Shown here in pieces: positions 1-64,000 of a stretch of 64,000 nucleotides of DNA. Made by a program: the position numbers and the translations under genes. Every line of letters starts with the position of its first letter. Position 1 is the first letter of the stretch. The stretch is from positions 372,001 to 436,000 of the forward strand of contig NZ_JACIJE010000002.1 of assembly GCF_014199195.1 (NCBI RefSeq). Direction: 5' to 3'. This DNA is from Neoroseomonas alkaliterrae. Lineage in GTDB: Bacteria > Pseudomonadota > Alphaproteobacteria > Acetobacterales > Acetobacteraceae. The notes beneath the pieces were generated by a model. The model saw only the letters and a list, made by a program, of their open reading frames with translations. It ran no database searches and was not told the origin of the DNA.

Positions 1-18
1 ACGAGGAGGCCCTGCTTC

Positions 19-474
19 GTGTCACGCCAGTCCCTGTTCGGCTCGCCGCTGTTCCTCGGCTTCGACCACCTCGAGCAGATGCTCGACCGCGTGGGCAAGA
101 ACGCCGACGGCTACCCGCCCTACAACATCGAGCAGATCGGCGAGAACCGCCTGCGCATCACGCTCGCCGTCGCCGGCTTCGGGATGGACGACCTGCAGAT
201 CACGCAGGAGGACAACCAGCTCGTGATCCGCGGCCGCCAGAAGGATGACGGCGAGGGCCGCGTCTTCCTCCATCGCGGCATCGCCGCCCGCCAGTTCCAG
301 CGCGCCTTCGTGCTTGCCGAAGGGATGGAGGTGGAGGGCGCCTGGCTCGACAACGGGCTGCTGCATCTCGAACTCCGCCGCCCGCAGCCGGAAAGCCGCG
401 TGAGGACCATCCGCATCGGCGCGAAGGGCAATGGCGGCGCGACCATCGTCGAGGGCCGCCCCGCCAAGGCGTGA
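19..474 (+). CDS. Small heat-shock protein, Hsp20/alpha-crystallin family
   Basis: ATP-independent holdase that binds unfolding proteins in the cytoplasm. The 151-aa product has the alpha-crystallin domain at about residues 35-125: strand YNIEQIGENRLRITLAVAGF, then the RGIAARQFQRAFVLAEGM segment typical of IbpA-like proteins, and a closing GLLHLELRRP strand. The start is GTG, chosen because GAGGAGG at 3-9 lies 9 nt upstream. A DUF1150 gene follows, an arrangement common in alphaproteobacteria. The promoter lies outside the window, so heat-shock control cannot be assessed. Confidence 0.93.
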   Translation: MSRQSLFGSPLFLGFDHLEQMLDRVGKNADGYPPYNIEQIGENRLRITLAVAGFGMDDLQITQEDNQLVIRGRQKDDGEGRVFLHRGIAARQFQRAFVLAEGMEVEGAWLDNGLLHLELRRPQPESRVRTIRIGAKGNGGATIVEGRPAKA

Positions 475-554
475 AGCATGTTCTTGCAACCGGGCCCGCC
501 ACGGGCCGGACATTCCGCACGGGCCTCCGGGACGTGCCGGAAGGAGACCAGACA

Positions 555-824
555 ATGACCAAGGACGACATCGACATCGAACGGATCGAGGAGGAGGGCG
601 AGGAGGCCGCGCTGCCCGCCGAGGTGCTCCGCTCGCTCTCCCCGCTGGCCTGGGCGCGCTATGGCGCGACCACGATCGCCTATGCCCGCCCCGTGGTGGT
701 GAACGGGCAGAGGGCGGTCGCCATCCATGCCGCCGACGGCACGCCGATCGGCGCCGCGCCGACCATCGCGCTCGCCACCGCGGCCATCCTGCAGCACGGG
801 CTCGGGCCGGCGCTGGTGCATTGA
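555..824 (+). CDS. DUF1150 family protein
   Basis: The 89-aa acidic protein of unknown function belongs to a family usually found directly after Hsp20 genes in alphaproteobacteria. The core is LAWARYGATTIAYARPVVVNG followed by ADGTPIGAAPT. The ATG at 555 was chosen over an in-frame upstream start at 471 because AAGGAGA at 541-547 is well placed and because the extra 28 residues do not look like the family. Its stop overlaps the next start (TGATG), so it is probably cotranslated with the glycosyltransferase. The function is not known; a role with the chaperone is inferred only from context. Confidence 0.85.
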   Translation: MTKDDIDIERIEEEGEEAALPAEVLRSLSPLAWARYGATTIAYARPVVVNGQRAVAIHAADGTPIGAAPTIALATAAILQHGLGPALVH

Positions 825-2458
825 TGGGCGGGGCCGGGGATGACGGGCCACCGCAGGATCCGCACCCATCGCAGGCGCTGAGCGGCGCGGCCGCGCCGCC
901 GCCGCGCGCCCGGCCCGAAGCCCCGGCCATCGCCGCGCCCCCGGCGCGCAGCGCGGGTGAAGGCCGGCCCTGGCCGCTGCTCGCGCCGGCCTTCAAGGAC
1001 TGCCTCGAGCGGGCCGATCACGCGGGGCTCTGCGCCCTTGTCCTCGCGGCGCGGCCCGCGACGATGCCGAACTGGGCGATCGGCCAGTTCCTGCGCGCCG
1101 CCCTTGCCGCGCGCGACGAGCAGGCGCTGCGGCGCGCGGTGGAGATGGCCGTCGCGGCCCCCCTGCAGCCGGCGCTCCGGGCGCGCCTCGCGCTCGCCCT
1201 CGTGCGCCACCGGCAGGCCGGCCTCGCCTTGGAGCTGCTGGGGGACATGCTGGACGCCGCGCCCGAGCCGGCCGCCCGCCCGGCGCTGCTAACCGCGCTC
1301 GCCGCCGTCACGCTCGACGGAACCGCCCCGGCGGACCTCCGGCGCTGGGCGGCGGAACGGCGCCGCGCCCTTTCCGGCGTGGTCGAGGGCGGCTTCGCCC
1401 TCGCCGCCATCCGCCCCAGGCGGCAGGCGCCGAGCCCCTCCCTCGCGCCGCTTCTCGGCATCGCCGCCGCACCCGGGGCTGGGCCCGGGACGGCCGCCGC
1501 CCTGCTGGAGACGCTGGAGCGGAGAGCCGCCTGGGATTCGGCGGAGGAGCCCGCCGCGCGCGTGCGCATCTACCGCGACGTCTTCGCCAACCGGCTCGGC
1601 GCGATCTGGCGGCCGGACGGGACCGTCCTGCGCGAGCCGCTGCCGACGGCGCGGCCCCTGCCGGCCGTGGCGCCGGGCGACGTGCCGCAGCATGACCGCG
1701 CGATCCTCGCCACGGGGAACACGAACAACCTCTACCACTGGTTCGGCGGCATCTTCCGCGGCCTCGGCTGGCGCTTCGAGGCCGGCGCCGAGGCGCTGCC
1801 CATCGCGTTGCGCGACGACGCGCTGCCCGCCCAGGCGCAGAGCCTGCGCCTGCTCGGCGGGGAGGCGGCGCCGCTGATCGCCCTCGGCGACTGCGCGCAT
1901 TTCGGCGAATTGCACGTGCCCGACTGGGGCGGTCTCGGCATGCACCGGGGCGGTGCGGCGCGCTTCCTGTTCGATCGCCTCGTCGCGGCGGCGGGCCCGG
2001 CGCCGGAGGGGCGGAGGGACCGCCGCATCCTCATCTCCCGCCGGGACGCGAACGCGCGCCGCCCGGAGGGCGAGGACGCGCTGGAGGCGATGTTCGCGCG
2101 CCATGGCTTCGAGAGCGTGACGCTCAAGGGCATGCCGCTCGCGGACCGGATCCGCATGATGCAGGGGGCGGCGCTGGTCGCGGGCATCCACGGGGCCGGC
2201 CTGACGATGCTTTTTGCCGCGCGCGCCGGTGCGCGGGTCTATGAGGTCATGCCGTGGATGCCGGCCTCGCTCTCGACCCGCTGCTGCATGGCCGCGATCT
2301 CCGGGGCCTTCGGCCTCGCGCACCGCGTCTGGATCGAGCCCTGCGACGAGGCCCGCCAGGCCTGGGAGCCGCATCTCGCGGAGATGGAGGAGGATCTCGT
2401 GGCCTTCCTCGATGGCCGCCCCGGCCCGCGCAGCCTGGAGCCCGGCGAGGGCGGGTGA
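824..2458 (+). CDS. GT61 (DUF563) family glycosyltransferase-like protein
   Basis: Predicted 544-aa glycosyltransferase. The C-terminal half, from NTNNLYHW near residue 299, matches the GT61/DUF563 fold: ILISRRDANARRPEGEDAL, then GFESVTLKGMPLADRIRMM, and the family hallmark VAGIHGAGLTMLF near residue 455. The N-terminal 290 residues are Ala/Arg-rich and look like a helical repeat or scaffold region with no family I recognise. The ATG at 824 overlaps the DUF1150 stop; the open frame continues upstream to 431 but that part lies antisense to or inside its neighbours. The acceptor is unknown; surface polysaccharide modification is an inference from the family. Confidence 0.8.
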   Translation: MGGAGDDGPPQDPHPSQALSGAAAPPPRARPEAPAIAAPPARSAGEGRPWPLLAPAFKDCLERADHAGLCALVLAARPATMPNWAIGQFLRAALAARDEQALRRAVEMAVAAPLQPALRARLALALVRHRQAGLALELLGDMLDAAPEPAARPALLTALAAVTLDGTAPADLRRWAAERRRALSGVVEGGFALAAIRPRRQAPSPSLAPLLGIAAAPGAGPGTAAALLETLERRAAWDSAEEPAARVRIYRDVFANRLGAIWRPDGTVLREPLPTARPLPAVAPGDVPQHDRAILATGNTNNLYHWFGGIFRGLGWRFEAGAEALPIALRDDALPAQAQSLRLLGGEAAPLIALGDCAHFGELHVPDWGGLGMHRGGAARFLFDRLVAAAGPAPEGRRDRRILISRRDANARRPEGEDALEAMFARHGFESVTLKGMPLADRIRMMQGAALVAGIHGAGLTMLFAARAGARVYEVMPWMPASLSTRCCMAAISGAFGLAHRVWIEPCDEARQAWEPHLAEMEEDLVAFLDGRPGPRSLEPGEGG

Positions 2459-2567
2459 TGCTGGCGGGCAACCGCTTCGGCCATGCGCCCGCCGGCATCG
2501 CGCGCGGGGACGGCGCGGCGGCCGCGCGCGCCATCGCAGGCCGAAGCCCGGCGGAGGCGGCGCGCGT

Positions 2568-2595
2568 CCCGGTCAGGCGGTTCAACCTGACCGGG
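2568..2595. terminator. Bidirectional hairpin between convergent genes
   Basis: A perfect 10-bp stem, CCCGGTCAGG pairing with CCTGACCGGG, encloses an 8-nt loop. It lies 110 nt after the glycosyltransferase stop and 38 nt beyond the end of hpf on the other strand. There is no U-tract, so termination is inferred from its position between convergent genes. Confidence 0.5.
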
Positions 2596-2632
2596 TGAGC
2601 ACGCCCGCGGAAGGAACGCGGCCGGGCCCCTG

Positions 2633-3214
2633 TCAGCCCGCGCCGGGATCGATCCAGCCGACATTCCCGTCGGCGCGGCGATAGACCACGTTGAGCGCGC
2701 GCGTCGCCTTGTTGCGGAACATCAGCACCGGCACCTGCGCGAGGTCCATGCGCATCACCGCCTCGCCCACCGTCAGCAGCGCGATCTCGGCCGGGTGCTC
2801 GGCCACGATGGCGCCGTGGTCCTCGCCATTGGGCGCGGGCGCCTCGGCCTCCTCCTCGGGCTGCGGGCGCAGCACGCGTTCGAGGCCGGCCGGCGCCTCG
2901 CGCTCGGGCGCGAAGGAGCGGGCGTGCTCGTTGACGCGGCGGCGGTAGCGGCGCAGGCGCTTGGCGAGGTGCTCGGCCGCCTCGTCGAAGGCGCGATGGG
3001 CGTCGGGGCCTTCGCCCTCGGCCCGCATCGTCAGGCCCCGCCCGGCCTTGAGGTTGATATCGCAGGCGAAAAGCGCGCGGTTCTTGTGGAAGGTGACGTT
3101 GGCTTCGAGCGCATGGTCGAAATACTTGCGCGTGATGGCGTCGAGCCCTTCGCGCACATGGACCTTCAGCGCCTCTCCGGTATCGACCTGCTTGCCTGCG
3201 ACAGTGACGTGCAT
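2633..3214 (-). CDS. hpf: Long-form ribosome hibernation promoting factor
   Basis: Binds idle 70S ribosomes and promotes dimerisation to 100S particles in stationary phase. The 193-aa product has an S30AE domain at about 1-105, starting MHVTVAGKQVDTGEAL, then an acidic linker and a C-terminal dimerisation domain (AVMRMDLAQVPVLMFRN ... NVVYRRADGNVGWIDP), so it is the long form. The ATG at 3214 has AAGGAGG about 10 nt upstream; a longer in-frame start at 3286 is rejected. It follows rpoN by 104 bp, the classic rpoN-hpf order. Confidence 0.95.
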   Translation of the reverse strand: MHVTVAGKQVDTGEALKVHVREGLDAITRKYFDHALEANVTFHKNRALFACDINLKAGRGLTMRAEGEGPDAHRAFDEAAEHLAKRLRRYRRRVNEHARSFAPEREAPAGLERVLRPQPEEEAEAPAPNGEDHGAIVAEHPAEIALLTVGEAVMRMDLAQVPVLMFRNKATRALNVVYRRADGNVGWIDPGAG

Positions 3215-3318
3215 GGGGCTGAGCCCTCCTTCTTCCATTGAAGGGGAGGGGCCGCCCCGTGTGGCGACCATATCGCCGGTCCGCATCCTCAGCGCGGGCC
3301 GTGAAGGCTCGGGTCGGA

Positions 3319-4794
3319 TCAGGCCGGGACGGCCTTCTCCCGTTTGCGCTGCACCGATGAGGGTATCCGCAGCGCGTCGCGGTATTTGGCCACGGTCCGG
3401 CGGGCGATGTCCACGCCTTCCGCACGCAGCCGGGCCACGATCGCGTCGTCGGAGAGGATGTCGTCCGCGCTCTCGGCATCCACCATGGCCTTGATCCGGT
3501 GGCGCACCGCTTCCGCGCTCACGGCGTCCCCGCCTGCGGTCGCGGCGATGGCGGTGGTGAAGAAGTACTTGAGCTCGAAGGTGCCGCGCGGGGTCGCTAT
3601 CGCCTTGTTGGAGGTGACGCGGGAGACGGTGCTCTCATGCATGCCCACCTCCTCGGCCACGTCGCGCAGGATCAGCGGCTTCAGATGCGCGACGCCGTGG
3701 CGGAAGAAGCCGTCCTGCCGGCGCACGATCTCGGCGGCGACCTTGAGGATGGTGTTGGCCCGCTGCTCGAGCGACTTCACGAGCCAGGAGGCGGTCTGGA
3801 ACTTCTCCGCCACCCAGGCCTTCTCCTCCCGCGTGCGGGCGCCGACCAGCGCCCGGCCGTGGAAGCCGCGGTTGATCAGCACGCGGGGCAGCGTCTCGGG
3901 GTTCAGCTCGACGATCCAGCCATCGCCCGGGCCGCGGCGCATGAGGACGTCGGGCACCAGCGTCGGCGCGGGCGGCGCATCGAAGGATGCGCCGGGCTTG
4001 GGGTCGAGGCGGCGGAGCTCGGCCACCATCTCGGCCATGTCCTCGGCGTCCACGCCGCAGACCGCCTGCAGCCCGCGCAGGTCGCGCCGGGCGAGCATCT
4101 CGAGGTTGTCGAGCAGCGCGGCCATGGCCGGGTCGTAGCGGTTGCGCTCCTGCAGCTGCACCATCAGGCATTCGCGCAGGTCGGCGCAGAACATGCCGAC
4201 CGGGTCGAAGCGCTGCATGCGTTGCCGGACCGCTTCCACCGCATCCTCGGCGCAGCCCAGTGCTGCGGCGATGGTCGCCGCGGGCACGCTCATGCGGCCG
4301 GCGGGGTCGAGCAGCGCGAGCAGGTTCGCCGCGATCATGCGTTCCTGCGCGGTGGCGAAGGAGAGGCGGATCTGCTCGCCGATATGCTCGCGCAGGTTCT
4401 TCTCCGGCGCGGCCATGGCCTCGACGCCCGAGAGGTCGTCCTCGAAATCCGATCGCCCGCCGCTGCCCATGGGCGGCGTGCCGGCGTCGTAGACATTGTC
4501 CCACTCGGCATCGAGCGGTGCCGCGTTCTCGGCCGGCAGCGCGTCGGAGCGCGCGGCCTCGGCCGCGTCGGGCGCCTCGGGCGGGGCGGGAAGCGGGTCG
4601 GTGGTGCGGCCGGCATCGGGGCCGGGCGTCGTGCTCTCGTCGCGCTCGAGCAGCGGGTTGCGCTCGAGTTCCTCCTCGACGAAGGCGGCGACCTCGATGT
4701 TGGAGGATTGCAGCAGCTTGATGGCCTGGCGCAGCTGCGGCGTCATCACCAGCTGCTGCGTCTGGCGCAGGTCGAGGCGGGGGCCGAGCGCCAT
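3319..4794 (-). CDS. rpoN: RNA polymerase sigma-54 factor
   Basis: Directs RNA polymerase to -24/-12 promoters that require AAA+ activators. The 491-aa protein starts MALGPRLDLRQTQQLVMTPQ, the glutamine-rich region I that contacts activators, and continues with an acidic region II, a core-binding domain, a helix-turn-helix (EVGMHESTVSRVTSNKAI) and the RpoN box ARRTVAKYRDALRIPSS near the C-terminus. The ATG at 4794 places region I at the very N-terminus; 37 upstream codons in frame are repeat-derived and rejected. The gene sits 153 bp after lptB and before hpf, as in most proteobacteria. Confidence 0.97.
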   Translation of the reverse strand: MALGPRLDLRQTQQLVMTPQLRQAIKLLQSSNIEVAAFVEEELERNPLLERDESTTPGPDAGRTTDPLPAPPEAPDAAEAARSDALPAENAAPLDAEWDNVYDAGTPPMGSGGRSDFEDDLSGVEAMAAPEKNLREHIGEQIRLSFATAQERMIAANLLALLDPAGRMSVPAATIAAALGCAEDAVEAVRQRMQRFDPVGMFCADLRECLMVQLQERNRYDPAMAALLDNLEMLARRDLRGLQAVCGVDAEDMAEMVAELRRLDPKPGASFDAPPAPTLVPDVLMRRGPGDGWIVELNPETLPRVLINRGFHGRALVGARTREEKAWVAEKFQTASWLVKSLEQRANTILKVAAEIVRRQDGFFRHGVAHLKPLILRDVAEEVGMHESTVSRVTSNKAIATPRGTFELKYFFTTAIAATAGGDAVSAEAVRHRIKAMVDAESADDILSDDAIVARLRAEGVDIARRTVAKYRDALRIPSSVQRKREKAVPA

Positions 4795-4814
4795 CAGGCA
4801 CCCGCGCGCCGGGG

Positions 4815-4906
4815 CGCGGCGCGCTCCTGCCATGGGGGTCGGGGCGGTGCGGCGGCGTGCATGGCTGATGAAGGCGGGCGCCGCATCGCGGCGCGCTCCT
4901 GCCATG
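4815..4906. repeat. 20-bp direct repeat, two copies
   Basis: The 20-mer CGCGGCGCGCTCCTGCCATG occurs at 4815-4834 and again at 4887-4906, 72 bp apart, in the lptB-rpoN gap. The second copy runs directly into the hairpin at 4901-4940. A further small stem, GCGCCGC-ATC-GCGGCGC, lies at 4878-4894. The pattern suggests a local duplication or a dispersed palindromic element. Confidence 0.8.
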
Positions 4907-4940
4907 CATGTAGGGTTGGCGTTGCGGCTACATGCATGGC
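4901..4940. repeat. Perfect 13-bp inverted repeat between lptB and rpoN
   Basis: GCCATGCATGTAG at 4901-4913 pairs exactly with CTACATGCATGGC at 4928-4940 around a 14-nt loop. It lies just after the lptB stop in the direction of transcription. It could act as a terminator or RNA stabiliser between LPS export and sigma-54, or be a REP-like mobile palindrome. It has no U-tract. Confidence 0.7.
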
Positions 4941-4947
4941 GGTCAGG

Positions 4948-5706
4948 CTAGAGGCTGAACCTTTCGCCGAGGTAGACGCGCCGCACCCCCTCATGCGCCA
5001 CGATGTCGCGCGGTGAGCCCTCCATCAACACCTGACCGTCGTGCAGGATGTAGGCGCGGTCGATGATCTCGAGCGTCTCGCGCACATTGTGGTCGGTGAT
5101 CAGCACGCCGATGCCGCGGTCCTTGAGGTGCTTGACCAGGTCGCGGATCTCGCCGACCGCGATCGGGTCGATGCCCGCAAGCGGCTCGTCGAGCAGGATG
5201 TAGGCCGGATGCGTGGCCAGCGCGCGGGCGATCTCGCAGCGCCGCCGCTCGCCGCCCGAGAGCGCGAGCGCGGGCGCGCGCCGCAGGTGGGAGATGCCGA
5301 ATTCCGCGAGCAGCGCGTCGAGCATCTGCTCGCGCCGCTCGCGCACCGGCTCGACCACCTCGAGTGCCGCGCGGATGTTGTCCTCGACGTTCAAGCCGCG
5401 GAAGATCGAGGCCTCCTGCGGCAGGTAGCCGAGGCCGAGGCGCGCGCGGCGATACATCGGCAGCGTGGTGACGTCGTGCCCGTCCATGATCACCTGCCCC
5501 TCGTCGGGCTGCACGAGGCCGGTGATCATGTAGAAGGTGGTGGTCTTGCCCGCGCCGTTGGGGCCGAGCAGCCCGACCGCCTCGCCCCGCCTGACCGAGA
5601 TCGAGACGTTGCGCACCACCGGCCGCTTCTTGTAGCGCTTGCCGAGGCCCTTCGCGACGAGGCCCGAGGCCGAGGCGCCCTCGACCACGCGCAGCGCTTC
5701 GCTCAT
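4948..5706 (-). CDS. lptB: LPS export ABC transporter ATPase LptB
   Basis: ATPase of the LptB2FGC complex that extracts LPS from the inner membrane. The 252-aa protein shows Walker [10 protein letters not shown] at about 48-56, the signature LSGGERRR at 149-156 and Walker B AYILLDEP at 168-175. The context, four bases of overlap (ATGA) with lptA upstream, separates it from other cytosolic ABC ATPases. Its first 15 residues are a little longer than usual but there is no other start close by. Confidence 0.96.
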   Translation of the reverse strand: MSEALRVVEGASASGLVAKGLGKRYKKRPVVRNVSISVRRGEAVGLLGPNGAGKTTTFYMITGLVQPDEGQVIMDGHDVTTLPMYRRARLGLGYLPQEASIFRGLNVEDNIRAALEVVEPVRERREQMLDALLAEFGISHLRRAPALALSGGERRRCEIARALATHPAYILLDEPLAGIDPIAVGEIRDLVKHLKDRGIGVLITDHNVRETLEIIDRAYILHDGQVLMEGSPRDIVAHEGVRRVYLGERFSL

Positions 5707-6602
5707 CGCGGCCCGCCCTGCGGCGGCAGCGCCTGCTCGCCCTGCTGCGGCACGACGAGGCCCTGCACGCGCTGCCCCGGCGCCGAGACGAGGCGCGCCA
5801 CGCCGCTCTGCATGTTCACGATGGCTTCCTGTCCCGTCAGCGTGTTGTCGCCGCGCGTGATGCGCACCTGGCCGAGCAGCCGCGCCATGCCCGTGTTGGG
5901 GTTGTAGACGCCACGGTCGCCGCGCACGACCTCCTGCTCGGTGCGGATCTCGACATTGCCGAAGGCCTCGACCCGCTCGATGGAGGAGGGCTGGCCCGAC
6001 GCGGCCTGCGCCGAGGCGGCCTGCGGCCGCGGCTGGCCGGCAGCCGGCGCCTCGGCGAAATGCGCGACGAGCGTGTCGGCGCGCACGCGGCGGCCGTCAT
6101 TCGTCACCACCACCGCATTGCCGCGCGCCACCGCCATCCGGCGCTGCGACCAGTATTCGACGCTGTCGCGCGCGGTCAGCGTGTTGTCGGGATTGATCAG
6201 GCGCAGCGCGCGGCCGGTCATCACCATCACCGCCTGGTCCATGTCATAGACCGCGCGGTCGCCTTCCGCGCGGTCGGTCGCGGTGAAGATGACGACATTG
6301 CCCTCGGCCTCGAGCCGCCAGATCTCGCCGCCGCCCGCGGGGTTCTCCGCGGCCGCCGGCGCCGGCTGCGCGGCCTGCCCGCCGCGCGGGCGGTAGCGGG
6401 CGATCAGGCGGTCGGCCTCCACCGTGACGCCGCCGCGCACCGCGCGCGCCTCGCCGCGGGCGATGATCACCTGCTCCTGCTGGCGCCACTCGATGCCGTC
6501 CACCGCGGTCACCTCGACCGGGCCGCCCTGGCTGAGGTCGAGCGACTGCGCGAGGCAGGGCGCGGCCCAGAACAGCCCCGCGGCGAGCAGCGCGGCCCTC
6601 AC
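5703..6602 (-). CDS. lptA: LPS transport periplasmic protein LptA
   Basis: Periplasmic bridge that carries LPS from LptC to LptD. The product is 299 aa, long for the family. It begins with a signal peptide (VRAALLAAGLFWAAPCLA, cleavage before QSLDLS) and then has OstA-type beta-jellyroll repeats such as ADRLIARYRPRG and GDRAVYDMDQAVMVMTGRAL. The start is GTG at 6602, within the lptC stop (GTGA). An Ala/Gln/Pro-rich insert at about residues 185-205 and a C-terminal Gln-rich tail account for the extra length. Confidence 0.88.
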   Translation of the reverse strand: MRAALLAAGLFWAAPCLAQSLDLSQGGPVEVTAVDGIEWRQQEQVIIARGEARAVRGGVTVEADRLIARYRPRGGQAAQPAPAAAENPAGGGEIWRLEAEGNVVIFTATDRAEGDRAVYDMDQAVMVMTGRALRLINPDNTLTARDSVEYWSQRRMAVARGNAVVVTNDGRRVRADTLVAHFAEAPAAGQPRPQAASAQAASGQPSSIERVEAFGNVEIRTEQEVVRGDRGVYNPNTGMARLLGQVRITRGDNTLTGQEAIVNMQSGVARLVSAPGQRVQGLVVPQQGEQALPPQGGPR

Positions 6603-7300
6603 TGCCCGCCCTCCAGCACCGCGCGCGCGCGGCCGGTGAAGACCACGACCTGGCCGCGCTCGGTCAGGCGGAAGCCCTCGCTCGTCAGCGTGCCGAAGGG
6701 CCCCTGCGCGGCGACCGGCCGGTCGCCGGAGGCGGAACCCTCGTGCAACTGGATCTCCGCGGCCTCGGTGACGAGGAGGTTGCCGCCATCCTGCCAGAGC
6801 GTGACCTCGCCGGAGAGGTCGAGCACGTTGCGCGCCTTGTCGTAGCGGCCGGTGCGCGATTCCAGCAGAACCCAGGAGCCGTCGGTGAGCAGGATGTCGG
6901 CGCGCGGCGCGTCGAGGTCCACGATGTCCGCCGATTCGGTCTGCGTCGCCACGCCCGCGGTGACGGTGAAGGGGCGGTTCTGCTCGTCGAGGCCCTGGTA
7001 GCGCGGATCCACCACGCGCACGGAATCCGGCGTGGCCTGCACGACACGGCGGAAGGAGACGCGGGCGCGGTCCTCCATGCGGTCGAGTTCCGGCCAGATG
7101 GCGATGGCCGCGAGCAGGCCGAGGCCCGCGGCGGGCAGCAGCCACTTGGCGAGCCGCACGGCGATGCGCCGGCGCGCGATCTGCGCGGAGGAGGGCGCCC
7201 AGCGCTCGCGCGAGGGCGGCAGCAGCCGGCGCGGGGCCGGGGCGGGGCCGGCGCGCAGCGGCACCGCCGGGGCGATGCGCGGTTCCTCCCGCCCGCTCAT
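6599..7300 (-). CDS. lptC: LPS export system protein LptC
   Basis: Bitopic inner-membrane protein that receives LPS from LptB2FG and passes it to LptA. The 233-aa protein has a proline/arginine-rich cytoplasmic leader, one membrane helix (LAKWLLPAAGLGLLAAIAIW, about 50-69) and a periplasmic OstA-like domain with strands such as GRYDKARNVLDLSGEVTLW. It overlaps kdsD (ATGA) upstream and lptA (GTGA) downstream, so the three genes are very likely translationally coupled. Confidence 0.9.
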   Translation of the reverse strand: MSGREEPRIAPAVPLRAGPAPAPRRLLPPSRERWAPSSAQIARRRIAVRLAKWLLPAAGLGLLAAIAIWPELDRMEDRARVSFRRVVQATPDSVRVVDPRYQGLDEQNRPFTVTAGVATQTESADIVDLDAPRADILLTDGSWVLLESRTGRYDKARNVLDLSGEVTLWQDGGNLLVTEAAEIQLHEGSASGDRPVAAQGPFGTLTSEGFRLTERGQVVVFTGRARAVLEGGQ

Positions 7301-8280
7301 GCCACGCCTGCGCGCAGCAGGTCGTGGACATGCAGGATGCCGACCGGGCGGCCGTCCTCGTCCACGACGAAAAGGGCGGTGATGCTGCGCGCATTCATCT
7401 CGCGCAGCGCCTCGGCCGCGAGCGTGTCGGGGCGGACGGTGCGCGGGGTGCGCGTCATGACCTCGCCGACGCTGCGCGAGAGCAGCGCGGCCCCGCCGCC
7501 CGCCTCGAGCTGCCGGCGCAGGTCGCCGTCGGTGACGATGCCGATCAGCCGCCCGTCCTCGTCCTGCACGCCGAGGCAGCCGAAGCGGCGCGCGGTCATG
7601 GCGATGATCGCCTGGTCCATGGACAGGCCGGGCGGGGCGAGCGGCAGTTCCGCCGCGCCATGCATCAGGTCCCGCACGCGGGAGAGCCGCGCGCCGAGCT
7701 TGCCGCCCGGGTGGAAGACGCGGAAATCGGCTGCGGTGAAGCCGCGCCGGGTGAGCAGCGCGACCGCCAGCGCATCGCCCAGCGCGAGCTGCATGGTGGT
7801 CGAGGTGGTCGGCGCGAGGCCCATCGGACAGGCCTCCGGCGCCTCGGGCAGCACGAGGGCGATGTCGGCGGCGCGGGCCAGCGTGCTGCCCGCCCGGCCG
7901 GTGATGGCGACCAGCGGCAGGCCGAAGCGTTTCGCGTGGCCGACGAGGTCGGCGAGTTCCGGCGTCTCCCCCGAATTGGACAGCGCCAGCACGGCATCGC
8001 CCGCGACGATCATGCCGAGATCGCCGTGCGAGGCCTCGGCGGGGTGGACGAACAGGGCGGGCGTGCCCGTCGAGGCGAGGGTCGCGGCGATCTTGCGCCC
8101 GACATGGCCGGACTTGCCCATGCCCGAGACCACGACGCGCCCGGAGGTGCCGGCCAGCGTCGAGACGGCCAGGGCGAAACGCTCGTCGAGGCTCGCGGCC
8201 AGCGCGGTCAGCGCCTCGGATTCGAGCGCGAGCACGCGGCGCGCGGCCTCGATGTCAGGATGCGGGGAAGGGGCGTTCAC
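7297..8280 (-). CDS. kdsD: Arabinose-5-phosphate isomerase, KdsD/KpsF type
   Basis: Converts ribulose-5-phosphate to arabinose-5-phosphate, the first step to Kdo of LPS inner core. The 327-aa protein has an N-terminal SIS domain (VVVSGMGKSGHVGRKIA, then PAEASHGDLGMI) and two C-terminal CBS domains (MTRTPRTVRPDTLAAEALR and RPVGILHVHDLLRAG). The GTG start at 8280 gives the standard N-terminus; the ribosome-binding site is weak. Unlike E. coli, no kdsC phosphatase lies between this gene and lptC. Confidence 0.93.
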   Translation of the reverse strand: MNAPSPHPDIEAARRVLALESEALTALAASLDERFALAVSTLAGTSGRVVVSGMGKSGHVGRKIAATLASTGTPALFVHPAEASHGDLGMIVAGDAVLALSNSGETPELADLVGHAKRFGLPLVAITGRAGSTLARAADIALVLPEAPEACPMGLAPTTSTTMQLALGDALAVALLTRRGFTAADFRVFHPGGKLGARLSRVRDLMHGAAELPLAPPGLSMDQAIIAMTARRFGCLGVQDEDGRLIGIVTDGDLRRQLEAGGGAALLSRSVGEVMTRTPRTVRPDTLAAEALREMNARSITALFVVDEDGRPVGILHVHDLLRAGVA

Positions 8281-8553
8281 GCCGCCTGTATGCTGCGGGC
8301 GCGTTGGCGGGTCAACAAAACAGGCGGAGAGCCTTCCAAGAAGCGTGCCACGCGATGCGCGCGGCCCGGGGGTCGCGCCGGGCCGCAGGGCGGGATCGCG
8401 CAACGCCCAGCTTCCGGAAAGCCATCGCTGGACCCGCTGGGCGGGCGCGCGGACGGCCGGGCCGATATGCCGGGTCCGTTGACGAACCCCGTCCCGTCGC
8501 CGTCGCGCAGGCGGGCTGCCGGCCCGGGGCGCGCCCTGCCTGGCCCCGGCGGC

Positions 8554-8574
8554 CCACCCGGCCCATCCGGGCGG
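8554..8574 (-). terminator. Hairpin after the exonuclease gene
   Basis: CCACCCGG at 8554-8561 pairs with CCGGGCGG at 8567-8574 (one G-U pair in the minus-strand RNA), with a 5-nt loop, 4 nt past the stop of the exonuclease gene. No U-tract follows. The rest of the 298-bp gap to kdsD (8281-8553) shows no gene or clear motif. Confidence 0.4.
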
Positions 8575-8578
8575 AGGG

Positions 8579-9235
8579 TCAATGCGCCAGGATGTCCGGA
8601 TCCTCGTAGCCGAGCAGGTCGAGCTTCCCGCGGGCGGGCAGGAAGCGGAAGCAGGCCTCCGCCAGATCGAGCCTGCCCTCGCGCCGCAGCAGGCCCTCGA
8701 GCTTGGCCCAGAGCGCATGCAGGTGCAGCACGTCCGAGGCGGCATAGGCGAGCTGCTCGGGCGAGAGGTCGGCCGCGCCCCAGTCCGAGCTCTGCTGCTG
8801 CTTCGAGATCTCGACGCCGAGCAGCTCCTTGCACAGGTCCTTGAGCCCGTGGCGGTCGGTGAAGGTGCGCACCAGCTTCGCGGCGACCTTGGTGCAGACC
8901 ACCGGCGCGGTGGTCACGCCGAGGCAGTGGAACAGCACCGCGACATCGAAGCGCGCGAAGTGGAACAGCTTGGTCACCGCCGGGTCGGCCAGCAGCCGCC
9001 TGAGGTTCGGCGCCGCATAGCCCTGCCCGCCGAGCGATTCCGGCACGAGCTGCACCAGATGCGCCGTCCCGTCGCCGGAGGAGAGCTGCACGAGGCACAG
9101 CCTGTCGCGGTGCGGGTTCAGCCCCATCGTCTCGGTGTCGATCGCGACCAGGCGGCCGAGATCGAGCCCGTCGGGCAGGTCGTTGCGGTGCAGGCGGATG
9201 GTCACGCCGGCATGGGTGAACAGGGTGGTGCCCAT
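8579..9235 (-). CDS. Ribonuclease D-like 3'-5' exonuclease (DEDDy)
   Basis: Probable 3'-5' exoribonuclease for stable-RNA trimming. All four acidic positions and the tyrosine of the DEDDy class are visible: VAIDTETMGL (DxE, near 32-34), FHFARFDVAVL (D), and LAYAASDVLHL (Y and D). At 218 aa it is a lone catalytic domain without the HRDC domains of E. coli RNase D, the short form common in alphaproteobacteria. The next feature upstream on the same strand is tRNA-Leu; this may be only positional. Confidence 0.9.
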   Translation of the reverse strand: MGTTLFTHAGVTIRLHRNDLPDGLDLGRLVAIDTETMGLNPHRDRLCLVQLSSGDGTAHLVQLVPESLGGQGYAAPNLRRLLADPAVTKLFHFARFDVAVLFHCLGVTTAPVVCTKVAAKLVRTFTDRHGLKDLCKELLGVEISKQQQSSDWGAADLSPEQLAYAASDVLHLHALWAKLEGLLRREGRLDLAEACFRFLPARGKLDLLGYEDPDILAH

Positions 9236-9261
9236 GGAAAGCGCCGTGCCTTGCTTGATGA

Positions 9262-9348
9262 TGGTGCCCAGGAAAGGACTCGAACCTTCACAGCCTTGCG
9301 GCCACAGGTACCTGAAACCTGCGCGTCTACCAATTCCGCCACCTGGGC
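9262..9348 (-). tRNA. tRNA-Leu (anticodon CAG)
   Basis: Read on the minus strand, the 7-bp acceptor stem GCCCAGG/CCTGGGC is followed by A and an encoded CCA. The anticodon stem CAGGT/ACCTG holds the loop TTCAGGT, giving anticodon CAG, which reads CUG, a frequent Leu codon in this GC-rich DNA. The variable arm (GTGGCCGCAAGGCTGT region) is long, as in class II leucine tRNAs, and the T-arm has GGTTCGAGTCC. Confidence 0.96.
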
Positions 9349-9479
9349 AGGGGGCCGGCGCCTCGCGGCGAGGCCCGGGCGTTTACGCGCCGCCGTGCGG
9401 CCCGTCAAGCGCCGCCGCGGCCTTGAGGCGGCGATGGGGCGCCCATATGGTCCGTCGCATCCAGCGGAAGGGGAGCACC

Positions 9480-10430
9480 ATGGCCGATCGTCGGGTCGCG
9501 ACAGTGTTCGGGGGTGCCGGCTTCATCGGCCGCCACGTCGTGCAGCGCCTCGCGAAGCAGGGCTGGATCGTGCGCGTCGCCGGGCGGGACACCGAGAAGG
9601 CCGGCCGGCTGCGCACCCTGGGCGCGGTCGCGCAGGTGGTGCCGGTGGCGGCCTCGGTGACGGACGAGGCCTCGGTCGCGCGGGCCGTCGCGGGGGCCGA
9701 GGCGGTGGTCAACCTCGTCGGCATCCTGTTCGAGCGCAAGCCGGGCGACTTCACGCGCATCCAGGCCGAGGGGGCGGGGCGCGTGGCGCGGCTCGCCGCG
9801 GCGGCCGGCGCGCGGCGGCTCGTGCATGTCTCGGCCATCGGCGCCGATGCCGGCAGCCCGAGCGCCTATGCCCGCACCAAGGCGGAGGGCGAGGCCGCGG
9901 TGCGCGAGGCCTTCCCGGCCGCGACCATCCTGCGCCCCTCGGTGGTGTTCGGGCCGGAGGACCAGTTCTTCAACCGCTTCGGCGCGCTCGCCGCGATGCT
10001 GCCGGTGATGCCGGTGGTCTGCGGGGCGACGCGCTTCCAGCCGGTCTATGTGGGCGATGTCGCCGATGCCGTGATGGCGGCGATCGAGCGCGAGGACGCG
10101 CAGGGAAGGACCTACGAGCTCGGCGGGCCGCGGGTGATGACGATGCGCGAGGTGCTGGAGTTCGTGCTCGAGCACACCGGGCGCCGCCGCCCGCTGGTGC
10201 CGATGCCGGACGGGCTGGTGCGGCTGCAGGCGCGGCTCGGGGAAATGCTGCCCAGCCCGCCGCTGACGCGCGACCAGCTGATCCTGCTCGGCAAGGACAA
10301 TGTGGTGTCGGAGGGGGCGGCGGGGCTCGCGGCGCTGGGCATCAGGGCCAAGGCGGCGGAGGCGATCGCCCCTGCCTATCTCGCCCGCTTCCGCCCCGGG
10401 GGCCTTCGGCGCGAGGGACTTGCGGCATGA
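9480..10430 (+). CDS. NDUFA9-like NAD(P)-binding (atypical SDR) protein
   Basis: The 316-aa protein resembles the complex-I accessory subunit NDUFA9/39 kDa, an atypical short-chain dehydrogenase with an N-terminal Rossmann motif (VFGGAGFIGRHVVQRLA). Further family features are VVNLVGILFERKPGDF, VSAIGADAGSPSAYARTKAEGE and ILRPSVVFGPEDQFFNRF. In bacteria it may assist complex I or quinone metabolism, though the exact role is unsettled. Start ATG at 9480, just after an AGGGGA site. It stands alone between tRNA-Leu and gltD. Confidence 0.88.
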   Translation: MADRRVATVFGGAGFIGRHVVQRLAKQGWIVRVAGRDTEKAGRLRTLGAVAQVVPVAASVTDEASVARAVAGAEAVVNLVGILFERKPGDFTRIQAEGAGRVARLAAAAGARRLVHVSAIGADAGSPSAYARTKAEGEAAVREAFPAATILRPSVVFGPEDQFFNRFGALAAMLPVMPVVCGATRFQPVYVGDVADAVMAAIEREDAQGRTYELGGPRVMTMREVLEFVLEHTGRRRPLVPMPDGLVRLQARLGEMLPSPPLTRDQLILLGKDNVVSEGAAGLAALGIRAKAAEAIAPAYLARFRPGGLRREGLAA

Positions 10431-10658
10431 AAGGTCCGAATCGGATCTGATTTCCGCGCTGCGGCGGGCCGGTTTCGCGAGCGCGGGTGAAACCGGCGTC
10501 CTGTTAGGGCAAAAAAACTGACCTATCGGCGCAGAAAGGACTCGCCTCGCCCGGAAGCATGCCGTATGTGACCCGCCGCCAGGGGTCCGGCGACGGATCT
10601 TGCGCGGCCCCGTGGCCGCGGCCGCCCCGGGCGCAGGTTCGCCGCCGCGGGGGGTCGC

Positions 10659-12098
10659 ATGGCCGAGAAGATGCTCCAGTTCGTCCGCCTTCAGCAGCGG
10701 CAGCCGGAGAAGCGCGACGCCGCGGAGCGCCGCGGCGACTGGGGCGAGGTCTATCGCGCCTATGCCGCCGAGGCCGCCCAGCAGCAGGCCTCCCGCTGTT
10801 CGCAGTGCGGCGTGCCCTTCTGCCAGGTGCATTGCCCGCTCAACAACAACATCCCCGACTGGCTGAAGCTGACCGCCGAGGGCCGGCTCGAGGAGGCCTA
10901 CGAGGTCGCCTCCGCCACCAACACCTTCCCCGAGATCTGCGGCCGCGTCTGCCCGCAGGACCGGCTCTGCGAGGGCAACTGCGTCATCGAGAAGGGCTTC
11001 GAGAGCGTCACCATCGGCGCGGTCGAGAAGTTCATCACCGACACCGCCTGGGAGAAGGGCTGGGTCAAGCCGCCCGCCGCGGTGCGCGAGCGGGCGGAGA
11101 GCATCGGCATCATCGGCGCCGGCCCCGCCGGCCTGGCCGCGGCGGAGCGGCTGCGCACCCTCGGCTACCAGGTGACGGTCTATGACCGCCACGACCGCGC
11201 CGGCGGGCTGATGATCTACGGCATCCCGAACTTCAAGCTGGAGAAGGACGTTGTGCTGCGGCGCGCCGCGCAGTTCGAGCAGGGGGGCATCGCCTTCCGG
11301 CTGAACGTGGCGGTCGGGCGCGACGTCACGCTCGGCGAGCTGCGCCAGCGCCACGATGCGCTGCTGGTCGCGACCGGCGTCTACAAGGCGCGCGACATCG
11401 CCTGCCCCGGGGCGGGGCTGCCCGGCGTGGTCGCCGCGCTCGACTACCTGATCGCCTCCAACCGCAAGGGCCTGGGCGATGCGGTGCCGGAGTTCGACAG
11501 CGGCGCGCTCGACGCGCGCGGCCGGCATGTCGTGGTGGTCGGCGGCGGCGACACCGCGATGGATTGCGTGCGCACCGCCGTGCGCCAGGGCGCGGCCTCG
11601 GTCACCTGCCTCTATCGCCGCGACAAGGCGAACATGCCCGGCTCGATGCGCGAGGTGAAGAACGCCGAGGAGGAGGGCGTGCGCTTCGAATGGCTCGCCG
11701 CGCCGGAGGCCTTCACCGGCACCGACCGCGTCGAGGCCGTGCGCGCCCAGCGCATGCATCTCGGCCTGCCCGACGCCACCGGCCGCCAGCAGGTCGAGCC
11801 GATCCCCGGCGCGCATTTCACCCTCGAGGCCGATCTCGTCATCAAGGCGCTCGGCTTCGATCCCGAGGACCTGCCCGCGCTCTTCAACGAGCCGGCGCTC
11901 GCCGTCACGCGCTGGGGCACGCTGAAGGTGGACCACCGCACCATGATGACCGCGCTGCCCGGCGTCTTCGCCGCCGGCGACATCGTGCGCGGCGCCTCGC
12001 TCGTGGTCTGGGGCATCCGCGACGGGCGCGACGCGGCCGAGCAGATGCACCTCTACCTGCAGGCGCGGGCCGAGGCGCCGGCGATGGCGGCCGAGTGA
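10659..12098 (+). CDS. gltD: Glutamate synthase (NADPH) small subunit
   Basis: Supplies electrons from NADPH, through FAD and Fe-S clusters, to the large subunit for glutamate synthesis from glutamine and 2-oxoglutarate. The 479-aa protein has N-terminal cysteine clusters (RCSQCGVPFCQVHCPLNNN and CGRVCPQDRLCEGNCV), an FAD Rossmann motif (IGIIGAGPAGLAAAERL) and an NADPH site (VVVVGGGDTAMDCVRTA). The ATG at 10659 gives the normal family N-terminus. The stop overlaps the start of a secreted DUF2059 protein that separates it from gltB. Gene order is reversed relative to the common gltB-gltD. Confidence 0.96.
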   Translation: MAEKMLQFVRLQQRQPEKRDAAERRGDWGEVYRAYAAEAAQQQASRCSQCGVPFCQVHCPLNNNIPDWLKLTAEGRLEEAYEVASATNTFPEICGRVCPQDRLCEGNCVIEKGFESVTIGAVEKFITDTAWEKGWVKPPAAVRERAESIGIIGAGPAGLAAAERLRTLGYQVTVYDRHDRAGGLMIYGIPNFKLEKDVVLRRAAQFEQGGIAFRLNVAVGRDVTLGELRQRHDALLVATGVYKARDIACPGAGLPGVVAALDYLIASNRKGLGDAVPEFDSGALDARGRHVVVVGGGDTAMDCVRTAVRQGAASVTCLYRRDKANMPGSMREVKNAEEEGVRFEWLAAPEAFTGTDRVEAVRAQRMHLGLPDATGRQQVEPIPGAHFTLEADLVIKALGFDPEDLPALFNEPALAVTRWGTLKVDHRTMMTALPGVFAAGDIVRGASLVVWGIRDGRDAAEQMHLYLQARAEAPAMAAE

Positions 12099-12589
12099 TG
12101 CGCGCGCTGCTTGCCCTGCTGCTGCTCTGCGCGGCGCCCGCCTTCGCCCAGCCCGCCGACACGCCCGCCGAGCGCCGCGCCGCCGCCGAGGCGCTGGTCG
12201 AGGCGAGCGGCGGGCAGCGCCAGGTGGATGCGATCCTCGCCGCCATGCGCGGCGGGCTTGTCGAGAACATCACCCGCGCCACCGCCGGCCGCCTGACGGG
12301 CGAGCAGGTCGCGGTGATCGTGGACGAGGTGCTGATGCCGGGCTTCACGGCCCGTTCGCACGAGATCACCGAGCACACGATCCGCGTCTGGCAGGACCGC
12401 CTCTCGGCCGCGGACATGCGCGCGCTGGCGGAGTTCTACAGCGCGCCGCTCGGCCAGCGGCTGCTGGCCCTGATGCCCGAGGTCACCGCCGAGAGCGCGC
12501 GCTTCGGCCAGGACTGGGCGCAGCGCGTCGCGCAGGACGTCATCATGCGCAACCGCGAGCAGCTCCGCGCGCGCGGCATCCCCTTCTGA
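12098..12589 (+). CDS. Secreted DUF2059 protein
   Basis: A 163-aa protein with a clear signal peptide (MRALLALLLLCAAPAFA, cleavage near AFA-QP). The mature part carries the DUF2059 pattern: helices, then SAADMRALAEFYSAPLGQRLLALMPE and a final region ending MRNREQLRARGIPF. The biochemical function of the family is unknown; periplasmic location is inferred from the signal. It is translationally coupled to gltD (TGATG) and precedes gltB by 21 bp, so it lies inside the glutamate synthase operon, which is unusual for an exported protein. Confidence 0.8.
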   Translation: MRALLALLLLCAAPAFAQPADTPAERRAAAEALVEASGGQRQVDAILAAMRGGLVENITRATAGRLTGEQVAVIVDEVLMPGFTARSHEITEHTIRVWQDRLSAADMRALAEFYSAPLGQRLLALMPEVTAESARFGQDWAQRVAQDVIMRNREQLRARGIPF

Positions 12590-12610
12590 AGCCCCAAGGA
12601 AACCCGGGCC

Positions 12611-15600
12611 ATGACCGACACCGGCTACGTTTCCCGCCATCAGCGCGAGGCCGCCCTGCTGCGCGAGGCCGCGCATATCGACCTGACCGAGCATGACGCC
12701 TGCGGCGTCGGCCTCGTCGCCGCGATGGACGGCAAGCCGCGGCGCGAGGTGGTGCAGGCGGGCATCGACGCGCTCAAGGCCGTCTGGCACCGCGGCGCGG
12801 TGGATGCCGACGGCAAGACCGGCGACGGCGCGGGCATCCACATCGAGATCCCGCAGGACTTCTTCGCGGAAGTCGTCGAGCGCGGCGGCGACCGCCTGCG
12901 CCCGGGGCGCATCGTGGTCGGCATGGTCTTCCTGCCCAAGACCGACCTCGGCGCGCAGGAGCGCTGCCGGCAGATCATCGAGACCGAGATCCTGAACGCC
13001 GGCTACAGCATCTATGGCTGGCGGCAGGTGCCGATCGACGTCTCCTGCATCGGCGAGAAGGCGAACGCGACGCGCCCCGAGATCGAGCAGATCCTGATCT
13101 TCGACCCCGAGCAGCGCGAGATCGGCACGGTCGAGCGCGACATGTTCGTGATCCGGCGGCGGATCGAGAAGCAGGCGATCGCGGCGCAGATCCCCGAGCT
13201 CTATCTCTGCTCGCTCTCGGCGCGCTCGGTCATCTACAAGGGCATGTTCCTCGCCGAGAGCCTGACCGAGTTCTACCCGGACCTGCTCGACCCGCGCTTC
13301 GTCTCCCGCTTCGCGATCTACCACCAGCGCTACTCGACCAACACCTTCCCGACCTGGCGCCTCGCGCAGCCCTTCCGCATGCTCGCCCACAACGGCGAGA
13401 TCAACACGCTGCACGGCAACGTCAACTGGATGAAGAGCCACGAGACGCGGCTCGCCCATCCGCTGCTCGACCCCTTCATGGAGGACCTCAAGCCCATCGT
13501 GCAGGCCGGCGGGTCCGACACCGCGACGCTCGACAACGTGTTCGAGCTGCTGGTCCGCGCCGGGCGCGACGCGCCGATGGCCAAGGCCATGCTGATCCCC
13601 GAGAGCGTGACCAGCAACGCGACCATGCCCGCGGCGCATCGCGAGCTCTTCATGTACTGCAACGCGGTGATGGAGCCCTGGGACGGCCCGGCCGCCATCG
13701 CCGCGACGGACGGGCGCTGGGTGATCGCGGGCCTCGACCGCAACGGCCTGCGCCCGATGCGCTACACCGTGACCGACGACGGGCTGCTGATCGTCGGCTC
13801 CGAGACCGGCATGGTGAAGCTGCCCGAGGACCGCATCGTGCGGAAGGGCCGCGTGGGCCCCGGCCAGTGCATCGGCGTCGATCTCGAGGAGGCGCGCTTC
13901 TACGACGACGCCTCGCTGAAGGACATGCTCGCCGCACGCAAGCCCTTCGGCAAGTGGACGGCGCGCACCACGCGCATCGACGGCATCGTGAAGGCGAGCG
14001 GCGACGAGCAGGCGAGCTACTCGGGCGAGGCGCTGCGCCGCCGCCAGCTCGCCGTCGGCTACACGCTCGAGGAGCTGGAATCGATCCTGCACCCGATGGT
14101 GGAGGATGCGAACGAGGCGGTCGGCTCGATGGGCGACGACACGCCGATCGCGGTGCTCTCCTCCCAGTATCGCGGGCTGCACCACTACTTCCGGCAGACC
14201 TTCAGCCAGGTGACCAACCCGCCCATCGACAGCCTGCGCGAGACGCGGGTGATGACGCTGCGCACGCGGCTCGGCAACCTCGGCAACATCCTCGACGAGG
14301 ATCCGACGCAGTGCGACATGCTGATGCTGGAGAGCCCCGTGCTCTCCAACGCGCAGTTCGACGCCATGCGCGACTACATGGGCAGCACCGCCTGCACGGT
14401 TGACTGCACCTGGCCCGTGAGCGAGGGCGAGGCAGGGCTGCGCCGCGCCATCGAGCGCATCCGCCGCGAGGCGGAGGAGGGCGTCCGCTCCGGCTGCGCC
14501 CATGTGATCCTGACCGACGAGGCGCAGTCGGCCGAGCGCGCGCCGATACCGATGGTGCTCGCGGTCGGCGCGGTGCAGACGCACCTCGTCAGGCATGGGC
14601 TGCGCACCTTCACCTCGCTGAACGTGCGCGACGCGGAGTGCATGGACGTGCATTCCATCGCGGTGCTGATCGGCGCGGGTGCGACCACGGTGAACGCCTA
14701 TCTCGCGCAGGAGACCATCGCCGACCGCCATCGCCGCGGCCTGTTCGGCGACCTGTCGCTCAAGGAGTGCGTCGCCCGCTACAAGAAGGCGGTGGACAAG
14801 GGCCTGCTCAAGATCATGTCCAAGATGGGCATCTCGGTTCTGAGCAGCTACCGCGGCGGCATGAACTTCGAGGCGATCGGCCTCTCGCGCGCGCTGGTGG
14901 CGGAGTTCTTCCCCGGCACGCCCTCGCGCATCTCGGGCATCGGGCTTTCCGGCATCGCGCGGCGCGTGCTCGCGCTCCATGCCAGGGCGTGGCAGGAAGG
15001 CGCGGTGACGCTGCCGGTGGGCGGGCTCTACAAGCTGCGCCGCCGCGGCGAGGTGCACGCCTTCGACGGCAGCCTGATCCACACGCTGCAGAAGGCGGTG
15101 GAGACCGACAGCTACCAGACCTTCAAGCGCTATTCGGAGGCGGTGCGCCGCCTGCCGCCCGTCGCGCTGCGCGACCTGCTTGATTTCCGCAGCGCGGGCC
15201 GGGCGCCGATTCCGCTCGAGGAGGTCGAGAGCATCACCGAGATCCGCAAGCGCCTCGTCGCGCCCGGCATCTCGCTCGGGGCGCTGAGCCCCGAGGCGCA
15301 CGAGACGCTCTCGATCGCGATGAACCGCATCGGCGCGCGCTCGGACAGCGGCGAGGGCGGGGAGGATCCGGCCCGCGCCAAGCCGCGCGCGAACGGCGAC
15401 AACGCCAATTCCGCAATCAAGCAGATCGCCTCGGGGCGCTTCGGCGTGACCGCGGAATACCTGAACAACTGCCGCGAGATCGAGATCAAGGTCGCGCAAG
15501 GGGCGAAGCCCGGCGAGGGCGGGCAGCTGCCCGGCTTCAAGGTGACCGGGCTGATCGCGCGGCTGCGCCATTCGACGCCGGGTGTCACGCTCATCAGCCC

Positions 15601-17137
15601 GCCGCCGCACCACGACATCTACTCGATCGAGGATCTCGCGCAGCTCATCTACGACCTCAAGCAGATCAACCCGGATGCGACGGTCTGCGTGAAGCTCGTG
15701 GCGCGCTCGGGCATCGGGACCATCGCCGCCGGCGTGGCCAAGGCCAAGGCGGATGCGATCCTGATCTCGGGCCATTCGGGCGGCACCGGCGCCTCGCCGC
15801 AGTCCAGCATCAAGTATGCGGGCCTGCCGTGGGAGATGGGCCTGAGCGAGACGCACCAGGTGCTGCTGCTGAACCGGCTGCGCCACCGCGTGAAGCTGCG
15901 CACCGACGGCGGCATCAAGACCGGGCGCGACGTGGTGATCGCGGCCATGCTGGGGGCCGAGGAGTTCGGCATCGGCACCGCCTCGCTCGTGGCGATGGGC
16001 TGCATCATGGTGCGGCAGTGCCATTCCAACACCTGCCCCGTTGGCGTCTGCACCCAGGACGAGGCGCTGCGCGCGAAGTTCACCGGCACGCCGGAGAAGG
16101 TGATCAACCTCTTCTCCTTCGTGGCGGAGGAGGTGCGCGAGATCCTCGCCTCCCTCGGCTTCCGGCGGCTGACCGACGTGATCGGGCGGACCGACCTGCT
16201 GCACCAGGTCAGCCGCGGCTCGGAGGATCTGGACGACCTCGACCTCAACCCCCTTTTGGTGCAGGCCGATGCCGGGGGGCATCCGCCCTACTGCACCATG
16301 GAGGGGCGCAACGAGGTGCCCGAGACGCTGGACGCGGAGATGATCCGCGATGCCGACGCGCTGTTCCGGCACGGGGAGAAGATGCAGCTCCAGTACAACA
16401 TCCGGAACACGCATCGCGCCATCGGCACCAAGGTCTCCTCCCGCATCACGCGCCAGTTCGGCATGACCGGGCTGCAGCCCGGCCACCTGACCGTCAGGCT
16501 GCGCGGCTCGGCCGGGCAGTCGCTCGGCGCCTTCGGCGTGCGGGGGCTGAAGCTCGAGGTGTTCGGCGACGCCAACGACTATGTCGGCAAGGGCCTCTCG
16601 GGCGCGACCATCGTGGTGCGCCCCGCGCCCTCCTCGCCGCTGGTGTGGAACGAGAACACGATCATCGGCAACACCTGCCTCTATGGCGCGACGGCGGGCG
16701 AGCTCTTCGCCGCCGGCCAGGCCGGCGAACGCTTCGCCGTGCGCAACTCCGGCGCCACCGCCGTGGTCGAGGGCTGCGGCGCCAATGGCTGCGAATACAT
16801 GACCGGCGGGACGGTGGTGATCCTGGGGCCGGTGGGCGACAATTTCGGCGCCGGCTTCACCGGCGGCATGGCCTTCGTCTACGACGCCGACGACACCTTC
16901 GAGCTGCGGCTGAACCCGGAATCGCTGCTCTGGAGCCGCATCGCCCATCCGCACTGGGAAGGCGTGCTGTGCGACCTGATCGCCCGGCACGTGGCCGAGA
17001 CCGGCAGCCGCTTCGCCGCCCGCCTGCTGAACGAGTGGGCAAGCGAGCGGAACCGCTTCTGGCACGTGGTGCCGAAGGAGTTCGCGAGGTACCTGCCCGT
17101 CCCGATGGCCGAGCAGGCTGCCGTCGCGGCGGAATGA
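12611..17137 (+). CDS. gltB: Glutamate synthase large subunit
   Basis: Catalyses glutamine hydrolysis and reductive amination of 2-oxoglutarate in the GS-GOGAT route of ammonium assimilation. The 1508-aa protein has a propeptide of about 30 residues before the catalytic cysteine in EHDACGVGLV (Cys31), a class II glutaminase domain, a central domain, an FMN-binding synthase domain (DAILISGHSGGTGASP), the 3Fe-4S cysteines in CIMVRQCHSNTCPVGVC (near 1131-1147), and a C-terminal beta-helix domain. Length matches the family. It ends at a strong hairpin. Confidence 0.98.
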   Translation: MTDTGYVSRHQREAALLREAAHIDLTEHDACGVGLVAAMDGKPRREVVQAGIDALKAVWHRGAVDADGKTGDGAGIHIEIPQDFFAEVVERGGDRLRPGRIVVGMVFLPKTDLGAQERCRQIIETEILNAGYSIYGWRQVPIDVSCIGEKANATRPEIEQILIFDPEQREIGTVERDMFVIRRRIEKQAIAAQIPELYLCSLSARSVIYKGMFLAESLTEFYPDLLDPRFVSRFAIYHQRYSTNTFPTWRLAQPFRMLAHNGEINTLHGNVNWMKSHETRLAHPLLDPFMEDLKPIVQAGGSDTATLDNVFELLVRAGRDAPMAKAMLIPESVTSNATMPAAHRELFMYCNAVMEPWDGPAAIAATDGRWVIAGLDRNGLRPMRYTVTDDGLLIVGSETGMVKLPEDRIVRKGRVGPGQCIGVDLEEARFYDDASLKDMLAARKPFGKWTARTTRIDGIVKASGDEQASYSGEALRRRQLAVGYTLEELESILHPMVEDANEAVGSMGDDTPIAVLSSQYRGLHHYFRQTFSQVTNPPIDSLRETRVMTLRTRLGNLGNILDEDPTQCDMLMLESPVLSNAQFDAMRDYMGSTACTVDCTWPVSEGEAGLRRAIERIRREAEEGVRSGCAHVILTDEAQSAERAPIPMVLAVGAVQTHLVRHGLRTFTSLNVRDAECMDVHSIAVLIGAGATTVNAYLAQETIADRHRRGLFGDLSLKECVARYKKAVDKGLLKIMSKMGISVLSSYRGGMNFEAIGLSRALVAEFFPGTPSRISGIGLSGIARRVLALHARAWQEGAVTLPVGGLYKLRRRGEVHAFDGSLIHTLQKAVETDSYQTFKRYSEAVRRLPPVALRDLLDFRSAGRAPIPLEEVESITEIRKRLVAPGISLGALSPEAHETLSIAMNRIGARSDSGEGGEDPARAKPRANGDNANSAIKQIASGRFGVTAEYLNNCREIEIKVAQGAKPGEGGQLPGFKVTGLIARLRHSTPGVTLISPPPHHDIYSIEDLAQLIYDLKQINPDATVCVKLVARSGIGTIAAGVAKAKADAILISGHSGGTGASPQSSIKYAGLPWEMGLSETHQVLLLNRLRHRVKLRTDGGIKTGRDVVIAAMLGAEEFGIGTASLVAMGCIMVRQCHSNTCPVGVCTQDEALRAKFTGTPEKVINLFSFVAEEVREILASLGFRRLTDVIGRTDLLHQVSRGSEDLDDLDLNPLLVQADAGGHPPYCTMEGRNEVPETLDAEMIRDADALFRHGEKMQLQYNIRNTHRAIGTKVSSRITRQFGMTGLQPGHLTVRLRGSAGQSLGAFGVRGLKLEVFGDANDYVGKGLSGATIVVRPAPSSPLVWNENTIIGNTCLYGATAGELFAAGQAGERFAVRNSGATAVVEGCGANGCEYMTGGTVVILGPVGDNFGAGFTGGMAFVYDADDTFELRLNPESLLWSRIAHPHWEGVLCDLIARHVAETGSRFAARLLNEWASERNRFWHVVPKEFARYLPVPMAEQAAVAAE

Positions 17138-17144
17138 CTCGCCC

Positions 17145-17182
17145 GGCCCGCGCGCGGTGAAAAGGTTCACCGCGCGCGGGCC
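17145..17182 (+). terminator. 17-bp perfect hairpin after gltB
   Basis: GGCCCGCGCGCGGTGAA (17145-17161) is exactly complementary to TTCACCGCGCGCGGGCC (17166-17182), with the tetraloop AAGG. It starts 8 nt after the gltB stop. It lacks a long U-tract but is one of the strongest stems in the window, so a terminator or RNA 3'-end stabiliser is likely. Confidence 0.75.
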
Positions 17183-17264
17183 TCGATGCTTCCGTTGCCA
17201 TGACGACAGGGTAATGTGCCCGGCGGGAGGTCCCGGTGGAGCGGGGCACGGACGGAGGCGGAGA

Positions 17265-17780
17265 ATGAGCGTGCGGCGACTGGTCCTGGCCCTGGCGGCC
17301 CTTTCAGCGATGGCCATGCCGGCCTCCGCGCAACAGGTGCGCAACCTCGCCGAGGTGAATGGCTGGGTCGCCTATGTGGCGCAGAGCAACAGCGGGCCGC
17401 TCTGCGGCATGGGGACGGATGCGAACCGGCTCGGCCGCTTCTTCTGGATCAAGGTCGAGCGGCTGCGCGGCAACCTGCACGGCTTCATCCAGGTGGGCGA
17501 CCGCGCCTGGAACGTCCGGCGGGAGGCGACGGGGCGCATCATCGTCGCCATCGACCGCCAGCGCGCCGACCTGAACTACACCGGCACCTCGCGCCCGGAC
17601 ATGATCGAGGCCTCCTACCAGGGCGCCTTCGAGAACTTCCTCAACTTCGTGCGCGCCTTCGCCCTCGGCATGCGCATGGAGGTGATCTTCCCCGGCGAGA
17701 CCGTGGCGCCCTGGTCGGCCGACCTGCGCGGCACCCGCGCGGTGACCGAGGCCTTCCTCGCCTGCGCGCGGCGCATCTGA
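17265..17780 (+). CDS. Hypothetical secreted protein
   Basis: The 171-aa protein starts with a signal peptide (MSVRRLVLALAALSAMAMPASA, cleavage before QQVRNL). The mature domain has SNSGPLCGMGTDANRLGRFFW, GNLHGFIQVGDRAWNVR and ATGRIIVAIDRQRADLNYTG, suggesting a small beta-rich periplasmic domain. Two cysteines, in GPLCGMG and FLACARRI, could form a disulfide. I do not recognise the family. The ATG at 17265 follows GGAGGCGG; it is monocistronic between gltB and a GST gene. Confidence 0.7.
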   Translation: MSVRRLVLALAALSAMAMPASAQQVRNLAEVNGWVAYVAQSNSGPLCGMGTDANRLGRFFWIKVERLRGNLHGFIQVGDRAWNVRREATGRIIVAIDRQRADLNYTGTSRPDMIEASYQGAFENFLNFVRAFALGMRMEVIFPGETVAPWSADLRGTRAVTEAFLACARRI

Positions 17781-17828
17781 CGGGCGGGCCTTCCGCGACG
17801 GCGGGGCGGGTGGCATAAGCGGCGCGCC

Positions 17829-18497
17829 GTGCGCCTGCTCTTCCATCTTCCCCTCTCGCCCTTCGCCCGCAAGGTCCGCCTCGCGCTCGCCGAGAAGCGA
17901 ATTCCCTTCGACACGCGCATCGAGCGCGTGTGGGAGCGGCGCGAGGATTTCCTCGCCATGAACCCGGCCTGCACCGTGCCGGTCCTGGTCGAGGACAACG
18001 GCCTGACCATCGCGGATTCGAACGCGATCTGCGAATACCTCGACGAGGCCTATCCCGACATGCCGCTGCTCGGCCGCACGCTCGCCGAGCGGGCCGAGGT
18101 GCGCCGCCTGGTCGCGTGGTTCGACGGCAAGTTCCACGCCGAGGTCGGCATGAACCTGCTCTACGAGAAGCAGATGAAGCGGCTGATGGGGCGCGGCAAC
18201 CCGGACGCCTCGGCGATCCGCGCGGGCTATGCGAATCTCCGCCCGCATCTCGAATATGTCGGCTGGCTCGCCGAGACGCGGCCCTGGCTCGCCGGCACCT
18301 CCCTCACGCTTGCCGACCTCGCCGCGGCGGCGCATCTCTCGGCGCTCGACTACATCGGCGACGTGGACTGGTCGCAGAACGAGGCGGCGAAGGACTGGTA
18401 TGCGCGGATGAAGTCGCGCCCCTCCTTCCGCCCGCTGCTCGCCGACCGGGTCAGCGGCCTCACGCCGCCCGAGCATTACGCGAACCTCGATTTTTGA
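17829..18497 (+). CDS. Glutathione S-transferase family protein
   Basis: The 222-aa protein has an N-terminal thioredoxin-fold GST domain (LPLSPFARKVRLALAEKRIP; cis-Pro segment ACTVPVLVEDNG; DSNAICEYLDE) and an all-helical C-terminal domain with TSLTLADLAAAAHLSALDYI. It probably conjugates or reduces electrophiles with glutathione; the substrate is not predictable. The start codon is GTG. A hairpin with a short T-run follows the stop. Confidence 0.88.
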   Translation: MRLLFHLPLSPFARKVRLALAEKRIPFDTRIERVWERREDFLAMNPACTVPVLVEDNGLTIADSNAICEYLDEAYPDMPLLGRTLAERAEVRRLVAWFDGKFHAEVGMNLLYEKQMKRLMGRGNPDASAIRAGYANLRPHLEYVGWLAETRPWLAGTSLTLADLAAAAHLSALDYIGDVDWSQNEAAKDWYARMKSRPSFRPLLADRVSGLTPPEHYANLDF

Positions 18498-18506
18498 TTC
18501 GCGGCG

Positions 18507-18529
18507 GGCCGGCTTCGGGGCCGGCCTTT
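18507..18529 (+). terminator. Terminator after the GST gene
   Basis: GGCCGGC at 18507-18513 pairs with GCCGGCC at 18520-18526 around a 6-nt loop, followed by TTT. It is 10 nt past the GST stop and faces the convergent TPR gene. Confidence 0.55.
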
Positions 18530-18578
18530 CGCGCTGGGCGGTGTCGCGCGTGCGGCGCCGGCCGCCGGAGTCCAGCCC

Positions 18579-19394
18579 CTACCGCCGCGCCGGCCCGGCC
18601 TCCATCAGCGCCATGTTCTGCGCCGCGAGATCCGCCGCCGCGCTGTCGGGCGCGAGTTCGATCACCCTCTCCCAGTCCGACCGCGCGCCCGCGCCATCGC
18701 CGCGCATCTGGCGCAGGATGCCGCGTTCGAGCAGCGCCTCGGCATTGTCGGGCGCGAGGCGCAGCGCCTGGGCGATGCTCTCGGCCGCCGGCGCGACGCG
18801 GTCGAGGCGCCGCTCGGCCGAGGCGCGCAGCACCCAGGCCTCGGCACGCGACGCATCCATGGCGACGACGCGCTCGGCATCGGCCAGCGCCTCCGCCGGG
18901 CGGTCGAGCGCGAGCGAGGCGATCGCCCGCTCGGTCAGCAGGTCGGCATCCTCGGGCGTCAGCGCGAGGGCAAGGCTGAGCGCGGCATGGGCGCGCTCGG
19001 GGCGGCCGGCGGCGATCCAGGCCTCGCCCGCCTGGCCGAACACCGCCGCGCGCGCGCGGATGCCCGCCTGGCTGCGGGTGGCGATGCGCTCCAGCGCCTC
19101 CGCCGCGCGCGCCGCATCGCCGAGGGTGAGCAGCGCGAGCGCGGCGCAATGGGCCGATGCCTCGCCGAGGCCCTCCATGGCGAGGCGGTCGGCGAGCGCG
19201 CGCGCGCCCTCCGGGTCCTCGTCCACCATCTCGATGCAGCGTTCGTAGTCGGACGAATCCACGAGGCGCGGCGGTTCGGGCGGTGTCGGCAGCACCTCCT
19301 CGCGCGCCGTGCCGCCGAGCCACCACCACGCGCCGCCGCCCGCCGCCAGCAGCAGCATCGCGGCGCCGGCCAGGAGCGGGCGGGTTGGACTCAT
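18579..19394 (-). CDS. Membrane-anchored tetratricopeptide repeat protein
   Basis: The 271-aa protein has an N-terminal membrane anchor or uncleaved signal (LLAGAAMLLLAAGGGAWWWLG) and then several degenerate TPR units, for example ALSLALALTPEDADLLTERA, ADAERVVAMDASRAEAWVLR and ESIAQALRLAPDNAEALLER. Each shows the Ala-rich helix pairs and Pro turn of the repeat. It probably scaffolds protein contacts on the periplasmic side; partners are unknown. It converges on the GST gene and diverges from a dehydrogenase. Confidence 0.8.
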   Translation of the reverse strand: MSPTRPLLAGAAMLLLAAGGGAWWWLGGTAREEVLPTPPEPPRLVDSSDYERCIEMVDEDPEGARALADRLAMEGLGEASAHCAALALLTLGDAARAAEALERIATRSQAGIRARAAVFGQAGEAWIAAGRPERAHAALSLALALTPEDADLLTERAIASLALDRPAEALADAERVVAMDASRAEAWVLRASAERRLDRVAPAAESIAQALRLAPDNAEALLERGILRQMRGDGAGARSDWERVIELAPDSAAADLAAQNMALMEAGPARR

Positions 19395-19451
19395 GCGCGA
19401 AATCTAGTGCCCGGGCCGGCGGCGTGCCAGATGAGGCGCATGGAGGCAGGC

Positions 19452-20327
19452 ATGCTGCTGGTGGCGGGGCTGGGCTATGCGGGCGGGGCGGTGGCGCGCG
19501 AGGCGGCGGCCGCCGGCTGGCGCGTGGCCGGCACGGCGCGCGATCCTGACGCCGCATCCGCGCCGCCGGGCGTCGCGCTGCTGCCCTTCGCCGCCGCGGG
19601 CGAGGCGATCCGCATCGCCTCGCACCTGCTGGTGACCGCGCCGCCCGGCGAGGGCGGGGACCCGGTGCTCGCCGCCCATGGCGCGGCGATCGAGGCGGCG
19701 CTGCGCGCCGGCACGCTGCGCTGGGTCGGCTATGTCTCGACGACCGGGGTCTATGGCGACCGCGGCGGGGCCGAGGTGGACGAGGCGACGCCCCCCGCGC
19801 CGGGCCAGCCGCGCAGCCTGCGGCGCCTCGAGGCCGAGAAGGCCTGGCGGGCGGCGACGGAGGGGCGCGCCGCGCTCGACCTGATGCGGGCAGGCGGGAT
19901 CTACGGGCCGGGGCGCTCGCCCTTCGAGGAGCTGCGCGCCGGCACGGCGCGGCGCATCGTCAAGCCGGGCCACGCCTTCTCCCGCATCCATCGCGACGAC
20001 ATCGCCCGCGCCGTGCTGGCCGCGATCGGGCAGGCGCTGCCGCCGGCGGTGCGCGTGCTGCACCTCGTGGACAACGAGCCGGCGGAAAGCGCCGAGGTCC
20101 TCGCCCATGCCGCCCGCCTGCTCGGCCTGCCGCCGCCGCCCGCCATCGCCTTCGAGGAAGCCCGCGCGCGCATGTCGCCCATGGCGCTGTCCTTCTGGGC
20201 CGAGAACCGGCGCGTGGCCAATGCGGCGACCAAGGCCGCGCTCGGCATCGCCTGGCGGTATCCGACCTTCCGCGAGGGGCTAGCCGCCATCCTCGCGGAG
20301 GAGGGGCGCCAGCGTCCCGCCCAGTAG
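19452..20327 (+). CDS. NAD(P)-dependent epimerase/dehydratase-like SDR (YeeZ type)
   Basis: The 291-aa protein is an atypical SDR with the N-terminal nucleotide motif VAGLGYAGGAVAREAAAAGW, followed by RWVGYVSTTGVYGDRGG, where the Thr-Thr-Val-Tyr run resembles YeeZ-type proteins, and LDLMRAGGIYGPGRSPFEEL. The substrate is unknown. ATG at 19452 was chosen over ATGs at 19431 and 19440 because GGAGG at 19442-19446 is 5 nt upstream and the Rossmann strand then begins at residue 2. The 3' end overlaps the opposite-strand hydrolase gene by 48 bp. Confidence 0.82.
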   Translation: MLLVAGLGYAGGAVAREAAAAGWRVAGTARDPDAASAPPGVALLPFAAAGEAIRIASHLLVTAPPGEGGDPVLAAHGAAIEAALRAGTLRWVGYVSTTGVYGDRGGAEVDEATPPAPGQPRSLRRLEAEKAWRAATEGRAALDLMRAGGIYGPGRSPFEELRAGTARRIVKPGHAFSRIHRDDIARAVLAAIGQALPPAVRVLHLVDNEPAESAEVLAHAARLLGLPPPPAIAFEEARARMSPMALSFWAENRRVANAATKAALGIAWRYPTFREGLAAILAEEGRQRPAQ

Positions 20328-21038
20328 CGCGAGGTCCTGCGGCCGCGAGAGGCGGTGGTCGCCGTCCTTGACGAGGCTCACCTGCACGTCGCCGCCGGTC
20401 AGCGCCTCGGCGATGCGCAGCGCGTGGCGCCAGGGCACGTCGGGATCGGCCATGCCCTGCAGGATCCGCACCGGGGCATCGAGCGCGAGCGGGCCGCGCA
20501 GCAGCAGGTGCCGCCTTCCGTCCTCGATCAGCGCGCGGGTGATGGGGTAGGGATCGCCGTAGTCGCTCGGCCGCATCCAGAGGCCGTCGCGCTCGATGGC
20601 GGCGCGCTGATCAGGCGTGAACTCCGCCCACATCAGGTCCTCGGTGAAGTCGGGCGCGGGGGCGATGCCGAGGATGGCGCGCACCGGCACGCGGCGGCGC
20701 GCGGCGAGCAGCAGCGCGATCCAGCCGCCCATGGAGGAGCCGACCAGCACCTGCGGGCCTCGGGTCAGGGCGCCGATCACGCAGGCGGCGTCCTCGGCCC
20801 AGCGGCCGATGGTGCCGTCGGTGAAGCGGCCGCCGGAGGCACCGTGCCCCGAATAGTCGAAGCGCAGGAAGGGCGTGCCGCGCGCCTCGCACCAGCCGGC
20901 GAGGAACTCCGCCTTGGTGCCCGTCATGTCCGAGTTGAAGCCGCCGAGGAACACCACGCCCGGTCCGCGGCCGCCGAGGCGCCGCCAGGCGAGCGCGACG
21001 CCGTCGCCGCGGTCGAGGCTGCCCGTCTCTTCCTTCAT
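20280..21038 (-). CDS. Alpha/beta hydrolase
   Basis: The 252-aa alpha/beta-fold hydrolase has the nucleophile elbow VLVGSSMGGWIALL (Ser102), an acid in GMADPDVPW and His in VKDGDHRLS. The oxyanion segment is FLGGFNSDMTGTKAEFL, followed by FDYSGHGASGG. This combination resembles ABHD10-like (thio)esterases, but the substrate is not predictable. Its last 48 bp overlap antisense with the SDR gene. It lies 103 bp after the FAH-family gene on the same strand, with a hairpin between them. Confidence 0.85.
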   Translation of the reverse strand: MKEETGSLDRGDGVALAWRRLGGRGPGVVFLGGFNSDMTGTKAEFLAGWCEARGTPFLRFDYSGHGASGGRFTDGTIGRWAEDAACVIGALTRGPQVLVGSSMGGWIALLLAARRRVPVRAILGIAPAPDFTEDLMWAEFTPDQRAAIERDGLWMRPSDYGDPYPITRALIEDGRRHLLLRGPLALDAPVRILQGMADPDVPWRHALRIAEALTGGDVQVSLVKDGDHRLSRPQDLALLGGTLAPLLREDGG

Positions 21039-21075
21039 CGCCCCTCCTCGTCGCGCAGCGGATGGGTTCCGGTTT

Positions 21076-21097
21076 CCAAAGGCCTTTCGGCCTTTGG
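21076..21097. terminator. 9-bp hairpin between FAH-family gene and hydrolase
   Basis: CCAAAGGCC (21076-21084) and GGCCTTTGG (21089-21097) form a perfect stem with a TTTC loop. It lies 44 nt past the stop of the FAH-family gene. A U-tract is missing on the minus strand; termination is inferred from position. Confidence 0.5.
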
Positions 21098-21141
21098 CCG
21101 GAGGGGTCCGGGGAAGGCGGGGCCCTCCCCACGCGGCGCGC

Positions 21142-22311
21142 TCAGCACGGCCTGGGCAGCCCGCGCCGCGCGAGCGAGGCGAAGAGCGCGCCGGTGCCGA
21201 AGGTCCAGGGCGGGCATTCGTCGGTGCGGTCCACCTCGTTCACCAGCGCACCGAGGCGCGGGGAGGCGATGCGCACGATGTCCCCCTCGCGGTGCGTGAA
21301 GCCCATGCCGGGCGCCGCGCGGTCCTTCGCGGGCGAGAAGGGCGTGCCGAGATAGAGCACCGCGCCGTCCGGGTACTGGTGATGCGCGCCGATCATCTGC
21401 GCCACCAGGTCCGTGGGGTCGCGGCTGATGGACCCGACCGCGCCGGTCTCCTCGAGCGCGAAGCCGTCGCGGCCGCTGATGGTCAGAGTGATCTCGGCGC
21501 GGCGGATATCCTCGAGCGAGAAGCCGTCGTCGAACAGCCGGATCATCGGCCCGAGCGCGGCCGAGGCGTTGTTGTCCTTGGCGCGGCCGAGCAGCAGGGC
21601 GGAGCGCCCCTCGACATCGCGCAGGTTCACGTCGTTGCCGAGTGTCGCACCCTGGATGCGCCCGCGGCTGTTGACCACCAGCACGCATTCGGGCTCGGGG
21701 TTGGACCATTGCGACTTCGGGTGGACGCCGATCTTGGCGCCGATCCCGACCGCCGCCATCGGCGGGCATTTGGTGAAGATCTCGGCGTCGGGGCCGATGC
21801 CCACCTCGAGATACTGGCTCCACCAGCCCTTGGCGACCAGCGCCTCCTTCACGCGCGCGGCCTCGGCGCTGCCGGGCACGAGGTTGGCGAGGTCGTCGCC
21901 GATGATCCCGCGCACCTCGATGCGCACCGCGGCGGCGAGCGAGGCGTCGCCCCGGCAGCGTTCCTCGATGACGCGTTCGAGCATGGAGCGCACATAGGTC
22001 ACGCCCGCCGCCTTCACCGCCTGCAGGTCCACCGGCGCGAGCAGCCAGGGCTTTGCCGCATCGCGCGCGTCATGGGCGGAGTTGGCGAGCAGCGCCGCGA
22101 GGTCGAGGGCGAGCGGCGCGCCGCGCGTGCGGATCACGGCGGCGGGGTGCTCCTCCTCCATCCAGCGGGACATGGTGCCGAAGGCGGGCGTCATGTCGAA
22201 GGCGGCGCCGCGGAGCAGGCCGACGATGATGGGCCCCTCGGCGGTCATGATGCGCGCGGCGAAGCTGCCCTCTTCGATGTCCGCCGGCAGGCAGGCGCGG
22301 TCGAGGCGCAT
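21142..22311 (-). CDS. Fumarylacetoacetate hydrolase (FAH) family protein
   Basis: The 389-aa protein belongs to the FAH-fold metalloenzymes that hydrolyse, decarboxylate or dehydrate acylpyruvate or keto-acid substrates. Supporting stretches are GVTYVRSMLERVIEER, AAVGIGAKIGVHPKSQWSNP, ECVLVVNSRGRIQGATLGND and NNASAALGPMIRLFDDGFS. It is longer at the N-terminus than simple FAH domains and may act on sugar-derived keto acids, as in AraD1-type dehydratases; this is an inference. The start is the ATG at 22311, where AAGGAGA sits just upstream. Confidence 0.82.
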   Translation of the reverse strand: MRLDRACLPADIEEGSFAARIMTAEGPIIVGLLRGAAFDMTPAFGTMSRWMEEEHPAAVIRTRGAPLALDLAALLANSAHDARDAAKPWLLAPVDLQAVKAAGVTYVRSMLERVIEERCRGDASLAAAVRIEVRGIIGDDLANLVPGSAEAARVKEALVAKGWWSQYLEVGIGPDAEIFTKCPPMAAVGIGAKIGVHPKSQWSNPEPECVLVVNSRGRIQGATLGNDVNLRDVEGRSALLLGRAKDNNASAALGPMIRLFDDGFSLEDIRRAEITLTISGRDGFALEETGAVGSISRDPTDLVAQMIGAHHQYPDGAVLYLGTPFSPAKDRAAPGMGFTHREGDIVRIASPRLGALVNEVDRTDECPPWTFGTGALFASLARRGLPRPC

Positions 22312-22374
22312 GCGGTCTCCTTCCCTGTCGAGGCGACAAGGCTGGCGGGCCGGGGCACCCCTGCCAAGGGGGGG

Positions 22375-22878
22375 TCAGGCGGTCCGGGCGAGACCCGGCG
22401 TGCTGGCGCGGCGGCGGGCGGGCGGCGCGGGCAGGCCGCGCCCGGCGCGCCAGGCGGCATGGGCGTTGCGGATGCGGGCGGCGAGTTCGGCGGGCCGCCG
22501 CCGCCGGGCCGCGGCGATGGTCGCTGCGTCGGCCGCGCCGCTGGCGGGCACGCCAAGTTCCGCCTGCAGATCGGCGATGGCCTGCAAGGTCCCGGCCTCG
22601 ATCGCATAGGCGAAGAGGGCGAGGTCGGGGCCGCGGGGCAGCTTCGCGGCGCCGAGCGGCGCCCAGACCATGGCGCGGAGGATGTTGTGCGCGACCTCGG
22701 GCTCCAGGCCGCGGAGCATGGCGGCATCGGCCGGCCCGCCGATCCAGACCGAGAGCAGCCCGAGGCCGATGCCGTGCGCCGAGGGGCCGCCGAAAAGCGG
22801 GTCGTGGTCGCGGAAGGCGCCGCGCGCGGCGGTCACGGCGGCGACGCAGGCGGCGAAGCGGGCATCGGCGGCGTCCAT
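22375..22878 (-). CDS. Degenerate GH108-like (phage-lysozyme-derived) protein
   Basis: The 167-aa protein follows the layout of glycoside hydrolase family 108 plus its C-terminal peptidoglycan-binding part: SAHGIGLGLLSVW aligns with the KYGIT region, IL.AMVWAPLGAAKLPRGPDLALFAYAIEAG with the YWDPL...DLALFDFAVNSG region, and ADLQAELGVPASGAADAATI with the LQ..LGV.DG..G..T motif. The catalytic Glu of the EGGY/F motif appears replaced by Arg-Gly-Ala-Phe, and the Asp-Pro-Gly-Gly loop is altered. It is therefore likely inactive as a muramidase. No signal peptide or phage neighbours are present. The assignment rests on pattern resemblance. Confidence 0.5.
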   Translation of the reverse strand: MDAADARFAACVAAVTAARGAFRDHDPLFGGPSAHGIGLGLLSVWIGGPADAAMLRGLEPEVAHNILRAMVWAPLGAAKLPRGPDLALFAYAIEAGTLQAIADLQAELGVPASGAADAATIAAARRRRPAELAARIRNAHAAWRAGRGLPAPPARRRASTPGLARTA

Positions 22879-22934
22879 CGCCCGAGACTGCGCGGGGATG
22901 GGTTAAGGAAGGCTTACACCCGCGACGGGCGGCG

Positions 22935-24140
22935 TCAGATCGGCGGCCGCTTCGCCCATTCGTAGCCGCGCCGGCCGCGCTCGTAGCCGTACTGGAACAG
23001 CGCGCGCATGAAGGCCTGGTCGAAGGGGGCGGGCAGTTCCTCGGTGAAGTCGCTGCCGATGAAGGCGAGGTTGAAGCCGATCCCGTCGCGCTGGGTGTTG
23101 TTGAACATGCGGACCACGTCGTTGTAGCCGCTCGCCGCGATCATGGTGGAGATGGCGCGGCCCGTGATGCCGAGCGTGCGGCGCTCGACCATCGCCCATT
23201 CGGGGTCGAGCCGGCCGTTGCGGATGATGTAGGCCTCGACATCGCGCGCCGCGGTGCCGCGCGCGATGCGTTCCCTCCGCCCGCGGCCCATCGAGGAGGG
23301 GTAGAGGAAGGCCTGCGCGAAGGCGCCGCCATCCACGTGCAGTTCCTGGTGCGCCTGCCCCGCCACCGTCACGTCGAACATCACCGGCGGGAAGGCGCCG
23401 GGGATGGAGGCCGAGGCCAGCAGCACGCGCCGCACCGTCTCGAGCGCGCGCGGATGGCCGCTCGCCGCGATCGCGCCGATGTTCCAGATCACCGGGATCT
23501 GCGCGTCGAGGTTGGTGCTGCCGATCAACAGCAGGCGGCCCCCCTCGTGGGCGCGCCCGATCTCGGCCAGCATCGCCTCGTCCATGTAGCGGGAGATGGT
23601 GCGGAACAGCGGCGCGGTGTCGGCCAGCGCGTCGTCGAAGATGGCCGCGATCAGCCCGCGCGAGAGGGCGATGTCGCGCAGCGTGAGCTCGGTATAGACG
23701 GCGCGGAGCTGCGGGTCGCGCTCGCGCCCGAGATAGGCGAAGGGCGCGGTCAGGGCGCCGGTGCTGACACCCGTGACGAGGTTGAACTCGGGCCGCGTGC
23801 CGAGGTCCGACCAGCCGCAGAGCAGCCCCGCGCCGAAGGCCCCGTTCTCGCCGCCCCCCGAGACCGAGAGCAGGTTGACCCGCGGCAGCGCCTGGCCGGG
23901 CCGCAGCCCGAGGCGGCGGCGCATGCGTTCCCCGGCGGCGACGAACTCGGCCTCGATGGCCTGCTGGCCTTCGCGGCTGGTGATCAGGAAGCGCTCGTTC
24001 GGCACGCCGAGCACCGCCGCGCCCGTCACCTTGTCGCGCGGCACGGCGGGGCCGCGGACCGGCGTGGCGCAGCCGGGCAGGGCCAGCGGCGCCGCGGCGG
24101 CGGCCAGGAGCGCGCGGCGACGCGCGAGGCGCAAGGGCAT
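22935..24140 (-). CDS. Patatin-like phospholipase lipoprotein
   Basis: The 401-aa patatin-family lipid acyl hydrolase starts with an arginine-rich signal peptide ending in a lipobox (LALPGCATP), so it is probably a lipoprotein. The catalytic dyad motifs are visible: oxyanion loop SVSGGGENGAFGAG, nucleophile GVSTGALTAPF (GxSxG) and Asp in HVDGGAF. The ATG at 24140 was chosen because it places the signal peptide at the N-terminus; an upstream in-frame start at 24425 is not supported. The substrate is unknown. It diverges from the TctC gene with a 178-bp gap. Confidence 0.87.
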   Translation of the reverse strand: MPLRLARRRALLAAAAAPLALPGCATPVRGPAVPRDKVTGAAVLGVPNERFLITSREGQQAIEAEFVAAGERMRRRLGLRPGQALPRVNLLSVSGGGENGAFGAGLLCGWSDLGTRPEFNLVTGVSTGALTAPFAYLGRERDPQLRAVYTELTLRDIALSRGLIAAIFDDALADTAPLFRTISRYMDEAMLAEIGRAHEGGRLLLIGSTNLDAQIPVIWNIGAIAASGHPRALETVRRVLLASASIPGAFPPVMFDVTVAGQAHQELHVDGGAFAQAFLYPSSMGRGRRERIARGTAARDVEAYIIRNGRLDPEWAMVERRTLGITGRAISTMIAASGYNDVVRMFNNTQRDGIGFNLAFIGSDFTEELPAPFDQAFMRALFQYGYERGRRGYEWAKRPPI

Positions 24141-24318
24141 GGCGGCAATCCCCGATTCGGCGCGCGCAGCATAGCGGATACCGCGGCGCGGGTGCCTGCA
24201 TGCGCCGATCCGGGCCGGAGGCGGCGGTGCCCGCGCCGCATCACTATCCGCCGCGGTTTGCAGGATTGCCAGCCTGCCGTCACTCTGCGCCGAACGCCGG
24301 AACCATTGGAGGAACGCC

Positions 24319-25293
24319 ATGACCATCCGCCGCCGCGCCCTCGGCGCGCTCGCCGCCGCGGGCAGCCTCGCCCTTCCGCGCCTCGCCCATGCCGCCTGGC
24401 CGGCCGACAAGCCGATCGAGGTCATCGTGCCCTACCCGCCCGGCGGCGGGGTGGACACCATGGCGCGCATGGTCCTGCCGGCGGTGCAGGCGAAGCTGCA
24501 GGGGGCGCGCTTCGTGGTGGTCAACCGCGCGGGCGCGGGCGGGCAGCTCGGCTGGGAGGCCGCCTTCGCCGCCGCGCCCGACGGCTACACCCTGGCCGCG
24601 ACCTCGGTGCCCGCGCTCGTCACCTATCCGATCGAACGCCAGGTCCGCTACCGGCCGCTCGATTTCACCTTCATCGCCAATGTGGTGGACGACCCGGGCG
24701 GGCTCTTCGTGCGGGCGGATTCGCCGCTGCGCACGCTGGCCGACCTGATCGCGGCGGCGAAGGCGCGGCCCGGGCAGCTCAGCTACGGCAGCACCGGCAT
24801 CGGCTCGGACGACCACCTGCTGGTGATCGCGCTCGAGGACCGGGCCGGCATGCCGCCGATGACGCATGTGCCCTTCAACGGCATGGCGCCTCTCGGCACC
24901 GCGCTCGCCGGCGGGCACATCGATGTCGGCGCCTTCAACATGAGCGAGAGCCTCGCGCTGCTGCAGGCCGGGCGCATCCGCTCGCTCGGCCAGGCGGCGC
25001 TCACGCGCTGGTCGGGCACGCCGGACGTGCCGACCTTCGCCGAGCAGGGGCAGAACCTCGTCTCCGGCGCGACGCGCGGGATCGTCGGCCCGCCCGGCCT
25101 GCCGGCGGAGATCGCGGCCCGTCTCGAGGCCGCCTTCCGCGAGGCGATGGCCGAACCCGCCTTCGTGGCCGAGGCGAACCGCATGGGCCTGCCGCTCGCC
25201 CCGCGCATCGGCGCCGATTTCCGCTCCGACGTTGTCGGGCTCGAGCGCGACCTGCGCGGGCTGTGGCAGCGCCGGCCCTGGCGCGAATCGTGA
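24319..25293 (+). CDS. Bug/TctC family periplasmic binding protein
   Basis: Periplasmic solute-binding protein of the tripartite tricarboxylate transporter type. The 324-aa protein has a signal peptide with twin arginines (TIRRRALGALAAAGSLALP, cleavage after AHA) and the family motifs PIEVIVPYPPGGGVDTMARM, VVNRAGAGGQLG and DGYTLAATS. The ligand is probably a carboxylate but cannot be deduced. No TctA/TctB membrane genes are adjacent, as is typical for orphan Bug proteins. It is coupled by GTGA to a downstream Ldh2-family dehydrogenase. Confidence 0.92.
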   Translation: MTIRRRALGALAAAGSLALPRLAHAAWPADKPIEVIVPYPPGGGVDTMARMVLPAVQAKLQGARFVVVNRAGAGGQLGWEAAFAAAPDGYTLAATSVPALVTYPIERQVRYRPLDFTFIANVVDDPGGLFVRADSPLRTLADLIAAAKARPGQLSYGSTGIGSDDHLLVIALEDRAGMPPMTHVPFNGMAPLGTALAGGHIDVGAFNMSESLALLQAGRIRSLGQAALTRWSGTPDVPTFAEQGQNLVSGATRGIVGPPGLPAEIAARLEAAFREAMAEPAFVAEANRMGLPLAPRIGADFRSDVVGLERDLRGLWQRRPWRES

Positions 25294-26360
25294 CGGAAGC
25301 CGCAACGCTGCATGTCGAGGCCGGCGCGCTCGCCGGCTTCGTGCGCGCCATCGTCGCCGCCACCGGCTGCGCCCCGCAGGAGGCCGAGGAGGTCGCCGCC
25401 CATCTGCTGGAGGCGAACCTCCAGGGCCATGACAGCCACGGCATCATGCTGCTGCCGCGCTACGTGCAGCATGTGCGCGAGGGCAAGCTGCGCCCGGGCG
25501 CGGCACCGACGCCGGTGCGGCAGGAGGCGACGCTCGCGCTGTTCGACGGCAACATGGGCTATGGCCAGCATGTCGGGCGGATCGTCATGGACTGGGCGAT
25601 CGGTGCGGCGCGCGCCCACGGCCATGCGGTGATGGGGCTGCGCAACGTGCACCACATCGGCCGCGTCGGCGCCTATGGCGAGCAGGCGGCGGCGGCGGGG
25701 ATGATCTCTCTGCATTTCGTCAACGGCGTCTCCGGCCCGCCGGCGGTCGCGCCCTTCGGGGGCTCGGATGCGCGGCTGTCCACCAACCCGGTCTGCATCA
25801 CCGTGCCGGGGGACCCGCCGCTGGTGCTCGATTTCGCGACCTCGGCCATCGCCCTCGGCAAGTGCCGTGTCGCCTTCAATGCCGGGCGTCCGGTGCCCGA
25901 GGGATCGCTGGTGGACGCGAGCGGCAGGCCGACCACCGACCCGGGCGTGCTCTACCGCGACCAGCCGCGCGGGGCGCTGCTCTCCTTCGGGGCGCACAAG
26001 GGATACGGGCTCGCGCTGGTCTGCGAGGTCCTGGCCGGCGCGCTGCTCGGCGGCGCCACCGCCTGGCGGACCGAGTGGCGGGACCGCGGCATCGTGAACA
26101 GCTGGCTCGCCTTCGTGCTAGACCCCGCGCGATTCGGGGATGATGCGCGGTTCCGCGAGGAGCTCGCGGCGGTGATCGCGGATGTGAAGGCCTCCCCGCC
26201 CGCCGATCCGGAGAACCCGGTGCTGGTGGCGGGCGAGAAGGAGCGCATCACGAAGGCGCGGCGCCTCGCGACCGGGGTGCCGGTGGATGCGACGACCTGG
26301 GCGATGCTGGTGGAGGCGGCGCGCGGCCTCGGCATCAACGAGGTGCCCGAGGCGCGCTGA
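25290..26360 (+). CDS. Malate/L-lactate (Ldh2) family dehydrogenase
   Basis: NAD(P)-dependent 2-hydroxyacid or imine dehydrogenase of the Ldh2/YlbC fold. The 356-aa protein shows HDSHGIMLLPRYVQHVREG, VMGLRNVHHIGRVGAYGEQA (catalytic His region), STNPVCITVPGDPPLVLDFA and SFGAHKGYGLALVCEVLAGAL. The start is GTG at 25290, overlapping the stop of the TctC gene (GTGA). Coupling suggests it oxidises or reduces the carboxylate bound by that protein; this is an inference. Confidence 0.9.
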   Translation: MTEAATLHVEAGALAGFVRAIVAATGCAPQEAEEVAAHLLEANLQGHDSHGIMLLPRYVQHVREGKLRPGAAPTPVRQEATLALFDGNMGYGQHVGRIVMDWAIGAARAHGHAVMGLRNVHHIGRVGAYGEQAAAAGMISLHFVNGVSGPPAVAPFGGSDARLSTNPVCITVPGDPPLVLDFATSAIALGKCRVAFNAGRPVPEGSLVDASGRPTTDPGVLYRDQPRGALLSFGAHKGYGLALVCEVLAGALLGGATAWRTEWRDRGIVNSWLAFVLDPARFGDDARFREELAAVIADVKASPPADPENPVLVAGEKERITKARRLATGVPVDATTWAMLVEAARGLGINEVPEAR

Positions 26361-26470
26361 ACGCGCGCAGCGCCGTCATGACTGGCGGGCAGGGGATCGG
26401 CCCTGGTCCGCCGGTGATCGCCCTTCGGTCCTCCGCACGGCGGAGGGCGCCAGCCCCGCGCGTGATGGCA

Positions 26471-27463
26471 TCACTCGACGCGGGCGCCGCTCGCGATGAT
26501 GACGGGGGCGAAGCGCGCCTGGTTCTCCCGCCGGAAATCCGCAAGGCCCTCGGGCGTGGTCCACCATACCGTCGCCCCGCCTTCCTCGAATCGGCGGCGG
26601 ACCTCGGGCGATTCCACGGCCTCCCGCCCGAGGGCGGCCATGCGCGCGACGATGGCGGGCGGGATGCCGGCCGGCCCGCATACCCCGCCCCAGGAGTTGA
26701 TCTCGTAGCCCGGCAGGAACTCCGCCATCGCCGGCACATCCGGCGCCTGCGGGCTGCGCGTCGCGGCGGTCACCGCGAGCGGGCGCACCTTGCCTTCGCG
26801 CGAGAGGCGGTTCGCCTCGGGGAAGTTGCCGAAGATCATGTCCACCCGCCCGCCGAGCAGGTCGGTATAGGCCGGCCCGCCGCCGCGATAGGGGACATGG
26901 AGCAGGTCCACCCCGGCCATGCGCTTGAACATCTCGCCCGCGATGTGCAGCGTCGTCCCCGCGCCCGCGCTGGCGAAGGTGTAACGCCCTGGCTCGGCGC
27001 GGCAGAGCGCGATCAGCTCCGGGATGTCGCGCGCCGGCAGGTCGGTGCGCGCGACGAGCAGGTTGGGCAGCTGCCAGAGCCCGCAGACATAGGTGAAGTC
27101 CCGCGTCACGTCGAAGGGCAGGCGCCGGTAGAGCGTGGGCGCGATGGCCAGCGAGGCGACGGTCGCGAGCCCGATCGTGTAGCCGTCCGGCTGGGCGCGG
27201 GCGATCACCTCGGTACCCACATTGCCGCCCGAGCCGCCGCGGTTCTCCACCACGAAGGTCTGGCCCGTGATCTCGGACATGCGCTGGCACCAGATGCGGC
27301 TCAGCAGGTCCGTCGAGCCGCCGGGCGGAAAGACGCAGATGTAGCGCACCGGCCCCGTGGGCCATGCCGGCAGGGCGAGGGCGGGGCGTGCGAGGGTGGG
27401 CGCCGCGGCGAGCGCGAGAAGGCTGCGGCGCGTGCTCGCGCCACCGGGATCGGGCCGGCCCAT
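26471..27463 (-). CDS. Bug/TctC family periplasmic binding protein (second)
   Basis: The 330-aa orphan solute-binding protein has a Tat-like signal (STRRSLLALAAAPTLARPALALP) and the motifs PVRYICVFPPGGSTDLLSRI, FVVENRGGSGGNVGTEVIA and DGYTIGLAT. The first strand has Phe-Pro-Pro-Gly-Gly in place of the usual Tyr-Pro variant. Start ATG at 27463 has GGGGGAG upstream. It converges with the Ldh2 gene and is not a recent duplicate of the 24319 protein, since similarity is confined to family motifs. Confidence 0.9.
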   Translation of the reverse strand: MGRPDPGGASTRRSLLALAAAPTLARPALALPAWPTGPVRYICVFPPGGSTDLLSRIWCQRMSEITGQTFVVENRGGSGGNVGTEVIARAQPDGYTIGLATVASLAIAPTLYRRLPFDVTRDFTYVCGLWQLPNLLVARTDLPARDIPELIALCRAEPGRYTFASAGAGTTLHIAGEMFKRMAGVDLLHVPYRGGGPAYTDLLGGRVDMIFGNFPEANRLSREGKVRPLAVTAATRSPQAPDVPAMAEFLPGYEINSWGGVCGPAGIPPAIVARMAALGREAVESPEVRRRFEEGGATVWWTTPEGLADFRRENQARFAPVIIASGARVE

Positions 27464-27573
27464 GGAGTACTCCCCCGGTCCTGGCGTGGTTGCCAGATGG
27501 CTCGTGATCGAACGGAGCCGCCCGGCTGCTGTCAACGCTTGTTTCGCGGGCGGTCCGGGCTTCTGCGACGCGC

Positions 27574-27612
27574 GAAAAAGAATGGCCCGCGCGCCGAGGG
27601 CGCAGCGGGCCA
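27574..27612 (-). terminator. Intrinsic terminator with U-tract
   Basis: TGGCCCGC/GCGGGCCA with an inner GCGCC/GGCGC stem (one bulged A) spans 27583-27612. In the minus-strand RNA it is followed by AUUCUUUUUC. It is the only hairpin in the window with a true U-run. Confidence 0.85.
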
Positions 27613-27682
27613 AGTCAACAGGGAGGCTTCACGTCTGGGAGACGAGGGATCCAAGGGACCCCCTCCGACCTAGTCGTCGGAT
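27574..27682 (-). ncRNA. Candidate trans-acting small RNA
   Basis: On the minus strand, four stems lie in a row: CCGAC/GTCGG (27665-27680), GGGGUCC/GGAUCCC with one G-U pair (27646-27662), CGUCU-CCC-AGACG (27632-27644), then a single-stranded stretch carrying CCUCCC (complement of 27621-27626) and a classical terminator. A -10-like TAGATAAT (complement of 27687-27694) would start the RNA near 27682, about 109 nt long; no good -35 is seen. Pyrimidine-rich anti-Shine-Dalgarno loops are typical of alphaproteobacterial sRNAs. It could instead be the 3' UTR of lysR. The rest of the 27464-27822 gap shows nothing else. Confidence 0.5.
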
Positions 27683-27822
27683 GTCCATTATCTAGGCGAT
27701 ACCCGCCCATGCGTGTGTCTCGATCTCCACCACCCCGGTATGACGGAACCGCATGGCTCCGCTCGCAGCTCTGTGATCCGTGTGACGGACGCATCCCAAT
27801 GGTTGCAGGAGTGTGCGGCACC

Positions 27823-28713
27823 TCACCCGGGTGCGACCAGCTCGGCCACCAGGAAGTCCCGGAACACGGCCACGCGCTTCGAGTGGCGCATCTCCTCCGG
27901 ATAGACGAAGAAGGCCTCGATGCGCGGCGCCTTCACGTCGGGCAGCACCTGCACCAGGTCCGCAAGGCCCGGTCCCACATAGTCCGGCAGGGCGGCGAGG
28001 CCGAGGCCGCTGCGCACCGCCTCGATCATGCCGGGCAGGGAGTTGATCTCGATCGCCGCCCGGCGCGGCGTGCCGGGGCGCCGGCCCGCCTCGGCCAGCC
28101 AGTTCACGTTCTCGATCGGGGGGCGGTAGTCCCCATAGATGATGAGGCGATGGGCATCGAGATCCTCGACCCGCTGAGGGATCCCGACTTCCTTGAGATA
28201 GGCGGCCGAGCCGCAGACCTTCCAGCCGAAGGTCGCGATGTGGCGCTGGATCAGGTCCGGCTGCCTCGGCGGGTGCATGCGGATCGCGACATCGGCCTCT
28301 CGCATCGCGAGGTCGAGGTCGGAATCGTCCATCAGCAGCGTGACGCTGATCTCGGGATGCAGGTCGAGCAGCCGCTTCAGCCGCGGCGCGAGCCAGGTGC
28401 TGCCGAAGCCCTTGGTCGTCGTCACCTTGAGCCGCCCGGCAGGGCGCTCGCGGCTCTCGGTCAGCAGCGCCTCGGTCATGGCGAGCTTGGCGAAGACCTC
28501 GCGCACCGTGCGGTTCAGCGTCTCGCCCTGCTCGGTCAGGATCAGGCCGCGGGCGTGGCGGTGGAACAGCGGGACGCTCAGCGCCTCCTCCAGCGCCTGG
28601 ATCTGGCGCGAGACGGCCGACTGGCTGAGGTTCAGCGTCTCCCCGGCATGGGTGAAGGAGCCCGCCTCCGCCACCGCGTGGAAGACGCGGAGCTTGTCCC
28701 AGTCGATCGGCAT
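27823..28713 (-). CDS. LysR-family transcriptional regulator
   Basis: The 296-aa regulator has an N-terminal winged HTH (LRVFHAVAEAGSFTHAGETL, then SQSAVSRQIQALEEALSVPLFHR) and a C-terminal periplasmic-binding-like effector domain. Its start overlaps the trxB stop by one base (TGATG), so it is cotranscribed with thioredoxin reductase, rather than divergent from a target as most LysR genes are. The trxB-lysR pair is recurrent in alphaproteobacteria. Target genes and inducer are unknown; redox sensing is an inference from context. Confidence 0.92.
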   Translation of the reverse strand: MPIDWDKLRVFHAVAEAGSFTHAGETLNLSQSAVSRQIQALEEALSVPLFHRHARGLILTEQGETLNRTVREVFAKLAMTEALLTESRERPAGRLKVTTTKGFGSTWLAPRLKRLLDLHPEISVTLLMDDSDLDLAMREADVAIRMHPPRQPDLIQRHIATFGWKVCGSAAYLKEVGIPQRVEDLDAHRLIIYGDYRPPIENVNWLAEAGRRPGTPRRAAIEINSLPGMIEAVRSGLGLAALPDYVGPGLADLVQVLPDVKAPRIEAFFVYPEEMRHSKRVAVFRDFLVAELVAPG

Positions 28714-29687
28714 CACGCGGCCGCTTGGTCCGCCCCGGCTTCCGCCGCGGCGAGGAACTTCTCGGCCTCGAGCGCGGCCATGCAGCCCGTGCCGGCGGCG
28801 GTGACCGCCTGGCGATAGACCTTGTCCTGCACGTCGCCCGCGGCGAAGACGCCGGGGACGGAGGTGCGCGTGCTGCCCGGCACCGTCACGATGTAGCCCT
28901 CCGCATCCATCTCGACCTGGCCCTTGAACAGCGCCGTCGCCGGCGCGTGGCCGATGGCGACGAAGACGCCGTCCACCTTCAGCTCCCGCCTCTCCCCGGT
29001 GCGCGCATGGCGCAGCGCGAGGCCGCGCACGACCGGCATCCGGCCCGATTCGTCGGCCAGCACGGCCTCGGTCACGGTGTCCCACAGCACGGTGACATTG
29101 GGCTTCGCGAAGAGGCGCTGCTGCAGGATCCTCTCGCTGCGCAGGCTGTCGCGGCGATGGATGAGCGTGACGTGGCGGGCGAGGTTCGAGAGATAGAGCG
29201 CCTCCTCCGTCGCCGAGTTGCCGCCGCCGATCACCGCCACGTCCTTGCCGCGGTAGAAGAAGCCGTCGCAGGTGGCGCAGGCGGAGACGCCGAAGCCGCC
29301 CAGTTCCTTCTCCCCCGGGATGCCGAGCCATTTCGCCTGCGCGCCGGTGGCGATGACGACCGCCTCGGCCTCGAAGGCATCGCCCGAATCGCCGGCGGCG
29401 CGGAAGGGGCGGCGGGAGAGATCCACCGAGGTGATGACGTCGAAGACCACCCGCGCGCCGACATGCTCGGCCTGCTTCTGCATCTGCTCCATCAGCCAGG
29501 GGCCCTGGATGGCCTCGGCGAAGCCGGGGTAGTTCTCGACATCGGTGGTGATGGTGAGCTGCCCGCCGGGCTGCATGCCGGCCACGACCAGCGGCGCGAG
29601 CCCCGCGCGGGCGGCATAGATCGCCGCCGTGTACCCGGCCGGGCCGGCGCCGATGATGAGAAGACGGGTGCGATGGGTCTCGGCCAC
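28713..29687 (-). CDS. trxB: Thioredoxin reductase
   Basis: FAD-dependent enzyme reducing thioredoxin with NADPH. The 324-aa protein has the FAD motif IIGAGPAGYTAAIYAARAG near 11, the redox-active ACATCDG (Cys137 and Cys140), the NADPH motif AVIGGGNSATEEALYL and the C-terminal FAD segment GVFAAGDVQDKVYRQAV. Length matches the low-molecular-weight class. It is divergent from the Lrp/AsnC gene across 146 bp and coupled to the LysR gene downstream. Confidence 0.97.
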   Translation of the reverse strand: MAETHRTRLLIIGAGPAGYTAAIYAARAGLAPLVVAGMQPGGQLTITTDVENYPGFAEAIQGPWLMEQMQKQAEHVGARVVFDVITSVDLSRRPFRAAGDSGDAFEAEAVVIATGAQAKWLGIPGEKELGGFGVSACATCDGFFYRGKDVAVIGGGNSATEEALYLSNLARHVTLIHRRDSLRSERILQQRLFAKPNVTVLWDTVTEAVLADESGRMPVVRGLALRHARTGERRELKVDGVFVAIGHAPATALFKGQVEMDAEGYIVTVPGSTRTSVPGVFAAGDVQDKVYRQAVTAAGTGCMAALEAEKFLAAAEAGADQAAA

Positions 29688-29833
29688 GGCAGGACTTCCA
29701 CGATGCTTCGCTCAGCCCACGCATATCGGGCAGCGGCGTCAGGCGAACAACCCGACGCCTTGATGCGCCGGGCCCCTGCAATGATATTGCGGCAGAGGCC
29801 GAGCCTGAGCAACGAAGCAAACGAGTCCCGCCC

Positions 29834-30310
29834 ATGACCCGCGACCACGACCCCGGCCTCGATTCGGTTGACCGGCAGATCCTGGCCGAACTCCAGGAGG
29901 ACGGCCGGATGACCAATGTCGAGCTGGCGCGGCGCGTGAACCTTTCCGCGCCCCCCTGCCTGCGCCGCGTGCGGCGGCTCGAGGAGACGGGGATCATCCG
30001 CGGCTATCACGCCGATGTGGACCCGGTCGCGCTGGGCTGGGAGGTGACCTTCTTCGCCCTTGTCGGCCTCGAATCCCAGAAGCAGGCGGTGCTGGACGCC
30101 TTCGAGGCGCTGGCGAGCTCCTGGCCCGAGGTGCGCGAATGCCACATGATCCGCGGCGGCGGCGACTTCCTGCTGCGCCTCGTGGCGCGCGACACGGCGC
30201 ATGAGAACGAGCTGACAGCGCGGCTGACCAACGCGCCGACCGTGCTGAAGGTGCAGACGCTGCAGACCATCCGCACGGCGAAGGACGCGGCGGGGGTGCC
30301 GATCACCTAG
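29834..30310 (+). CDS. Lrp/AsnC family transcriptional regulator
   Basis: The 158-aa leucine-responsive-type regulator has an N-terminal HTH (LDSVDRQILAELQEDGRMTN, VELARRVNLSAPPCLRRVRR) and a C-terminal RAM effector domain (VTFFALVGLESQKQAVLDAF, VLKVQTLQTIRTAKDA). It binds DNA as an oligomer and responds to amino acids. It is transcribed divergently from trxB-lysR and converges on the threonine dehydratase gene across a 45-bp tandem repeat array. Its targets are not evident. Confidence 0.94.
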   Translation: MTRDHDPGLDSVDRQILAELQEDGRMTNVELARRVNLSAPPCLRRVRRLEETGIIRGYHADVDPVALGWEVTFFALVGLESQKQAVLDAFEALASSWPEVRECHMIRGGGDFLLRLVARDTAHENELTARLTNAPTVLKVQTLQTIRTAKDAAGVPIT

Positions 30311-30318
30311 CCCCGCGC

Positions 30319-30498
30319 GCGGCGAACGGGCTTTTCGCGCCGCCGCATTGCTCCGCTCCGCACGCGGCGGCCGCGCCTTCAGCCCCGCCGCATCGCTTCG
30401 CCCAGCGTGCGGCGACCGGGCCTTCAGCCCCGCCGTATCGCTACGCCCAGCGCGCGGCGACCGGGCTTTCAGCCCCGCCGCACGACGTAATCCGCCGC
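30319..30498. repeat. 45-bp tandem repeat, four units
   Basis: Units begin at 30319, 30364, 30409 and 30454; the key word is GCGGCGACCGGG followed by a CTTTCAGCCCCGCCGC-like core. Units 2 and 3 are the most alike; the first has diverged. The fourth unit contains the stop codon and last codons of the threonine dehydratase gene (30469 onward), so the array appears to have grown from that gene end into the gap towards the Lrp stop. Confidence 0.85.
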
Positions 30499-31716
30499 TT
30501 CCATGGCCGCGATGATGGCATCGCCCTGGGCGGCGTCGCGCACCTCGATCATCAGGTGCAGTTCCGTGCTCTGCACCGTCGGCGCGCCGAAGAGCTGCTG
30601 GTGCTTCACCTCGATGACATTGCCCCCGAGGTCCGAGATCCGCTTGGCGATGTCCGCGAGCACGCCCGGCCGGTCGGGGATGTCGAAATGCAGGCGCAGG
30701 ATGCGCCCGTCCCGCAGCAACTGGCGCAGCAGCACGTTGGAGAGAGCGCGCGCATCGATGTTGCCGCCGCAGACCGTGGTGCCGACGACGCGGTTGCGGA
30801 ACCGCTCCGGATAGGTCAGCACCGCCGCCAGCCCCGCCGCGCCCGCACCTTCGGCCACCACCTTGGCGCCCTCGGCGAGCAGCGCGACCGCCTGCTCCAC
30901 CGCGCGTTCGGGCACCAGCAGGATCTCGCTGTGGCAGCGGCGCAGGATGCCGAGCGGCAATTCGCCGACATCGCGCACCGCGATCCCCTCGGCGATCGTC
31001 GGCCCGCCGACCGAGACGGGCTCGCCCGCCAGGCGCTGCGCCATCGCCGGGTAGCCCTGCACCTCCACGCCATAGACCGGCATGCCCGGGCGGAGCGAGG
31101 CCGCGACCGTGGCGATGCCGGCGCACAGGCCGCCGCCGCCGACCGGTATGACCAGCGCCTGGACCTCGGGCGCATCCTCGAGCATCTCGAGCGCCATCGT
31201 GCCCTGGCCCGCGATGACCGCGGCGTCGTCATAGGGGTGGATGAAGACGAAGCCCTCGCGCAGCGCGAGGTCGTGGGCATGGGCCGCGGCCTCGGCCAGC
31301 GTCTCCCCGTGCAGCACCACGCGCGCGCCCCAGGATTCGGTGCGGACCACCTTCGTCGCGGGCGTGAAGCGCGGCATCACGATCGTCGCCTTCACCCCGG
31401 CGAGCTGCGCGTGGCGCGCCACCGCCTGGGCATGATTGCCGGCCGACATGGCGATCACCCCGGCCTCGCGCTCGCGCGGCGTCAGCAGCGCGAGGCGGTT
31501 GGCCGCGCCCCTCTCCTTGAAGGCGCCGGTCGCCTGCAGGTTGTCGAGCTTGAGGAAGACGCGCGTGCCCGCCGCGCGGCTGACCGCGGGGCTCTCGATC
31601 ATCGGCGTGCGCAGGACGGCGCCGCGGATGCGCTCGGCCGCGGCGCGGATGTCGGCGAGCGTGACGCTCGACGCGACCGGGGCCTCGGCGGGAGGGATCG
31701 CATTCACGGCGGACAT
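30469..31716 (-). CDS. ilvA: Threonine ammonia-lyase with ACT domain
   Basis: PLP enzyme converting threonine to 2-oxobutyrate, the entry to isoleucine synthesis or a catabolic route. The 415-aa protein has the PLP lysine in TGAFKERGA (Lys67), a glycine phosphate loop (IPVGGGGLCAG, near 191-201) and a single C-terminal ACT domain (LHFDIPDRPGVLADIAKRIS, from about 335). One ACT domain and this length match the IlvA/TdcB short form rather than the two-ACT-domain form. The symbol is therefore a best guess. The stop lies inside the 45-bp tandem repeat. Confidence 0.88.
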   Translation of the reverse strand: MSAVNAIPPAEAPVASSVTLADIRAAAERIRGAVLRTPMIESPAVSRAAGTRVFLKLDNLQATGAFKERGAANRLALLTPREREAGVIAMSAGNHAQAVARHAQLAGVKATIVMPRFTPATKVVRTESWGARVVLHGETLAEAAAHAHDLALREGFVFIHPYDDAAVIAGQGTMALEMLEDAPEVQALVIPVGGGGLCAGIATVAASLRPGMPVYGVEVQGYPAMAQRLAGEPVSVGGPTIAEGIAVRDVGELPLGILRRCHSEILLVPERAVEQAVALLAEGAKVVAEGAGAAGLAAVLTYPERFRNRVVGTTVCGGNIDARALSNVLLRQLLRDGRILRLHFDIPDRPGVLADIAKRISDLGGNVIEVKHQQLFGAPTVQSTELHLMIEVRDAAQGDAIIAAMEAADYVVRRG

Positions 31717-31807
31717 CGGAGTTCCTCGGGCGGTGGTCCGGAAGGACGAAGGGCGCTCCCGGAGCGGGGCCGGGGGCGCGCAAGCCGCGCGGCGGAGGGC
31801 CGGCGCG

Positions 31808-32281
31808 TCAGGCGTAGGCGACGGCGGTGATCTCGACCGAGCGGGCGCCGCCCGGGGCGGGCACCTCGACCGAATCGCCCACCTTCTTGCCCATCAGTGC
31901 CTTGGCCAGCGGCGAGGTGACGGAGATCGAGCCGTTCTTCATGTCCGCCTCGTACTGGCCGACGATGCGGTAGGTCTTCTCGTCCTCGCTCTCCTCGTCC
32001 ACGATGGTGACGCGGGCGCCGAACTTCACCTGGTCGCCGCTGAAGCGCGCCACGTCGATCACCTCGACGGCGGGGATGATGGCCTCGAGTTCGCTGATCC
32101 GGCCCTCGATGAAGGACTGGCGTTCGCGCGCGGCGTGATATTCGGCGTTCTCCGAGAGGTCTCCATGGGCGCGCGCCTCGGCGATCGCCCGGATGATGGC
32201 CGGACGCTCCTCGCCCTTGAGAACCTTCAGCTCCTCCTCGAGACGCGCGAGGCCCTCGGCGGTCATCGGGAACTTCTGCAC
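31808..32281 (-). CDS. greA: Transcription elongation factor GreA
   Basis: Stimulates RNA polymerase to cleave backtracked transcripts. The 157-aa protein has an N-terminal antiparallel coiled coil whose acidic tip reads HGDLSENAEYHAARERQ and a C-terminal FKBP-like domain (SVTSPLAKALMGKKVGDSVE). Length is exactly typical. It follows carB on the same strand after a 114-bp gap with a hairpin, a neighbourhood common in alphaproteobacteria. Confidence 0.97.
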   Translation of the reverse strand: MQKFPMTAEGLARLEEELKVLKGEERPAIIRAIAEARAHGDLSENAEYHAARERQSFIEGRISELEAIIPAVEVIDVARFSGDQVKFGARVTIVDEESEDEKTYRIVGQYEADMKNGSISVTSPLAKALMGKKVGDSVEVPAPGGARSVEITAVAYA

Positions 32282-32369
32282 GGCGGACCCTTCCCAGAAT
32301 CAGCGACCCCCCCGCCGGCCCTCGGTCCGGTTAAGCCAGGCCTGGCGGTCGGTGGGGGGAGAGGCGCCG

Positions 32370-32391
32370 CGGGGGCCCGAAGCGGCCCCCG
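32370..32391 (-). terminator. Hairpin after carB
   Basis: CGGGGGCC (32370-32377) and GGCCCCCG (32384-32391) form an 8-bp perfect stem with a CGAAGC loop, 4 nt downstream of the carB stop. No U-tract is seen. It may separate carB from greA. Confidence 0.6.
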
Positions 32392-32395
32392 ACGG

Positions 32396-35641
<3,246 letters not shown>

Positions 35642-35646
35642 GGGGG

Positions 35647-35946
35647 TCAGGCTTTCCGCGGAAGAAGCAGGAGGATGAGGAAGGCGATGACGAGCGCCGC
35701 GCCGCCCGCGGCCAGCGCGCCGGCCACGGCCTCGTCGGCATAGCCCGGGCGTTCGAAGTTCACCGCCCAGAGGCCGGCCACGGCGATCATGGCGCCGAAG
35801 GCCGCGCAGCAGGCGACGAACGGGCGCAGCGCGCGCGGCCCGGCGGCGAGCCGCGCGGTCAGCCGCCAGAACAGGAACGCCGCGGGCGCGAAGGCGATCA
35901 GCGCGGCGGTGGCGCCATGCGCCAGGGCGTCGAGGCCGTAGAACAT
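35647..35946 (-). CDS. Small membrane protein, three helices
   Basis: The 99-aa protein has three hydrophobic segments: about 8-28 ([19 protein letters not shown]), 43-62 ([18 protein letters not shown]) and 75-95 ([20 protein letters not shown]). The family is not recognised. The ATG overlaps the stop of the preceding 90-aa membrane protein (TGATG), and the stop is 5 bp before carB, so it belongs to the same transcript. It may pair with that neighbour as a small two-subunit membrane complex; this is inferred from coupling only. Confidence 0.7.
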
Positions 35947-36218
35947 CAGCCGCCGTCCTTGCCGCGCGCCGCCTGGCGCCGCGCGCTGACCAGCAGCAGC
36001 GGCAGGATGAGCAGATGCGGGATGCCCCAGAAGGCGAAGGCAAGCGCCGCCTGCTCGCCCGCCATCAGCGTCGTCGCGCCATGCACGACGGAGGAGAGCG
36101 TGAAGGCGGCGAGGGCGGCGCGCATGGGCGGGAACAGCTTGCGCAGGCTGTGCGCGAGCACGAACAGCACCACGCCCGAATAGCCGAGCGCGAAAAGGCC
36201 GGTGACGCCCTCTGTCAT
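35946..36218 (-). CDS. Small membrane protein, three helices
   Basis: The 90-aa protein has hydrophobic segments at about 5-22 ([19 protein letters not shown]), 32-52 ([20 protein letters not shown]) and 58-80 ([20 protein letters not shown]). It ends with a basic tail. No family is recognised. It is coupled to the next gene by TGATG, and its ATG overlaps the stop of a 23-codon frame upstream (ATGA). Confidence 0.7.
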
Positions 36219-36286
36219 GGCGCCGGATCCACTTTCGGCGCGGACGGATCGCCGCGCACCATCGCCTCGATGCCCGCGGCCCTCAT
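36215..36286 (-). CDS. Possible 23-aa micro-ORF
   Basis: The frame encodes MRAAGIEAMVRGDPSAPKVD followed by Pro-Ala-Pro. It begins within the LysE-family stop (ATGA at 36286-36283) and ends within the start of the 90-aa membrane protein (ATGA at 36218-36215), filling the gap exactly. Such double coupling could serve as a translational relay with or without a functional peptide. It shows no hydrophobic segment or known motif. Confidence 0.3.
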   Translation of the reverse strand: MRAAGIEAMVRGDPSAPKVDPAP

Positions 36287-36915
36287 CGGGAGGGCTCCGT
36301 GGCGAGCTTCATTGCGATCAGCCCGAGCGCCGCACCGAGCAGCCAGCGCTGCGCCGCCATCCATGCCGGCCGCGTGCCGAGGAATCGCGCCACCCCCGCC
36401 GCGCCATGGACGAGCGCGGCATCGAAGAGGATGGCGACGCCGATCTGCACGCCGCCGAGCACGATGCCCTGCGTCAGCACATCCCCGCGCGCGGGGTCGA
36501 TGAAGGGCGGCAGCACGGCCACGTAGAACAGCGCCACCTTCGGGTTCAGCGCCGCGGTGGCGAAGCCCACCGAGAACAGCCGCGCCGCCGGCTCGCGCGG
36601 CAGCGGCCGCGGCGAGAAGATGGGCTGCCCGCCAGGGCGCACGCATTGCCAGGCGAGGAAGGCCAGATACGCGGCCCCGCCCAGCCGCAGCGCATCCCAG
36701 GCATAGGGCACGGCGAACAGCGCGGCGGTCAGCCCCGCCGCCGCGCACAGCATGATGACGAGCGAGCCGAACTGGCACCCCACCAGCGAGACCATGCCCG
36801 CCCCCGTCCCCTGCGCCAGCGCGCGCGAGACGAGGTAGAGCATGTTCGGCCCCGGCGTCGCCGCGAGGCCGAAGGAGAGCGCGGCGAAGACCAGCAGCGT
36901 CTCGGCGGAGGGCAT
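36283..36915 (-). CDS. LysE/RhtB family amino-acid exporter
   Basis: The 210-aa inner-membrane exporter has about six helices and the family signature near the N-terminus (SFGLAATPGPNMLYLVSRAL), then VGCQFGSLVIMLCAAAGL and TAALNPKVALFYVAVLPPF. Members export lysine/arginine, homoserine/threonine or similar. The substrate is not determined by sequence. It lies between carA and carB, so export of an arginine-pathway compound is an attractive but unproven idea. The start overlaps the SDR stop by one base. Confidence 0.9.
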   Translation of the reverse strand: MPSAETLLVFAALSFGLAATPGPNMLYLVSRALAQGTGAGMVSLVGCQFGSLVIMLCAAAGLTAALFAVPYAWDALRLGGAAYLAFLAWQCVRPGGQPIFSPRPLPREPAARLFSVGFATAALNPKVALFYVAVLPPFIDPARGDVLTQGIVLGGVQIGVAILFDAALVHGAAGVARFLGTRPAWMAAQRWLLGAALGLIAMKLATEPSR

Positions 36916-37673
36916 CAGCCGTGCACCGAGAACCCGCCATCCACCGGGATCGCCACCCCGGTGATGAAGGCTGCCGCGTCACTCGCCAGGAAGGCGGCGA
37001 TGCCCTCGAAATCCTTCGGGTCGCCCCAGCGCTTGATCGGGCTGCGGCGCAGCACGTCGTCGTGCAGCGTCGCCATGTCCTGCCGCGCCTTCCTCGTGAG
37101 GTCGGTGTCGATCCAGCCGGGCAGGATCACGTTCACCGTGATCCCGTCCTGCGCCCAGGCGACCGCGAGCGACTTCGTCATCTGCACCACGCCGCCCTTC
37201 GAGGCGCCGTAGGCCGCATGGAAGGGCAGGCCGAAGATGGAGAGCATCGAGCCGTTGTTGATCACGCGCCCGACGCCGCCCTTCTTCAGCCACGGATGCG
37301 CGGCCTGCGCGGCGATCATGCCGGAGGTGAGGTTGGTGGCGATGACGGTGTGCCAATCCTCCATCCGGTAGGATTCGGGACGGTTGCGGATGTTGGTCCC
37401 GGCATTGTTCACCAGGATGTCGAGCCGCCCGAAACGCTCGGCCGTGGTCGCGACCATGGCGCGGATCGAGGCTTCGTCCGTCACGTCCACTTCCACGGAT
37501 CCGGCCTTCGCGCCGAGGGCGGCGAGTTCCGCCACGGCGGCCGCGTTCTTGGCCGCGTTGCGCCCGGCCACCATCACCGCCGCGCCGGCCCTGGCGAGGC
37601 CACGCGCGAAGCCGAGGCCGATGCCCCCGTTGCCGCCGGTGACGAGCGCGACGCGCCCCGAAAGATCGAACAT
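36915..37673 (-). CDS. Short-chain dehydrogenase/reductase (gluconate 5-dehydrogenase-like)
   Basis: The 252-aa classical SDR has the cofactor motif VTGGNGGIGLGFARGLA (TGxxxGxG), NNAG (ILVNNAGTNIRNRPESY), catalytic Ser in NNGSMLSIFG and Tyr-x-x-x-Lys (AAYGASKGG). The overall sequence resembles 2-deoxy-gluconate 3- or gluconate 5-dehydrogenases; the substrate is uncertain. It follows carA by 28 bp and overlaps the LysE gene, so it sits within the carA-carB transcription unit. Confidence 0.9.
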   Translation of the reverse strand: MFDLSGRVALVTGGNGGIGLGFARGLARAGAAVMVAGRNAAKNAAAVAELAALGAKAGSVEVDVTDEASIRAMVATTAERFGRLDILVNNAGTNIRNRPESYRMEDWHTVIATNLTSGMIAAQAAHPWLKKGGVGRVINNGSMLSIFGLPFHAAYGASKGGVVQMTKSLAVAWAQDGITVNVILPGWIDTDLTRKARQDMATLHDDVLRRSPIKRWGDPKDFEGIAAFLASDAAAFITGVAIPVDGGFSVHG

Positions 37674-37701
37674 GCCTTTTCCCCTTGTGGAACCCGTCGC
37701 C

Positions 37702-39093
37702 TCAGGCGCCGGCCTTGTGCGCCTCGATCATCTCGACGAAGCGGCGGAACAGGTAGTGGCTGTCGGAGGGGCCGGGGCTCGCCTCCGGATGGTACTGCAC
37801 CGAGAAGGCCGGGCGGTCGGTCGCGGCGATGCCCTCGTTGGTGCCGTCGAACAGCGAGACATGCGTGACCTTCGCGTTCGAAGGCAGGGTCTTGGGGTCC
37901 ACCGCGAAGCCGTGGTTCTGGCTGGTGATCTCGACCTTGCCGGTGGTCAGGTCCTTCACCGGCTGGTTCGCGCCGCGATGCCCGCGCGCGAGCTTGTAGG
38001 TCTTCGCCCCCAGAGCCAGCGACAGCAACTGGTGGCCGAGGCAGATGCCGAACACCGGCAGTCTCCTCTCCAGCACGCCGCGGATGGCCGGGATCGCGTA
38101 GGCGCCGGTCGCGGCGGGGTCGCCGGGGCCGTTGGAGAGGAACACCCCATCCGGCTCGTGCGCGAGGATCTCCTCCGCGCTCGCCGTCGCCGGCACCACC
38201 ACCACCTCGCAGCCGGCGGAGGCGAGGCAGCGCAGGATGTTCCGCTTCGCCCCGTAATCCACCGCGACCACGCGATGCCGCGGCGCGGTCTGCCGGCCGA
38301 AGCCGGCGGGCCAGGCCCATTCCGTCTCGTCCCAGGTATAGGTCTGGCGGCAGGTGACCTCCTTCGCGAGGTCCATCCCTTCGAGGCCCGGCCAGACGGC
38401 GGCCTGGGCCTTGAGGGCGGGGATGTCGAAACGCCCGTCCGCGCGGTGGCAGATCACGCCATTCGGCGCGCCTGCGTCGCGGATGCGCGCCGTCAGCGCG
38501 CGGGTGTCGATGCCCGCGAGGCCCGGGATGCCGTGCGACACCAGCCAGGCATCGAGGTGCTTCGTCGCGCGCCAGTTCGCCGGCTCGGTCACGTCCTGCT
38601 TCACGATCAGCCCGCGCGCGGCGGGCGTGATGCTCTCGATGTCCTCGGGGTTGGTTCCGACATTGCCGATATGGGGGAAGGTGAAGGTGATGACCTGCCC
38701 GGCATAGGAGGGGTCGGTCAGCGTCTCCTGGTATCCGGTCATGCCGGTGTTGAAGCAGATCTCGCCGACCTGGGCGGTCTCGGCGCCGAAGCCGCGGCCC
38801 CAGAGGATGGTGCCGTCGGCCAGCACGAGGCAGCCGGTGGCGCCGTCAGGGGGGGTATCGGCCGCGGCCATGGGGGGCTCCGTCTTGCTGGGGTCCGAGG
38901 GTCGGGTGTCCGAGGGTGCGCCGGGCATGTCGGCAAGCGCCAGCCCCGTGGCGGCGAGGATGGAGGGCCAGTGTTTCGCCGGGATGGCGCGGGCCTGGCG
39001 CCATTTGCGGATGGCCTCGGTCCCGACGCCGCAATGGGCCGCCGCCGCCTCGGGGCCACCGAGCAGGGCGATGATGTCTTCCACGCTGCGCAT
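37702..39093 (-). CDS. carA: Carbamoyl-phosphate synthase small subunit with N-terminal HTH domain
   Basis: Glutamine amidotransferase subunit passing ammonia to CarB. Of 463 aa, residues about 3-55 form a Cro/YdaS-like HTH ([40 protein letters not shown]), followed by a Pro/Ser/Thr linker, and CarA proper begins at Met75. The CarA part is complete: [20 protein letters not shown], nucleophile Cys351 in [15 protein letters not shown], and [15 protein letters not shown] 39093 is preferred to 39129, whose extra codons are the operator palindrome. An internal ATG at 38871 with GGAG 6 nt upstream could yield a normal-length CarA. Confidence 0.95.
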
Positions 39094-39100
39094 GGCGGCC

Positions 39101-39129
39101 TGATAGCGGGAAACGATTTCCCATGGCAA
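39101..39129 (-). promoter_or_regulatory. carA promoter with palindromic operator in its spacer
   Basis: Read on the minus strand, TTGCCA (39129-39124) and CTATCA (39106-39101) are separated by 17 bp, and that spacer holds the palindrome GGGAAA-TCG-TTTCCC (39108-39122). Transcription would begin about 7 nt later, at or next to the ATG at 39093, implying a leaderless mRNA. The -10 match is modest, so the promoter is a prediction. Confidence 0.5.
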
Positions 39130-39146
39130 TGGGGATCGGTCGCGTG

Positions 39147-39156
39147 GGAAATTTCC
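39147..39156. promoter_or_regulatory. Second GGAAATTTCC palindrome
   Basis: A perfect 10-bp palindrome sharing half-sites with the palindrome in the carA promoter, 36.5 bp away centre to centre. It lies between carA and the divergent YqeY gene, upstream of a TATAGC (39176-39181) that may be the -10 of that gene. It is a plausible second operator for the CarA HTH domain. Confidence 0.45.
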
Positions 39157-39207
39157 TCCCAGGCGGGCGCTGCGCTATAGCGGGGCGATCAGTCGAGGAT
39201 TGCTGCC

Positions 39208-39660
39208 ATGTCCCTGCGCGACCGTTTCACCGAGGAACTCAAGGCCGCCATGCGCGCCGGCGACAGCGCCCGCGTCTCCACCCTGCGCATGATCCAGGCG
39301 AAACTGAAGGATACCGACATCGCCGCCCGTCCGGGCCCGCCGGTGGATGATGCCGGCATCATCGCCATGCTGCGGGGCATGGCCAAGTCCCGCGCGGAAT
39401 CGGTGGCGCTCTACCGCCAGGGCGGGCGCGAGGAACTGGCCGCGAAGGAGGAGGCCGAGATCGCCGTCATCGAATCCTTCCTCCCTCAGCAGATGGACGA
39501 GGCCGCCATGGCCGCCGCGATCGAGGCCGCGATCGCCGAGACGGGCGCGGCCTCGGTCAAGGACATGGGCAAGGTGATGGCGGCGCTGAAGGCCAGGCAC
39601 GCCGCCACGCTCGACATGGCCAAGGCGGGGCCGATGGTGAAGGCGCGGCTCGGCGGCTGA
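39208..39660 (+). CDS. GatB/YqeY domain protein
   Basis: The 150-aa stand-alone YqeY-type protein is related to the C-terminal tRNA-binding domain of GatB. Typical segments are LRDRFTEELKAAMRAGDSAR, STLRMIQAKLKDTDI, EIAVIESFLPQQMDEAAM and VKDMGKVMAALKARH. The function is not settled; association with tRNA amidation is suggested by homology. ATG at 39208 follows GAGGA at 39195-39199. It is divergent from carA, sharing its regulatory region, and is followed by DUF3126 (convergent) and dnaG, as in many alphaproteobacteria. Confidence 0.93.
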   Translation: MSLRDRFTEELKAAMRAGDSARVSTLRMIQAKLKDTDIAARPGPPVDDAGIIAMLRGMAKSRAESVALYRQGGREELAAKEEAEIAVIESFLPQQMDEAAMAAAIEAAIAETGAASVKDMGKVMAALKARHAATLDMAKAGPMVKARLGG

Positions 39661-39692
39661 CGGTTCGCGCCCGATCGCGGGCCTTCAAGGGC

Positions 39693-39725
39693 GGCCGGGT
39701 GAGGGCCGGAGCGCGGAACCCGGCC
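39693..39725. terminator. Hairpin between convergent YqeY and DUF3126 genes
   Basis: GGCCGGGT (39693-39700) and ACCCGGCC (39718-39725) form an 8-bp perfect stem with a 17-nt loop. There is no U-tract; the role is inferred from position between convergent stops. Confidence 0.4.
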
Positions 39726-39735
39726 CCCGCGGCCG

Positions 39736-39954
39736 TCAGTTCGGCATTTCCAGGTCGTCGGAGAGCACGATGATCTGGATGGCGTAGGACACCTCGCCAT
39801 CCTCGGCGTCGCGATGCACGGTGCCGATGAACTCGTCCCCGACCTTGAGCTCGACCGAGCCGCCCTTGCGCTCGGGCGCCGTCACGGCGATGCGGTTGTT
39901 GCCGAAGAGACGGCGGAGGTGCGCCTGCACGGCGGCGCGTTCGGCCGGGGTCAT
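39736..39954 (-). CDS. DUF3126 family protein
   Basis: The 72-aa protein of unknown function is near universal in alphaproteobacteria and often sits near dnaG. The sequence starts MTPAERAAVQAHLRRLFGNN and continues RIAVTAPERKGGSVELKVGD, EFIGTVHRDAEDGEVSYAIQ, ending with a beta-rich section. ATG at 39954 follows GAGGATCC. No catalytic motif is visible. Confidence 0.85.
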   Translation of the reverse strand: MTPAERAAVQAHLRRLFGNNRIAVTAPERKGGSVELKVGDEFIGTVHRDAEDGEVSYAIQIIVLSDDLEMPN

Positions 39955-40059
39955 GGTAGGATCCTCATGTCTGGAATGGCGGCTGCTTAGCCCCGGCGCC
40001 GCGGCTTCGCAAATCGCTTCGCGGCCCGGGCCGCGAGGGGGTAAGTAACCCGCCCCGCC

Positions 40060-41853
40060 ATGGCCCTCCCGCCCGCCTTCCTCGACGAGCTCCGCGCCCG
40101 CACGCCGCTGCCCGGCCTGATCGGGCGCAAGACGCGGCTCGTGAAGTCCGGCCGCAACTGGAAGGGATGCTGCCCCTTCCACGGCGAAAAGACGCCCTCC
40201 TTCTACGTCTATGACGACCATTTCCACTGCTTCGGCTGCGGCGCGCACGGGGATGCCATCACCTTCCTGATGCGCGCCGAGGGCGCCTCCTTCCCCGAGG
40301 CGGTCGAGCGGCTGGCCGCCGAGGCGGGCATGGAGGTGCCCAGGCCCTCGGCCGAGCAGGCGGCGCGCGAACGCCGCGCGCGGGACCTGCACGCCGTCAT
40401 GGCCGCCGCCGCCGAGGCCTATCACCGCCGCCTCTTCCTGCCCGAGGGCCGGCCCGCGCTCGACTACCTGCTGCGCCGCGGGCTCAAGGAGGAGACGATC
40501 CGCGCCTTTCAGCTCGGCTGGGCGCCGTCCGGCCGCGGCGCCATCGCCGCCGACCTGCGCGGGGAGGGCGTCAGCGAGGAGCAGCTGATCGAGGCCGGCC
40601 TGCTGCGCCCCGGCGAGGCCGGCGACCCGCCGCGCGACTTCTTCTACGCCCGCGTCATGTTCCCGATCCGCGACCGGCGCGGGCGGGTGATCGCCTTCGG
40701 CGGGCGCATCCTCGGCGACGGGCAGCCGAAATACGTCAACAGCCCGGAGACGCCGCTGTTCCGCAAGCGGATGGGGCTCTACGGCCTGGACCTGGCGCGG
40801 GAGGGGGCCTTCCGTGGCGCGCAGGTGGTCGCGGTCGAGGGCTACATGGATGTCATCGCCCTGCACCAGGCCGGCTTCACCGGGGCGGTGGCGCCGCTCG
40901 GCACGGCGCTGACGGCCGAGCAGCTCGAGGAACTCTGGCGCATCAGCCCCGAACCCTGCCTCTGCTTCGACGGCGACGCCGCCGGGGCGCGCGCGGCCGC
41001 CCGCGCGGCCGAGGTGGCGCTGCCGCTGATCTCGACCGAGCGGACGCTGCGCTTCGCCACCCTGCCCGCCGGGGAGGATCCGGACACGCTCACCGCGCGC
41101 CGCGGCCCCGCCGCCTTCCAGGCCGTGCTCGACGGCGCCCGCCCGATGGCCGAGGCGCTCTACGGCCTGATCGCCGAAGGACGGCCCAGCGCGACGCCCG
41201 AGCAGCGCGCCGCGCTGCGCAACCGCCTGACCGGCGCGGCCTGGGCGATCACGGACAAGGCGCTCGCGGCCGAATACCGGCGCGTGCTGCTCGACCGCTT
41301 CTTCGCCGCCTTCCGCGGCGGGCGGGGCGGGCCGGCCGCGCCGAGGCGGATCGCCCGCCCCGCCATCGCCGAGCCCGCCACGCGCGCCGAGCGCGCGCGC
41401 ATGCTGCTCGCTATCCTGCTGCGCCATCCCTGGCTGCTGCCGCAGGTGGAGGAGGCGGTCGGGCTGCTCGACCTGCCCGATGGGCCTCCGGCGCAGCTTC
41501 GGGCCGCGATTCTCGCATGGCATGGCGGGGCCGAGCGGGTTGACTCGGAGGGCTTGATCGCCCACCTCGCACGGTGCGGACTGGAGGATGCCGTCGCCTG
41601 GGCGCTGGCGCCCGCGGGCCTTCCCCTTGCGGCGCGGGCCGAGGCCCTGCCGGGGGAGGTCGAGGAAGGCTTCTGGCACTTCTTCCTCCGCCTGCGCGGC
41701 GAGGCGGACTTGATCGAGGACCAGCAGGAGGCCCGGCGGATCCTGGCGGAGACGAACGATCCCGCGGCTCAGCGCCGGCTGATCCTGCTGACGGAGGCGC
41801 TCGAGGCCATCCGCCGGGGAGAGGCCGCGGCGGCATCCGGGGACGCCGCATAG
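40060..41853 (+). CDS. dnaG: DNA primase
   Basis: Makes RNA primers for replication. The 597-aa protein has the N-terminal CHC2 zinc finger (Cys38, His41, Cys57, Cys60 in CCPFHGEK ... FHCFGCGAHGD), a TOPRIM catalytic core (VVAVEGYMDVIALHQAGF with the Glu, and LCFDGDAAGARAAARA with the Asp pair) and a C-terminal helicase-binding domain. The start is the ATG at 40060. It precedes rpoD, the conserved macromolecular-synthesis arrangement. Confidence 0.97.
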   Translation: MALPPAFLDELRARTPLPGLIGRKTRLVKSGRNWKGCCPFHGEKTPSFYVYDDHFHCFGCGAHGDAITFLMRAEGASFPEAVERLAAEAGMEVPRPSAEQAARERRARDLHAVMAAAAEAYHRRLFLPEGRPALDYLLRRGLKEETIRAFQLGWAPSGRGAIAADLRGEGVSEEQLIEAGLLRPGEAGDPPRDFFYARVMFPIRDRRGRVIAFGGRILGDGQPKYVNSPETPLFRKRMGLYGLDLAREGAFRGAQVVAVEGYMDVIALHQAGFTGAVAPLGTALTAEQLEELWRISPEPCLCFDGDAAGARAAARAAEVALPLISTERTLRFATLPAGEDPDTLTARRGPAAFQAVLDGARPMAEALYGLIAEGRPSATPEQRAALRNRLTGAAWAITDKALAAEYRRVLLDRFFAAFRGGRGGPAAPRRIARPAIAEPATRAERARMLLAILLRHPWLLPQVEEAVGLLDLPDGPPAQLRAAILAWHGGAERVDSEGLIAHLARCGLEDAVAWALAPAGLPLAARAEALPGEVEEGFWHFFLRLRGEADLIEDQQEARRILAETNDPAAQRRLILLTEALEAIRRGEAAAASGDAA

Positions 41854-41869
41854 GGTAGGGGCATTTTCA

Positions 41870-41900
41870 TTCGGGCATCCGCCTCCCGCGGGTGCCCGAA
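41870..41900 (+). terminator. 13-bp hairpin between dnaG and rpoD
   Basis: TTCGGGCATCCGC (41870-41882) pairs with GCGGGTGCCCGAA (41888-41900), one pair being U-G, around a 5-nt loop. It lies 16 nt past dnaG and 24 nt before rpoD. It may attenuate readthrough or be an RNA-processing site that sets different dnaG and rpoD levels. Confidence 0.55.
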
Positions 41901-41924
41901 GCCGTTGGACGGAGCAGGGCGGGC

Positions 41925-43844
<1,920 letters not shown>

Positions 43845-43865
43845 GGGTTGACCCTGCCCGCCCGC

Positions 43866-43886
43866 CGCCGCGAGACTCCCGCGGCG
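43866..43886 (+). terminator. Hairpin after rpoD
   Basis: CGCCGCG (43866-43872) pairs with CGCGGCG (43880-43886) around a 7-nt loop, 21 nt past the rpoD stop. It lacks a U-tract and the acetyltransferase gene begins 19 nt later, so it may only partly terminate. Confidence 0.4.
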
Positions 43887-43905
43887 CGGGAGGGAGGCAT
43901 GAAGC

Positions 43906-44478
43906 ATGGCGAGCACCACCGCCGAACCCGTCCAGCAGGTGCAGGTGGATGTCACCTTCCTGCGCATGGACGCGCCGCCTGCCGGCCCGCCGCACCCGCT
44001 GCCGCCGGGCGTGCGGGTGGAGCAGGCGCGGCGCTGCTCGGTGCCCTTCTACCGCTACCTCTACGACACGGTGGGCGAGCCCTGGCTGTGGTGGATGCGC
44101 CGGACCGCGAGCGACGCCGAGCTCGCGGCGCTGCTCGCGCTGCCCGCCATCTCGATCCATGTGCTGATGCAGGATGGCGAGCCCGCGGGGTTCTACGAGC
44201 TCGACCGCCGCGCGCCGCATGCGGTCAACCTCGCCTATTTCGGCCTGATGCCCTGGGCGATCGGGACCGGCCTCGGCCGCGCCTTCCTGCGCCACGCGGT
44301 GGACACGGCCTGGACGGCCGGGCGGCCGGCGGTGACGGTGAACACCTGCACCGCGGACCATCCGCGCGCGCTGCCCACCTACCTCGCCGCCGGCTTCCAG
44401 CGGCTGCGGACGGTGCGGGAGACATGGCCCGTGCCGAGGCGGCTCGGGCTCAAGGTGCCGGCGCATCTCGCAGGCTGA
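43906..44478 (+). CDS. GNAT family N-acetyltransferase
   Basis: The 190-aa acetyltransferase has the acetyl-CoA-binding motif A as [20 protein letters not shown] (Gly-x-Gly-x-Gly variant) and motif B around [20 protein letters not shown]. The central segment [13 protein letters not shown] forms the strand before motif A. The substrate is unknown. It lies downstream of rpoD in the same direction, and its stop codon is inside one arm of a long inverted repeat. Confidence 0.87.
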
Positions 44479-44521
44479 TGCCCTGCGGAGAAAGGATCGG
44501 GCTTTTCCCGCAGGGCATCAG
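44475..44521. terminator. 14-bp inverted repeat, bidirectional terminator
   Basis: CTGATGCCCTGCGG (44475-44488) and CCGCAGGGCATCAG (44508-44521) match perfectly, with further imperfect pairing inside the loop (GGAGAAAG against CTTTTCC). The left arm contains the acetyltransferase stop codon. It separates two convergent genes and resembles a REP-like palindrome. Confidence 0.65.
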
Positions 44522-44574
44522 GAGTTGGTGCCGCGCGCGGCCGCCCTCCCAGCCGCGAGCGCGGTCACGCTGCC

Positions 44575-45201
44575 TCAGGCGTCCACATACTTGATGGCGC
44601 AGCCATAGGCCTGGGTGCTCGCGCGCGCGACCGGGCGGCCCTCGATCACCGCGAGCATGGCGTCGCGCAGGAAGGGCTCGGCGCGGGCCACGTCCTCCAC
44701 GCGGGAGGAGCGGATCGAGTCGATCCCGCCCATGTAGCGCAGCACGCCATCGGCCGAGATGACGAACATGTGCGGCGTGACCGTCGCCTGGTAGGCGCGC
44801 GCGGCGACCGAGCGGTGGTCGAGCAGCACCGCCGCCGGGGCGGCGTTGCGCGCGGCCGTGAGCTCCTTGGCCTGCGGCCCGGTGACGTGCCCCTGCTCGC
44901 CGGGCGGGGAGGAGGCGATGGAGAGCCACACCGCGCCGCGCTCGGCCGCGAGGCGCTGCAGCCCCTGCATGTTGTTGCTGTTGTAGTGCTTCCGCACGAA
45001 GGGGCAGTCGTGGTTGGTCCATTCCAGCACCACGACCCGGCCGCGGAAATCGGACAGGCGGCGGATGTCGCCATCCTGGTCGGGCAGGGCGAAATCGGGC
45101 GCAGGCGCGCCGATGGCCGGCGCGGCGGCAGCGAGGCGCGGCGCGAGCAGAAGGGCGCCGGCGCCCGTGACGGCGGCGCGGCGGGTGATCCTCGTGGTCA
45201 T
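44575..45201 (-). CDS. Exported thioredoxin-like (redoxin) protein
   Basis: The 208-aa periplasmic redoxin has a Tat-like signal (TTRITRRAAVTGAGALLLA, cleavage after AAA) followed by an AhpC/TSA-type thioredoxin fold: APAPDFALPDQDGDIRRLSD, VVVLEWTNHDCPFVRKHYNS and TVTPHMFVISADGVLRYMGG. The active site has one cysteine (DCPF) where thioredoxins have CxxC, so peroxidase-like or acceptor chemistry is likelier than disulfide exchange. The start overlaps the DsbD stop, and electrons could come from that protein. Confidence 0.88.
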   Translation of the reverse strand: MTTRITRRAAVTGAGALLLAPRLAAAAPAIGAPAPDFALPDQDGDIRRLSDFRGRVVVLEWTNHDCPFVRKHYNSNNMQGLQRLAAERGAVWLSIASSPPGEQGHVTGPQAKELTAARNAAPAAVLLDHRSVAARAYQATVTPHMFVISADGVLRYMGGIDSIRSSRVEDVARAEPFLRDAMLAVIEGRPVARASTQAYGCAIKYVDA

Positions 45202-47267
45202 CAGGTCGCATCTCCCGGGCTTGTGATGGCCTGCAGCACGATCCCTTCGGTCAGGATCTGCGGCAGCACGACCGGCGCGCCGCCGCGCGCGGGGTAGAAG
45301 AGGTAGAGCGGCACGCCCTCGCGCTGGTGCGCGCGCAGCAGGGCGGTGATGGCGGCATCGCCGCGCGTCCAGTCGCCGACGAGGTAGGCGATGTCGCGCT
45401 CGGCGAAGACGCGGCGGACGGCATCGGTCTGCAAGGCGACGCGCTCGTTCACCTTGCAGGTGATGCACCAGGCGGCGGTGAGGTTGACGAAGACCGGCCG
45501 GCCTTCGGCCCGCAGCGCGGCGACGCGGGCTTCCGACCAGGGCTCGCTGCCGGCATCGGCCGCGCGCGCGGCAGCCGGCGCGGCCCCCTGCACCAGCGGC
45601 AACAGGGCGAGCGCACCGGCCACGGCGGCCGCGCCGGCGAGCCGCCCGAAGCGCCCGCCCGAGCGCTGCGCGAGGCCCCAGGCCCAGGCGCCGAAGCCGA
45701 TCAGCACACCGCCGGCCAGCACCATCAGCACGGCCGAGGGCCCGGCCTGCTCGGCCAGCACCCAGACCAGCCAGGCGGCGGCCGCATACATCGGGAAGGC
45801 GAGGCCCTGCTTCAGCCGCTCCATCCACAGCCCCGGCCGCGGCAGCAGCCGCGCGAGGCCGGGTGCCACACCCAGCAGCGCATAGGGCAGCGCCATGCCG
45901 AGGCCGAGGAAGGCGAACACCGTCAGCGCCTCCGCCGTGCCCATGGCGAGGGCGGCGCCGATCGCTGCGGCCATGAAGGGCGCCGTGCAGGGGGTGGCGA
46001 CCAGCGCGGCCAGCGCCCCGGTGAAGAAGGATCCCGCATGCCCGCCCCTGGCCGCGAGCGAGCCGCCCGCCGCGACCGGACCGCCGATGGCGAAGACGCC
46101 CGAGAGGTTCAGCCCCACCGCCAGCATCAGCCAGGCCATGCCGGCGACAAAGGCGGGCGAGGTGAACTGGAAGCCCCAGCCCGCCACGCCGCCGGCCGCC
46201 CGCAGCGCCACCAGCAGGCCGCCGATCGCGAGGAAGGACAGCACCACCCCGGCCGTGTAGGAGGCCGCATGCGCCCGCACCGCCCCCTGCGCCGCGCCGG
46301 ACAGCCGCGCGAGCGCCATCGCCTTCATGGCGAGGATGGGAAAGACGCAGGGCATCAGGTTGAGGATCAGCCCGCCGAGGGCTGCGAACAGCGCCGCCTG
46401 CCACAGCGGCAGCCCCGCCCCGCCGCCCGCCGGCACCGCCCCGGGCACCGCCGAGACCAGATAGGCCCCGCGCACCCCGGCCGCATCGGTGATGGCGACG
46501 ATGCCCTCAACGCGCGCGGGCAGGGCCTCCGCCTGCCCGCGGGTGAGGCCGAGGCGCAAGGCGCCGTTCCGCACGCTCAGCGGCTGCGGCGCGGCATTGT
46601 CGATCACGCCCCATTCGACGGGGAAGAAGAAGGCCTCCCGCACCGCGCCGGGAGCGATGTCGGGGCCGGCAATCTCGATCGCGCCGGCCTGGCCGGAGAA
46701 GCCCAGCCTGGCGGCGAAGGGGGAGGGGCGGGCCTCGGCGGCCTCGGCGCGGGTGAAGAGGGGCGCCGTGGCGGCCGCGGGGCGCGGCGCGGCCTCGACC
46801 GGGATGTCGAGGCGGAAGGAGCCTTCCTCGGGGATGCAGATGCGCTCGCAGACCAGCCAGTGGCCTTCGGCGGAAACGGTGAAGGTCTGCCCGGGCGCGA
46901 GGCCGGCGGGCGCGGTGACCGGGATGATGAAGACCGGCTCGCCCTCGTAGCCGAAATTGACCAGCGGGCCGTAGGGGATGCGCTCGGGCGCGGGGAAGCG
47001 CATCGGCTCGGCGCGCGCGCCCTCGGGCAGGGTCAGGCTCACCTCCGGGGGCTGGCCGGCATCGCCCGGATTGATCCAGTAGGTATGCCAGCCGGGCGCG
47101 AGGCGCTGGCGCAGCGCGAGGCGGAAGGACTGGCCCGGCGCGATCGCCTCGTGGTCGGCGATGAGCGTGACGGTCGCGCGTTCTGAGGAGACGGGCGCGG
47201 ATTCGAGGGCCTGCGCCATGGGCGCGAGCGCGAGAAGCGCGGCCAGCGTGGTGAGCACCCGCATCAT
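45201..47267 (-). CDS. Thiol:disulfide interchange protein, DsbD/ScsB type
   Basis: Carries electrons from cytoplasmic thioredoxin across the membrane to periplasmic thiol proteins. The 688-aa protein has a signal peptide (MMRVLTTLAALLALAPMAQA), a periplasmic domain with a cysteine pair (WLVCERICIPEEG), a helical membrane domain with one Cys in LNLMPCVFPILAMKAM and one in ATPCTAPFMAAAIG, and a C-terminal thioredoxin domain with AAWCITCKVNERV. An alternative Met one codon later is equally possible. It is coupled (TGATG) to the redoxin gene. Confidence 0.93.
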   Translation of the reverse strand: MMRVLTTLAALLALAPMAQALESAPVSSERATVTLIADHEAIAPGQSFRLALRQRLAPGWHTYWINPGDAGQPPEVSLTLPEGARAEPMRFPAPERIPYGPLVNFGYEGEPVFIIPVTAPAGLAPGQTFTVSAEGHWLVCERICIPEEGSFRLDIPVEAAPRPAAATAPLFTRAEAAEARPSPFAARLGFSGQAGAIEIAGPDIAPGAVREAFFFPVEWGVIDNAAPQPLSVRNGALRLGLTRGQAEALPARVEGIVAITDAAGVRGAYLVSAVPGAVPAGGGAGLPLWQAALFAALGGLILNLMPCVFPILAMKAMALARLSGAAQGAVRAHAASYTAGVVLSFLAIGGLLVALRAAGGVAGWGFQFTSPAFVAGMAWLMLAVGLNLSGVFAIGGPVAAGGSLAARGGHAGSFFTGALAALVATPCTAPFMAAAIGAALAMGTAEALTVFAFLGLGMALPYALLGVAPGLARLLPRPGLWMERLKQGLAFPMYAAAAWLVWVLAEQAGPSAVLMVLAGGVLIGFGAWAWGLAQRSGGRFGRLAGAAAVAGALALLPLVQGAAPAAARAADAGSEPWSEARVAALRAEGRPVFVNLTAAWCITCKVNERVALQTDAVRRVFAERDIAYLVGDWTRGDAAITALLRAHQREGVPLYLFYPARGGAPVVLPQILTEGIVLQAITSPGDAT

Positions 47268-47366
47268 GGAGTCTATGAAGGGCACCGGGCGGGCGGGCAC
47301 AAGCCCCCATCGCGCCGCATCACGGGATTGTCGCGGCCCGCGCCCCGGCCAGGGGCGCGCGGGGTT

Positions 47367-48083
47367 CTAGTCGAGCGAGGCGCTCTCCCAGGCCGCGTGG
47401 CGGATCCCGGGGTGGCGGGCCACCTCGGCCACCACCGCGTCGAGTTCGCCCGGAACGGCCGTGGTCGAGGTGAGCAGGGCGGTGATCTCGAGCAGATCGT
47501 CGCCGAGCGGCGTCACCTCGATGTCCGCGACCGGGTAGTGGGCGGCCTGCAGGCGCTCGATGACATGCCGGCGCGCGGCGGCGAGGTGCTGCGGGTCGGT
47601 GGTGGCGCGGAGTTCGATGCGGAGCTCGCCCGTCGCCTGGTCGAGCGGCCGGCGTTCCATCCGGCTCACCACCGGGCGCAGCAGCGTGTTGCCGGCCAGC
47701 ACGAAGGCGGTGATCAGCACCGCCTCGACCAGCAGATCCGCCCCGGCGGCGGCGCCGATCGCGGCCGAGCACCACAGCGTCGCCGCCGTGTTCAGGCCGC
47801 GGATGTTCGTTCCCTCCTTCATGATGACGCCGGCGCCGAGGAAGCCGATGCCCGAGACCACGTAGGAGATGACGCGCACCGCCTCGGCATCGCCGGCGAG
47901 GCGGTGGCCGATGTCCACGAAGGCCGCCGCCCCCACCGCGACCAGCGTGTTGGTCCTGAGCCCCGCGCTGCGCTGGCGGTATTGCCGCTCCATGCCGACC
48001 AGCGTGCCCAGCACGAAGGCCGTCAGCAGGCTGAGGATGCTGTCGAGGATGGCGAGGAGATGGATGGTGGTGAGGAAACGCAC
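47367..48083 (-). CDS. MgtC/SapB family membrane protein
   Basis: The 238-aa protein has an N-terminal membrane domain with four or five helices and the family hallmark GTLVGMERQYRQRSAGLRTN followed by VVSGIGFLGAGVIMKEG and RGLNTAATLWCSAAIGAAAG. The C-terminal ACT-like cytoplasmic domain covers about residues 155-238. MgtC proteins affect magnesium homeostasis and modulate the F-type ATP synthase in pathogens; here the role is unknown. The start is GTG at 48083 with GGAG 6 nt upstream. Confidence 0.9.
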   Translation of the reverse strand: MRFLTTIHLLAILDSILSLLTAFVLGTLVGMERQYRQRSAGLRTNTLVAVGAAAFVDIGHRLAGDAEAVRVISYVVSGIGFLGAGVIMKEGTNIRGLNTAATLWCSAAIGAAAGADLLVEAVLITAFVLAGNTLLRPVVSRMERRPLDQATGELRIELRATTDPQHLAAARRHVIERLQAAHYPVADIEVTPLGDDLLEITALLTSTTAVPGELDAVVAEVARHPGIRHAAWESASLD

Positions 48084-48167
48084 GCAGGGCTCCGCAGTCG
48101 GCCGGTGGGGCGGAGGACCCTCTAGCGGGGGCGCGCGGGGCGCGGGAAGCGTGTCACGCAAACGTCA

Positions 48168-48200
48168 CGGCCGGCGGGCGCGCGAGGCACCCGCCGGCCG
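48168..48200 (-). terminator. 11-bp hairpin after hppA
   Basis: CGGCCGGCGGG (48168-48178) pairs perfectly with CCCGCCGGCCG (48190-48200) around an 11-nt loop, 20 nt beyond the hppA stop. A smaller GGGCA/TGCCC stem lies between. No U-tract follows. Confidence 0.6.
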
Positions 48201-48220
48201 CAGGGCACGGGCCTTGCCCG

Positions 48221-50344
<2,124 letters not shown>

Positions 50345-50352
50345 GTTCTGGA

Positions 50353-50360
50353 CTCCCCCT
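50353..50360 (-). promoter_or_regulatory. Ribosome-binding site of hppA deciding a TTG start
   Basis: The minus-strand sequence AGGGGGAG is 8 nt upstream of TTG at 50344. The residues that follow give the expected hydrophobic N-terminal helix ([19 protein letters not shown]). Confidence 0.75.
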
Positions 50361-50499
50361 GAACAGCGAAGACGCGGTCTCCCGGCCGCATTCGGCCGCC
50401 GCGCCGCCCGGGGTGCGGGGCATGTGGCCCCGGCCCGGGCGGCGCGCACGGTCCCACGGCCTCTCTAATGAGGGAAGGGGGCGCGGCGCAACGGGGGCG

Positions 50500-50517
50500 G
50501 GGGGCGCCGGCGCCCCC
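50500..50517 (-). terminator. 18-bp palindrome after ppa
   Basis: GGGGGCGCC-GGCGCCCCC is a perfect palindrome starting 7 nt past the ppa stop. It can form a strong hairpin with a minimal loop. C/G runs on both sides extend the structure. It probably ends the ppa transcript before hppA. Confidence 0.5.
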
Positions 50518-50524
50518 GGGGGGG

Positions 50525-51049
50525 TCAGCGGGCGCGCTCGATCGCGTCCTGGATCAGTTTCCGCGCATCCTCGGCCCCGCCCCAGCCCAGGACCTTCACC
50601 CACTTGCCGGGCTCGAGGTCCTTGTAGTGCTCGAAGAAGTGCTGGATCTGCTCGAGCGTGATCTGCGGCAGGTCGGTGTAGTTCGCGATCCTGGCGTAGC
50701 GCTGGGTCAGCTTCGGCATGGGCACGGCGATGATCTTCTCGTCCCCGCCGCCGTCATCCTCCATCCGCAGCACGCCCACGGGCCGGACGTTGATGACCGC
50801 GCCCGGAATGATGGGCCGGGTATTGGCCACCAGCACGTCGATCGGGTCGCCGTCCTCCGAGAGGGTATGCGGCACGAAGCCGTAGTTCCCCGGGTAGCGC
50901 ATCGGCGTGTAGAGGAAGCGGTCCACGAAGAGCGTCCCCGCGGCCTTGTCCATCTCGTACTTGATGGGCTCGCCGCCGACCGGGACCTCGATGATGACGT
51001 TGACGTCCTCGGGCGGGTTCTTGCCGATCGGGATGGCGTCTATGCGCAT
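50525..51049 (-). CDS. ppa: Inorganic pyrophosphatase (soluble, family I)
   Basis: Hydrolyses pyrophosphate in the cytoplasm, pulling biosynthetic reactions forward. The 174-aa protein has the family I signature [15 protein letters not shown] with the metal-binding aspartates, [18 protein letters not shown] with the active-site Lys/Glu residues, and [17 protein letters not shown]. Length is typical of bacterial hexameric enzymes. It lies directly upstream of hppA, so the soluble and the proton-pumping route for the same substrate are encoded side by side. Confidence 0.97.
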
Positions 51050-51191
51050 GAAGGCCTCTGCTCAGGGCTGAATCGCGGCGGCTGGTAGCAGAGCGCGGCG
51101 GCGCGGTCTATTGCGGTGCAGCATGGCTCGCGCGCGGCCCGGCGGCCGGATTTGATTTCCTGCCCGGCCGCGGGCAATCAGGCAGGCGCAT

Positions 51192-51264
51192 GGGCCTGTA
51201 GCTCAATGGTCAGAGCGGGCCGCTCATAACGGTCTGGTTGCAGGTTCGAGTCCTGCCGGGCCCA
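51192..51264 (+). tRNA. tRNA with anticodon CAU, probably tRNA-Ile2
   Basis: The acceptor stem GGGCCTG pairs with CGGGCCC (one T-G), the D-arm is GCTCAATGGTCAGAGC, the anticodon stem GGCCG/CGGTC holds loop CTCATAA (anticodon CAT), and the T-arm is GCAGGTTCGAGTCCTGC. CCA is not encoded, unlike the tRNA-Leu here. The GGGCC acceptor start resembles isoleucine tRNAs, so it is probably the lysidine-modified AUA decoder; elongator tRNA-Met is the alternative. Confidence 0.9.
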
Positions 51265-51436
51265 TGCCGGCGGACATGCCCGGTGCCGGGCATTCGGCGC
51301 TGAGGCTCGCCCGGCCGGCGTGCTGGCGCGGCGGGCCGGGGCGCCAAAATCCCGGCGGACCCTCCGGACCCGGGCGATCGCGGGGAACCCGGCCGCGCCT
51401 GATCGCGCATCCGTCCCGGAGCCAGCGAATGGGCGC

Positions 51437-51691
51437 CTAGCGACCCGCCGACCTGTGCGACAGCACCGCGAGCACCACCCCGCCGGCCAGCCATATCCCG
51501 GCCGCGACTCCGGGCCCCGGCCAGGCCGAGGCCGCCGTGCCGGCCCCGCCGGCCTCCATGCCCATGTAGATGCCGACGGCCCGCGTCAGCGCGACCAGGA
51601 ACCAGACCGTCATCGCCAGATGGAAGGCGGCCACCACCCAGCGCAGCGTGGACCGCCGGGGCGGGCGCGGGGTGTCGTCGGGATCCTGCAT
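51437..51691 (-). CDS. Small hypothetical membrane protein, two helices
   Basis: The 84-aa protein has a basic N-terminus (DDTPRPPRRSTLR) and two hydrophobic segments: about 18-40 (WVVAAFHLAMTVWFLVALTR) and 60-77 (GVAAGIWLAGGVVLAVLS). No family is recognised. It is divergent from the ABC-F gene across 157 bp. The 172-bp stretch between the tRNA and its stop shows nothing else. Confidence 0.55.
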   Translation of the reverse strand: MQDPDDTPRPPRRSTLRWVVAAFHLAMTVWFLVALTRAVGIYMGMEAGGAGTAASAWPGPGVAAGIWLAGGVVLAVLSHRSAGR

Positions 51692-51848
51692 GGCATGGCC
51701 TTGTCCGTGCTGCCGCCCCGGCTAGACCCCGCCCGCGCGCTTGTCCATGCGCGAGCGCAATCCCCGCCCGGGGGCCGAGCCTTGGCGCGGGCGGCGGCGG
51801 GCCGTAGAACCCGCGCCAACCCTTTCCCGATTGCAGGTCCCCCGCGCC

Positions 51849-53528
<1,680 letters not shown>

Positions 53529-53533
53529 CAGCG

Positions 53534-53556
53534 CCGGGGGAGGGGGCCTCCCCCGG
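53534..53556 (+). terminator. 10-bp hairpin after ettA
   Basis: CCGGGGGAGG (53534-53543) and CCTCCCCCGG (53547-53556) form a perfect stem with a GGG loop, 5 nt past the ettA stop. There is no U-tract directly after it. Confidence 0.6.
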
Positions 53557-53617
53557 GGCCTGCCGGTCTTTGTCTGTCAGCGGGATGGCGCGCGCGCCCA
53601 TCCCGCGGGGGGTGCCC

Positions 53618-54142
53618 ATGAGCGCGGCGATCAACGCCCTGAAGTCATCGCGGATCGTCAGCACGGAGCGGCTGATGATGATCCCGCCCGGGCGGGAGAA
53701 CCTGCCCGACCTCGTGCGCCTGAAGGCCGACGAGCGCGTCTTCGGCTGGATGCTGCACGGCACCCGCACGCCCGAGCGCACCGCCGAGGAGCTCGAGGAC
53801 GACGCCGATTTCTGGGAGGTGCGCGGCTACGGCACCTGGTGCGTCTTCGAGCGCGCGAGCGGCGAGTTCCTCGGCATATGCGGCTTCATGGAGCGCCCGG
53901 ACGGGCGCGGCGTCGCGCTGCGCTACGCGCTGTGGCCCGAATGCCGCGGCAAGGGCTATGCGCGGGAGGCGGCGCGGGCGGCGCTGGCCTTCGGCCATCG
54001 CGCCGGCCTCGCGCGCATCATCGCCATCGCGCGGGAGGAGAACCTCGCCTCGCGCGCCGTGCTGGCCGATATCGGCATGGTCCCGGCCGGCGAGTTCCGC
54101 CACCAGGGCCACCGCATGCTGGTCTTCGAGAGCCGGGCCTGA
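53618..54142 (+). CDS. GNAT family N-acetyltransferase (RimJ/RimL-like)
   Basis: The 174-aa protein resembles RimJ/RimL-type acetyltransferases: VSTERLMMIPPGRENLPDLV at the N-terminus, GICGFMERPDGRGVALRYAL, then acetyl-CoA motif A WPECRGKGYAREAARAALAF and motif B AREENLASRAVLADIGMVPA. It probably acetylates protein N-termini or small amines; the target is unknown. The ATG at 53618 was selected because the domain starts shortly after it. It lies 90 bp after ettA. Confidence 0.9.
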   Translation: MSAAINALKSSRIVSTERLMMIPPGRENLPDLVRLKADERVFGWMLHGTRTPERTAEELEDDADFWEVRGYGTWCVFERASGEFLGICGFMERPDGRGVALRYALWPECRGKGYAREAARAALAFGHRAGLARIIAIAREENLASRAVLADIGMVPAGEFRHQGHRMLVFESRA

Positions 54143-54158
54143 CGCCGCCCGCGCGGGA

Positions 54159-54611
54159 TCAGTCCAGGCTCTGGGGCCAGCCGATGAAGATGCCGACATC
54201 GCCGGGCATCCCGCCGGGGAAGTCGATGATCCGGGCGGAGAAGGTGAAGCCGCCGGGGGCGAGCTCACGCTCCCACCACTCGTAGATCTTGTGGAACACG
54301 CCGGGCAGCGTGTCCTGCCAGCCTTCGAGGTGGTTGTTGATCCTCCGGCCGCCATCCTCGCAGATGACGGAGGGGAACTTGACCAGCATCAGCTCCTTCT
54401 CGCCGGCCTCGAAGGCCTTGCGGATGCGCGCGAGCGCGCGCTGCCGGTCCTCCTCGGTGATCTCGTAGGTCTGCACGCGCTCGGTGAAGGCGAGCAGGTC
54501 GGCCTTCTTCTGGGCCTCGGCCGCCTCGGCCTCGGCGCGGCGGCGGGCCGCCTCGGCGGCGCGGGCGGCGAAGAGGTCCGCGACGCGCAGGCTGGGGCGC
54601 AGATCGGCCAT
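54159..54611 (-). CDS. Conserved-looking hypothetical protein with coiled coil
   Basis: The 150-aa protein has an N-terminal Ala/Glu-rich coiled coil (AARAAEAARRRAEAEAAEAQ, about 13-45) and a C-terminal globular part with GEKELMLVKFPSVICEDGGR, WQDTLPGVFHKIYEWWEREL and a Gly/Pro-rich end. No signal peptide or membrane segment is present. I do not recognise the family. The ATG at 54611 begins MADLRPSLRVADLFAARA. It lies 96 bp after mlaC on the same strand. Confidence 0.65.
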   Translation of the reverse strand: MADLRPSLRVADLFAARAAEAARRRAEAEAAEAQKKADLLAFTERVQTYEITEEDRQRALARIRKAFEAGEKELMLVKFPSVICEDGGRRINNHLEGWQDTLPGVFHKIYEWWERELAPGGFTFSARIIDFPGGMPGDVGIFIGWPQSLD

Positions 54612-54707
54612 GGGCGCTCTCCGTTCGGGTCGCACGGAGCGCAGCCTACACGAAGGCCCTCGCCTCGCGTTGATCTCGCGCAGATTCGGCGCCGGGGCGC
54701 CGGAGGG

Positions 54708-55340
54708 TCAGCCGCGCGTCTCGCGCGCCGCGAGCTGGGCGACCTGGTTGCGCATCGCCTCGAGCAGCGCCGACACGCGCCCGCCGCCGCGCTGGATCAC
54801 CGCCGCATACTCGCTGCGCGTGGTCAGCCGGAGCGAGGTGCCCTCGGCGATGACATCCACCACCTTGAGCTGGCCGCCGATCTCGGCCACGCGCCAGTCG
54901 AGCGCGAAGGGCGCGCTGTTGGGCCGCTCGATGATGGTCGTCACCAGCGCATCCTCCTCCGTCCGCTGCTGGCTGCGGCCGAGGGAGAAGCGCACGCCGC
55001 GGTACTCGCCGAAGCGGGCGGAGAGGTTGCGCACGATGATGTCGTCGAACAGCCGGTTGTATTCGGCGAGCTCGGCCGGGCTCGCCTGCCGGACATGGCG
55101 GCCGAGGATGAAGCGGCCCGTGCCCTCGATGTCGATGGTCCGGCGCAGCACGGCGGCCACGCGCTCGCGCCGCGCGGGGAGGTCGAGGCGCGGGTCGTTG
55201 ATGGCCGCCACCAGTTCGTTGCCGGCGGCCTCGATGAAGGCGGCGGCGCGGGCGATGTCCACCGCGGCGCGGCCAGGAGTGGACAGGGCCAGGAGCCCGG
55301 CGGCGGCGGGCAGGGCGGCAAGGACGAGACGGCGTTTCAT
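54708..55340 (-). CDS. mlaC: Phospholipid transport protein MlaC
   Basis: Periplasmic phospholipid carrier of the Mla pathway, shuttling lipids between MlaA-porin and MlaFEDB. The 210-aa protein has a signal peptide (MKRRLVLAALPAAAGLLALS, cleavage near GRA-AV) and the Ttg2D-type domain: RRTIDIEGTGRFILGRHVRQ, FDDIIVRNLSARFGEYRGVR and LKVVDVIAEGTSLRLTTRSE. It follows mlaA by 35 bp. The MlaFED genes are not in the window. Confidence 0.92.
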   Translation of the reverse strand: MKRRLVLAALPAAAGLLALSTPGRAAVDIARAAAFIEAAGNELVAAINDPRLDLPARRERVAAVLRRTIDIEGTGRFILGRHVRQASPAELAEYNRLFDDIIVRNLSARFGEYRGVRFSLGRSQQRTEEDALVTTIIERPNSAPFALDWRVAEIGGQLKVVDVIAEGTSLRLTTRSEYAAVIQRGGGRVSALLEAMRNQVAQLAARETRG

Positions 55341-55375
55341 GGCGCGGATATGGGGGCTGGCGGCGGGGAATCGAG

Positions 55376-56215
55376 TCACGGCGCGCGGGGCGGGGCGGGG
55401 CGCGCGACCGGGGCGGCCGGGGCCGTGACGCCCTGGCCGAAGCCGGTCACGCCGGCCGGCGCCACCACCTGGCCTGCCGGGGATTCCTGGTTGCGGATCT
55501 CGAAGGCCCGGCGCTGGCGATAGGCCGAGCGCAGGGTGGAATAAGGGTCGAGCGAGGTTGCGCGCACCTGGTCGATGGGTTCGAGCAGCGCCTCGCGCGT
55601 GTCCACCACCGTCAGGCCGAGACGAACCCAGCCCGCGGCGTCCACCGCCGCCCCCTGGCCGAGCCAGGTCAGCGGGTTGATCGCCATGTCCACCCCCTGG
55701 CCGAGCAGGTCGCGCGGGGAGGAGGGGCCGAGGAGGGGGAGGAACATGTAGAAGCCCTCCCCCACGCCCCAGACCGCGAGGGTCTGGCCGAAATCCTCCG
55801 AATGGCCGGGCACGCCCCAGTCCCGCGAGACGTCGAGCAGCCCGCCGATCCCGAGGGTCGAGTTCACCATGAAGCGGCCGAGCGTGATCCGCGCCCGGGT
55901 CACGTTGCCCTGCAGGAGGTCGTTGGCGAGGATGACCGGGGCGCGGAGGTTGCCCAGGGCATTGCGGATGCCGTTGCGCACCGGCTGGGGCAGCAGGTCG
56001 CGATAGGTTTCGGCGATCGGCTGCAGCACGAAGCGGTCCGCCACCTCGTGGATCTCGAACAGCACGCGATTGGCGGGCTCGAAGGGGTCGTTCGTCTCGC
56101 GGAACTCCGCCACCGCCTCCGGGTCGTCGGCCGGCGGGGGTGTGGCGCAGGCGGCGGCGAGCAGCGCGAGGGCGAGCAGCGACGCCCGCTGCATGGCGGG
56201 TCGGAAGCGGAACAT
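55376..56215 (-). CDS. mlaA: Outer-membrane lipoprotein MlaA (VacJ)
   Basis: Removes mislocalised phospholipids from the outer leaflet of the outer membrane. The 279-aa protein has a lipoprotein signal (ASLLALALLAAACATP, lipid Cys in AAAC) and the VacJ core: ETNDPFEPANRVLFEIHEVA, RNALGNLRAPVILANDLLQG, RFMVNSTLGIGGLLDVS and DFGQTLAVWGVGEGFYMFLP. A Pro/Ala-rich tail extends the C-terminus. The start at 56215 or seven codons later cannot be resolved. The adjacent mlaC completes the pair. Confidence 0.94.
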   Translation of the reverse strand: MFRFRPAMQRASLLALALLAAACATPPPADDPEAVAEFRETNDPFEPANRVLFEIHEVADRFVLQPIAETYRDLLPQPVRNGIRNALGNLRAPVILANDLLQGNVTRARITLGRFMVNSTLGIGGLLDVSRDWGVPGHSEDFGQTLAVWGVGEGFYMFLPLLGPSSPRDLLGQGVDMAINPLTWLGQGAAVDAAGWVRLGLTVVDTREALLEPIDQVRATSLDPYSTLRSAYRQRRAFEIRNQESPAGQVVAPAGVTGFGQGVTAPAAPVARPAPPRAP

Positions 56216-56409
56216 GGCGGGGCCATACACCGGGCGGCCGCCCCTTGGGAACCATGCGATGCCGCATCGGGCCCCGCGCCGGACGCCGGGCACTCTCCCG
56301 GGCACCGGGTCGGGGGCGGCGGGCTTCGAGGAAACCTTGCCTTGCGCCACGAGGTGCGCGAGAGGAACGGCCCGCTGCGCTGCGGCATCGAGGATCGAGG
56401 ATCGAACGG

Positions 56410-57342
56410 ATGAACCAGGCCCTGTCCGGAACGCTGGCCCGCTGGCTGACGGGCCCCCGCGTCGCGGGCCTGCCCGCCCCGGCGCAGATGCCGGCTCCCC
56501 GCCTGTCCTTCGAGTTCTTCCCGCCCAAGACCGAGAAGCTCGAGGAGCAGCTCTGGGCCTGCATCCGCCGGCTCGAGCCGCTGGCCCCGCGTTTCGTCTC
56601 GGTCACCTACGGCGCCGGCGGCTCGACCCAGGAGCGGACCCACCAGACGGTGGCCCGCATCGTCGCCGAGACCTCCCTGACGCCGGCCGCCCACCTGACC
56701 TGCGTCGGCGCCACGCGCGAGGAGGTGGACGCGGTGGCCCGCCGCTACTGGGAGGCCGGGGTGCGCCACATCGTCGCGCTGCGCGGGGATCCGCCGGCCG
56801 GCGCCTCCCGCTACGAGCCGCATCCGGGCGGCTACGCCCAGGCCGAGGACCTGGTGCGCGGCCTGAAGCGCATCGCCGATTTCGAGATCAGCGTCGGCGC
56901 CTATCCCGAGACGCATCCGGCCGCGCTCTCGGCGGAGGCCGACCTCGACTTCCTCAAGCGCAAGATCGATGCGGGCGCGACGCGCGCCATCACCCAGTAC
57001 TTCTTCGACACCGAGACCTATCTGCGCTTCCTCGACCGCTGCCTCGCCAAGGGCATCACGGTGCCGATCGTGCCGGGTATCCTGCCGGTGTCGAACTTCC
57101 AGCAGGTGGTGAAGTTCAGCGCCATGTGCGGCGCGAGCGTGCCCGCCTGGATGGGCCAGCTCTTCGAGGGCCTCGAGGAGGATGTGGAGACGCGCCGCAT
57201 GGTCGCGGCGGTGGTCGCGGCCGAGCAGGTGCGCCTGCTGCAGGCGAACGGCGTGGACGAGTTCCACTTCTACACGCTGAACCGGCCGGATCTGACCTAC
57301 GCCATCGCGCACATCCTGGGCGCGCGGCCCCGCCGCGGCTGA
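56410..57342 (+). CDS. metF: Methylenetetrahydrofolate reductase
   Basis: FAD enzyme reducing 5,10-methylene-THF to 5-methyl-THF for methionine synthesis. The 310-aa protein carries RLSFEFFPPKTEKLEEQLWA, FVSVTYGAGGSTQERTHQTV, HIVALRGDPPAG, ITQYFFDTETYLRFLDRCLA and FHFYTLNRPDLTYAIAHILG, all typical of MetF. The first 30 residues are a non-conserved extension; GATCGAGGATCGA just upstream is a short duplication at the start. No SAM or SAH riboswitch was recognised in the 194-bp gap upstream. Confidence 0.95.
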   Translation: MNQALSGTLARWLTGPRVAGLPAPAQMPAPRLSFEFFPPKTEKLEEQLWACIRRLEPLAPRFVSVTYGAGGSTQERTHQTVARIVAETSLTPAAHLTCVGATREEVDAVARRYWEAGVRHIVALRGDPPAGASRYEPHPGGYAQAEDLVRGLKRIADFEISVGAYPETHPAALSAEADLDFLKRKIDAGATRAITQYFFDTETYLRFLDRCLAKGITVPIVPGILPVSNFQQVVKFSAMCGASVPAWMGQLFEGLEEDVETRRMVAAVVAAEQVRLLQANGVDEFHFYTLNRPDLTYAIAHILGARPRRG

Positions 57343-57370
57343 CGACGGGCGGACCCGGGTCCGCCGGGCA

Positions 57371-58189
57371 TCAGGACTTGCGCAGCCTCCGGTAGACCGG
57401 CCCGAGCAGGAAGGGGCTCAGGAACAGCGGGAACTGGCAGAGCGCGAAGAAGATCAGGATGCGCTCGTCCGTCGCCGCCGGCAGCACCGCGAGGTAGAGC
57501 GCCATGTTCCGGTTGCCCGCGAGCAGCCCGCCCGCCAGCGCCACCCGCCGCCCGGCCGGCAGGAAGGCGAGCGCCGTCAGCAGGTTCATTCCCGCATTGC
57601 CCGCGAAGGCGAGGGCGAGGCCGCCCAGCATCCAGGCGGGCTCGGCCAGCAGCTTCGCCAGGATGCCGTCCATCACGCCGAAGCCGTAGAGCACCACCAG
57701 CCAGACCACGGCGCCATCCACCGCCGGGCCGTAGGTGTGCAGCGTCTCCCGCCGCACCAAGCGCCGGATGGCGATGGAGATCAGCAGCGGCAGCCCCACC
57801 ACCAGCGCCAGCCGCGTCATCAGCCCTGTGAGCGAGATGGCGAGGTCTATCCCCATCAGCCCGAGCGCCAGCGGCGGCGCGGTGAAGGGCACGAGCAGCG
57901 TGGTGACGACCGCGACGACGAGGGAGATCTCCCCATCGAGCCCCACCAGGCGCGCGAAGGCGGGCGAGGAGGTCGCCGCGCAGCCGGTGGCGCTGATCAC
58001 CAGCGCCGCGCCCAGCGGCCCGTCCAGCCCGGCGGCGAGCGCGACCCCGTAGGCGATGACCGGCATGGCGAGCAGGAGCCAGAAGGTCAGCGCGGCAACC
58101 AGGACCGGGCGGCGCAGATAGGCGATGACCTGCGCCGGGTCCACGCGCAGCAGCACGAGCGTCATCAGCCCCGCGACGGTGACGGTCAC
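57371..58189 (-). CDS. BASS-type (bile acid:sodium symporter-like) transporter, start uncertain
   Basis: Integral membrane protein with at least eight helices after the GTG at 58189, for example PVIAYGVALAAGLDGPLGAA, VISATGCAATSSPAFARLVG and ALAFAGNAGMNLLTALAFLP, which resemble the BASS fold. The same frame is clearly coding further upstream: between about 58306 and 58190 it encodes RFLEWSARQGGALLALGIFA and GLFIPPLAALFRDV, a good first helix. No ATG, GTG or TTG occurs there, so translation probably uses a rare start (CTG or ATC near 58294-58306) or the sequence has an error. The substrate is unknown. Confidence 0.72.
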   Translation of the reverse strand: MTVTVAGLMTLVLLRVDPAQVIAYLRRPVLVAALTFWLLLAMPVIAYGVALAAGLDGPLGAALVISATGCAATSSPAFARLVGLDGEISLVVAVVTTLLVPFTAPPLALGLMGIDLAISLTGLMTRLALVVGLPLLISIAIRRLVRRETLHTYGPAVDGAVVWLVVLYGFGVMDGILAKLLAEPAWMLGGLALAFAGNAGMNLLTALAFLPAGRRVALAGGLLAGNRNMALYLAVLPAATDERILIFFALCQFPLFLSPFLLGPVYRRLRKS

Positions 58190-58363
58190 GACATCCCGGA
58201 ACAGCGCGGCGAGCGGCGGGATGAACAGCCCGGCGAATATGCCGAGCGCGAGCAGCGCGCCGCCCTGCCGGGCCGACCATTCCAGGAAGCGCAGCGGAGC
58301 GAGGATGAGAGAGGTCCCGGGCAGCGGTTGGAGGAGTGCGCCGGAGGTTCTATATCCCCCCTC

Positions 58364-58864
58364 GTGCGCACGCCATCCTCGCTCCTGACCCTGCTTGCGG
58401 GGCTGGCCCTTTCCGCCGGCCCGGCCCTTGCGGGCTGCACGGACCCGCCCGAGCCGCGCGTCGAATGGCGACGCTGCCTGCTCGATTCCGCAGAACTCGC
58501 CGGCGCCGACCTCACGGGCGCCTTCCTGCGCGATGCCTCATTCCAGCGCGCCGTGCTGACCGGGGCGAAGCTGGTCGAGGCCGACGCGCAGAATGCGCGC
58601 TTCGTCTCGGCGGAGATGGCCGGCGCGGACCTCTCGCGCGCGGTGCTGCGCTCGGCCGACCTGACGCGCGCGAATCTCAGCGGCGCGAAGCTCGCGGGGG
58701 CGGATCTGCGCCGCGCGACTCTGTTCCGCACCAACCTCGAAGGGGCGGACCTGACGGGGGCGAACCTTGCCGGCGCGAATCTGGCCGGGGCCATGCTCGG
58801 CGGGGCGCGCTGGACCGATGGCCAGCGCGTCTGCGCCGCCGGCTCGGTCGGCAACTGCCAGTGA
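58364..58864 (+). CDS. Secreted pentapeptide-repeat protein
   Basis: The 166-aa protein has a signal peptide (SLLTLLAGLALSAGPALAG) and then about 20 tandem pentapeptides of the A(D/N)LxX type, such as LAGADLTGAFLRDASFQRAV, ADLTRANLSGAKLAGADLRR and LEGADLTGANLAGANLAGAM, which fold as a right-handed quadrilateral beta-helix. The C-terminus has a cysteine pair (RVCAAGSVGNCQ). The GTG at 58364 is the only start giving the signal peptide, but its GGAGG is 16 nt upstream. The role in the periplasm is unknown. Confidence 0.78.
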   Translation: MRTPSSLLTLLAGLALSAGPALAGCTDPPEPRVEWRRCLLDSAELAGADLTGAFLRDASFQRAVLTGAKLVEADAQNARFVSAEMAGADLSRAVLRSADLTRANLSGAKLAGADLRRATLFRTNLEGADLTGANLAGANLAGAMLGGARWTDGQRVCAAGSVGNCQ

Positions 58865-58883
58865 CCTGCCGGGCGCGCGCGCG

Positions 58884-61076
58884 ATGAGCGACGCGGACTA
58901 CCTCGCCCGCCTCAACCCCGAGCAGCGCGCGGCGGTGGAGGCGGTGGACGGCCCGCTGCTGGTGCTCGCCGGCGCGGGCACCGGCAAGACGCGCGTTCTG
59001 ACCACGCGCTTCGCGCATATCCTGCTGCAAGGCAGGGCGTATCCGTCGCAGGTGCTCGCCGTCACCTTCACCAACAAGGCGGCGCGGGAGATGCGCGAGC
59101 GGGTCTCGGCCATCCTCGGCCAGCCGGCGGAGGGGCTGTGGCTCGGCACCTTCCACGCGCTTGCCGCGCGCATGCTGCGCCGGCATGCCGAGCAGGCCGG
59201 GCTGACGCCGGCCTTCACCATCCTCGATGCCGACGACCAGAACCGGCTGCTCAAGCAGGTGATGGAAGCGGCGCGGGTGGACACCAAGCGCTGGCCGGTC
59301 AACGGGCTGATGGCGGTGATCCAGCGCTGGAAGGATCGTGGCCTCGCGCCTGCCGCCATCACGCCGGCCGAGGATTCCGACTACGCCGGCGGCCGCGCGA
59401 CCGAGCTCTACGCCGCCTACCAGGACCGGCTGCGGGCGCTGAACGCCTGCGACTTCGGCGACCTGCTGCTGCATGTGGTGACGCTGCTGCGAAACCACCC
59501 CGACATCCTCGCCGAGTACCACCGGCGCTTCCGCTACATCCTGGTGGACGAGTACCAGGACACCAACCTCGTGCAGTATCACTGGCTGCGGCTGCTCGCG
59601 CAGGGGCACCGGAACATCTGCTGCGTCGGCGACGACGACCAGTCCATCTATTCCTGGCGCGGCGCCGAGATCGAGAACATCCTCCGCTTCGAAAAGGATT
59701 TCCCGGGCGCGCGGATCGTGCGGCTCGAATCCAACTACCGCTCGACCAGGCCCATCCTGGCCGCCGCGGCGGCGCTGATCGCGCACAACACCGGGCGTCT
59801 GGGCAAGACGCTGCGCGCCGGGCGCAGCGACGCGGAGGGCGAGAAGGTCCGCGTCGTCTCGCTCTGGGACAGCGAGGAGGAGGCGCGCATGGTGGGCGAG
59901 CGCATCGAGGCCGCGCGCCGTTCCGGCCACCCCTTGGGCGAGGTCGCCATCCTGGTGCGCGCGGGCTTCCAGACCCGCGCCTTCGAGGAGCGGCTGATCG
60001 TCCTCGGCATCCCCTATCGCGTCGTCGGCGGGGCGCGCTTCTACGAACGGCAGGAGATCCGCGACGCGCTCGCCTATCTGCGCGTGGTGGCCCAGCCGGC
60101 CGACGACCTCGCCTTCGAGCGCATCGTGAACCTGCCCAAGCGCGGCCTGGGCGACACGGCGATGGCCGCGATGCACGCCATCGCGCGGGCCGAGGGCATC
60201 GCCCTTTCGCTCGCCGCCGCCCGCGCGCTCGAGACCGGCGCGATCAAGCAGGCCAAGGCACGCGAGGCGCTGCGCGACCTGCTGCACGGGTTCGAGCGCT
60301 GGCGGGCGCAGAACGCCACCGAGGGCCATGTGGTGATGGCCGCGGCGCTGCTCGACGAATCCGGCTATGCCGCGATGTGGCAGCAGGACAAGTCGCCCGA
60401 GGCGCCGGGGCGGCTCGACAACCTCAAGGAACTCGTCCGCGCCATGGGCGAGTTCGAGACCCTCTCGGGCTTCCTCGAGCACGTCTCCCTGGTGATGGAG
60501 AATGACGAGGCGGCGGAGGGCGAGCGCGTCTCGCTGATGACGCTGCACGCGGCCAAGGGCCTGGAGTTCGACACGGTGTTCCTGCCGGGCTGGGAGGAAG
60601 GGCTGTTCCCCTCCCAGCGCAGCCTCGACGAAGGGGGCGAGAAGGCGCTCGAGGAGGAACGCCGCCTCGCCTATGTCGGCATCACCCGGGCGCGGCGCGT
60701 CGCGGTCATCAGCCATGCGGCGAACCGCCGCATCTACGGCAACTGGCAGGCCTCCATCCCCTCGCGCTTCCTCGACGAGCTGCCGGCGGGCGAGATCATC
60801 CGCGAGGGCGGCGCGCAGCGCGAGGCGCGCTTCCAGGGCTCGGTCTTCGGCAGCGGCGGGCTGTTCGCGCAGCGCCCGCGCCGCATGATCGAGGCCGGCG
60901 CCTGGGAAGTGAAGGAACGCCCGCCCGCGACCGGCGCCTTCGCCGTCGGCGAGCGCGTCTTCCACCAGAAATTCGGCTATGGCCGCATCACCGCGATCGA
61001 GGACAACCGCCTCGACATCGCCTTCGAGAAGGCGGGGCCGAAGCGCGTGCTCGACAGTTTCGTGGAGAAGGCCTGA
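58884..61076 (+). CDS. uvrD: ATP-dependent DNA helicase UvrD/PcrA
   Basis: SF1A 3'-5' helicase for mismatch and nucleotide excision repair. The 730-aa protein contains motif I LVLAGAGTGKTRVLTTR, Ia VLAVTFTNKAAREMRERV, II YILVDEYQDTN, III CVGDDDQSIYSWRGAEIENI, IV-V regions with LMTLHAAKGLEFDTVFLPGW, and VI RLAYVGITRARR, followed by the C-terminal Tudor-like polymerase-binding tail (AVGERVFHQKFGYGRITAIE). Its stop overlaps the prmA start (TGATG). Confidence 0.97.
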   Translation: MSDADYLARLNPEQRAAVEAVDGPLLVLAGAGTGKTRVLTTRFAHILLQGRAYPSQVLAVTFTNKAAREMRERVSAILGQPAEGLWLGTFHALAARMLRRHAEQAGLTPAFTILDADDQNRLLKQVMEAARVDTKRWPVNGLMAVIQRWKDRGLAPAAITPAEDSDYAGGRATELYAAYQDRLRALNACDFGDLLLHVVTLLRNHPDILAEYHRRFRYILVDEYQDTNLVQYHWLRLLAQGHRNICCVGDDDQSIYSWRGAEIENILRFEKDFPGARIVRLESNYRSTRPILAAAAALIAHNTGRLGKTLRAGRSDAEGEKVRVVSLWDSEEEARMVGERIEAARRSGHPLGEVAILVRAGFQTRAFEERLIVLGIPYRVVGGARFYERQEIRDALAYLRVVAQPADDLAFERIVNLPKRGLGDTAMAAMHAIARAEGIALSLAAARALETGAIKQAKAREALRDLLHGFERWRAQNATEGHVVMAAALLDESGYAAMWQQDKSPEAPGRLDNLKELVRAMGEFETLSGFLEHVSLVMENDEAAEGERVSLMTLHAAKGLEFDTVFLPGWEEGLFPSQRSLDEGGEKALEEERRLAYVGITRARRVAVISHAANRRIYGNWQASIPSRFLDELPAGEIIREGGAQREARFQGSVFGSGGLFAQRPRRMIEAGAWEVKERPPATGAFAVGERVFHQKFGYGRITAIEDNRLDIAFEKAGPKRVLDSFVEKA

Positions 61077-62002
61077 TGCGTGCCTCCGGACCCGACGCGC
61101 CCGGCGCGCTGTCGCGCCGCCGCGCCGAGCCGCTGGAGGCGCTGGTGATCGAGGGCCTGCCCGAGCACGCCGTGCCGGTCTTTGAGGCGGCGCTGGAGCA
61201 GGCCTGCACCACGGTCGCCTATTTCCGCGACGAGGCCACCGACACCTGGCGCCTGGAAGGCGTGCGCGAGGCCGGGGCGCGCGAGGAGGCGCTTGGCGCC
61301 GCGCTCGCGCTCGCCGCCGCGGTGGCCGGGATCGCGCCGCCCGCGCTGCAGGTGACGCCGGTCGAGGCCGATGGCTGGCTCGCCCGCACCGTGCAGGCCT
61401 TCCCGGAGATGCCGGTCGGCCGGCGTTTCCTGATCCGCCCGACGCATGTGCCGGACCCGGCGACGCATGGCCGGGTGGTGCTGCGGCTGGATGCCGGGCT
61501 CGCCTTCGGCTCGGGCGAGCATGCCTCGACCCAGGGCTGCCTGCGCGCCTTCGAGGGCATCGCCCATCGCCGCCCGCGCCGCGTCTGCGATCTCGGCAGC
61601 GGGTCCGGCATCCTCGCCATGGCGGCGGCGAAGACGCTGCCCTGCCGGGTGCTCGCGACCGACATCGAGCCCTGGTCGGTGCGCGTGTGCGAGCAGAATG
61701 CGCGGATGAACGGGCTCGGGCCGCGGCGGATGCGCGCCATCCTGGCCGATGGCTGGAAGCCGCGCGCGATGAAGGGCGCGCGCTACGACCTGATCTTCGC
61801 CAACATCCTCGCGCGCCCGCTCTGCGCCATGGCGCGGGATCTGGCGCTGCACCTCGCCCCCGGGGGCACGGCGATCCTCGCGGGCTTGCTGGGCACGCAG
61901 GCGCGCATGGTGCTGGCCGCGCACCGCCGGCAGGGGCTGGTGCTGGAACGGCGCCTCGATGTGGGGCCGTGGACGACGCTGGTGCTCAGGCGCCGCGGCT
62001 GA
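61076..62002 (+). CDS. prmA: Ribosomal protein L11 methyltransferase
   Basis: Trimethylates ribosomal protein L11 using SAM. The 308-aa protein has an N-terminal L11-binding domain, then the Rossmann methyltransferase with LDAGLAFGSGEHASTQGCLR, VCDLGSGSGILAMAAAKTLP, VLATDIEPWSVRVCEQNARM and FANILARPLCAMA (the NI/LAxPL motif). It is translationally coupled to uvrD and its last 17 bp overlap the convergent rod-like gene. Confidence 0.94.
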   Translation: MRASGPDAPGALSRRRAEPLEALVIEGLPEHAVPVFEAALEQACTTVAYFRDEATDTWRLEGVREAGAREEALGAALALAAAVAGIAPPALQVTPVEADGWLARTVQAFPEMPVGRRFLIRPTHVPDPATHGRVVLRLDAGLAFGSGEHASTQGCLRAFEGIAHRRPRRVCDLGSGSGILAMAAAKTLPCRVLATDIEPWSVRVCEQNARMNGLGPRRMRAILADGWKPRAMKGARYDLIFANILARPLCAMARDLALHLAPGGTAILAGLLGTQARMVLAAHRRQGLVLERRLDVGPWTTLVLRRRG

Positions 62003-62273
62003 TCGCCTCGCGCTGCAGGCGGGCATTGGCTTCGAGGGCCTTGGCGTTCGCCTCGTAGGCGCGCCTGGCCAGGATGCTGTCCGCCAGCGCGCGTTCGACC
62101 TCGCCGCTGGCCTGCGCCGCCGTCAGCCCCGCATCGCCGGCGGGCGGGGCGGGCGAGGGATCGGCCGCGCGGGCCGCGCCCTGGGCCGGGTTGGCGATGA
62201 CGGCGGCGGCCTCGGCGAGCCGGTCCGAGGCGCGCTGCATGCCCTGGAGGGAGGCGGTGAGGGCGATCTGCAT
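61986..62273 (-). CDS. Mini flagellar-rod-like protein
   Basis: The 95-aa protein combines an N-terminal helix resembling flagellar axial proteins (MQIALTASLQGMQRASDRLA, EAAAVIANPA) with a C-terminal helix resembling FlgC/FlgG ends (EVERALADSILARRAYEANA, KALEANARLQ), joined by an Ala/Pro-rich linker instead of a rod domain. It might be a minimal rod or hook relative or a degenerate flagellar gene. No other flagellar gene is in the window. The ATG at 62273 fits the axial N-terminus. Confidence 0.6.
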   Translation of the reverse strand: MQIALTASLQGMQRASDRLAEAAAVIANPAQGAARAADPSPAPPAGDAGLTAAQASGEVERALADSILARRAYEANAKALEANARLQREAISRGA

Positions 62274-62349
62274 CGTCCCATCCTGCGAGGCGTCGGTTAA
62301 TCGGCGGTGAACGGCGCAGCGCGGACGAGGGGCGAGGCCGTTCCGGCGA

Positions 62350-63462
62350 TCACTCGGCGGCCTTCGCCGTCGCCTCCGCATGCTGGCGCAACCTCGGCAT
62401 CACCTCCTCGGCGAGGCGCTTCATCGTCTCCGCCTCCCAGGCCGCGTTGATGCCGGACCAGTCGAGCCCGGGCAGCAGCAGGTGCCCGAAAGGCCCCGCC
62501 TCCTCGCGCAGCGCCACCAGCCGGTCGAGCACCGTGCGCGGGGAGCCGGCGATGACGCAGGCCTCGATCATGTCCTCCGTGGTCGCGGCCATGGGGTCCA
62601 TCTCCTCGCGCGGCGTCATGGTGCCGGCGAGACCCGCGCGTTTGGCGAGGCTGCCGAGATAGTCGAAGTAGTAGCGCGTCGCGCCCTCGGGGGCGGTGGC
62701 GCGGGCGCGGGCCTCGGCATCGGTGGCGGCGATGACGAGGTTGCGCGCGACCCGCCAGTTGGCGCCATGGACGGGCCGGCCCGCCTCCGCGAGGCCCTTG
62801 GCCATGCTGCGCCAATGGCCCGCGAGCACGCGATGCGCCACGAAATTGGCGCTGATCACGCCCCAGCCGCGCGCGGCGGCGACCGTCACGCCATAGGAGT
62901 CAGGCTGGCGGGCGGAGATGTGGATGGAGGGCCCGCCGGGTCGGAAGGGCTTCGGCATGAAGCCGACGCCGTAATCGGGCAGCACGGTGCGGCTGAGGCG
63001 GATCGGCCAGGTGCGGCCGGGGATGTCGTAGGGCGGGCCGCCGGCCCAGATCGCCTGGATGGTCTCGATCGCCTCGAGCATGCGCTTGCCGCGCTCGATC
63101 GGCTCGATGTCCCCGAACAGTTCGAAATCCGAGGCGAGGCCGCCCGCGCCGATGCCGAAGAGCAGCCGCCCGCCCGACATGTGGTCGAACTGCGCGACCT
63201 CGGCCGCGACGATGGCCGGGTGGTGGTTCGGCAGGTTGATGACGCCGGTGCCGAAGAGAAGGTTCGTGCGGTGGATCAGCCCCGCCATGAACATCAGCGG
63301 CGAGGCGATGGGCTCGGAACTCGCGGAGAAATGCTCGCCGACCCAGAGTTCCCGGAAGCCGAGCCGGTCGGCGAGGAGCGATTTCTCGGTGTCCTCGGCG
63401 AGCGTCTCGTGCATCGGCCGCTGCGGCGGGTGCAGCGGCATCATGAACAGGCCGAGATGCAT
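62350..63462 (-). CDS. LLM-class flavin-dependent oxidoreductase
   Basis: The 370-aa TIM-barrel flavoprotein is of the luciferase-like monooxygenase class: LGFRELWVGEHFSASSEPIA, NLLFGTGVINLPNHHPAIVA, AQFDHMSGGRLLFGIGAGGL and EACVIAGSPRTVLDRLVALR. It needs reduced FMN supplied by a separate reductase. The N-terminus MHLGLFMMPLHPPQRPMHET resembles limonene/alkanal-type members; the substrate is unknown. It is monocistronic, ending 76 bp from the rod-like gene start. Confidence 0.9.
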   Translation of the reverse strand: MHLGLFMMPLHPPQRPMHETLAEDTEKSLLADRLGFRELWVGEHFSASSEPIASPLMFMAGLIHRTNLLFGTGVINLPNHHPAIVAAEVAQFDHMSGGRLLFGIGAGGLASDFELFGDIEPIERGKRMLEAIETIQAIWAGGPPYDIPGRTWPIRLSRTVLPDYGVGFMPKPFRPGGPSIHISARQPDSYGVTVAAARGWGVISANFVAHRVLAGHWRSMAKGLAEAGRPVHGANWRVARNLVIAATDAEARARATAPEGATRYYFDYLGSLAKRAGLAGTMTPREEMDPMAATTEDMIEACVIAGSPRTVLDRLVALREEAGPFGHLLLPGLDWSGINAAWEAETMKRLAEEVMPRLRQHAEATAKAAE

Positions 63463-63572
63463 GGCGCGGACGGGCCTCCCTGCGTGACCCGCCCGAGCCT
63501 ATGGGCTCGCGCCGTTGCTGGAAATGCCCGCGTCCGGCGCGGCTCCCCGGGGGGTGGGCGCCGCGCGCGCCG

Positions 63573-63935
63573 TCAGGCGGCCCGGGGGGTGGGCCGCTCG
63601 CCGGCGTCGTTGGCCGGGCGCGGGGTGAAGCCGGGCTCGAACACCCGGCTGACGTCGTAGCGCGTCATGCCGATGTCCCGCAGCTCGCGGTCCGTCAGCG
63701 CGTTCAGCGCCTGGTAGGTGGCGAGGCGCTCGGGGAAGGCCACGATGGCGCGCAGCACGGCGGCGATGGCGCGGCCGGTCGCGCGGAAGGCCTTCCGGAT
63801 GGCGGCGGCGATGGCCTCGTCGCGGGCGGCGATGGCGGCGAGGCGCAGGGCCTCGATCTCGGCCATGCGGCGGGAGGCGGGGATGGCGGCGGGCAGCAGG
63901 AAGGCGGCCTCGGCCTTGGTGATGCGGTCGTCCAT
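63573..63935 (-). CDS. DUF1127 domain protein
   Basis: The 120-aa protein has an Ala/Arg-rich helical N-terminal region and a DUF1127 (YjiS-like) domain at about 70-100: ATYQALNALTDRELRDIGMT followed by RYDVSRVF. DUF1127 proteins are short, arginine-rich and often involved in RNA turnover or stress and phosphate responses in alphaproteobacteria; the longer N-terminus sets this one apart. After it only 65 bp of window remain, with no feature seen. Confidence 0.82.
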   Translation of the reverse strand: MDDRITKAEAAFLLPAAIPASRRMAEIEALRLAAIAARDEAIAAAIRKAFRATGRAIAAVLRAIVAFPERLATYQALNALTDRELRDIGMTRYDVSRVFEPGFTPRPANDAGERPTPRAA

Positions 63936-64000
63936 GGTTAAGTGTTCCCGGTTGCCGGCTGGTCTGCCGCGCGTGGCGGGCCAGCGCTTCGTGACGGCAA

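What the first reader, a model, noticed from the sequence alone, without database searches (positions are those of the whole stretch)
37702..39093. CarA with an N-terminal Cro/YdaS-like DNA-binding domain
Normal CarA is about 380-400 aa and starts directly with its own domain. Here the frame runs without a stop from a full HTH ([40 protein letters not shown]) through a Pro/Ser/Thr linker into complete CarA with all catalytic residues. A metabolic enzyme carrying its own DNA-binding domain suggests a trigger enzyme like PutA or BirA that senses glutamine, carbamoyl phosphate or CarB binding and controls transcription. I know of no described HTH-CarA regulator.
Basis: partly seen in the sequence, partly recalled or inferred. 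Interest (0 to 1): 0.8.

Follow-up and report, generated by a model that had tools for sequence, protein, structure and literature searches.

The report
CarA enzyme that represses itself
In acetic-acid bacteria and their relatives, an enzyme that starts arginine and pyrimidine synthesis carries a phage-Cro-like DNA-binding head, and its gene almost always has paired palindromic sites in its promoter, so the enzyme very probably controls its own production.

Summary
On the minus strand (39093 to 37702) a 463-aa frame joins a four-helix Cro-type HTH (NCBIfam carph-isopro, 64.5 bits, cut-off 38) through a disordered linker to complete CarA (469 bits). It is no local oddity: 278 of 299 sampled Acetobacteraceae genomes have the domain over cut-off, and all 162 loci read (90 genera) have it in frame with CarA. 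None of 28 readable carA loci from other alphaproteobacterial families has it. New here: upstream lie palindromes TGGGAA-N5-TTCCCA. Of 161 loci with full upstream sequence, 161 have at least one (7/8 core) and 149 have two, mostly 37-40 bp apart; shuffles give 11% and 0.7%. In 108 loci of 57 genera the nearer one sits in the -35/-10 spacer position, and the ATG follows the -10 by about 6 nt, implying a leaderless mRNA that begins with the HTH. Two lineages that lost the HTH lack the sites. Best reading: an enzyme that is its own repressor, in the manner of PutA or NadR. The signal is unproven. The same genome has an HTH-pyruvate kinase with its own palindromes; HTH-PyrB, HTH-HisZ and two other head-bearing enzymes occur elsewhere. 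No wet-lab evidence exists here.

The parts
37702..39093 (-). HTH-CarA fusion gene, 463 aa, start ATG 39091-39093
   Evidence: open frame; CarA TIGR01368 and carph-isopro NF046037 over their cut-offs
38926..39084 (-). N-terminal four-helix Cro-type HTH domain (carph-isopro), residues 4-56; recognition helix residues 25-34
   Evidence: NF046037 64.5 bits; AlphaFold2 mean pLDDT 94.6; Foldseek best matches Xfaso 1 Cro, N15 Cro, P22 Cro, probability 1.00, E 0.026-0.11
38836..38925 (-). Pro/Ser/Thr/Asp-rich linker, residues 57-86, predicted disordered
   Evidence: translation; pLDDT under 50 at residues 56-76 in the full-length model
38869..38871 (-). internal ATG (Met75), possible second start giving an HTH-less CarA; GGAG at 38878-38881
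   Evidence: sequence; linker ATG with a loosely defined SD-like word in 30 of 30 genus loci, linker ATG absent in 34 of 162 family loci
37714..38835 (-). CarA (glutamine-hydrolysing carbamoyl-phosphate synthase small subunit) part, residues 87-460
39108..39122 (.). promoter-proximal operator GGGAAATCGTTTCCC
   Evidence: exact GGGAAN5TTCCC; same position in 108 loci of 57 genera
39146..39160 (.). distal operator GGGAGGAAATTTCCC, 38 bp from the first
   Evidence: one mismatch to GGGAAN5TTCCC; two sites in 149 of 161 loci
39100..39129 (-). putative carA promoter: -35 TTGCCA (39129-39124), -10 TATCAG (39105-39100), 18-bp spacer that contains the proximal operator; 6 nt to the ATG
   Evidence: inferred from the alignment of 57 genera (TTG bases at 93-98%, A of the -10 at 91%); a strict sigma-70 consensus scan of 39060-39260 found none
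36915..37673 (-). SDR-family oxidoreductase downstream of carA, 28 nt gap, possible same transcript
36283..36915 (-). LysE/RhtB-type efflux protein between carA and carB
   Evidence: NCBIfam matches below their cut-offs; the type name is recalled
32396..35638 (-). carB, large subunit
   Evidence: NF003671 1733 bits, TIGR01369 1498 bits
39208..39660 (+). divergent gene (YqeY-like by recall; no NCBIfam match), followed by dnaG 40060-41853 and rpoD 41892-43844; the operators lie in the shared 114-bp gap
   Evidence: a homologue divergent from HTH-carA in 66 of 80 named loci

Best explanation
The protein is a bifunctional enzyme-repressor. The Cro-type head of HTH-CarA binds, as dimers, two palindromes TGGGAA-N5-TTCCCA upstream of its own gene. 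The nearer palindrome fills the spacer between the -35 and -10 elements, so bound HTH-CarA blocks RNA polymerase and shuts down carA (negative autoregulation). The mRNA begins at or next to the HTH start codon, so the fused form is the primary product. Shown by sequence: the fusion, its family-wide conservation, the palindromes, their position, their rarity elsewhere and their absence where the head was lost. Inferred: the promoter, the leaderless start, binding, dimerisation and repression. Guess: the signal. Most likely the DNA-binding form is set by how CarA is engaged with CarB, either free CarA in excess or the effector-dependent oligomer state of CPSase. Four heads of an (alpha-beta)4 complex would match two palindromes.
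For: Fusion in frame in 162 of 162 loci, 90 genera. Palindromes (7 of 8 core bases) in 161 of 161 loci with full upstream sequence, two in 149, perfect core in 156; dinucleotide shuffles 10.9%, 0.7%, 0.6%; windows inside the coding region 1, 0, 0 of 161. Site pair spacing 37-40 bp in 121 of 161 loci. In 108 loci of 57 genera the proximal site starts 27-31 bp before the ATG; a TTG stands exactly 7 bases before it in 100 of 108 and a TAN begins 1-3 bases after it in 91 of 108. The head is missing from complete carA genes in G241 and, in another genus, in G063 and G149; no exact GGAA-N5-TTCC lies in the three 4-kb loci, and in the 160 bp upstream only G241 has one 7/8 match, which shuffles reach in 11% of cases. 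In 25 genomes TGGGAAN5TTCCCR lies at 40 distinct places, 29 of them in carA promoters (20 of 21 HTH-carA genomes), 11 scattered (13 strand hits, against 8 for the reversed control pattern); counted by hand. In the window's genome only the carA promoter has a close pair. Of 28 readable carA loci of other families none has the head or a pair. The HTH column that best predicts a change of the outer operator base (GGGAA to CGGAA) is residue 33 in the recognition helix, adjusted R2 0.52; residue 24, just before that helix, ranks fourth. The head folds like Cro, including N15 Cro solved with operator DNA. CPSase oligomer state in E. coli depends on ornithine and UMP (PMC6245113, passages).
Against: No experiment. 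The covariation is not significant once relatedness is allowed for: 3 pairs on supported branches (6 on all branches), 2.4 in the same direction and 0.1 opposite on average, median p 0.5; columns 2 and 22, ranked second and third, lie outside the recognition helix. The strict promoter scan finds no sigma-70 match in the window. The full-length model is poor in the CarA N-domain (pLDDT under 50 at 102-184 and 186-202), so head-body geometry is unknown. Head and sites are missing together in two lineages only, both with small genomes (1.7-2.1 Mb) whose upstream DNA may have changed throughout. In some genera the sites lie at about -117 and -73, so the spacer placement is not universal. Of the 28 other-family carA loci, 6 have a 7/8 match within 450 bp before the GYQE motif, a search area that includes coding DNA. 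Nothing tests the signal; in E. coli the UMP-inhibited form is the alpha-beta heterodimer, which fits simple pyrimidine feedback poorly if the tetramer is the repressor.
Confidence: 0.77

Rival explanations
1. Two products from one gene: in this genus ribosomes also start at Met75 and make plain CarA for catalysis, while the long leaderless product is mainly the regulator.
For: Linker ATG with an SD-like word in 30 of 30 genus loci and 102 of 162 family loci; in the window GGAG lies 6 nt before the ATG; the HTH-less carA genes begin at about the same place.
Against: 34 of 162 loci lack a linker ATG (in 21 of 90 genera no locus read has one), and 5 loci have no ATG, GTG, TTG or CTG there, so the fused form must do the catalysis in those. 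The SD word was defined loosely and no control was run.
Confidence: 0.4
2. The palindromes belong to a separate transcription factor and the CarA head is a relic or serves another purpose.
For: No binding was measured; the tree-aware covariation test has too few independent pairs.
Against: The head is under strong purifying selection; head and sites are missing together in two separate lineages; the motif has no consistent second location that would mark another regulator's gene or regulon (contexts of the scattered sites were not examined); head and sites coincide within the same family limits in the loci read.
Confidence: 0.1
3. The main target is the divergent yqeY-like gene-dnaG-rpoD block, or both directions, so that CarA status tunes primase and sigma-70 synthesis.
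For: The two operators sit in the shared 114-bp gap, and the divergent gene is next to HTH-carA in 66 of 80 named loci.
Against: The proximal operator is placed by the base relative to carA -35/-10-like elements in 57 genera. No promoter for the divergent gene was mapped.
Confidence: 0.2
4. Bound HTH-CarA activates rather than represses carA.
For: The distal site is upstream of the promoter, where activators can sit.
Against: The proximal site is inside a spacer of about 17-18 bp with conserved -35 and -10 elements, a place that normally blocks polymerase.
Confidence: 0.08

Closest known systems
PutA and NadR (enzymes fused to a DNA-binding domain that regulate genes of their own pathway; recalled)
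   Same: one polypeptide with a catalytic part and a DNA-binding head, and operators in a control region of its own pathway; NadR also has an HTH
   Different: PutA's head is a ribbon-helix-helix and its signal is redox state (recalled); here the head is Cro-type, the enzyme is the CPSase glutaminase subunit, the only consistent target found is its own promoter, and the signal is unknown
Trigger enzymes PepA and PyrH of E. coli carAB (PMC6245113, passages)
   Same: an enzyme takes part in transcription control of the carAB genes
   Different: PepA and PyrH are other, separate enzymes; the passages seen do not describe CarA itself as a regulator (the whole text was not read)
All-alpha phage Cro proteins (Xfaso 1 Cro 3bd1, N15 Cro 2hin/6on0, P22 Cro 1rzs)
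   Same: fold and rough sequence of the head; palindromic operators that overlap promoters, several per control region (recalled for Cro)
   Different: free small proteins of phages or prophages; here fused to a housekeeping enzyme and kept in nearly a whole family
carph-isopro domain proteins (NCBIfam NF046037)
   Same: the head scores 64.5 bits, cut-off 38
   Different: of 28 matches read outside the family none carries CarA as far as read; most have a membrane-spanning and coiled-coil-like body by eye, one a crotonyl-CoA carboxylase/reductase, one an NAD(P)H-hydrate repair enzyme

Membership tests
CarA, CPSase small subunit | CPSase small-chain domain plus class-I glutamine amidotransferase domain with Cys/His/Glu motifs | tested here: met
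CarA, CPSase small subunit | partner CarB encoded in the genome | tested here: met
   carB at 32396-35638, same strand
carph-isopro domain (NF046037) | score above the curated cut-off over nearly the full model | tested here: met
   64.5 vs 38 bits, positions 1-53 of 54
YdaS_toxin / P22_Cro (Pfam) | score above the gathering threshold | tested here: not met
   20.5 vs 30 and 20.4 vs 30.2 bits
all-alpha Cro fold | HTH fold superposable on Cro | tested here: met
   pLDDT 94.6; TM-score (query) 0.63-0.73 on the Cro structures; E-values are weak (0.026-0.11)
autoregulatory enzyme-repressor (PutA/NadR-like) | DNA-binding domain and enzyme in one translated polypeptide | tested here: met
   in frame in 162 of 162 loci; 34 loci without any linker ATG; translation itself not measured
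autoregulatory enzyme-repressor (PutA/NadR-like) | operator in its own control region | tested here: met
   161 of 161 loci, by sequence only
autoregulatory enzyme-repressor (PutA/NadR-like) | the protein binds the operator and changes transcription | not testable with these tools
   needs EMSA and reporter assays
autoregulatory enzyme-repressor (PutA/NadR-like) | a metabolite or partner switches DNA binding | not testable with these tools
   no data

The most novel reading that the evidence does not exclude
The CPSase holoenzyme itself is a ligand-gated repressor: the oligomer state set by ornithine and UMP on CarB decides whether four Cro heads bridge the two palindromes. It is one case of a wider class in which alphaproteobacteria have repeatedly put phage-Cro-type heads on metabolic enzymes (CarA and pyruvate kinase in this genome; PyrB, HisZ, crotonyl-CoA carboxylase/reductase and an NAD(P)H-hydrate repair enzyme in other families), several with their own palindromes just before their own start codon.
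Probability: 0.35. Interest if true: 0.9.

Novelty: new variant of a known kind. Interest (0 to 1): 0.8.

Why it matters
If true, carA in acetic-acid bacteria and Roseomonas-like bacteria needs no separate repressor, because the enzyme is its own. It gives a clean, testable case of an enzyme turned into a regulator by capture of a phage-type HTH, kept in all 90 genera read, with an operator code that can be tested by mutation. If the CPSase oligomer state gates binding, it links arginine and pyrimidine status to transcription in one molecule. The HTH-pyruvate kinase in the same genome, and four other head-bearing enzymes in other families, suggest that the trick has been used repeatedly.

Tried and rejected
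Independent upstream gene misread as a fusion: rejected; no stop in any of 162 loci, and 34 linkers lack any ATG. Chance open frame: rejected by codon-position pattern and conservation. TTG start at 39129: rejected, it would run through the proximal palindrome. HTH-less relatives as evidence against the fusion: of 16 genomes checked (9 of the 16 without a match, plus G018, G149 and five with weak matches), six have a CarA over cut-off. Three of those begin at a contig edge (G018, G060, G210); three are complete and lack the head (G241, G063, G149). In the other ten no CarA over cut-off was found. The other 7 no-match genomes were not checked. Wider regulon: the motif search in 25 genomes gave 11 scattered other places; their contexts, and the one other exact site in the window's genome (C6:133266), were not examined. 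Covariation of head and operator: suggestive, not significant on the tree (three of its 97 rows were under half filled). Transcription start data: the G. oxydans 621H RNA-seq paper (PMC5756330, passages) reports leaderless mRNAs, but carA is not in its main text; its supplements were not open to me. Promoter scan: nothing at strict consensus. Full-length structure: too poor to place the head. One locus, L206, had no ATG found by my script and was measured from its aligned start. Literature searches: none listed describes an HTH-CarA; one search listed 15 of 160 papers, two, and those looked unrelated by title and abstract start. Of (trigger enzymes with PutA and NadR) only the listing was seen. 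The HTH-crotonyl-CoA enzyme (L100) has no matching twin palindrome in the 150 bp upstream.

Full report
1. The thing itself. The minus-strand frame 39093..37702 encodes 463 residues without a stop. Residues 4-56 are a carph-isopro domain (NF046037, 64.5 bits, cut-off 38), residues 88-457 are CarA (TIGR01368, 469.4 bits). Pfam's YdaS and P22 Cro models match only below threshold. The head alone is predicted with mean pLDDT 94.6 as four helices (4-11, 14-21, 25-34, 39-49). Its best structural matches are Xfaso 1 Cro, N15 Cro (also solved with operator DNA) and P22 Cro, probability 1.00 but E only 0.026-0.11. The linker around residues 56-76 has pLDDT under 50.

2. How widespread. The domain is over cut-off in 34 of 35 genomes of the genus, 278 of 299 sampled from the family, and 248 of 250 in an order sample whose genomes were all of that family. 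The family is Acetobacteraceae: genome G007 of the genus has a contig of the same length (640887) as Neoroseomonas lacus NZ_BMKW01000002.1. The named scan confirmed 338 stretches and kept 80; 74 of the 80 titles name the family or genera that I recall as belonging to it, six say only Alphaproteobacteria or Rhodospirillales bacterium. I read 162 loci from 90 genera: the head is in frame with CarA in all 162 (two by eye). The catalytic motifs are present in 157; the other five are short frames (250-347 residues). Outside the family, 28 of 29 fetched carA loci could be read; none has the head (best phmmer E 0.012) and none has a pair of sites 36-55 bp apart (6 have a 7/8 match). In the class sample the domain does occur elsewhere (63 of 337 genomes over cut-off, five of them of this family), on other bodies.

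3. The operators. Directly upstream of the start, palindromes with core xGGAA-N5-TTCCx recur. In 161 loci with 160 bp upstream: at least one site (7 of 8 core bases) in 161, two in 149, a perfect core in 156. Dinucleotide shuffles give 10.9%, 0.7% and 0.6%; windows within the coding region give 1, 0 and 0 of 161. Spacing is 37-40 bp in 121 loci, 43-44 in 14, 48-50 in 10, other in 4, single site in 12. The half-site consensus over one locus per genus is TGGGAA. In 108 loci of 57 genera the nearer site starts 27-31 bp before the ATG. There a TTG stands exactly 7 bases before it in 100 of 108, and a TAN begins 1-3 bases after it in 91 of 108. This reads as a -35/-10 pair with the operator as spacer. 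The ATG follows the -10 by about 6 nt in the window, so a transcript starting there would be leaderless and begin with the HTH. In other genera the sites lie further up (about -117 and -73). The strict consensus scan of the window itself finds no promoter.

4. Specificity. In the window's genome 48 places match GGGAAN5TTCCC with up to one mismatch (reversed-pattern control 55), and only the carA promoter has two close together. In 25 genomes of the family TGGGAAN5TTCCCR lies at 40 distinct places, 29 of them in carA promoters, in 20 of 21 genomes with HTH-carA; the exception, G117, has CCGGAA-type sites (counted by hand). Eleven others are scattered (13 strand hits, against 8 for the reversed pattern).

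5. Loss and covariation. Three genomes have a complete carA without the head: G241 (genus code g31, whose other members read have head and sites) and G063 and G149 (g30). None has an exact GGAA-N5-TTCC in its 4-kb locus. At the 7/8 threshold G241 has one match in 160 bp and the others none. Across the 162 heads, the column that best predicts the change GGGAA to CGGAA in the operator is residue 33, at the end of the recognition helix (Q, mean variant fraction 0.07, n=150; S 0.81, n=8), adjusted R2 0.52. Columns 2 and 22 follow, then residue 24 (0.32). On a CarA tree of 97 rows this rests on few independent events and is not significant. I treat it as a hint.

6. Start sites. In the genus the internal ATG with an SD-like word is kept in 30 of 30 loci, so a second, HTH-less product is possible here. 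Over the family 34 of 162 loci have no ATG in the linker, and 5 have no ATG, GTG, TTG or CTG. There the fused protein must be the enzyme.

7. Mechanism. Shown: anatomy, conservation, palindromes, co-occurrence. Inferred: the head dimerises on each palindrome and blocks polymerase at the promoter, so carA is repressed by its own product. Guess: the signal. In E. coli the enzyme shifts between heterodimer with UMP and (alpha-beta)4 with ornithine (PMC6245113, passages). A complex with four heads and two palindromes 38 bp apart is an attractive fit, but the direction of such control is unclear, and simple subunit balance (free CarA represses until CarB takes it up) is as likely. carB lies 2 kb downstream on the same strand, behind an SDR and a LysE-type gene.

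8. Context. The operators lie in the gap between HTH-carA and a divergent YqeY-like gene (name recalled) that precedes dnaG and rpoD. A homologue is divergent from HTH-carA in 66 of 80 named loci, so control of that side is possible.

9. Not alone. Pyruvate kinase of the same genome carries a Cro/YdaS-like head too (P22_Cro 26.5 bits, below its threshold of 30.2; PK domain 367 bits). Of 12 such loci fetched from the genus, the start was found in 10. All 10 have CTTA-N7-TAAG 23-24 bp before the ATG and three have a second copy 41 bp further up; base shuffles give 0.2% for one copy. These are close relatives, not independent samples. In other alphaproteobacterial families single genomes show HTH-PyrB (carph-isopro 38.9 bits, cut-off 38), two HTH-HisZ (39.7, and 35.0 below cut-off), HTH-crotonyl-CoA carboxylase/reductase (61.3 bits; enzyme 612.7 bits) and an HTH-NAD(P)H-hydrate dehydratase/YjeF protein. 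PyrB, one HisZ and the hydrate repair enzyme have inverted repeats with arms of 8-9 bp within 60 bp of the start; the other HisZ and the crotonyl-CoA enzyme do not (no shuffle control). This suggests a recurrent design.

10. Known or new. NCBI has a model for the domain, whose name may refer to carbamoyl phosphate (my guess; the tool gives no description). Eight library searches on this fusion, this domain or such enzyme fusions listed no paper describing HTH-CarA. As a kind it belongs with PutA and NadR (recalled); as a case it is new to me.

Noticed in passing
L003 / L340 (G000:C3:18110, own genome) and L341-L351: Pyruvate kinase with an N-terminal Cro/YdaS-like HTH and its own palindromes CTTA-N7-TAAG just before the start in 10 of 10 resolved loci (12 fetched).
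   Followed up: partly
L363:483-1655: Aspartate carbamoyltransferase (PyrB) with an N-terminal carph-isopro HTH (38.9 bits) in another alphaproteobacterial family, with inverted repeats upstream.
   Followed up: partly
L362:477-1943 and L364:486-1838: HisZ (ATP phosphoribosyltransferase regulatory subunit) with N-terminal HTH; in L364 two TTCATA-N3-TATGAA palindromes about 38-39 bp apart lie just before the start.
   Followed up: partly
L100:82-1674 (minus): Crotonyl-CoA carboxylase/reductase (TIGR01751, 612.7 bits) with an N-terminal carph-isopro HTH (61.3 bits); no clear twin palindromes within 150 bp upstream.
   Followed up: partly
L096:1492-3177: NAD(P)H-hydrate dehydratase/YjeF protein with an N-terminal carph-isopro HTH, in the same genome as the HTH-PyrB (G510); the palindrome TTGTACGTATTTTACGTACAA starts 31 bp before the ATG.
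   Followed up: partly
L366:483-821 (minus): A 113-aa protein with a Cro-like HTH and a C-terminus that looks like a CcdA-type antitoxin (by eye, recalled).
   Followed up: no
L076-L104 except L096, L100, L102: In other alphaproteobacterial families the carph-isopro head is mostly joined to a proline/alanine-rich stretch, a membrane segment and a coiled-coil-like body (mitofilin-like by recall; L078 and L103 end soon after the head); why a Cro head sits on such a protein is unexplained.
   Followed up: no
window 36283-37673: An SDR oxidoreductase and a LysE-type efflux gene lie between carA and carB on the same strand.
   Followed up: no
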